From the IMG/VR virus record IMGVR_UViG_3300023210_000210, positions 1 through 24,600 of that record: 24,600 bases of DNA, one strand, 5' to 3'. Position numbers and translations under genes: made by a program. The notes beneath the pieces were generated by a model, which did not search any database, had not been told where the DNA came from, and saw only the letters and a list, made by a program, of their open reading frames with translations. Source of the stretch: a virus. How positions within the stretch are numbered: the stretch's first letter is position 1; the number at the start of each line of letters is the position of its first letter. Of the stretch, positions 1-24,600 are shown in pieces.

Positions 1-3000
1 CAAAGAAGGATTTGCATTTAATATAAAAGTTATATCAGCATCATTGTTAACACCATAGAAGCTACATCTATTAGTGGTATCACTATAGTGTCTATACAAA
101 CTATGCTTATCGTCTTCTATACTAAGAAAGTTGTTATTCAGACTAAACATCCAGTTAGGTTTATAAGAATACCTAGACGTCCACCCTTTAACCTCTTCAT
201 CAAAACTTAAAGTATTATAACTTCCACTTTGATTTTGTATAGATAAAACGTATTGTCTAGTATGTACATCGTAACCTCCAACTAATTTTGCTGATGAGCT
301 TAAAGTCCCCAGTTGATCTCTAAAGAAATCCCTCATGCCATAGTTGTTTATTTCGGTTATACCATCTCTAGATAGCCTTAGAATAGATCCTTTCTGCTTA
401 TCTGCAAAGTATTTCTGAAAACCAAATATTGCAAATGATTCTGGATTTGTACTTATACCAAACTCACCTAAGTATGGTACTATTTGTCCAACAACAAGGT
501 TACTAGACGTAACAGTTCCTCCACCTTCTGCAGAGTATATTGCATCTTTGTCTATCAGCGCTCTACTAACCTTATCTTCCTGAAATATTATCAAGTTAGT
601 ATCTTCAGCATACAATTTTTGTATTGACCTATAAGCAGGATCTAGTGATTTAGTTATATCTTCACTAACTGAGAACACATTTGTATTATTAACACCAGTT
701 CTAGAATTGTATATTCCAGAATATATCAATGAATTAAACCTTCTTTGTTGTATAGATTCTTCTTCGTTTATGTAAGCTCTAACACCATAACCAGCTGAAT
801 CATTATTAAAACCACCAAATATTCTAGATTCTTCTATATACAAGTTAGAATTTATACTTTTAACTGCTGATGCATTTCTATATAAACCTTCATTAAAAGA
901 AGTTATATTTGCTCCTGTTGGAATTGGAGGTGGCATATAAAAACTAATGCTATTGTTTTGTCTTAATTCACCAGTTATTGCATCGAAAAAAGAAATTGGT
1001 CCAGGCCACGTTGCTGAATCTTTACATGCTTGAACTGGGTCTTTACCAACAAGATTTACATCAGTCATGCCTGTTGAAATTCTTTTATTCCAATAAGTAT
1101 TATAGTATTCAACTTCTTCTATCTCTCCTGAAACTATATCTGATACAAGACCAGAAGAGGTAGTTTCCCAGAATATTTCTAAATTAGACTCTACTGGTTC
1201 TGTTTCTATAACACCAATAGTTGATAATTGTAAGTTAGTAGGCGTTGGTCCACTATTATCAAACTCCACTAAAAAATTCCTGTAATCTCTCGTTGTGTCG
1301 TCTAACACAACGTTTCCTATATTTGAGTCATTAGTTATAACACATGTGAATGGATTACTATCTTGTTTGTAAATAGCCTTAGTGTTAATAGTATAAGATC
1401 CACTTCTACCATCTTTAGGGTAAACATCATCAAGACCTCCAAGAAAAACTACTTTTTCATAGTTATCTTTATTGTATACTTGTTTTTGAACATTAGAAAC
1501 TAGATTAGCAACCCAGTTACCACTAGCATTATCATACACAGAACCTCTACCTGGTGCTATTCTTGGATATAGTTTTAATTTACTTTGATAAAACTTAACA
1601 TTATCCCTTATATCAAAGTTATCATAATCAATTGTTACTTTATTTATGTTATCTCCAATTAATGGGAATGTAGATAAATTGTTATAGTTAGGGTTTAAGT
1701 CTCCAGAAAGTGATGGAGGAAGATAAGGTTCACCATTAAGTATTCCAGCTAGATATATATTATAATATTCTTGCTCTTGTTGCTTTACAACTATTTTGTA
1801 ACTATACCATCCTAATGGGTTAGTATCTTTATCGTATAGTCCAGGGTAACCTACATCTCCAGTTGCTGGTATTGTTTCGTTAAAAACTAGCTTTATACTA
1901 TCACCAACCCAGTCAACTAGATTTCTACCACCTTTTACATCCATCTCAGGTATAATTGAAATAGCAGTATAATTTTCATCTAGGTATTGAAAACTTTTTA
2001 ATGGACTATTACCTTCATCTATATCTATATATTTGCTATTTACAGTATCTCCCTCTAAGTTTAACTTTTGTAAATCATCGGCTGTTATTGTTATTACCGG
2101 CATAGATCCTCCAAAGCCAGGGTCTATTATAGTAATAACATCACCTGCTTCATAACCATCTCCTCCCCCTATAACTTCTATAGAACACAGTGTTGTTGAT
2201 TTTATAGTAACGGTAAATCTGGCACCACTACCACTTCCACCTGAATAACCTACATCTCTATATACGTCATCCACACCACCATTAACCGCATAACCACCAA
2301 TTTGTGGACTATTTATTGAACTACTTATATCTTCAACTATCAACGGTCTTTTATTATCAAAACTAGTTACTGTTGGTAATAAAGGGTTTGTTATCACATC
2401 TGATTGTCTACCAAACTTATCAGCTAACACTATACCTACTTGATATGTTCTATTTTGCTTTACTGAATGATTAGGGTATTTTATACTTGAAAAAGTTGTT
2501 TTACTATCGTTTGATTTTAGTTTTCTACTAACACCTACACTATAATCTAATGATATTGGAGAAGTGTGTTTATCTAGAAAATTACCATACATAACTCTAT
2601 TACCAGAGACTTCTTGTGCTAATGCCTTTACTGGAACTTTATCATAAACTCTAGTTACTTCTCTTTCTGGTAGAGTTCTAATTGGTTTTTCTCCATTATA
2701 AGTGTATTTATATGAAGTGCTTGTATTACCTACAATTGAAGTATCATCTGTATCAATAGTTTTTATAACAGTCATTGCTGTACTGTTATCATCTTTTAAT
2801 ATTATATCTATTTTATCAACTTTCAACAAATCTTTAATCTGCCCAACTTGTATTTGACTGCCACTTAAATATGGCATAGGTATTCTTAAGTTAACTTTAT
2901 TGACTATGTTTTCCATCAACCTATTAACATTAGTAGAACCTAAATCAATAAACTCACTTTGGGTTGTTGGATCACCAGTAGCTAAAAAGCCATTAGATAC

Positions 3001-4872
3001 AGAATACGAACCTTGAATTCTATTGTCCCACCATTCATTAGACTGATTAAAATAACCATAGTCTTTAGGTATAAAAATGTTTTGTGAAAATGGAGCTACT
3101 AAAGAATATTCACCGTCATCAAACTTATATCTATAACTTAGTCTAGCAAATTTATCTTTAAGAAAAAACTCATCACCTGCAAAATCTTTATCATAGCCAG
3201 GATTTTTATATGAAAAACTTAACCACATTTTACCACCTGGCTCATCAATAAATCCTGTTGTCCAGTTGTTTATTCCGTTACCGTTTTCGTCTATCTTTCT
3301 TATGGTTATAGAAAACTTTTGATCACTAGAGTTAAAACCGTTTGTAAATATTTGATCTATAACAAAAGTGTCATCATCACTAAACCATGGAGAATTAACC
3401 CTCATTCCAGGGAAAAGAAATGATTTAACAAATGCTCTCTTTTTATTTATATTTGTTGTAGTCTGCCCGACACCAAGACCCCATCCATTAGGTCCATTTT
3501 CATCAACTAAAGATAGCTTAAAAACAATATTACCTATAGGTTTTTGTATTTCTACGGGTACCACTGTTCCAGGTGGTGTTGTTACTAAAGGATCAAAAGA
3601 AATAGCTGCACCAGTGCCAAGAACGCTAGTCCAAGGTAATTGATTAGCTAATGTGTCTGCACCTTGACTTTCTATTATTCCAGGTAATGATTGAGTAGTG
3701 TTTGACGCAATATAAGCTTTACTAACCAACAATCTATAAGACGGAGGTAACCATCTTTCAGTGGCATTTTCAATCTCTGGGTAAACTAGTACTATTGTTG
3801 CTGTTCCATTGTAGTCTACACCAGTGCCATTTAATATAGGTATACTAGTTTCAAATTTATCGTAATCAAAAGTTGAATCCACAGCAATCCAATTACTTGC
3901 ATTTGGTGGAGCAACACCACCACCAGTAGCTAAAATGCATTTATATATTTTACCGTCTAAATAAGTTGTGAAATCACCAATACTGTAGCTAAAAGTGTTA
4001 TCATAATAACCACTAGTGCTTGCCGGTGTTGGAGTTAACTTGTAATTGCTAGTGCAATCTGTTGTAAATGTAGTAGTGTTTGTTAAGCCGTATGAGACTC
4101 TTGGAAATCTTTTTAGTTGATAGAAGTATGGATATTCTGGTGTTTGAATAGAACCAGTCCCTAAAGTTTTTATATAAAACTGTAAACCAGGGTGTAGTAA
4201 ATAGTCAGATGGTATATCAGAAGGTGTAAATGTGACAACACTTGTGTGTCCAGAATTAGGAGCAACTGGCTGATAGTCTGATATTGTCGTAATACTTACA
4301 TCTATTTCTATAGTATGCTTAAACTCTGATGGTTCAAATGGATAATACTTAGCAACAGATATTGTTTCCTCTATATCATAGTAAGGATTACCACTAGTAG
4401 CCGGGGCTGTGATGGCACTTTCAACATTTATTTTTCTAGGTTGATTTCTATTGTCAGTCCAAAATAATAAGTCTTCTAATAAGTTGACACCATATATAGG
4501 TTCTGTCTTTGAGAAGTTCAAAAAACTACCTCTAACTAAAACATCAAAAGTGTCAGTATCGTAATAGTAACATATTATAGAACAATAAGCAGTTAAAGGG
4601 GCAATTGTTGAAGCATTGTGATCAGTGAAAAACAAATAGACTCTATTTAAACCATTATCTACGTAATTACCTATACAAGAAGTTGTAGCAGATAATCCGA
4701 AGTTTTCTAACAGTTCGTTTCCTTTTATATTTTCTAAAGCACCAACATCAGAGTTTTCTGATCTATTTATAGAAACATTTTCAGCATCCCTATACTCACC
4801 GTTAGGAACTAATCTACCATCCAAGTCTTTGTTCATCTTGGATTTCAGGAAAGTATTTTTAATCTCTGCCAT
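1..4872 (-). CDS. Tail-hub / muzzle (stabilization) protein of crAss-like type, 3' end outside window
   Basis: The frame starts at ATG 4872 and stays open to base 1, giving at least 1624 codons with no stop, so the C-terminus is outside the window. Residues 13-30 read MNKDLDGRLVPNGEYRDA. I recognise this as the N-terminal hallmark of the large tail stabilization protein of crAss-like phages and related marine podoviruses, compared by others to P22 gp10 and called the muzzle in the crAss001 virion. The rest is beta-rich, with many Gly, Asn, Thr and aromatic residues, and has no visible enzyme motif or membrane segment. It would form the distal tail tube where fibres attach. Its start overlaps the stop of the preceding ring-protein gene as TAATG, so the two are probably translationally coupled. 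Family is fairly certain; exact position in the virion is inferred. Confidence 0.85.
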   Translation of the reverse strand, partial: MAEIKNTFLKSKMNKDLDGRLVPNGEYRDAENVSINRSENSDVGALENIKGNELLENFGLSATTSCIGNYVDNGLNRVYLFFTDHNASTIAPLTAYCSIICYYYDTDTFDVLVRGSFLNFSKTEPIYGVNLLEDLLFWTDNRNQPRKINVESAITAPATSGNPYYDIEETISVAKYYPFEPSEFKHTIEIDVSITTISDYQPVAPNSGHTSVVTFTPSDIPSDYLLHPGLQFYIKTLGTGSIQTPEYPYFYQLKRFPRVSYGLTNTTTFTTDCTSNYKLTPTPASTSGYYDNTFSYSIGDFTTYLDGKIYKCILATGGGVAPPNASNWIAVDSTFDYDKFETSIPILNGTGVDYNGTATIVLVYPEIENATERWLPPSYRLLVSKAYIASNTTQSLPGIIESQGADTLANQLPWTSVLGTGAAISFDPLVTTPPGTVVPVEIQKPIGNIVFKLSLVDENGPNGWGLGVGQTTTNINKKRAFVKSFLFPGMRVNSPWFSDDDTFVIDQIFTNGFNSSDQKFSITIRKIDENGNGINNWTTGFIDEPGGKMWLSFSYKNPGYDKDFAGDEFFLKDKFARLSYRYKFDDGEYSLVAPFSQNIFIPKDYGYFNQSNEWWDNRIQGSYSVSNGFLATGDPTTQSEFIDLGSTNVNRLMENIVNKVNLRIPMPYLSGSQIQVGQIKDLLKVDKIDIILKDDNSTAMTVIKTIDTDDTSIVGNTSTSYKYTYNGEKPIRTLPEREVTRVYDKVPVKALAQEVSGNRVMYGNFLDKHTSPISLDYSVGVSRKLKSNDSKTTFSSIKYPNHSVKQNRTYQVGIVLADKFGRQSDVITNPLLPTVTSFDNKRPLIVEDISSSINSPQIGGYAVNGGVDDVYRDVGYSGGSGSGARFTVTIKSTTLCSIEVIGGGDGYEAGDVITIIDPGFGGSMPVITITADDLQKLNLEGDTVNSKYIDIDEGNSPLKSFQYLDENYTAISIIPEMDVKGGRNLVDWVGDSIKLVFNETIPATGDVGYPGLYDKDTNPLGWYSYKIVVKQQEQEYYNIYLAGILNGEPYLPPSLSGDLNPNYNNLSTFPLIGDNINKVTIDYDNFDIRDNVKFYQSKLKLYPRIAPGRGSVYDNASGNWVANLVSNVQKQVYNKDNYEKVVFLGGLDDVYPKDGRSGSYTINTKAIYKQDSNPFTCVITNDSNIGNVVLDDTTRDYRNFLVEFDNSGPTPTNLQLSTIGVIETEPVESNLEIFWETTSSGLVSDIVSGEIEEVEYYNTYWNKRISTGMTDVNLVGKDPVQACKDSATWPGPISFFDAITGELRQNNSISFYMPPPIPTGANITSFNEGLYRNASAVKSINSNLYIEESRIFGGFNNDSAGYGVRAYINEEESIQQRRFNSLIYSGIYNSRTGVNNTNVFSVSEDITKSLDPAYRSIQKLYAEDTNLIIFQEDKVSRALIDKDAIYSAEGGGTVTSSNLVVGQIVPYLGEFGISTNPESFAIFGFQKYFADKQKGSILRLSRDGITEINNYGMRDFFRDQLGTLSSSAKLVGGYDVHTRQYVLSIQNQSGSYNTLSFDEEVKGWTSRYSYKPNWMFSLNNNFLSIEDDKHSLYRHYSDTTNRCSFYGVNNDADITFILNANPSL

Positions 4873-6008
4873 TAGTGTTTGATTTGTTTAGACTTATTCC
4901 TCATCACTTGAGTTATCTCTTCTAGTTTTATATTTGATAATCTTATTTTAGCATTTCTTAAAGCAGCTCTTCTATCCTTCTTAAACCTAGATACAATGTA
5001 TTCCTGGACACCAGATCTTCCAGCTAACACTGAATATGCAATATGCATATACATTGCCTCCTCGGCCATCTTAGGTACCCTCATGTCCGCATCAACAGAC
5101 AAACCATCTGACACATATTCTAGTATTATTATTTTACCTGCTAAATCACTGCTAAATGAAAATTTACCCTCTCTTTCGTTAATAGTATAAAAACCATTTA
5201 CTTGTGTGGTTTCTGGGTTTAACCCATATCTTTGTCCTAATCCCCACCTACTATATCTATTGTTATCCACTGAAGCATCTAAGTTTTCATCATACCCACC
5301 TGTTATTCTTCTCATGTCAGCATCACTCCATCTTTCTTCTGTTTTTGAGTCTCCTTGCACATTATTGCCAACGTTATCTTGAGTAGGTATTCCAGCATCG
5401 TCCTGAACTGGTACTCTATATGGGTTGCTAGTCAACCTTGTTGGATATATAATATGTTTAACACCTAAGCTGTCAACCCAAGAAGTTTTAACATAATTAA
5501 CATAATCTTGAGGTATTATAATAGATAAACTAGGCGGTATAGTTAACTCTTGTGATTTTATGCTTTTTAATGTGTCATAACTAAACTCTTGTAATCCTCT
5601 CTTAGCATGAAACATTACATCTGTTCTTTTAATACTAGGAATTAGTTTACCTGTACCAACATAAGCAACTATAAAGTTGTTAACTATATCATGTAAGGAT
5701 ATGTATTCATAGCTACCATAGTTTTCATATAAAGCTGGTTCTAGTATTCTTATTTGTATAACATCTCCAGGAATACTTAATCCAGTACCTATTAACGTTA
5801 TTGAGTTGCCACTAACTGTATATTGAGTTGTTGTTGTTAATAATACGTTGTTTTTATATACAGCAAAATTAATATTAGTAGTTACAGTAGTTTCAACTAA
5901 TTGTGTATCACCAGTCCATGTAAAAACTTGTGTAGTTACTGGGTTTGGTTGTAAAAAAGTTTGTTGACCAGCGTAGTATTGTTCGTTGTTTTCTGTTAAT
6001 AGTCCCAT
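4872..6008 (-). CDS. Head-tail ring / tail tubular protein with extra N-terminal beta domain
   Basis: 378 residues. The region from about residue 95 onward, containing DVMFHAKRGLQEFSYD, the following KSIKSQELTIPPSL and PQDYVNYVKTSWVD, matches a conserved structural protein that precedes the muzzle gene in crAss-like phages and probably forms one ring of the short tail. Residues about 8-92 look different: they are rich in Thr, Val and Asn, with segments such as QYTVSGNSITL and GDVIQIRI. This resembles the small beta-sandwich modules of tail fibres. The C-terminal 60 residues are helical and basic (RFKKDRRAALRNAKIRL). It starts 6 bases after the preceding stop and its own stop overlaps the next start, so it sits in one operon with the two other tail genes. 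Which ring position it occupies cannot be told from sequence alone. Confidence 0.75.
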   Translation of the reverse strand: MGLLTENNEQYYAGQQTFLQPNPVTTQVFTWTGDTQLVETTVTTNINFAVYKNNVLLTTTTQYTVSGNSITLIGTGLSIPGDVIQIRILEPALYENYGSYEYISLHDIVNNFIVAYVGTGKLIPSIKRTDVMFHAKRGLQEFSYDTLKSIKSQELTIPPSLSIIIPQDYVNYVKTSWVDSLGVKHIIYPTRLTSNPYRVPVQDDAGIPTQDNVGNNVQGDSKTEERWSDADMRRITGGYDENLDASVDNNRYSRWGLGQRYGLNPETTQVNGFYTINEREGKFSFSSDLAGKIIILEYVSDGLSVDADMRVPKMAEEAMYMHIAYSVLAGRSGVQEYIVSRFKKDRRAALRNAKIRLSNIKLEEITQVMRNKSKQIKH

Positions 6009-6014
6009 TTGTTA

Positions 6015-6758
6015 TTAGCTTTTTTCGTTTACTTCATCTTGTTGAACCATTTGAGCAGCCGTTTGAACTATCTGTGGATCTCTTATAACCACACCAGCAT
6101 ACATTAGTATATTTAATATAACATTTGTTTGCTCGTGGTTTTCTATTTCAAAGTTCACAGAACCAGTAGCTGGAAAAGGACCAGTGTGTGGATTAGGAGG
6201 TACACCATTACCATCCCATATATAACCTCCAGTAGCGTTATCAATATAATAAGCCCAAACTACATCAGTTGGTTTCCTTAGATAAGAAAACGTTATATCT
6301 GCAGGTGTTTGTATACTTGTTGGATATACACTTACCTTGTCGTCTTCATATAGATATACAGGATATGTTAGTGATGGTTTTGTCAACGGAGATTTGTTGA
6401 TATATAGGAAGTCATTTCTTTGTAATCTCTGAAGTTCTGTAGTATCTTTATATATTACAGTTCCTATGCGATGTAAATCAGCTGGTTGACTAAAGTAACC
6501 ACCAGCGTAAGCAGGCGAAACACCTGTCTTTTTAAATACAGATAAAGAATCATCTATATTTTTAACGCGATTACCATATTCGCTTTCGTTTTCTGGTACA
6601 CGTAGTTGTTGGTTTAAATCTTCTACGTATTTTTCAAAGATTTCTAATTGCACTTGAGTGCCTATCTTATTAAACTCATCTGGTGTTAAATAACCACGCT
6701 GTTCTTTGTTGAGTATTGATAAGACGGTTTTGTAAACCGTATCTACGTTTATCGCCAT
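6015..6758 (-). CDS. Head-tail connector / ring protein of crAss-like type
   Basis: 247 residues. The N-terminus, with INVDTVYKTVLSILNKEQRG followed by YLTPDEFNKIGTQVQLEIFE, is a pattern I recognise from a virion protein conserved just upstream of the ring and muzzle genes in crAss-like and related marine phages. It is mainly helical at the start (about residues 1-75), then beta-rich with a short Gly/Pro/Asn loop (about 180-200), and ends in a helix containing AAQMVQQDE. It probably forms an adaptor ring under the portal. It is the first gene after the hairpin at 6776-6804, with about 17 bases of A/T-rich leader between the U-tract and ATG. No enzymatic residues are visible. Confidence 0.72.
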   Translation of the reverse strand: MAINVDTVYKTVLSILNKEQRGYLTPDEFNKIGTQVQLEIFEKYVEDLNQQLRVPENESEYGNRVKNIDDSLSVFKKTGVSPAYAGGYFSQPADLHRIGTVIYKDTTELQRLQRNDFLYINKSPLTKPSLTYPVYLYEDDKVSVYPTSIQTPADITFSYLRKPTDVVWAYYIDNATGGYIWDGNGVPPNPHTGPFPATGSVNFEIENHEQTNVILNILMYAGVVIRDPQIVQTAAQMVQQDEVNEKS

Positions 6759-6775
6759 TTTAAATTTTTTATTGT

Positions 6776-6804
6776 AAAAAAAAAGGCGGCGTAAGTGCCG
6801 CCTT
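6776..6804 (-). terminator. Rho-independent terminator or attenuator after the 258-residue gene
   Basis: Read on the minus strand, arms AAGGCGGC and GCCGCCTT form a perfect 8-bp stem around the 6-base loop ACTTAC, followed by an unbroken run of T. The stem stands out as GC-rich in very AT-rich DNA. It lies 15 bases beyond the stop of the 258-residue gene and less than 20 bases before the next start, so there is little room for a new promoter. It probably works as partial termination or as a 3'-end stabiliser. Confidence 0.85.
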
Positions 6805-6819
6805 ATATATAGTTACATG

Positions 6820-7596
6820 TTATTTGAACTTTTTCTCTATAGATTTATAAACCTGTAGACCTTCATCAGTTTTAAACCATGCTGCAATTGCAGAGTATGG
6901 ACTTTCATCAAAAGGAGTTGTCATTAGTTTTTTACCATTTGTAACCCAAATAAATGTTCTTTGGTCTCCACTTAGAGATATTATATTAGCTTCAGTAGCT
7001 TTAATAGCAAAGTTTCTTAGCATTACATTATCATCATTAGCTAATTCTATAAACAGAACTGGATTTCTTTTAGCAAATACTAATACATCTCTTTTTATCT
7101 GCTTAGAAGTCATTGTAGAAACACTAGATCCTTGTTCAACTCTAAGTATAGCTTCAGCTTGATCAATTTCCATTGAGTAAGCAGAGTTCATAGCTTCGAT
7201 TTCTAATTCTAAGTAATCTAACTCATCTATAGCTTCAGCAACTTCATCAACTTCATCAAATATAACACCCTTCATTGGATGTACATCTAAAAACTTTTGC
7301 AAACTAGTTTTGTTTCTAGGTACACTTAATACACCATCTTGAAATACTATATGCTTTAAAGTACATGGTCCTTCTTGTTCATCTACAAAAACACTTTTTT
7401 GATTTGTAGCATATCTAAGCTCTCTTTCGTAACCTTTTTCTTCATCAAACCAAACTAAAGGATATCTTCTAGTGTGTCTAGATGGTATAGTATACGTTAA
7501 TGGTTCTTTATCTCCAGTTAAATAATAATTCCTATCTTTAACTTCCCATTTAGGAGTTTCAATTTTTTTTGTTTGTTTTTTTTCTTTTGTTTCCAT
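6820..7596 (-). CDS. Unknown virion-region protein (258 aa) between decoration-like and ring proteins
   Basis: I do not recognise a named family. The first 15 residues are a Lys-rich tail (KEKKQTKK). A beta-rich part follows to about residue 120, with HTRRYPLVWFDEEKGYERE and a SVPRNKTSLQKFLDVHP segment. Next comes an acidic helical stretch at about 115-165 (DEVDEVAEAIDELDYLELE), and the C-terminal third ends in EGLQVYKSIEKKFK. The segments TSLQKFLDVHP and LRNFAIKATEANII are reminiscent of small phage proteins that bind capsid or neck, but this is weak. Its position between the capsid/decoration genes and the tail-adaptor genes, bounded by hairpins on both sides, suggests a virion or assembly role. 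The start is preceded by four copies of ATTAT ending in the start codon. Confidence 0.7.
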   Translation of the reverse strand: METKEKKQTKKIETPKWEVKDRNYYLTGDKEPLTYTIPSRHTRRYPLVWFDEEKGYERELRYATNQKSVFVDEQEGPCTLKHIVFQDGVLSVPRNKTSLQKFLDVHPMKGVIFDEVDEVAEAIDELDYLELEIEAMNSAYSMEIDQAEAILRVEQGSSVSTMTSKQIKRDVLVFAKRNPVLFIELANDDNVMLRNFAIKATEANIISLSGDQRTFIWVTNGKKLMTTPFDESPYSAIAAWFKTDEGLQVYKSIEKKFK

Positions 7597-7614
7597 AATA
7601 TAATATAATATAAT
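7595..7614 (-). repeat. ATTAT x4 leader abutting a start codon
   Basis: On the minus strand four tandem ATTAT pentamers lead directly into the ATG of the 258-residue gene, the last copy supplying its AT. The repeat fills nearly all the space between the upstream terminator and the start, and no purine-rich Shine-Dalgarno site is present. It may be an unstructured A/U-rich ribosome-entry leader of the kind Bacteroidetes favour. Confidence 0.7.
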
Positions 7615-7616
7615 TT

Positions 7617-7645
7617 AAAAAAAGACCCCGCCGAAACGGGATCTT
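7617..7645 (-). terminator. Rho-independent terminator or attenuator after the decoration-like gene
   Basis: On the minus strand AAGATCCCG pairs with CGGGGTCTT (one T-G wobble) around a 6-base loop, followed by seven T residues. It lies about 8 bases after the stop of the 94-residue decoration-like gene. The following start is only some 20 bases downstream, leaving no room for a separate promoter, so readthrough must supply the downstream genes unless a promoter lies inside the upstream gene. Confidence 0.85.
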
Positions 7646-7653
7646 ATTATTTT

Positions 7654-7938
7654 TTATGCGAAAGCAATTGACGAAATATCAACCATGTTCACTAAAATAG
7701 CAGGACCAGAAGCCCCATTTGCTGATTCAATAGCATCATTTACAGCATCCCTAATTCCACTGAAATCAGTTTGAGTAGGGTAAGTTACAGTAATTGTATC
7801 TACAGCCGCGTTAGCATCTAATGTAAGTACAACTTGGGTAGCGGTTGGTGTTCCAACATGTATCACATTGTCACAAGGTAGCAAATCAGCTTTTCCACCA
7901 TTGGTAGAAGCTACTTTTGCAAATTTTATATATCCCAT
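7654..7938 (-). CDS. Small decoration-like / capsid-associated protein (94 aa)
   Basis: 94 residues, beginning MGYIKFAKVASTNGGKADLLP, then alternating beta-strand segments (TQVVLTLDAN, DTITVTYPT) and one amphipathic helix (GIRDAVNDAIESANGAS). It contains one Cys and no charged clusters or membrane segment. It lies directly downstream of the major capsid gene between two strong hairpins. A small beta-rich protein in this place suits a capsid decoration or cementing role, and I recall similar small proteins in the same place in marine phage contigs. The function is inferred from position and composition only. Confidence 0.65.
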   Translation of the reverse strand: MGYIKFAKVASTNGGKADLLPCDNVIHVGTPTATQVVLTLDANAAVDTITVTYPTQTDFSGIRDAVNDAIESANGASGPAILVNMVDISSIAFA

Positions 7939-7965
7939 TTTTTCTTATTTTTAAAGATTAATAAA

Positions 7966-7988
7966 GTGGGGCAACATAGTCACCCCAC
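7966..7988 (-). terminator. Strong hairpin after major capsid gene (attenuator-like)
   Basis: On the minus strand GTGGGGTGAC pairs with GTTGCCCCAC (two internal G-T wobbles) around a 3-base loop, a 10-bp stem. The bases after it are TTTATTAATC, a weaker U-tract than in the two hairpins further downstream. It begins 8 bases after the capsid stop codon. This suggests partial termination or protection of the capsid mRNA 3' end. Confidence 0.75.
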
Positions 7989-7996
7989 ATATATAT

Positions 7997-9472
7997 TTAC
8001 GCTGCTTTGAACAACACAAAGTTGTTAGCCGCTTGTACACATAAACATCTCTCAGATAAGAAATGTACTTGCATTGCATCTAAGTCAGAAGTGTAAGCAC
8101 CACCAACAGAACCAGTGATCCAAGACTTCATTCTTCTATCATCCGCTTCAGAAGCTCTGTAACGAGTGTGTAAGAAAGGTCGTCTAATGTTCTTACCTAA
8201 CATTTGATCGTAAACTGTTGAAGTTCCAGCAGGAACTAAAACACCATCAATGTTATCAACTAGACCTCTTGTAGAAGCATCGTTAAGGTATTTCCAGTCA
8301 GTTTTGTAGAAATCATAAGAACCTCTTCTAAAACCAGAGAATCCAAAATTTAAAGCCATATCAGCTTCATTATTGAATAACCCGTAAGAAACAGCTTGAG
8401 TAGAAGAGTAACCTCCACCAGCTTGAGCACCTATCATGTCATCAAAATCAAGAGCAGTAGATCTAGATAAGAATAACATGTTTTCTTCAATTGCACCTTG
8501 CTTGTCAAGATTCTTAAGAACCTCATCAAAATCGCTAATTGCACCAGCACCAGGAGCTGCAGCACCAGCAAAACCAGCATATACATTTCCTCTTTCTTCG
8601 ATTGCAGCGAATAGACCTTCAGTACCTTTATAGTTGTCACCAATTAAAGATGTACCAGCAGCAGCTAATTCACCTTCTACCATAGCCATTTCAAGGTAAT
8701 CTTCAAATCTTAGTCTTGTTTCAGACTCAGCTTTTAAATACCATAAATAACCAGACGTACCATCTTCAGTTGCAACTTCAACCCAACCAATTTGAGCAGT
8801 GTCAGAACCGTTTATTTGGTACTTGTCTTTTATGATTATTGGAGAGTTATGAAATTGTTTAAAAGTAGGCTCAACAGAACCTTCCATTCCGTTAGTACCT
8901 TTTTTAAACTCAGAACCATAAACAAACATGTCAACAGCAGTTGTTCCAGTAAGACCAGCAGGTAAAGCATCAGCCGCATAACCTTTACATTCAAACTTAA
9001 CTGCAGCAGAAGCTCCATCAGCAACTTCATTACCAGCAGCATCTTCTACTCTAGTAACTAAAACTTTGTAAGTAACTAGTTTAGTAGCACTGTCAACTAA
9101 CAATACTGTTTGGTTTTTTCTAACAGCTATGTTAGTGTTACCAGCAGGTAATGTTGGTGTTACAGTATGTATTGCACCAACCGTAGCAATGTTTCCAGCT
9201 AAACCTTTATATGCAATGTGTAATCTATTTTGTTCAGACCAAATTACTTGATCAGATGTCATTGGCATTTCAGCGCCAACCATTCTTAGGAAACCACCTA
9301 TAGTTCTGTTTCCGTATCTTTCTACTTCAGCTTCATAAAGCTCTGGTAAGTATTGCTGAGCAAATGTACCTCCACCAGCACCATCAAATGCTAAGTAGTT
9401 TGATGATAATGCCATTCTATTTTGAGCTGGCACTATCGATGCAGGAAAACTCCCGCTTGTATTAAATCCCAT
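7997..9472 (-). CDS. Major capsid protein, crAss-like HK97-fold
   Basis: 491 residues. The N-terminal part contains YLPELYEAEVERYGNRTIGG, then FLRMVGAEMPMTSDQVIWSEQ and NRLHIAYKG, which I recognise from major capsid proteins of crAss-like and related marine phages. Residues about 85-215 form a Thr/Val/Ala-rich beta region probably inserted in the HK97 fold. After about residue 215 come a helical segment (RLRFEDYLEMAMVEGELAA) and Ala/Gly-rich loops. The C-terminal part has RRPFLHTRYRASEADDRRMK and SWITGSVGGAY, ending in a hydrophobic strand. There is no obvious N-terminal scaffold fusion. A separate acidic protein upstream probably serves as scaffold. The leader before ATG is A/T-rich (TAAATAAATC). 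A strong hairpin follows the gene, consistent with a very abundant transcript. Confidence 0.9.
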   Translation of the reverse strand: MGFNTSGSFPASIVPAQNRMALSSNYLAFDGAGGGTFAQQYLPELYEAEVERYGNRTIGGFLRMVGAEMPMTSDQVIWSEQNRLHIAYKGLAGNIATVGAIHTVTPTLPAGNTNIAVRKNQTVLLVDSATKLVTYKVLVTRVEDAAGNEVADGASAAVKFECKGYAADALPAGLTGTTAVDMFVYGSEFKKGTNGMEGSVEPTFKQFHNSPIIIKDKYQINGSDTAQIGWVEVATEDGTSGYLWYLKAESETRLRFEDYLEMAMVEGELAAAGTSLIGDNYKGTEGLFAAIEERGNVYAGFAGAAAPGAGAISDFDEVLKNLDKQGAIEENMLFLSRSTALDFDDMIGAQAGGGYSSTQAVSYGLFNNEADMALNFGFSGFRRGSYDFYKTDWKYLNDASTRGLVDNIDGVLVPAGTSTVYDQMLGKNIRRPFLHTRYRASEADDRRMKSWITGSVGGAYTSDLDAMQVHFLSERCLCVQAANNFVLFKAA

Positions 9473-9488
9473 GATTTATTTATTTTTT

Positions 9489-10673
9489 TTAAGTGTTATT
9501 TTTTGTTTTAATTTTCAACTTAGAACTATCGACACCATTTATAGCCTTAACTTTTAAACCATTTATATAAACATCACCTCCAGACGTAGTCCTTGGTTCA
9601 TTACTTATATTTTTTGATTTAGCATTAATATCCCTAATAGCATCGGTTTTACCCTGCTCGTAGAAATGGTTAGCAACAGTGTCTGCATTCTCTGCCATAT
9701 AAATAGCTTTGTGGTAACCTTCATAATCTTTTACATTTCCTTTATCATCCATGAACTTCTGGATTAAGTTAGAAATATTAGATTGTTTGTCAGCTACATC
9801 ATCAGGTTTGTTTAAACTATACCTAAATCTTTTTTCATTAACTTTAAATTCAAAACCTTTGAACTTCTCATCGAAAAAATTTTTAGTTTTATTTTTAAAC
9901 ATCTCATGCTTTTCTTTAGCAGATTTTTGTTCATCGTTGTGTTTACTGTAAAAGTCCATAGCTCTTTTCTGATCTTGAGTTACGCCTGGTCTCAACTTGA
10001 TCTCATCGTAATACTTACTCTTAGTTTCTTCTAAAAAACTTTTGGCTTTTGCAATTTCTTCTTTCATAGCGAGTTTTTTCTTTCGGACATCTCGCTCCTC
10101 GTCCACATCCTCGTCATACGAGAATTTATCTTCAAGCATAAAATCTACTTCATCTAAATCTAGATGAGGTTTTGATTGCTTATAATATTCTCTTAATAGT
10201 ATACTATCATCAACACTACTATAATCAGCATTAAGTCTAGTATAATCTTCTATAGTCCCTCCAGTTTCTTCCATAAAAGAAACTAGTTTTTCTATATTTT
10301 CAGGTAGCTTTTTTTGTGTTTGCTTTTCCTGTAATATTTTCTCTTGTTCCTGTGTGGTGTCGGAACTTTCATTGCTTCCAACCACTCCGCTGTCGTTAGC
10401 TGAATCGTCTTCATCTTTAATTTCTTGTATTACCGCTTTAGTTTCCTCGTTATTTTCTGATCCCACTTTTTGCAGTTCCACTTGTTCTTTGGATTGTTCT
10501 TTTTCTTCACGTAGCACGCTACCCTCTGCTTTTGGTTCTTGAATGGCATCTTCTTGTTCTTTGTTTTTCTGGCTTAAATCAACTTTTATTGTTTTTGGAA
10601 TTTCTTTTTCAGTTAATTTCTTAGCTTTAGGTTTCATTTTAAATTCACCTTCTTGTTCTACTTTTTCTGACAT
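9489..10673 (-). CDS. Acidic, coiled-coil scaffold-like capsid assembly protein
   Basis: 394 residues of extreme charge. The first 125 or so are Glu/Lys/Gln-rich and low in hydrophobic residues, with many EQ and KE pairs, and look disordered. The middle contains acidic segments (LDLDEVDFMLEDKF, YDEDVDEERDVRKKKLAMKE) followed by a long predicted helix or coiled coil (about 190-270). The C-terminal part is basic and ends TSGGDVYINGLKVKAINGVD plus a Lys-rich tail. Its place between portal and major capsid genes, together with this composition, is typical of phage scaffolding proteins. No protease motif is visible. The role is inferred. The start follows three ATTAT pentamers. Confidence 0.65.
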   Translation of the reverse strand: MSEKVEQEGEFKMKPKAKKLTEKEIPKTIKVDLSQKNKEQEDAIQEPKAEGSVLREEKEQSKEQVELQKVGSENNEETKAVIQEIKDEDDSANDSGVVGSNESSDTTQEQEKILQEKQTQKKLPENIEKLVSFMEETGGTIEDYTRLNADYSSVDDSILLREYYKQSKPHLDLDEVDFMLEDKFSYDEDVDEERDVRKKKLAMKEEIAKAKSFLEETKSKYYDEIKLRPGVTQDQKRAMDFYSKHNDEQKSAKEKHEMFKNKTKNFFDEKFKGFEFKVNEKRFRYSLNKPDDVADKQSNISNLIQKFMDDKGNVKDYEGYHKAIYMAENADTVANHFYEQGKTDAIRDINAKSKNISNEPRTTSGGDVYINGLKVKAINGVDSSKLKIKTKNNT

Positions 10674-10686
10674 AATATAATATAAT
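10672..10686 (-). repeat. ATTAT x3 leader abutting a start codon
   Basis: On the minus strand three tandem ATTAT pentamers run directly into the ATG of the scaffold-like gene, the same arrangement as the four copies before the 258-residue gene. No Shine-Dalgarno-like sequence is present between the portal stop and this start. Confidence 0.65.
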
Positions 10687-10698
10687 AGTTAATAGTAT

Positions 10699-13104
10699 TT
10701 ATTTTGGAGCAAATTGCTCTAATCCGAATCCTCCTAGGTTGTCATTACCTGAAGATTCGAAGTTTTTAGGTAATAAATCATTCTTTCTTTGATCTATTAG
10801 TTCACTTTGTTGTGTTGCTTGTATTTTAGTTCTTTTATCTTTTCTGTCTTCTTTAGAATTTTCATTTTGAGTTTTAGCCTGTGATTCTACTTGAGCTAGC
10901 TGCATATTAAATTGAAACTCTAATTCCATCAAACCTTTTTTTATCTCTGCTTCCTGTTGCATTTTCTGTATTGCAAATTGAGACTTACCTTGTTCTATTT
11001 GTAATGTAGTCTCAGCCATAGCTTGATTTTTCTGCAATTCAGCCATTGCTGTTCTTTCAGCTGTCTCTGCTTGAGCTTGAGCTTGAGCTTGGATGTTAGC
11101 TTGTTGAGCAGCTTGATCCTCCTTCATTTTCTTTACTCTTCTTTTCTTTAAAACTTGGTTTGCTAGCTTTATGTTATTTACTTCTCTAACATCAATTGCA
11201 TCTTCTAGATATATTTGACCACCCTGTAAAGCAACTTGTATGTTTTGTTCTAGCATTGCTTTTTCTTCCTCATCTGGCTCTAACTTTAGATATATACCAA
11301 AATCGTGAGTGTTATTATTTATCAACTCTTCTAATGTAGCAACATTATACTTAGATATACTTGATTTAAGAGACTCTCTGGTTAATGGAAACATCAACGC
11401 ATCAGATACTCTCAAAGCTATGTTCTCGCATGTCCTAAGTGTTAAATAAAGTATTGATTGTAGTATATGTCTAGTTGCAGTATTTGAATTAGCTGCAGCT
11501 AGCTTTTGTAATCCTACTAAAGCATGTTTATCCGGTGTACTACCATCTCTAGCTTCATTTAATCCGGTTACATCTCTTATCATTTGTAGATAATACTGAT
11601 AAGTTTGTATTAGCGATTGTATTTTTTGACCACCACTAGATGATTGCAGCTCTTGTATAGGTATTTTACCTCTGTTAGCATCTCCATCTTGAGTTAATGA
11701 TCTACCGATAATACTACCAGTTTGAAAATACATGTTTAAAGCTTCTGCTGGATTGTAATTTGTACCATTACCTAGATCTATTTCAGCTAAACCATCAGCA
11801 TCCACATAAACACCATCAGGAACAACTCTTGATAACACTTGTTGTATTTTCATGTGAGTTAATTGAATCATATCAGCAAAACCTGTTATTCTACTTACTG
11901 TTGACTCAATTCTACCCTTGTACATTTTTGGTGCACATATATTATAATTCATTTTAACCTTTACTGTATCAGCATAAGGTCTTGTCATATTTTCAGCTAG
12001 TTTCCATTCTAACATCTCATCATGACCTAGGATTTTAGCTCCACTATACAAAACTTCTATAGCTCTAAATGACTTATCAAAATTATCATTTTCTGGTGGA
12101 TTAAAAGTATCTGTTTTTTCTATAGACTTTTCTAATCCATTAGCTGTTTGTTTTATTTTCCAAACTTGGTTAGCGTAAGTTTTGTACTCAAAATACAATA
12201 CTTGAATATCGTTGTTATTGTCCCTACCATTCCAATTTCTAGTGTAGTTACTATTTCCAGGATATTTTTGAATTCTTTCTAACTGTTCTGATGTTAAGTG
12301 AGGAAACTGCTTCTTTAATTCTGGTAAACTTATAGACTTAACTTCTCCAACGTAATAAATATCTTCAAAGTTAGGATCTTCGGAATAAGAATATATTAAG
12401 TTAGCTGGATCAACATAATCAACAGTAACACCTTCAGATCTATTAAAACTAGTTTTATCACAAGCAATACCAAGTACTGTTAAATCTTCAGTTAATCTTT
12501 TTCTTACTAGATCATATTTATTGTTATCTAGTACATTGTTTATTAATTCTTCTTCTGCAACTTCAATAGACTGTTTATAATCCATCTGCAAATGCAATGA
12601 TAAATCATCCTCATCCTCTAACTCTAATCCTTTACCACCCTCTTTTGATATATCTAACCCTGTTAATTGTTTAGTTTTTTTAATAAGTTCTTTATGTATC
12701 ATATCCCTATGTAAAGCCTCAGCATATTGAGTTCTTTTAACTAGAGATACAGGATCTTGAGCATAAGCTGTTATTTCATAATTTCTTTGTGACATACCAT
12801 TCACTAGTATATCTACGAATTTAGGTATAATAGGTACAGGTTTCCAATCTAAATTTAAGTAAGATAAATCTCCATTAATGGAAAGCTCATCTTTGTATTT
12901 TTGTACTGATTGTTCACCTCTACTATATAACCTTAATCTGTGGAAGTTATTATAGTTAGTTGAAAATCTATCCCCATTTCTACCAGACCAAAACCATTCT
13001 CCTTCTATAGCTCTACCTACCTGGGTTCCGTACTCAAGTGTTTGTTTCTCTATATCAGGTACCACCTGATCAGGAAATGAACTATTGCTATTAGTATTAA
13101 CCAT
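10699..13104 (-). CDS. Portal protein, crAss-like
   Basis: 801 residues. The segments LRLYSRGEQSVQKYKDEL, LSYLNLDWKPVPIIPKFVD and ILVNGMSQRNYEI (about residues 55-110) are hallmarks I recognise from portal proteins of crAss-like phages. The central part (about 190-560) has mixed alpha/beta portal character, with GRIESTVSRITGFADMIQLT and RDVTGLNEARDGSTPDKHAL. The last 170 residues are a Gln/Ala/Glu-rich helical region with a QAQAQAQAE run at about 667-675, then the tail FESSGNDNLGGFGLEQFAPK. The long C-terminal helix suits the portal barrel that extends into the capsid. The ATG directly follows the TAA of the large terminase, so the two genes are tightly coupled. It forms the dodecameric DNA gate at one capsid vertex. 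Confidence 0.92.
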   Translation of the reverse strand: MVNTNSNSSFPDQVVPDIEKQTLEYGTQVGRAIEGEWFWSGRNGDRFSTNYNNFHRLRLYSRGEQSVQKYKDELSINGDLSYLNLDWKPVPIIPKFVDILVNGMSQRNYEITAYAQDPVSLVKRTQYAEALHRDMIHKELIKKTKQLTGLDISKEGGKGLELEDEDDLSLHLQMDYKQSIEVAEEELINNVLDNNKYDLVRKRLTEDLTVLGIACDKTSFNRSEGVTVDYVDPANLIYSYSEDPNFEDIYYVGEVKSISLPELKKQFPHLTSEQLERIQKYPGNSNYTRNWNGRDNNNDIQVLYFEYKTYANQVWKIKQTANGLEKSIEKTDTFNPPENDNFDKSFRAIEVLYSGAKILGHDEMLEWKLAENMTRPYADTVKVKMNYNICAPKMYKGRIESTVSRITGFADMIQLTHMKIQQVLSRVVPDGVYVDADGLAEIDLGNGTNYNPAEALNMYFQTGSIIGRSLTQDGDANRGKIPIQELQSSSGGQKIQSLIQTYQYYLQMIRDVTGLNEARDGSTPDKHALVGLQKLAAANSNTATRHILQSILYLTLRTCENIALRVSDALMFPLTRESLKSSISKYNVATLEELINNNTHDFGIYLKLEPDEEEKAMLEQNIQVALQGGQIYLEDAIDVREVNNIKLANQVLKKRRVKKMKEDQAAQQANIQAQAQAQAETAERTAMAELQKNQAMAETTLQIEQGKSQFAIQKMQQEAEIKKGLMELEFQFNMQLAQVESQAKTQNENSKEDRKDKRTKIQATQQSELIDQRKNDLLPKNFESSGNDNLGGFGLEQFAPK

Positions 13105-15330
13105 TTATTTTATTATTTTTGAAATACTACCCTCGTTATTATATTTTTTAATACCTAAGTTTACAAACTTTGTTGTTCTTTCAGCTATAGGTTTATACAT
13201 ATTTCTGTTACAACCCATTACTGCTAATCCAGAACTTATAGAAGCATCGTGTTTTGTTCTGTTATTTATATTGAATGTAGCCCAATCTTCTAGAGTTCTT
13301 TGAAAATACATATCACCATAAGAATCCTCACTTAAACCTACATAATTTTCTATATAAGTTTCTATTGCTGCTGCATGAGCTTGTTTAATGTCTTCTGATG
13401 AATTAGGTATGCCACCAATTTCTCTTTCAGTTATTGATAGTTTATTCCAGGTTTTATCTGGTCTATTCATTGAAAAACCTCTATAACCTCTTCTTTTTAA
13501 ATAGTAAAGTAATCTAGGCTTATTATTTTCTGCTAGTATAGGCATCCCATAAAAAACTAACGCCATCAATACATCTTCAAAAAATATTTCAGCAGTTGGC
13601 GGTCTAGATATATACTCTAAGAAAAAGTGATTAGGTGGAGCATCTTCCATACTGTACTTAGTTAAGCCATGTAAAGCTCCGTTAGAACCTCTTTTGTCAA
13701 CTGTTCCTGAAATATCATAACTATCACAACCAAAAGCACCTATGTGCTCGTTTGCTGGGTATTTCACTCCATTCTTTAGTATTACACGATTTTGAAGATT
13801 TTTAGGTGGAATCCATGATATTTTAAATCTACCACCGTTGTTTGGAAGAAAAATAACTCTAGTTTCTTTCACACCATTCTCCCATTGAAAATTACCTGTA
13901 GTTACATTTACAGTATTATTTAACTCTTCATTCCAATCAATTTGCTCGTATATTTTAACTAGATTAAATAAACTTTCTTGAGTTTCGTCTCTAAAAGCAT
14001 GTTTCTCAGTTCTTGGGAATTGTCTGAAAAATTCATTTAAACCATCTTGATCGCTCTTTAAGCCTTCTGCCTCATTATCCCAATATTCTATAACACCTAT
14101 ATGTATTGGTAATCCATCTATACCTTTGACTGGTTTTTTAGGTGTATCAAATACAGGTATACCAAACATATCTATATAACCTTCGTAGTTCCATTCCATA
14201 GGTATAAACAAAGAATACAAACCTGACTTCGTTTGGCCATTCTTATTCCTATTGGTTACATCTGAATTACTATATATGTCTTTAAAGTTTTGCCCTCCTT
14301 TATCTAAAGCATTTGACGTTGAACCCATCATGCACTTACCTATAATTCTTCTACCTAACCTAAGACAAGTTTTAGTAACTTTCCAGTTATTCTTTATATT
14401 GTCAGGTCTTTCCCATTTACCGCTTTCGTCGTGTGCTAACAACTTTAGTTTTTCACCATCGTAGCTGTTGTCTCCAGTGTTCTTCCAGTCAATGGTTGTA
14501 TCTAATCCATCTATCTCCTCTAACTTTTCTCCAGAATCTAATTTCCTTCTTGTTAACTTTGAAGCCGGAACTCTATACGCCAATTCAGTTTTAGGGCGAT
14601 CCATACCATCTTGTATCGGTTTGAAAAAGAACGGATAGTTAACTGATATGGGTACGACTTTATCAGTAAACATTTTCTTTGCATCAGCCCCTGTCTTTGA
14701 TAGTATGCCAAATCTAGAGTCACTTGACATTGTTGCTTGGTTGGTGAGTTCTGCAGAAGCCATAAAGGAAAATCCTGAACGTCTGTTTTTAAGGTAGCAC
14801 ATCCCGTAACACCTTTGATCTGCTTTGCAAGCTTCCCAGAAATAGAAAAATAACTTGTTTGATTCTCTATAATCGGCTGAGCCAACATCAATCTTTGACC
14901 ATTGCAAGTACATGTAGTGAGTACCAGTAATGTAGTTAGGAGTACCATTGTTATAATACCAATAACCTTCTTCTCTGTAATTAAATTCTTTTTCAATATA
15001 GTCAACCCATTTTTCTTTAAACTGTATAGGATATTGGTCCCACTCAAAAGTGCTCTTTATTTTAGTAAGTTCTTTCGGGTAAGGTTGTTTTTCCCAGTAT
15101 TGTTCGCTTTTATCTTCGCTTCGTTTAACCGGTTCATTGATTGCTGGTAAAGCAATGCGGAGGTTTTGTATTTCAATGATCTGTCCAATTTGTCCAGTTT
15201 TACTAATAACAATAAAATCGTAATCGTAATTATAACCGTATTCCCACTTTTTTAGTCTGTTACTTTTTTTTAAAACCTTAGGATTAACAACATCTTTTAT
15301 TATTTTAAATAATGATTGTTGATAACTCAT
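13105..15330 (-). CDS. terL: Terminase large subunit, crAss-like
   Basis: 741 residues: packaging ATPase plus headful nuclease. LKNRRSGFS at residues 180-188 is a deviant Walker A of the type seen in crAss-like terminases. LKLLAHDE at 295-302 is the Walker B with acidic D301 and catalytic E302. GSTSNAL at 336-342 fits the coupling motif. In the C-terminal RNase H-like nuclease, FGCDSYD at 533-539 supplies the first acidic metal ligands and is followed by a conserved-looking KRGSNGALHG. The N-terminal 150 residues hold family-typical YYNNGTPNYITGTHYMYLQW. Its ATG overlaps the preceding stop (ATGA), and the portal gene starts right after its TAA. It acts at the portal vertex to drive DNA into preformed capsids. 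Confidence 0.93.
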   Translation of the reverse strand: MSYQQSLFKIIKDVVNPKVLKKSNRLKKWEYGYNYDYDFIVISKTGQIGQIIEIQNLRIALPAINEPVKRSEDKSEQYWEKQPYPKELTKIKSTFEWDQYPIQFKEKWVDYIEKEFNYREEGYWYYNNGTPNYITGTHYMYLQWSKIDVGSADYRESNKLFFYFWEACKADQRCYGMCYLKNRRSGFSFMASAELTNQATMSSDSRFGILSKTGADAKKMFTDKVVPISVNYPFFFKPIQDGMDRPKTELAYRVPASKLTRRKLDSGEKLEEIDGLDTTIDWKNTGDNSYDGEKLKLLAHDESGKWERPDNIKNNWKVTKTCLRLGRRIIGKCMMGSTSNALDKGGQNFKDIYSNSDVTNRNKNGQTKSGLYSLFIPMEWNYEGYIDMFGIPVFDTPKKPVKGIDGLPIHIGVIEYWDNEAEGLKSDQDGLNEFFRQFPRTEKHAFRDETQESLFNLVKIYEQIDWNEELNNTVNVTTGNFQWENGVKETRVIFLPNNGGRFKISWIPPKNLQNRVILKNGVKYPANEHIGAFGCDSYDISGTVDKRGSNGALHGLTKYSMEDAPPNHFFLEYISRPPTAEIFFEDVLMALVFYGMPILAENNKPRLLYYLKRRGYRGFSMNRPDKTWNKLSITEREIGGIPNSSEDIKQAHAAAIETYIENYVGLSEDSYGDMYFQRTLEDWATFNINNRTKHDASISSGLAVMGCNRNMYKPIAERTTKFVNLGIKKYNNEGSISKIIK

Positions 15331-15605
15331 TTCTTCCTAGTTTCTGGTGATATAGAGAATGATCTCTCAGGTTTGTTTGCTTCCTTTGGTTTATCTTCTA
15401 ACAACGCTTCTTCTTCCTCCATTCTATGGAGTATTTCAAACGCATCAAATATAGCTAGTTTCTTTGTAGCTGCAGCATTTTTTAGTCTATCTGCTGTGAC
15501 ATCATCATCCGTGTTGACTATAGGTTCTTTAGCAACTTTAATCAATTCCTCAACTGCTATTCGCCCAGCTTGGATTATACTCTTTTTCGTTTCCTTCGTA
15601 TTCAT
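15327..15605 (-). CDS. Candidate terminase small subunit (92 aa)
   Basis: 92 residues, almost all helical: SIIQAGRIAVEELIKVAKEP, then TADRLKNAAATKKLAIFDA and an acidic FEILHRMEEEEALLED helix, ending in a short disordered tail. It sits immediately upstream of terL with a 4-base overlap. Small helical proteins in this place are often the DNA-recognition subunit of terminase, but no clear helix-turn-helix can be asserted. The start used is the first in-frame Met and lies 56 bases inside the preceding gene. Starting at the next Met (in the FEILHRM helix) would remove most of the protein, so the long overlap seems real. Function is inferred from size and position. Confidence 0.55.
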   Translation of the reverse strand: MNTKETKKSIIQAGRIAVEELIKVAKEPIVNTDDDVTADRLKNAAATKKLAIFDAFEILHRMEEEEALLEDKPKEANKPERSFSISPETRKK

Positions 15606-16155
15606 GTGTTAGTGCAATATCATTAGATTTCATACAATATAAACGTTCACTACCAAAATAAAACTCAAACTCTGAATTAGGTGTAAACGTTATTAATTCT
15701 CCACTACTTATGCCAATACTTTCAAGTTGTTTATTAGAGTACTTAATAATACCCTTTAGTGGAACTTCTTTTTCTAGACTAAAATCCTTATCATGGATTA
15801 TAGGTTTAACAAAACAATAATCTAAGTTAGTGTTATACTCATCATTGTTTTTATACAAATATATCTGAGTAATATTACAAAAATACATATTATCTTTAAA
15901 ATAAGAACCGCTATTCTTTTCATCACCTCTCATATCGTAGTACCTTCTAAATATGTTGTGATGAACAACAACTTCATCACCTTTTTTAATAGGTGTATTA
16001 TAAGCTTTTGGTGTAGATATGACTATAGCTCTCTTGCTAACGAAGTTGTGGTTTTCAACACTAGTATTAACTATAAGTTCGTTTTCTCCTATTTTTTTAA
16101 CATTTTCATATCTACCATTCAATGGCTTTATTATGAAATTATATAAACCTTGCAT
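15550..16155 (-). CDS. Protein with two tandem GroES-like folds
   Basis: 201 residues with two halves that each follow the order of elements in co-chaperonin GroES. Half one (about 3-102): strand YNFIIKPL, a loop with NELIVNTS that could match the mobile loop, strand KRAIVIST, then PIKKGDEVVVH (compare VKVGDIVIF of GroES) and NMYFCNITQIYLYK at the place of the C-terminal strand. Half two (about 112-185): CFVKPI, KGIIKYSN, ISSGELITFTP, and ERLYCMKSNDIAL, which resembles the EVLIMSESDI ending of GroES. The conserved-looking tail NEKEYNPSW follows. It lies in the packaging operon, far from groEL-groES, and its last 56 bases overlap the next gene. The fold call rests on motif order only; it may be a structural or assembly factor that borrowed the fold rather than a working co-chaperonin. 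Confidence 0.65.
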   Translation of the reverse strand: MQGLYNFIIKPLNGRYENVKKIGENELIVNTSVENHNFVSKRAIVISTPKAYNTPIKKGDEVVVHHNIFRRYYDMRGDEKNSGSYFKDNMYFCNITQIYLYKNNDEYNTNLDYCFVKPIIHDKDFSLEKEVPLKGIIKYSNKQLESIGISSGELITFTPNSEFEFYFGSERLYCMKSNDIALTHEYEGNEKEYNPSWANSS

Positions 16156-16382
16156 TAGTATTCTAAATCGTATTCAACAGATATAGACATATTCTTGTTG
16201 AAGTTTTTCCAAGGTAAAACCTCATTATCTTTTTCAATAAAAATGCTATAAGAACGATCATCATCATTCAAAACTATATTAGCTATAGTATGTCCACCAT
16301 AAACCTGTTGACCAACAGAATAATGCATTGCATCATTTTTGTAATCAGAACCTATGCTAATTTTTCTTATTATAGCTTTCAT
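16155..16382 (-). CDS. Small conserved phage protein, unknown (75 aa)
   Basis: 75 residues. It has beta-strand-like segments (KAIIRKISIG, YSIFIEKDNEVLPWKNF, MSISVEYDLEY) and a GQQVYGGHTIANIVLNDDD stretch that suggests a small beta-barrel. It starts in a TAATG overlap with the previous stop and ends in a second TAATG overlap with the double-GroES gene, so all three are coupled. Similar small proteins occur in marine phage contigs in my recollection, without assigned function. Confidence 0.6.
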   Translation of the reverse strand: MKAIIRKISIGSDYKNDAMHYSVGQQVYGGHTIANIVLNDDDRSYSIFIEKDNEVLPWKNFNKNMSISVEYDLEY

Positions 16383-16627
16383 TAGTCCTCAACTTTTTCA
16401 AGCTCAGCTTCAATTTCAGTGTAAGATCCGTCTTCTACATTTATATTAACTGATCCGTATTCTTCCTCTAACTCTGCTTTTATTCTTTGATCTTCTTCGT
16501 TTATAGATTTTATCTTGTGAAGTAAAGCATGCTTTTGAGATTCTAGATAACCTATAGAGTTTAATGTCTCGCTTAATTCTTTTTGAATATCTTGTATTCT
16601 TTTTAATTGTTCGTCTTTAATTTTCAT
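16382..16627 (-). CDS. Small coiled-coil phage protein (81 aa)
   Basis: 81 residues. Residues 5-58 form a likely long coiled coil (KDEQLKRIQDIQKELSETLN, then LESQKHALLHKIKSINEE). After it comes EEEYGSVNINVEDGSYTEIE, a motif I recall from small proteins shared by Bacteroidetes and other marine phages. The function is unknown; the shape resembles prefoldin-like helical hairpins or structural spacers. The leader is AAAATTAAATTAA before ATG, matching the pentamer leader of groEL. Its stop overlaps the next start (TAATG). Confidence 0.65.
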   Translation of the reverse strand: MKIKDEQLKRIQDIQKELSETLNSIGYLESQKHALLHKIKSINEEDQRIKAELEEEYGSVNINVEDGSYTEIEAELEKVED

Positions 16628-16640
16628 TTAATTTAATTTT
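16626..16640 (-). repeat. TAAAT pentamer leader abutting a start codon
   Basis: On the minus strand the leader reads AAAATTAAATTAAATG, two perfect and one imperfect TAAAT-type pentamer ending in the start codon of the coiled-coil gene. This is the same leader type as upstream of groEL. Confidence 0.55.
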
Positions 16641-16649
16641 ATTTTTTAA

Positions 16650-16910
16650 TTATTCTTCTGGTAATGGTTCTGACCAAGCCGGTGTTGCCATTAATTCAAG
16701 TATTGAATGGTGGTCATAATCAGCGACTGGAACAACCGAAAAATCAGTTATAAAAGTTGGTGTGTAACCGTCCTCCCATTTAATTACAAATTGAGTATCG
16801 TCTAAACTCTTTCTAATTGTAGAAGCGGAGCTTTGACCTATTTGTGAAAAATCTATTAACCCAACATCTGTTAAATTAATTACTGCATATGTTCTTGTAT
16901 TGTGTGCCAT
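16650..16910 (-). CDS. Small conserved phage protein after the LamG adhesin (86 aa)
   Basis: 86 residues beginning MAHNTRTYAVINLTDVGLID and containing ASTIRKSLDDTQFVIKWEDG and TPAWSEPLPEE at the end. I recall near-identical small proteins next to LamG-type genes in many marine phage contigs, but no function is known to me. It is predicted to be mixed alpha/beta, with no membrane segment. Thirteen bases separate it from the LamG stop, and the leader is A-rich (AATAAAAA before ATG). An adhesin accessory or chaperone role would be speculation. Confidence 0.65.
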   Translation of the reverse strand: MAHNTRTYAVINLTDVGLIDFSQIGQSSASTIRKSLDDTQFVIKWEDGYTPTFITDFSVVPVADYDHHSILELMATPAWSEPLPEE

Positions 16911-16923
16911 TTTTTATTGTTTT

Positions 16924-19134
16924 TTAAGGTACGTCTGTCTCTCTATCAACTTCGTCCATATTTAAAGATAAAGCATTTGAAGTGCTATTACTTGCATCTC
17001 CTACCCTGTCCTCTATTGTCATATTATTTGATAAGCCACCACCTGTGTAATTTGGTGCGTTACCTTCTAAATCTGATATTGTCATATTTGCACTTGTTCC
17101 TGTTGCACTTCCTACATTATCAGGAACATTCCAATTAGTGTTAAATGTAGCATCTTCGCCCATTCTCCAATGTGCAGTAGCACCATCTATTCTTGCGGGT
17201 TCTCCACCATTGTAAAGAGTAGTTACTTGTTCTTGAGTTAAAGCGGTAGTACTCCATATTGCTAATTCGTCAATGTTTCCATTATAGAAATCATTTCCGC
17301 CATATCTAGGTGCAGTTGCTATTTTAAAGTCTACTGTTGGGTCATTTACTGAATTACCTGAAAGACTGTCTATCAATGTTTGTGTTAATGTATCTTCAAC
17401 TCCATCTACATAAAATTTAACTCCACTTGCACTTTCTGAGCCATCATAGGTAACCACCACATGATGCCATAACCCATCTACAAAAACTGTTCCCAATCCT
17501 TTTTTCTGTATTGTACCTATGGTAGAGCCTCCCGAGTCCACTCCCACTATCCTAAATTGTAAACGATTTTGTTGAGTACCTGATGTTATAAAACCAATAT
17601 CCCAACCTCTCATTGCATATAGTGGGGCATTTCTTTTTCTTTTCTTTCCCGCAATAGTGTAAATTCTTGTGTGTGATGCAGGAGTTGAAATATTTACCCA
17701 AGCAGATAATGTCATTGGTGTTTGACCATCATTGTGTAAAACATCACCACAATTAATTTCATCGTCCACACCATCAAAAGCAAATGACCTTGTAGAATAG
17801 TTACTTAATGCAGAATTATCAACTAACCAATTATCAGTAAAATAACTTTGTTCACTTCTCCAATATCCAACAGGTGAAAGTGAAGATAAATCGTTGGGAG
17901 TACCTGAATTGTAGATTGTAGTTATATCTGAAGAAGTTAAAGCTGAGTTCCATACTGCAACCTCATCAATGTTTGCACTAGTAAAATAAGTTCCAAGTAA
18001 TGCACCAATTTGGAAATTATTACCTGCCGTAGCACTAAGTGAAGTTGGTACACCACTTAAACTATTAGCAACCTTTACCCCATCAACATACAATATACAC
18101 CTATCAGCTGTAATTATAGAACCATCATATACACCAGCAAAATGATGCCAATTTGTATCGTGAGCTAATGCAAAAGATGCATTACTATAAGCCCCATTTC
18201 TTGGGGAAAAATATACATTACCATCTGACCACCAACTAAGCCAAATACCATTAGTTCCTGTTATCGAAGAACCAACTACTAACTTCTCAGTAGAAATAGG
18301 TTTTTTACCCCAAAAAGAAAAAGTTAAAGCACTTGCAGAATTAATTTGAGTAATAGCACCACAATCTACATAATCGTCAATTCCATCATACTCAAAACTA
18401 TAGTTTGAAAATTTGGTTTTGTTCTCATTGTTAGGGATTAGCCATTGTGGAGATTTCCAAGTTCCGTTATCTCCGTTTCTGTACCAATTAGTTAAACCAG
18501 CTAAAGCACTTAAATCAGTTGGTGTGCCTAAATTATAAATATCTGTAATTTCTAATTGAGTTTTAGCAGTAGTGAAAATTGCCACCTCGTCTAAGTTGCC
18601 AAAAAATTCATTTGTAGTATAGCCCCCAGCTTTTCCTATTTCAGTTGAATTTCCTTTAGAAGTATATAATGAAGTTAAAGCAAAACCTGAAACTGTGTTT
18701 GTTTGTAGTACACCATCTATATAAACTTTAAGTTTGTCTGCGTCACTTACCTCTGTTTCATCATAGACCATAGCAATATGAAACCAAACACCAACAGTAA
18801 AAGTAAAATTTGATGTATTCATTAATCTTAAAGTTCCACTTGAGTCAGCAAGAAAAATATCTATTTTATTAGTAGATTGCTTAAATAAATATTGCTTAAA
18901 ACCTGTTGAGTAACAAGACATCAGATAGTGATAACTTGTAGTAATTGAACTATTAGCCCAAATTGACCAAGTTGCACTAGTTACATTATCTAAAGTAGTT
19001 ACATCACCACAATCTACATAATCGTCAACTCCATCTAATGCTAACGAATAGGTGTTAGTAAAACCGCCACCACCACCTCCTCCTGCGTTTACACGGTTGG
19101 TACCAATCATGTTAAAGTTAGGTAGTATATTCAT
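16924..19134 (-). CDS. Three-repeat LamG / concanavalin-A-like virion adhesin
   Basis: 736 residues. Three copies of a LamG-type jelly-roll domain are clear, each opening with a motif like LDGVDDYVDCGD: about residues 29-205, 244-412 and 448-644. Each also has a strand such as KVYIDGVLQ, LYVDGVK or FYVDGVED, and closes with IDEVAVWN / LDEVAIF / IDELAIW plus an IYN-GTP segment. The N-terminus has seven Gly in a row (about 18-24), a flexible arm. The last 57 residues hold three short repeats: NMTISDLEGNAPN, NMTIEDRVGDASN and NMDEVDRETDVP. LamG domains in phages usually bind polysaccharide, so a host-attachment fibre or a carbohydrate-binding virion decoration is likely. ATG directly follows the stop of the preceding 94-residue gene. 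Confidence 0.88.
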   Translation of the reverse strand: MNILPNFNMIGTNRVNAGGGGGGGFTNTYSLALDGVDDYVDCGDVTTLDNVTSATWSIWANSSITTSYHYLMSCYSTGFKQYLFKQSTNKIDIFLADSSGTLRLMNTSNFTFTVGVWFHIAMVYDETEVSDADKLKVYIDGVLQTNTVSGFALTSLYTSKGNSTEIGKAGGYTTNEFFGNLDEVAIFTTAKTQLEITDIYNLGTPTDLSALAGLTNWYRNGDNGTWKSPQWLIPNNENKTKFSNYSFEYDGIDDYVDCGAITQINSASALTFSFWGKKPISTEKLVVGSSITGTNGIWLSWWSDGNVYFSPRNGAYSNASFALAHDTNWHHFAGVYDGSIITADRCILYVDGVKVANSLSGVPTSLSATAGNNFQIGALLGTYFTSANIDEVAVWNSALTSSDITTIYNSGTPNDLSSLSPVGYWRSEQSYFTDNWLVDNSALSNYSTRSFAFDGVDDEINCGDVLHNDGQTPMTLSAWVNISTPASHTRIYTIAGKKRKRNAPLYAMRGWDIGFITSGTQQNRLQFRIVGVDSGGSTIGTIQKKGLGTVFVDGLWHHVVVTYDGSESASGVKFYVDGVEDTLTQTLIDSLSGNSVNDPTVDFKIATAPRYGGNDFYNGNIDELAIWSTTALTQEQVTTLYNGGEPARIDGATAHWRMGEDATFNTNWNVPDNVGSATGTSANMTISDLEGNAPNYTGGGLSNNMTIEDRVGDASNSTSNALSLNMDEVDRETDVP

Positions 19135-19419
19135 CTAGTATATAGCTAATAAGTTACCATCACCTGAGACTGTTCCAGTCGCTGATCTCACTTGAGTAAC
19201 TAATATAGGCATAAAAGTTCCTGCTGCCACCGCTTTGAAGGTGACTTGATTACCACTTTCTAGTGTGCATTCTATATCTGTTGGTCCAACACCTACATAT
19301 AACGCTACTCCTCTAGTTTCTGTTCCCGGTATTACTGCGTTGTAAGTTATTACTGCGGCATCATGCCCCATTACTCTAACTTGTGCGGCCATATTACCTT
19401 GTACTCCTCTTGCTCCCAT
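19135..19419 (-). CDS. Small beta-rich, probably virion-associated protein (94 aa)
   Basis: 94 residues, beta-rich and low in charge: AQVRVMGHDAAVITYNAV, GVALYVGVGPTDIECTLES and NQVTFKAVAAGTFMPILVTQ. It ends TGTVSGDGNLLAIY, with a hydrophobic C-terminus. It abuts the LamG gene (stop TAG, then ATG), which suggests it is produced with the adhesin and may form its base or a spike. No catalytic motif is visible. Confidence 0.6.
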   Translation of the reverse strand: MGARGVQGNMAAQVRVMGHDAAVITYNAVIPGTETRGVALYVGVGPTDIECTLESGNQVTFKAVAAGTFMPILVTQVRSATGTVSGDGNLLAIY

Positions 19420-19424
19420 TTTAT

Positions 19425-19892
19425 TTATTTTTTATCTTTGTTTATAAATACTTTTTCTGCTCCTCTTGAGCCAAAGTAAGCTACGTATACCGTAACTAGT
19501 AGTGTTTGTAGTAAATCTATCCAAGCGGCTTTCATATCAAATATTAATTGCACTGAATCAAATACTATAAATAATGTCATACATACTGTTAGGTATATCA
19601 ACGCTAAAGGTCTTGTGTTTTTAGATAACCAAGAATCTGATTGCATGTCATACTTCCACCTGTCAGAGATATTTTTCATCTCTTCCATATCCAAGTCTAA
19701 CAACCTCAACGCTTCTTCTTTATCTTTTGGAGGTAAAGTTTCGTCTTTACTGATAAGGTTTTTAACAACACCAAAAGCTCCTTGATCAGGTAATAAGTCT
19801 CCAATACTATCTAGTATTTTAGGGGCTTTCTCTTTTAAAAAAACCCCTACTTTAGTGTCTTTAAATTTCTTTCGATCTTTCTTTTTAGGCAC
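19425..19892 (-). CDS. Holin of the GTA-type 3TM family
   Basis: 155 residues. The basic cytoplasmic N-terminus (first 14 residues mostly Lys/Asp/Arg) leads to an amphipathic region with LISKDETLPPKDKEEALRLL. The family signature DRWKYDMQSDSWLSKNTRPL (77-96) then introduces two hydrophobic segments, about 96-112 and 123-141, before a basic tail. The signature matches my memory of the family named Holin of 3TMs, for gene-transfer release (PF11351). The product would permeabilise the inner membrane at lysis. It belongs with the nearby M15 peptidase, though a basic Gly-rich gene and a small membrane protein lie between them. Only two segments are clearly hydrophobic here. Confidence 0.82.
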   Translation of the reverse strand: MPKKKDRKKFKDTKVGVFLKEKAPKILDSIGDLLPDQGAFGVVKNLISKDETLPPKDKEEALRLLDLDMEEMKNISDRWKYDMQSDSWLSKNTRPLALIYLTVCMTLFIVFDSVQLIFDMKAAWIDLLQTLLVTVYVAYFGSRGAEKVFINKDKK

Positions 19893-19902
19893 TTTGGATG
19901 TA

Positions 19903-20259
19903 TTACTGTCTTAATTTACCAGGACCTTCATCTACTTTAGATTTCAAAAGTTGGGCTGGTTTTGATGTAACTTTATCGGACATTGATATACGTTTTGATC
20001 TAGCTTTACTTGCTCTATTCGTATCCATTTCTGCTTTAATTTTTTGCTTTGTTAATGATGATTTGTACTGAGCCTGGTTCATTCTAGTTATTGTGCCGCT
20101 ATTATCACTTCTAAATGTACCACCACCACCTGTGCCTTTGTTTGGGGTATATGTACCTTTATTGCCATTTAAACTGGTTAACTCTGTAATGTCATTCGAG
20201 GGCTTTTTATTTCCACCAACACCTGTTGGTTCACCGTACTTTTTGCTTATTCTTGCCAT
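19903..20259 (-). CDS. Basic Gly-rich low-complexity protein, unknown (118 aa)
   Basis: 118 residues, strongly basic and rich in Lys, Ser, Thr, Gly and Asn, with a GTGGGGTFRSD stretch in the middle and AEMDTNRASKARSKRISMSD later. It appears mostly disordered, with no hydrophobic core or known motif. It sits inside the lysis cassette between a small membrane protein and the holin. A virion DNA-binding or internal protein is possible, but nothing in the sequence shows it. Confidence 0.6.
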   Translation of the reverse strand: MARISKKYGEPTGVGGNKKPSNDITELTSLNGNKGTYTPNKGTGGGGTFRSDNSGTITRMNQAQYKSSLTKQKIKAEMDTNRASKARSKRISMSDKVTSKPAQLLKSKVDEGPGKLRQ

Positions 20260-20292
20260 TTTTTTATTATTTTTGTGTTTTTGTTTTTGATT

Positions 20293-20463
20293 TTAATCTT
20301 GTTTGAATGCTAATAGAAATTCTCTAATAGCAACACCACAAGCTATACCGCTCATAAATGTTTCATTTTTAACTATTAATGCCAACATAGCTGTTAATGC
20401 TAACAAAAATCTCATTAGCGGAGAGTTGACAAGTCTTTTTATTGATTCTAGTAATTTCTTCAT
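20293..20463 (-). CDS. Small two-segment membrane protein, holin-like (56 aa)
   Basis: 56 residues, starting MKKLLESIKRLVNSPL. Two hydrophobic segments follow: MRFLLALTAMLALIV (about 17-31) and MSGIACGVAIREFLLAF (about 37-53), with a short KNET turn between. Size, hairpin topology and position 5 bases after the M15 peptidase stop suit a small holin, antiholin or spanin-type lysis accessory. It is too short for most gene callers. The family is not identified. Confidence 0.65.
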   Translation of the reverse strand: MKKLLESIKRLVNSPLMRFLLALTAMLALIVKNETFMSGIACGVAIREFLLAFKQD

Positions 20464-20468
20464 TTTTT

Positions 20469-20858
20469 TTATTTAGTTCTATTATCCCATCTAGCCTTAG
20501 TGCCTCTTCGGTCATAGTGGGTAAATGTGTTGTATCTTCCAAGGCCTCCTTCTTCAATTGCACCTATTCTTATTAAACCTTCTACTATATCTGCAACTTC
20601 ATTATCAGACATGTTTGATATAACTATATCGCTAGCATTACCAGTCATGTGTTGTGATTTTGAAGCTCCACCTATTTTAGCATTATAAGTAGGGCATCTG
20701 TAGCCGCTATTTATAACTATTGAAGACCCGCAAAAGTCCCTAATTGTCTGTAAGTTTTGTGCGTGAACCTCAACGTTTTCAAAAACATCTTCTGGCATTT
20801 CGCAGCCACAATTGCAATTAAACTCTGACTTATTAAAATTAGTTGTTAAATCACCCAT
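20469..20858 (-). CDS. Peptidase M15 family endolysin
   Basis: 129 residues from the chosen start. The metal site is clear: SQHMTGNASD at 68-77 supplies His70 and Asp77, and THYD at 113-116 supplies His114. INSGYRCPTYNAKIGG (49-64) is the family's substrate-side segment, and FNCNCGC (13-19) matches the N-terminal Cys-rich stretch seen in phage M15_3-type enzymes. These enzymes cut peptide cross-links of peptidoglycan (D-Ala or L-Ala-D-Glu bonds), releasing virions at lysis. I chose ATG 20858, where FNKSEFNCN follows shortly and the overlap with the preceding gene is 8 bases. An in-frame ATG at 20891 would add 11 residues and overlap more. No signal peptide, so it depends on a holin. Confidence 0.9.
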   Translation of the reverse strand: MGDLTTNFNKSEFNCNCGCEMPEDVFENVEVHAQNLQTIRDFCGSSIVINSGYRCPTYNAKIGGASKSQHMTGNASDIVISNMSDNEVADIVEGLIRIGAIEEGGLGRYNTFTHYDRRGTKARWDNRTK

Positions 20859-21027
20859 CACTTCCCTCGTTCCTGTCTTTTCTGAAAGCATACCATTTAT
20901 GTGCAGTATAACCTATTGTAACAATTAATAAAGTTAATTTCAATGTTGGTTCTAACCAGTCAGTTAGACTAATCGTAAAAGCTGATGCGTTTAAACAATA
21001 CAGTTTAAGATCAGTTAAATTCATCAT
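20851..21027 (-). CDS. Small single-pass membrane protein before the endolysin (58 aa)
   Basis: 58 residues beginning MMNLTDLKLYCLNASAF. The one hydrophobic segment is TLKLTLLIVTIGYTAHKWYAF (about 28-48), and a charged tail RKDRNEGSDG follows. Its start overlaps the stop of the previous gene (ATGATG around TGA), and its stop lies inside the first codons of the M15 peptidase, so the three are tightly coupled. Similar single-pass proteins with this place and shape occur in marine phage lysis cassettes. A pinholin-like or regulatory role is plausible but unproven. A second ATG at 21024 could be used instead. Confidence 0.65.
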   Translation of the reverse strand: MMNLTDLKLYCLNASAFTISLTDWLEPTLKLTLLIVTIGYTAHKWYAFRKDRNEGSDG

Positions 21028-21191
21028 TTGTTAGCGTTTAATACTGCGTTACCTTTGTATTCCACACCACTTATAGATAAAGTGCTACGTATATTTGTGT
21101 TTTTAGAAACCATTGTTCTAGTGCCACAGTTTTTACCTGGTTTTGTTTTGTTAACTCCTGCTGGAGCTTGATTTTTTCCGTATGCTGGCAT
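21024..21191 (-). CDS. Small basic protein, unknown (55 aa)
   Basis: 55 residues: MPAYGKNQAPAGVNKTKPGK, then NCGTRTMVSKNTN and a short beta-like tail with TLSISGVEYKGNAV. It is basic, with one Cys. It has the MPAYGK-type start that I associate with small phage virion proteins of unknown function, and no membrane segment. The gene is 12 bases after its upstream neighbour and overlaps the following membrane-protein gene by 4 bases, so it is part of the same transcript. Confidence 0.55.
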   Translation of the reverse strand: MPAYGKNQAPAGVNKTKPGKNCGTRTMVSKNTNIRSTLSISGVEYKGNAVLNANK

Positions 21192-21203
21192 AACTTTTAT
21201 TTT

Positions 21204-21413
21204 TTAAACTATTTTGTTAGGATCCACATAATTTGGATCTAATGGTGTATTTGTAGTATTTTGAGCTAACGCATTCATGTTTTCAAACGTTGTTTGATCT
21301 GAAACGCTAGGGTTAATAACTGAAGTTGGCGCAGCTTGAAACTTATTTCTAGTATTTTGAAATTCTAAGGCTGCTTGCTGCTGAGGTGTTAAAGGTTGAA
21401 TAGGATCAATCAT
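21204..21413 (-). CDS. Small Gln/Pro/Asn-rich protein, unknown (69 aa)
   Basis: 69 residues: MIDPIQPLTPQQQAALEFQN at the start, then Thr/Asn/Pro-rich, ending PLDPNYVDPNKIV. Only one helix seems likely, near LTPQQQAALEFQNTRNKFQ. It has no Cys, membrane segment or known motif. It starts 2 bases after the stop of the winged-helix-like gene. Function unknown. Confidence 0.5.
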   Translation of the reverse strand: MIDPIQPLTPQQQAALEFQNTRNKFQAAPTSVINPSVSDQTTFENMNALAQNTTNTPLDPNYVDPNKIV

Positions 21414-21415
21414 AA

Positions 21416-21862
21416 TTATCTTGTTTTATCTTTGTTTACATTTTGAATGGACTTAGATAATACTTTATCACTATAACTATTTCCCTTCATAATTCTATTT
21501 GCTCTATTTGTTTCTGGGATGTCTTCATCACCCACTATAATTCGGTATATTCTGCTTATTAACTGTTTGCACTTGAATGAAACTTTATACATGTTGTACT
21601 TCTGAGTAGTCCTGTTCCTATGTCTCCAGACAACTATCCAATCTTCCTTCAATAATCTGTTCCAGCGCCTGTTGTCCCAGCTATAAGAGTATGTACCTAT
21701 TTTAAAATCTTCTATAGTAAAGAAATCTAAAGCATTTAAGTATAATAACAGCTCTAAGTCCGCATCTCTAAGATTACACGTTTTACATGCCCATTTACGT
21801 ATAATACGGTAATGTTTTAAAAAATGCATGTCTTTTAAGTCACCTGCATCTATTTTTTTCAT
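21416..21862 (-). CDS. Winged-helix-like DNA-binding candidate (148 aa)
   Basis: 148 residues. LRDADLELLLYLNALDFFTI (31-50) followed by SYSWDNRRWNRLLKEDWIVV (59-78), a basic turn (RHRNRTTQKYN) and YKVSFKCKQLISRIYRIIVG (92-111) follow the helix-helix-wing-helix order of MarR-like winged helices; WDNRRWNRLLKEDW would be the recognition helix. CKTC at 26-29 is a short Cys pair but no full zinc site is seen. The C-terminal tail is basic and disordered. Its ATG overlaps the groES stop (ATGA), so it is co-transcribed with the chaperonin genes. It may regulate late genes or bind phage DNA, but the DNA-binding role is inferred from pattern only. Confidence 0.55.
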   Translation of the reverse strand: MKKIDAGDLKDMHFLKHYRIIRKWACKTCNLRDADLELLLYLNALDFFTIEDFKIGTYSYSWDNRRWNRLLKEDWIVVWRHRNRTTQKYNMYKVSFKCKQLISRIYRIIVGDEDIPETNRANRIMKGNSYSDKVLSKSIQNVNKDKTR

Positions 21863-22119
21863 AAAACTATTACTATATCACTTTCTTTTATAACCTTGTA
21901 ATCACAATCTTTAATATCAACTTTAAAACCAGCATGTTTGTCATAATATATATTATCACCATTGCTAACTCCTACAACATCAGTTCCTATGTTTATAACT
22001 TCACCTTCTCTATACCTTATGTCTTCTCTAGTCTTCTCTGTTAACTCTAAACCACCACTAGTTACAGTTGCGTTGCTTTTAACCTCTTTTATAACTACGT
22101 ATTTACCTATTGCTTTCAT
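21859..22119 (-). CDS. groES: Phage co-chaperonin GroES
   Basis: 86 residues, shorter than bacterial GroES (97 in E. coli). KYVVIKEV (6-13) is the first strand. TVTSGGLEL (18-26) matches the mobile loop that docks on GroEL, with GLEL in place of the usual GIVL. REGEVINIGTD (37-47) matches the RGEVLAVG strand, VSNGDNIYYDKHAG (51-64) the VGDIVIF segment, and YKVIKESDIVIVL (74-86) the C-terminal strand. The protein caps the GroEL ring during folding. It follows groEL, overlaps it by 17 bases, and overlaps the next gene by 4, so the order groEL-groES is the reverse of bacterial operons. Acidic Glu in the loop may tune affinity to the phage GroEL. Confidence 0.9.
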   Translation of the reverse strand: MKAIGKYVVIKEVKSNATVTSGGLELTEKTREDIRYREGEVINIGTDVVGVSNGDNIYYDKHAGFKVDIKDCDYKVIKESDIVIVL

Positions 22120-23671
22120 CAGTTCTTAAATTATTGATTACACAATCTGTAGATAATATAGTAGTTGCTACTGAAGCCGCATTAAGTAAAGCACTTTTTG
22201 TTACTAATAGAGGATCAATTATTCCAGACTTTACCATATTTACTGTTTTACCTGTAACCACATCTAAACCTCTACCTTTTATTTTTGGTGCTTCGTAGTC
22301 ATTTATACCAGCGTTTTCTAATATTGTTTTATAAGGCGCTTTTATCGCGTCTAACAATACTTGTTCACTTGGGTTTTTTGCTTTAATGCTTTGTGAAGCA
22401 TTTAATAAGGCAATTCCCCCACCTGGGACTATACCTTCTTTTATTGCGGCTTTTGTAGCACAAATAGCATCTTCTACTCTATCTCTCTTTTCTTTTAGCT
22501 CTACATCTGAATTAGCACCAACTTTAACAACAGCTACTTTAGCGTTTAATCTAGCTAACCTTTTTTCATACCTAATTATTAGGTTTGGATTTTTAGTCTC
22601 CTCTATTTTATTTTTTATAGAGTTTACAACGTCTTTAACATCTTCAGGTATTGATTCAAGCTTTAATAACGTGTTTTCTGTACTTGTGATGGATTTTAAG
22701 CATTCTCCTAAATGTTCAGGCTGTATAAGATCCATGTCATCTCCTAAGTCTTCATTTATAACAGTAGCACCAGTAAGTAGAGCAAGATCATTTAGTATTT
22801 CTTTTTTACTTAAGCCGTAAGGTGGTGGATCAATAACATTGACTTTTAAATTGCCTTTTATTTTATTCATAGCTATCATTGCTAAAACCTGAGGCTCTAC
22901 GTCTGCAATAATAAGTATAGGTCTTTTAGCTTTTAAGTCTTTTATAATGTACTCTAATATACCTTGTATTTTTCTTTGATTGTCTACCTTACTTTCGATT
23001 ATTAAAACCAATGGTTTTTCTAATTCCGCATTACCGGTTTCTTGGTTTGTTATAAAGTGAGGGTTTTTCAATACTGAATCATACTGTATGCCTTCTATTT
23101 TTTCAACAATTGTCTCTGATCTTTCGTGTGTTTCCATCATTACGATACCTGTTTCATTAACCTGATTAAAAGCCTCAGCAATAGTTTCACCTAAGCTGTT
23201 GTCATTATTGGCTGATATTGTAGCAACTTGTTTTATTACCTCTCCTTTAACTTGTGAGGAAGAGTTTTCTAAGTATTTAACTACTTTTTCTACAGCCGAA
23301 TTTATACCGTTTTTAAGATCTCTAACATTAATGTTTTTATTTGATTCAGACATTGCTTGATTTAATATTGAGTGAGCAAGAACTGTTGCTGTAGTTGTTC
23401 CATCACCAGCTTCTTTAACAGTTTTTCTAGCTGCTTCTTTCAATAACTTAGAACCCATGTTTTCTACTGGATCTAACAAAACAACACTGTTAGCAACAGT
23501 TACACCATCTTTTGTTATCTGTGGATTACCCATGTTATCTTCTAGTATAACACATTTACCACCAGCCCCAAGTGTGGAACTAACTGCTTTAGTTAGTTTA
23601 TCTATACCACCTAATATTTTACTCTTAGCATCCTCTCCAAAATTGAGGTGCTTTACTATTGATTCATTCAT
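22103..23671 (-). CDS. groEL: Phage chaperonin GroEL
   Basis: 522 residues. The ATPase site looks intact: KDGVTVA (54-60) with Asp55, GDGTTTATVLA (89-99) with Asp90, GGG at 417-419, and RVEDA (398-402) with Asp401, matching E. coli D52, D87 and D398. The usual GPKGRNV segment is changed to GAGGKCV (35-41). In the apical client-binding face, the DRGYLSPYF of E. coli is DSVLKNPHF here (198-206), so two tyrosines are lost. The C-terminus stops at NNLRTDESNR and lacks the GGM-repeat tail. It would form the folding ring for phage proteins, perhaps capsid or fibres. The leader is a run of pentamers with no Shine-Dalgarno. Family certain; whether it works with its own groES or the host's is not known. 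Confidence 0.95.
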   Translation of the reverse strand: MNESIVKHLNFGEDAKSKILGGIDKLTKAVSSTLGAGGKCVILEDNMGNPQITKDGVTVANSVVLLDPVENMGSKLLKEAARKTVKEAGDGTTTATVLAHSILNQAMSESNKNINVRDLKNGINSAVEKVVKYLENSSSQVKGEVIKQVATISANNDNSLGETIAEAFNQVNETGIVMMETHERSETIVEKIEGIQYDSVLKNPHFITNQETGNAELEKPLVLIIESKVDNQRKIQGILEYIIKDLKAKRPILIIADVEPQVLAMIAMNKIKGNLKVNVIDPPPYGLSKKEILNDLALLTGATVINEDLGDDMDLIQPEHLGECLKSITSTENTLLKLESIPEDVKDVVNSIKNKIEETKNPNLIIRYEKRLARLNAKVAVVKVGANSDVELKEKRDRVEDAICATKAAIKEGIVPGGGIALLNASQSIKAKNPSEQVLLDAIKAPYKTILENAGINDYEAPKIKGRGLDVVTGKTVNMVKSGIIDPLLVTKSALLNAASVATTILSTDCVINNLRTDESNR

Positions 23672-23694
23672 TTAATTTAATTTAATTTGATTTG
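23670..23694 (-). repeat. Pentamer-repeat leader of groEL
   Basis: On the minus strand the groEL leader is CAAAT, CAAAT, TAAAT, TAAAT, TAAAT, then G completing the start codon: five tandem pentamers abutting ATG. They fill most of the 38-base gap between the upstream fibre-like gene and groEL. No -7/-33 Bacteroidetes promoter or hairpin was recognised in this gap. Confidence 0.65.
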
Positions 23695-23709
23695 ATTGTT
23701 GTTTGTTTT

Positions 23710-24600
23710 CTACTCCCTTACTACTAGTTGGTAAGAAGGTACTATGCAAGTATTAGGACCACCAGAAGCAATTCTTAGTTCTAATTTATCCCCATTATTA
23801 AATAATGTTCCATAATTTATAGCAAGTGATACTTCTTGTAATGTAACAGAACCTCCTGAATCAGTTTCTGCTGAAACTTCACTACCAGTCAATTCTACAT
23901 AACCTGATCCAGAATCTTTCCATAATGTTAAGCTATATGTATCATCATTACCATTACCATTCAAAGTTACCGATGCATGTATTGAACAATATATTTGTTT
24001 TGTTCCAAAATATGTAACTTCACCACCAGTAGATGTGCCAAATCTTACTGAAGCTTGAGGAGATACAGTAGTAGCATTTATTGCTATAGGGGTTAAACTT
24101 GCAGATGTTATAAGTGCATTACCATTTAATGTAGCAACTATACCACTTGTTGAGTTTAATAAGCCTTGGTTAGCAAATACATCATAATTATATGTTGCAG
24201 GAAGTGAATATTCAGGTAAAAAAGTTAAACCTTGTGGTTTGAATACTTTTCCTGTTGTAAGCCCTACATTTATAAATGCATTAGATGATATTGTACCAAA
24301 ACCTGTGGTAGAGCTTGTGCCTATATCAATACCGTTCTGTGTTTGCTGTGGATGAATAATACAACCATTAATATTAACAGCACCAAATGATGCAAAATTG
24401 TTTGCTCTTAATTCTATCATAGAACATGTAGCCCAACCTGGAGGATTTGCAGTTCCATTAGTTGTTTCATCATACCAACGTATTAATTCACACGATGAAA
24501 TTTCTAATTTAGAAGTGTCTCTAAAACTTAAACCTATACTAGGTGCTTGTATATAGAAAAATAATGTGTTTGATATATCTACTAAATCAAAACCATCAAC
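23710..24600 (-). CDS. Beta-rich fibre-like virion protein, 5' end outside window
   Basis: At least 297 residues: the frame remains open from stop 23710 to the right edge, so the internal ATG at 24420 is not the true start. Upstream in-frame codons read, for example, SFRDTSKLEISSCELIRWYD. Short repeated strand-turn units (IELRANNFASFGAVNINGC, then STTGFGTISSNAFINVGLTT) suggest a right-handed beta-helix of the kind found in tail spikes and fibres. The C-terminal 130 residues look like a jelly-roll (SVRFGTSTGGEVTYFGTKQI, YSLTLWKDSGSGYVELTGSE). No catalytic residues are evident. A receptor-binding or capsid-fibre role is inferred. Whether it belongs with the LamG adhesin is unknown. Confidence 0.7.
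   Translation of the reverse strand, partial: VDGFDLVDISNTLFFYIQAPSIGLSFRDTSKLEISSCELIRWYDETTNGTANPPGWATCSMIELRANNFASFGAVNINGCIIHPQQTQNGIDIGTSSTTGFGTISSNAFINVGLTTGKVFKPQGLTFLPEYSLPATYNYDVFANQGLLNSTSGIVATLNGNALITSASLTPIAINATTVSPQASVRFGTSTGGEVTYFGTKQIYCSIHASVTLNGNGNDDTYSLTLWKDSGSGYVELTGSEVSAETDSGGSVTLQEVSLAINYGTLFNNGDKLELRIASGGPNTCIVPSYQLVVRE

Follow-up and report, generated by a model that had tools for sequence, protein, structure and literature searches.

The window is the whole stretch of DNA analysed here, 24,600 bases from a virus record, and presumably represents a fragment of a larger phage genome. Its minus strand carries a run of genes in the order 75-aa ORF, tandem GroES-like protein, 92-aa ORF, terminase large subunit and portal protein, and a single-domain groES and a groEL are encoded on the same strand (Table 1). 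The tandem gene is read from ATG through stop (16155..15550) and specifies 201 residues, in which a sequence-only reading had recognised the order of GroES elements twice; all of the motifs it quoted are present there in that order. The virion structural protein encoded in the window is probably the major capsid protein, and is a candidate folding client of the chaperonin.

Table 1. Features of the window discussed in the text, with the evidence or remarks for each.
Feature	Coordinates	Strand	Evidence or remark
Virion structural protein	7997..9472	-	phrog_13704, E 1.3e-92
Portal protein	10699..13104	-	phrog_6547, E 2e-144
Terminase large subunit	13105..15330	-	phrog_6681, E 1.5e-162
92-aa ORF between tandem gene and terminase	15327..15605	-	function unassigned
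Tandem GroES-like protein, 201 aa	15550..16155	-	ORF, phrog_13932, AF2 model
C-terminal tail and stop	15550..15597	-	not in the four isolate/GenBank relatives aligned; overlaps start of next ORF
Second GroES-like domain, residues 107-186	15598..15837	-	hhalign, structure match on residues 100-187; mobile-loop region short in window clade
First GroES-like domain, residues 1-106	15838..16155	-	hhalign, structure of residues 1-107 alone
Putative GroEL-binding mobile loop, approximately residues 12-39	16039..16122	-	triplet conservation, low model confidence
Hydrophobic triplet L27-I28-V29	16069-16077	-	conserved in 236 sequences
75-aa ORF directly upstream of tandem gene	16155..16382	-	overlaps tandem start by one base
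Single-domain GroES, 86 aa, candidate ring partner	21859..22119	-	Pfam Cpn10, 8.3e-13
GroEL, 522 aa, candidate chamber	22103..23671	-	Pfam Cpn60, 1.1e-58

A Pfam scan of the window tandem protein alone returned no matches. The protein is recognised by PHROG 13932, "co-chaperonin GroES" (E 7.8e-20, residues 1-180 on profile positions 1-195 of 200). Since the name of this PHROG derives from annotation, we sought independent evidence for two GroES domains. When 34 members of the tandem family were each scanned alone (E up to 1), PHROG 13932 matched all 34, the single-domain GroES family PHROG 3188 matched 15 (best 7.5e-7), and Pfam Cpn10 (PF00166) matched 13 (best 2e-6). All Cpn10 matches found inside tandem genes in searches of genomes fall within the second half of the protein, which exceeds the curated Cpn10 cut-off in phages phi18:3, phi13:2, phi19:3, phi46:3, phi38:1 and Calle and in the L248 and L249 records.

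We then compared each half separately, using profiles cut from a 70-row alignment, with a target of 50 single-domain rows comprising phage sequences, some of them duplicated, and E. coli GroES. Alignment A2 does not contain four of the 73 cluster representatives (L079, L080, L139 and L147). The profile of the first half (residues 1-106) obtained an hhalign score of 32.5 bits (E 1.6e-5) in a match spanning only residues 1-63, and that of the second half (residues 107-186) obtained 38.6 bits (E 4e-7) over nearly its full length. The highest scores among 100 column shuffles per half were 17.4 and 18.2, respectively, and reversed profiles scored 9.7 and 12.7. In a search covering three sequences, the single-domain HMM matched both halves of the phi18:3 tandem, with E-values of 1.3e-4 and 7.5e-8. 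Compared with each other, the half profiles gave no significant match (13 columns, E 0.018), and a recent duplication therefore cannot be claimed as the origin of the fusion. Searches of the PDB were too weak for sequence matches to solved structures to be counted as evidence: phmmer with the single window protein found nothing (best E 0.54, 7dvf), and with the tandem family profile GroES reached only E 0.76. Taken together, the scans of family members and both half profiles indicate that Cpn10-type sequence homology holds for the window family, and the window protein is almost certainly a homologue of Cpn10 with two domains in one chain. Of the four isolate/GenBank relatives (alignment A1), three have a chain that stops at the last strand, which is also where GroES ends. 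The window clade differs from these phrog_13932 relatives in carrying an additional conserved C-terminal tail, HEYEGNEKEYNPSWA, encoded at 15550-15605, where the next ORF starts; because the coding regions overlap here by 56 nt, conservation of the tail may partly reflect the overlapping gene.

An AlphaFold2 model of the tandem protein built from 70 sequences has a mean pLDDT of 84.9 and a pTM of 0.78. Confidence drops at residues 21-40, the candidate mobile loop, and in the C-terminal tail; within residues 1-106 the lowest values (blocks 68 and 60) fall on the putative loop. The best PDB match to the full model is chain R of 7ekq (Foldseek E 6.6e-5; VIA Z 9.9, rmsd 3.9 over 158 residues, model residues 1-185, 11% identity). 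Single-domain co-chaperonins follow with Z of 9.2 to 6.7 on model residues 100-187, the first of them tied with 7ekq. When residues 1-107 were modelled alone (pLDDT 84.5), the first 16 VIA rows were all co-chaperonins (Z 8.6 to 5.9, rmsd 1.8 to 5.7), followed by an oxidoreductase at Z 5.0; the best Foldseek E-value for this half was only 6.7e-3. In a viral structure library the top named match to the tandem was cpn10 of Cellulophaga phage phi18:3 (TM 0.73). The predicted structures thus place a GroES beta-barrel fold in both halves, with Z up to 8.6 for the first and 9.2 for the second. As a Z below 8 is weak on its own, the case for the fold leans on the top rows belonging to a single family and on the sequence profiles. 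The earlier claim of two GroES-like domains in one chain is upheld by half profiles scoring above their shuffles and by structure matches for both halves, the first modelled alone and the second within the full-length model.

The PDB listing title of 7ekq names only CrClpP-S2c. From the chain lengths and the available text of PMC8889267, which describes a CPN11/CPN20/CPN23 heterotetramer seated on the Chlamydomonas ClpP core, we infer that chains P, Q and R are these three co-chaperonins; the best whole-chain fold match would then be Cpn20. That the top match comes from a ClpP entry, and that a title cited in PMC8889267 speaks of ClpP inhibition, raises the idea that the phage protein caps a different ring of seven-fold symmetry, for example host ClpP, and so shields phage proteins from proteolysis. 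We regard this as highly improbable, as the 7ekq match probably reflects a shared tandem fold, the best single-domain GroES scores on a par with it (Z 9.2 vs 9.9), and a phage GroEL accompanies the tandem in 26 of 33 long records.

Relatives of the tandem protein were found in 77 phage records (68 from Flavobacterium phages, seven from Cellulophaga phages, Maribacter phage Panino and one uncultured genome), and a more distant form in eight further Cellulophaga records representing four phages. The isolated relatives infect Bacteroidetes. Three IMG/VR scans, whose sets may overlap and from each of which 80 were kept, confirmed the tandem in 238, at least 586 and 540 stretches; the Panino tandem used as query in viral_contigs found no relatives. 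The 31 tandem loci in genome_contigs, 30 of them in records titled MAG and one in a bin, are presumed to be misbinned phage contigs, and on this presumption we set aside the reading of the tandem as a host gene. One tandem locus (L308, CP070801.1) lies within a 1.05-Mb record titled as an Aenigmatarchaeota chromosome. The relatives in phrog_13932, among them gp089 of Cellulophaga phage phi38:1, the proteins of the elemo phages and Panino and, more distantly, phi18:3 gp096, resemble the window protein in their two-domain length and in the position of their gene directly upstream of the terminase. Several of these records label the product co-chaperonin GroES or cpn10, and annotation of the gene as GroES/cpn10 is thus already known.

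The two halves differ in the region corresponding to the mobile loop. We examined the first half in 236 sequences: the window, Panino and 234 of 253 loci, those with a start methionine near the expected place; the phi18:3 group was excluded. Position 27 is L, F, I, V or M in all 236, position 28 is I, V or L in 233, and position 29 is V, I, L or F in 217 and T in the remaining 19. We interpret these positions as the triplet through which a mobile loop would bind GroEL, and take IVL to be its counterpart in GroES. The corresponding stretch of phi18:3, TESGLEL, is close to canonical mobile loops. In the second half, segment 118-135 is only 18 aa long in 131/131 window-clade sequences, and no mobile loop with a hydrophobic triplet was recognised there. 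The matching segment measures 20 aa in 80/80 MW202828-type sequences, 18-19 aa in 20/20 elemo-type sequences and 19 aa in Panino. It reaches 28-29 aa in 4/4 Callevirus-type sequences, two of which contain GSIIV. Compared with the Callevirus type, the second loop is probably reduced in the window clade.

The gene order around the tandem is strongly conserved. The tandem was present in 253 loci, and in all 220 of those with at least 1.5 kb of downstream sequence a terminase frame starts no more than 900 nt downstream, within 600 nt in 182 and at 606-876 nt in 38. In the reverse search, starting from the terminase, 61 of 80 loci had at least 1 kb upstream, and all 61 have the tandem there, although some of these are contigs already in the tandem set. 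The sequence-only reading had placed the protein next to terminase instead of groEL, and the relatives keep this arrangement. The 92-aa ORF has a relative in all 81 sequences scanned (80 loci and the window), and its product is possibly the small terminase. In the elemo phages, phi38:1 and Panino the tandem is followed immediately by an annotated terminase that is approximately 135 aa longer; we considered whether the 92-aa ORF has been fused into these longer terminases and rejected this, as no homology was detected (best E 0.057). The 75-aa ORF has a relative in 80 of the same 81 sequences. It also shows a match to a Pfam MjAgo_N-like domain below the cut-off (6.4e-4, 20.7 bits vs 27).

Such a fixed position next to terminase favours another reading, in which a protein with the GroES fold is devoted to packaging or capsid assembly and acts on terminase or portal rather than on GroEL. 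The position would also suit a chaperone for late proteins, and the conserved mobile-loop-like triplet of the first half argues against such a factor. In addition, phi18:3 gp096 lacks the note of virion MS/MS detection carried by twelve other genes of its record, although the absence of such a note is weak evidence. According to the available text of PMC13288928 (2026), phi38:1 GroEL is among the methylated proteins of free virions, indicating that chaperonin traces can occur in virions. We consider a packaging factor unlikely. Of the two functions originally suggested for the protein, the co-chaperonin fits better, given the triplet and the single groES present in 31 of 33 long records; a role in the capsid or in packaging is left mainly with gene position.

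In order to identify possible partners, we determined which records with a tandem also encode a single-domain groES and a GroEL. Among the 27 contigs longer than 40 kb, GroEL is present in 24 and single groES in 25 at the curated cut-off. Two contigs, G019 and G049, have neither; they may be incomplete upstream of the tandem, since only 9.2 and 5.9 kb, respectively, are available there. In a third (G053, L248, 72.8 kb) single groES is present and GroEL was not found. Together with MW202828 and Panino, which encode both, and Cellulophaga phages phi18:3, phi13:2, phi19:3 and phi46:3, which have tandem and single groES with GroEL undetected, these make up 33 long tandem-bearing records, with single groES in 31 and GroEL in 26. 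Presumably, the phages without their own GroEL (L248/G053 and the four Cellulophaga phages) use that of the host. In the overlapping set of 41 contigs longer than 10 kb, GroEL occurs in 20, and of the 21 misses 14 have less than 5 kb upstream of the tandem and seven have 5.0-9.2 kb. The single groES is encoded away from the tandem, and its sequences are diverse. In Panino it lies near groEL (L087:829-1110) and is annotated as hypothetical, the GroES label having been placed on the tandem; the available text of the Panino paper (PMC11590407) mentions only GroEL and GroES homologs. According to that of PMC5332604, GroEL homologs occur in 36 genomes belonging to the group of phi38:1, and that of PMC8776804 lists a cpn10 among the core genes of the family Pervagoviridae without specifying which of the two cpn10 genes it refers to. 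As the sequence-only reading had counted, the window phage encodes three Cpn10-like domains, two in the tandem and one in the true single groES.

The simplest interpretation of the tandem is a two-domain co-chaperonin, and we think it likely that it is a lid of the GroEL type. To fit two-domain subunits onto a chamber of seven-fold symmetry, either a mixed ring or a symmetry mismatch is needed. The retention of single groES even without a phage GroEL favours the former and, provided that the protein is a lid, we lean towards a mixed ring. The co-occurrence of the two genes could also be explained by common inheritance. In the mechanism that we propose, three tandem chains and one single-domain GroES would form a seven-domain ring, similar to chloroplast Cpn20/Cpn10, which would cap the phage GroEL, or host GroEL in relatives without their own. 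Virion and packaging proteins, for example the major capsid protein, would fold inside the capped chamber, although these clients are guesses. The first half would supply the GroEL-binding mobile loop and the second would mainly occupy ring positions; because the loop of the second half is short, such a lid would present about four binding loops to seven GroEL subunits. For the complete proposal, a tandem co-chaperonin that shares a seven-domain lid with the single GroES (three tandem chains plus one single-domain chain) and caps GroEL for phage proteins, we see an even chance.

There is precedent for both kinds of lid among organellar proteins. According to the available text of PMC5780408 and PMC3542282, chloroplast Cpn10 and Cpn20 make functional seven-domain hetero-oligomers. 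PMC3542282 also reports, in its available text, that Pf-cpn20 works alone in E. coli and that At-cpn20 is a functional tetramer, and PMC5780408 that concatamers of six to eight domains function with GroEL. These latter observations would be consistent with a lid made of the tandem only, in which three or four chains close into a ring of six or eight domains with a symmetry mismatch on GroEL, and the single GroES assembles as a separate heptamer that serves other clients; the tandem gene adjoining terminase while single groES lies elsewhere fits this as well. Such a ring would have only three or four binding loops, given the short loop of the second half, and single groES is kept beside the tandem even in phages lacking GroEL. 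We therefore consider a tandem-only lid fairly unlikely.

Returning to the mixed ring, the window protein shares with chloroplast and apicoplast Cpn20 the head-to-tail arrangement of two GroES domains per chain, and the available literature describes plant Cpn20 as accompanied by a single-domain Cpn10, as the window phage is by a single-domain GroES. The two differ in that the window protein is phage-encoded and only 11% identical to the plastid-type chain in the aligned structure; the fusion may have a separate origin. In addition, Pf-cpn20 keeps mobile loops in both halves (available text of PMC3542282), in contrast to the short second-half segment of the window protein. For this reason we liken the tandem to Cpn20 in its probable manner of working and do not class it as Cpn20. 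T4 gp31 is likewise a phage-encoded co-chaperonin with the GroES fold (1g31, Z 6.8 and 6.7), but it is a single-domain homo-heptamer needed for the capsid protein gp23 (available text of PMC6318259), and by analogy offers a known example of a phage lid that serves a late protein. The family scans did not place the tandem with gp31, as only one of the 34 members matched phrog_931 (E 0.096), which we take to be the gp31 family. A further possibility, which we regard as rather doubtful, is that these phages arrived independently at the chloroplast solution: an asymmetric mixed lid with short-looped half-domains, made together with the terminase operon for oversized late proteins such as capsid and terminase.

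Tandem GroES proteins of phages were not described in the literature searched, mostly outside subscription journals, and the available text of PMC7077304 mentions chaperonins nowhere. The two-domain architecture in phages, its usual single-domain partner and the reduced second loop thus appear to be undescribed there. For the tandem GroES proteins of plastids and apicoplasts, the way in which a lid with an even domain count fits a chamber of seven-fold symmetry has been debated (available text of PMC5780408 and PMC3542282). The phage tandem, which spans hundreds of viral contig stretches as well as isolated phages of Cellulophaga, Maribacter and Flavobacterium, would offer a simple bacterial system for testing mixed lids and loop number. 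It would also connect the packaging operon of a large group of phages with a chaperonin lid.

The GroEL encoded in the window was compared with that of E. coli at residues that we take to matter for function. It retains D52, D87, T89-T91, D398, G414 and G415 as well as the apical residues F204, L237, L259 and N265, and has the apical changes Y199L, Y203H, L234Q, V263A and V264M. It also carries E461N, S463D, V464Y and A109K, at positions that are presumably ring-ring contacts, and as judged from these substitutions it could be a single-ring chaperonin. Elsewhere in the window, a 736-aa protein (16924-19134) contains three stretches matching the concanavalin A-like/laminin G family and may be a virion protein that binds the host or glycans.

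Follow-up and report, generated by a model that had tools for sequence, protein, structure and literature searches.

The two-domain co-chaperonins Cpn20 and Cpn23 of Chlamydomonas form mixed rings with a single-domain subunit, and this tandem type of co-chaperonin has been termed chloroplast-specific in a review (PMC5780408). Why chloroplasts place a two-domain co-chaperonin on a ring of seven-fold symmetry is a recognised puzzle. Among phages, the chaperonins of OBP, AR9 and EL are able to function as single rings, into which that of EL splits (PMC9598537, PMC7185714), and phages with GroES only are common, their GroES working with host GroEL (PMC7185714). The phylogeny of viral GroEL has been tied to gene order (Marine et al. 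2017, as quoted in PMC9611531). Here we describe a phage locus whose late block probably specifies a group I chaperonin system that is particular to the phage and has three parts: a GroEL, its own GroES and a tandem GroES-like protein (tGroES) that would take part in the lid. The proposal builds on homology, a domain make-up taken from a structural model, synteny, co-occurrence, a long phage ancestry and the retention of ATPase residues.

The window (the whole stretch of DNA analysed, a complete 24.6-kb IMG/VR virus record) comes from a member of a widespread marine podovirus-like lineage, the host of which, judged from relatives, is probably Bacteroidota. Its late block lies on the minus strand and runs in the order groEL, groES, winged-helix gene, small genes, M15 endolysin, holin, a three-LamG protein, the tandem GroES-like gene, terminase, portal, capsid candidate and more structural genes. 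The terminase large subunit (TerL; 13105-15330, minus strand; phrog_6681) marks the phage group, and a small ORF (15327-15605, minus strand; 92 aa) stands between it and tGroES. The portal protein (10699-13104, minus strand; phrog_6547) is followed by a 491-aa virion structural protein (7997-9472, minus strand; phrog_13704), whose place in the gene order makes it the likely major capsid protein; it is also a candidate for folding by the chaperonin. The 736-aa LamG protein (16924-19134) contains three LamG/ConA-like lectin domains and probably serves in adhesion or receptor binding. An open frame of 144 aa (22386-22820, plus strand), running antisense to groEL, is regarded as a by-product of groEL coding. 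Only 2 of the 22 window genes checked have a Shine-Dalgarno-like motif, a scarcity that is usual in Bacteroidota.

The original prediction singled out a groEL-first chaperonin pair in which groEL overlaps groES by 17 bases and groES overlaps a winged-helix-like gene by 4. The order and both overlaps are present in the window, the longer one spanning 22103-22119 and the shorter one consisting of ATGA. The same order was found in related phage contigs, namely in 39/39 IMG/VR loci of the window's terminase group that have both genes, with groEL-groES overlaps of 1, 4, 14, 17, 20 or 23 bases across these 39 loci. In the cellular control, groES preceded groEL in 73 of 78 loci, the reverse order occurred in 0, and groES was not detectable nearby in 5. 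The groEL-first order of the window lineage is more than chance. Other phage GroELs are mixed, with 34 in the order groES-groEL, 27 without a detected groES and 36 in the order groEL-groES (a few phages being counted more than once through duplicate records); almost all of the 36 groEL-first cases belong to the window's clade or to the groups of elemo, Panino and MW202828. The reversed order is an old phage trait rather than a new one, the link between gene order and viral GroEL phylogeny having been reported by Marine et al. (2017; via PMC9611531), and taken alone it is chiefly a marker of the lineage. Two Cellulophaga phages, Calle_1 (L011) and phi38:1 (L374), have the same terminase/tGroES block and carry the pair in the replication module as groES-x-groEL, indicating that the pair has been moved or re-ordered within the group.

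The phage GroEL (22103-23671, minus strand; 522 aa) is a group I-like chaperonin with a full-length Cpn60 domain architecture. It matches PF00118 over positions 1-487 of 490 (199.6 bits vs. a cut-off of 34.3, E = 1.1e-58) and phrog_5725 ("chaperonin groEL"), and passes the subfamily models NF009487 and NF000592; with TIGR02348, the canonical GroEL equivalog, it scores 449 bits, below the cut-off of 582. In the numbering of E. coli GroEL and GroES, in which single positions are provisional, the residues for ATP binding and hydrolysis (T30, G32, D52, D87, T89-91, D398, and D495) are conserved in 40/40 GroELs of the clade, and P33 is replaced by A in 39/40. The changed apical face proposed in the original prediction is a fixed property of the lineage: L234Q occurs in 40/40, V264M in 38/40, Y203H and V263A in 32/40 each, and Y199L in 30/40, so that the client- and GroES-binding surface is altered lineage-wide. 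The hinge glycines G374-G375 have become A-K (G375K in 37/40), 36/40 carry a deletion of S463/V464, which lie at the ring-ring interface, and no clade member (0/40) ends in the GGM tail that 37/38 hosts possess. Because inter-ring loop residues and the GGM tail are missing, the phage GroEL is predicted, from these absent contact residues, to act as a single ring.

The single-domain co-chaperonin GroES (21859-22119, minus strand; 86 aa) matches PF00166 with 48.6 bits (cut-off 21.1, E = 8.3e-13) and phrog_3188 ("co-chaperonin GroES"), and its mobile loop, GGLEL, retains the hydrophobic edges. The GLEL sequence had been put forward as a sign of co-evolution with GroEL, a role that it does not sustain, being peculiar to the window phage; among the 23 other relatives sampled, the loop reads GGL[LIMF]L in 22 and GGLLI in one. 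The roof beta-hairpin is deleted (it falls in a gap when aligned with E. coli GroES), and it is partly reduced in Bacteroidota hosts too. The neighbouring gene (21416-21862, minus strand; 148 aa; phrog_17028) gave no match in a Pfam search. Its AlphaFold2 model (pLDDT 89) is a winged helix, as had been anticipated, and among solved folds the MarR family ranks top with a probability of 1.00, but with E = 4e-3 and a TM-score of about 0.5. A winged-helix gene is also found near groES in very divergent phages, on either strand (L006, L007, L005, L374, and L375). It is convergent with groES in elemo and in MW202828, where it is annotated as "repressor protein", and is still near groES in the GroEL-less phage phi13:2. 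The winged-helix protein is possibly a regulator of the chaperonin genes.

A second co-chaperonin gene, overlooked in the original prediction, lies just upstream of the terminase (15550-16155, minus strand; 201 aa; phrog_13932, "co-chaperonin GroES"). It is distinct from groES and not the same gene annotated twice, since the window contains both, separated by 6 kb. Compared with a GroES profile, the C-terminal half of tGroES matched with 97% probability and the N-terminal half with 77%, and 50 segments of unrelated phage protein families, used as controls, reached at most 2%, excluding a chance likeness of the N-terminal half to GroES. Profiles of the two halves did not match each other. In other phages the Pfam Cpn10 model matches the C-terminal part of tGroES, exceeding the cut-off in phi38:1 and Calle_1. 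According to the AlphaFold2 model (pLDDT 86, pTM 0.80; rows from the phages collection were left out of the AlphaFold2 input alignments), tGroES is composed of two GroES-like domains in one chain. The best Foldseek match of this model in the PDB is 7ekq chain R, the "Cpn20 co-chaperonin subunit" (chain Q being "Chaperonin 23"), with a probability of 1.00, E = 2.7e-5 and TM-scores of 0.55/0.56; the match spans both domains over 204 alignment columns, with an rmsd of 6.7 that leaves the relative domain placement uncertain. Matches 2-36 are all co-chaperonin chains of 7ekq or GroES/Cpn10 proteins, including T4 gp31, and a library of viral protein structures contains full-length relatives, including "chaperonin cpn10" of Cellulophaga phi18:3.

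The two modelled domains differ in that a loop-like segment (residues 12-41) is found in the N-terminal domain only, the C-terminal domain having a short turn in its place. In the window clade, the C-terminal domain would be unable to bind GroEL in the usual way, since it has no mobile-loop-like segment. The first domain of the phi13:2 protein contains a textbook mobile loop, ESGLEL, and a clade-specific motif, NPSWA, is found towards the C-terminus of tGroES. A PDB search with the tGroES profile gave no match to plastid Cpn20 at E ≤ 1, and with no sequence kinship found we do not class tGroES as a member of the Cpn20 family. Among 295 cellular genomes of one class, a single sequence resembled the C-terminal part of tGroES, weakly and over part of its length (L377, contig 59, 3654-3962); it contains an internal stop and is possibly a prophage remnant.

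Examination of gene neighbourhoods shows that tGroES is followed by TerL in 143/143 loci, lying 114-670 bases upstream, and that no TerL locus with enough upstream DNA is without it. Among 24 long contigs picked by their GroEL (another, at 5.6 kb, was too short to be included), tGroES is present in 7/7 with the order groEL-groES vs. 0/17 with the host order or GroEL alone. Where 8 kb or more of upstream sequence is available (26 tGroES loci), the pair is present in 20 and groES alone, at the contig edge, in 1; in the remaining 5, groEL lies farther upstream in 3, and the other two represent one contig that ends early. All three genes are present in Panino, elemo, Calle_1, phi38:1 and genome MW202828, and all three are absent from Gundel_1, as judged by comparison of annotated isolates. 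Cellulophaga phage phi13:2 has a single GroES (8446-8694) and a divergent tGroES (19067-19669), and its genome contains no GroEL gene, so that a phage-encoded GroEL is not a strict requirement for tGroES; the phi13:2 lids presumably use the GroEL of the host. Phage phi14:2 and crAss-like relatives have GroEL without tGroES, and a faint single Cpn10-like ORF near the terminase. This suggests that a terminase-linked co-chaperonin extends beyond the window clade. The faint single-domain ORFs are located a few genes upstream of the crAss-like terminase (L012, 7767-8156; L018, 6816-7226; L022, 8650-9048).

Evolutionary distances of the three proteins also co-vary. With TerL distances controlled for, the partial correlations among 24 clade members are 0.66 for GroES-tGroES, 0.62 for GroEL-GroES and 0.52 for GroEL-tGroES (permutation p = 0.0005 each); if Panino and MW202828 are included, these outliers dominate. 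The co-evolution of GroEL and GroES suggested in the original prediction is consistent with the second value, which persists after removal of the terminase signal. The partial correlation of GroES with the winged-helix protein is 0.28, though these genes mostly overlap or abut. Because the winged-helix gene overlaps groES and co-varies less, physical linkage is insufficient by itself to account for the co-variation of GroES and tGroES, and as a sole cause it is weakened by this control. The co-variation is consistent with membership in a shared complex, without proving it.

In the mechanism that we propose, the late block would be transcribed late in infection, with groEL and groES translationally coupled, as their overlaps suggest. 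A phage GroEL ring, probably single, would be capped by the phage GroES and may fit host clients or host GroES poorly. Its clients would include the 491-aa capsid candidate and other late proteins, judging from gene position and from the precedent of T4 gp31. Each tGroES chain would contribute two GroES-like positions, and a loop-like segment that could bind GroEL is present in the first of these only. The simplest lid would be a mixed ring of GroES and tGroES with seven GroES-like positions, similar to chloroplast Cpn20 with Cpn10; alternatively, tGroES may form a double-layered homo-ring and thereby a taller cage. We offer only tentatively the fuller version of this idea, that a large lineage of marine phages independently evolved a chloroplast-type mixed lid, in which an asymmetric seven-position cap closes a single-ring GroEL tuned to capsid and late proteins.

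Other functions for these genes can be considered. tGroES might be a packaging or head-assembly factor, such as a terminase-portal adaptor or a scaffold, that reuses the GroES fold, leaving folding to the groEL-groES pair. Its invariable position beside TerL, distant from the pair, fits such a role, as do the lack of a mobile loop in its second domain, the NPSWA motif and the Cpn10-like ORF just upstream of TerL in crAss-like phages. We nevertheless regard this as rather unlikely, since tGroES is confined to phages that also have a single GroES and its distances follow those of GroES beyond the terminase effect; the Cpn10-level score of its C-terminal domain in phi38:1 and Calle_1, the mobile loop in phi13:2 and its absence from the proteins labelled structural in the phi38:1 record likewise favour a co-chaperonin. 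In another scenario, the phage GroES, tGroES or both would retarget host GroEL to the capsid protein in the manner of T4 gp31, the phage GroEL having a side activity or decaying. The phi13:2 genome, which retains both co-chaperonins without any GroEL, is what this scenario would produce, and the many GroES-only phages that use host GroEL (PMC7185714) lend it a precedent. It is made improbable by the intact catalytic sites in all 40 clade GroELs, by GroEL being present in all loci that span the whole region, one of them possibly excepted, and by the GroES-binding apical residues, which have changed together with the phage GroES. The three-part system remains our preferred reading.

As to the origin of the pair, a further rival account is a recently captured and then rearranged host groESL operon. 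The group I homology agrees with such a capture, and the best solved-structure match of the pair's chaperonin is a reconstructed ancestral Fibrobacteres-Chlorobi-Bacteroidetes protein. However, the window GroEL is 37-42% identical to 78 cellular GroELs, with no phylum standing out, and the synteny is kept across a diverse marine clade. Trees of both proteins, as called for in the original prediction, separate the pair from every host sampled. In the GroEL tree, which has long branches, 21 groEL-first phage rows form a branch apart from hosts (SH-aLRT 87; this key node is not starred and not decisive). One further groEL-first sequence falls inside Bacteroidota hosts, so that two changes of order are needed; it comes from a 5.6-kb "viral" contig (L366), which represents either cellular DNA or a second emergence of the order. 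The GroES tree again groups these 21 rows together, Calle_1 being the sole addition (support 97, starred). The near-identity to one host clade that a recent capture would leave was looked for and is absent, the best cellular identity being 42%, and a recent event is refuted by these identities and both trees. An old capture, rearranged since, is compatible with them. The pair, as judged from its sequences, is a long-standing phage lineage of its own. The earlier suggestion that it was assembled in a phage is therefore upheld as regards a separate phage lineage and the lack of recent capture, but assembly in a phage is not favoured over an ancient, rearranged host operon; both fit, because the trees join the same phages and Calle_1 and phi38:1 have the arrangement groES-x-groEL.

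Tandem or double GroES is mentioned in chloroplast work only among open-licence papers in PMC, and we found no description of a two-domain co-chaperonin in phages, of the architecture it shares with Cpn20, of its strict link to the reversed pair, or of a refaced GroEL predicted to be single-ringed; these features are apparently undescribed. If the reading is true, they would provide a second, apparently independent case of a two-domain co-chaperonin, in culturable phages with small genomes and defined clients that make it testable: elemo grows on Flavobacterium, Panino on Maribacter and phi38:1 on Cellulophaga. It would also suggest that one abundant marine phage group has a full folding machine of its own, fixed in the late block, rather than merely borrowing that of the host.

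Comparison with known systems places the locus between several of them. The group I chaperonins of virioplankton (Marine et al. 2017, in the part available via PMC9611531) are likewise divergent GroEL/GroES pairs, common at sea, with an order that follows phylogeny; the present analysis adds the tandem co-chaperonin by the terminase and its strict association with the reversed order, together with the alterations of the apical face, the hinge and the inter-ring contacts. Flavobacterium phage elemo and Maribacter phage Panino resemble the window in having groEL before groES, a winged-helix gene nearby and tGroES by TerL. Their GroELs are only about 37-38% identical to that of the window, their winged-helix gene is on the opposite strand, and in Panino an additional small ORF separates groEL from groES. 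As in the window phage, the Chlamydomonas chloroplast (7ekq) combines two head-to-tail GroES-like domains in Cpn20/Cpn23 with a single-domain partner, Cpn10; tGroES differs from Cpn20 in its single mobile-loop-like segment (in the phage clade), in the location of its gene by the terminase and in showing no sequence match. T4 gp31 is, like tGroES, a phage co-chaperonin of the GroES fold (Foldseek matches 1g31 and 2cgt) and likely directed to the capsid, but it has a single domain and uses host GroEL, whereas the window lineage has its own GroEL and two co-chaperonins. OBP, AR9 and EL also encode GroEL-like ATPases, which are only remotely similar to the window GroEL (22% identity for the OBP chaperonin), and the single ring that they share with the window phage is for the latter a prediction. 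These three chaperonins work without a co-chaperonin, whereas the window lineage has retained two co-chaperonin genes.
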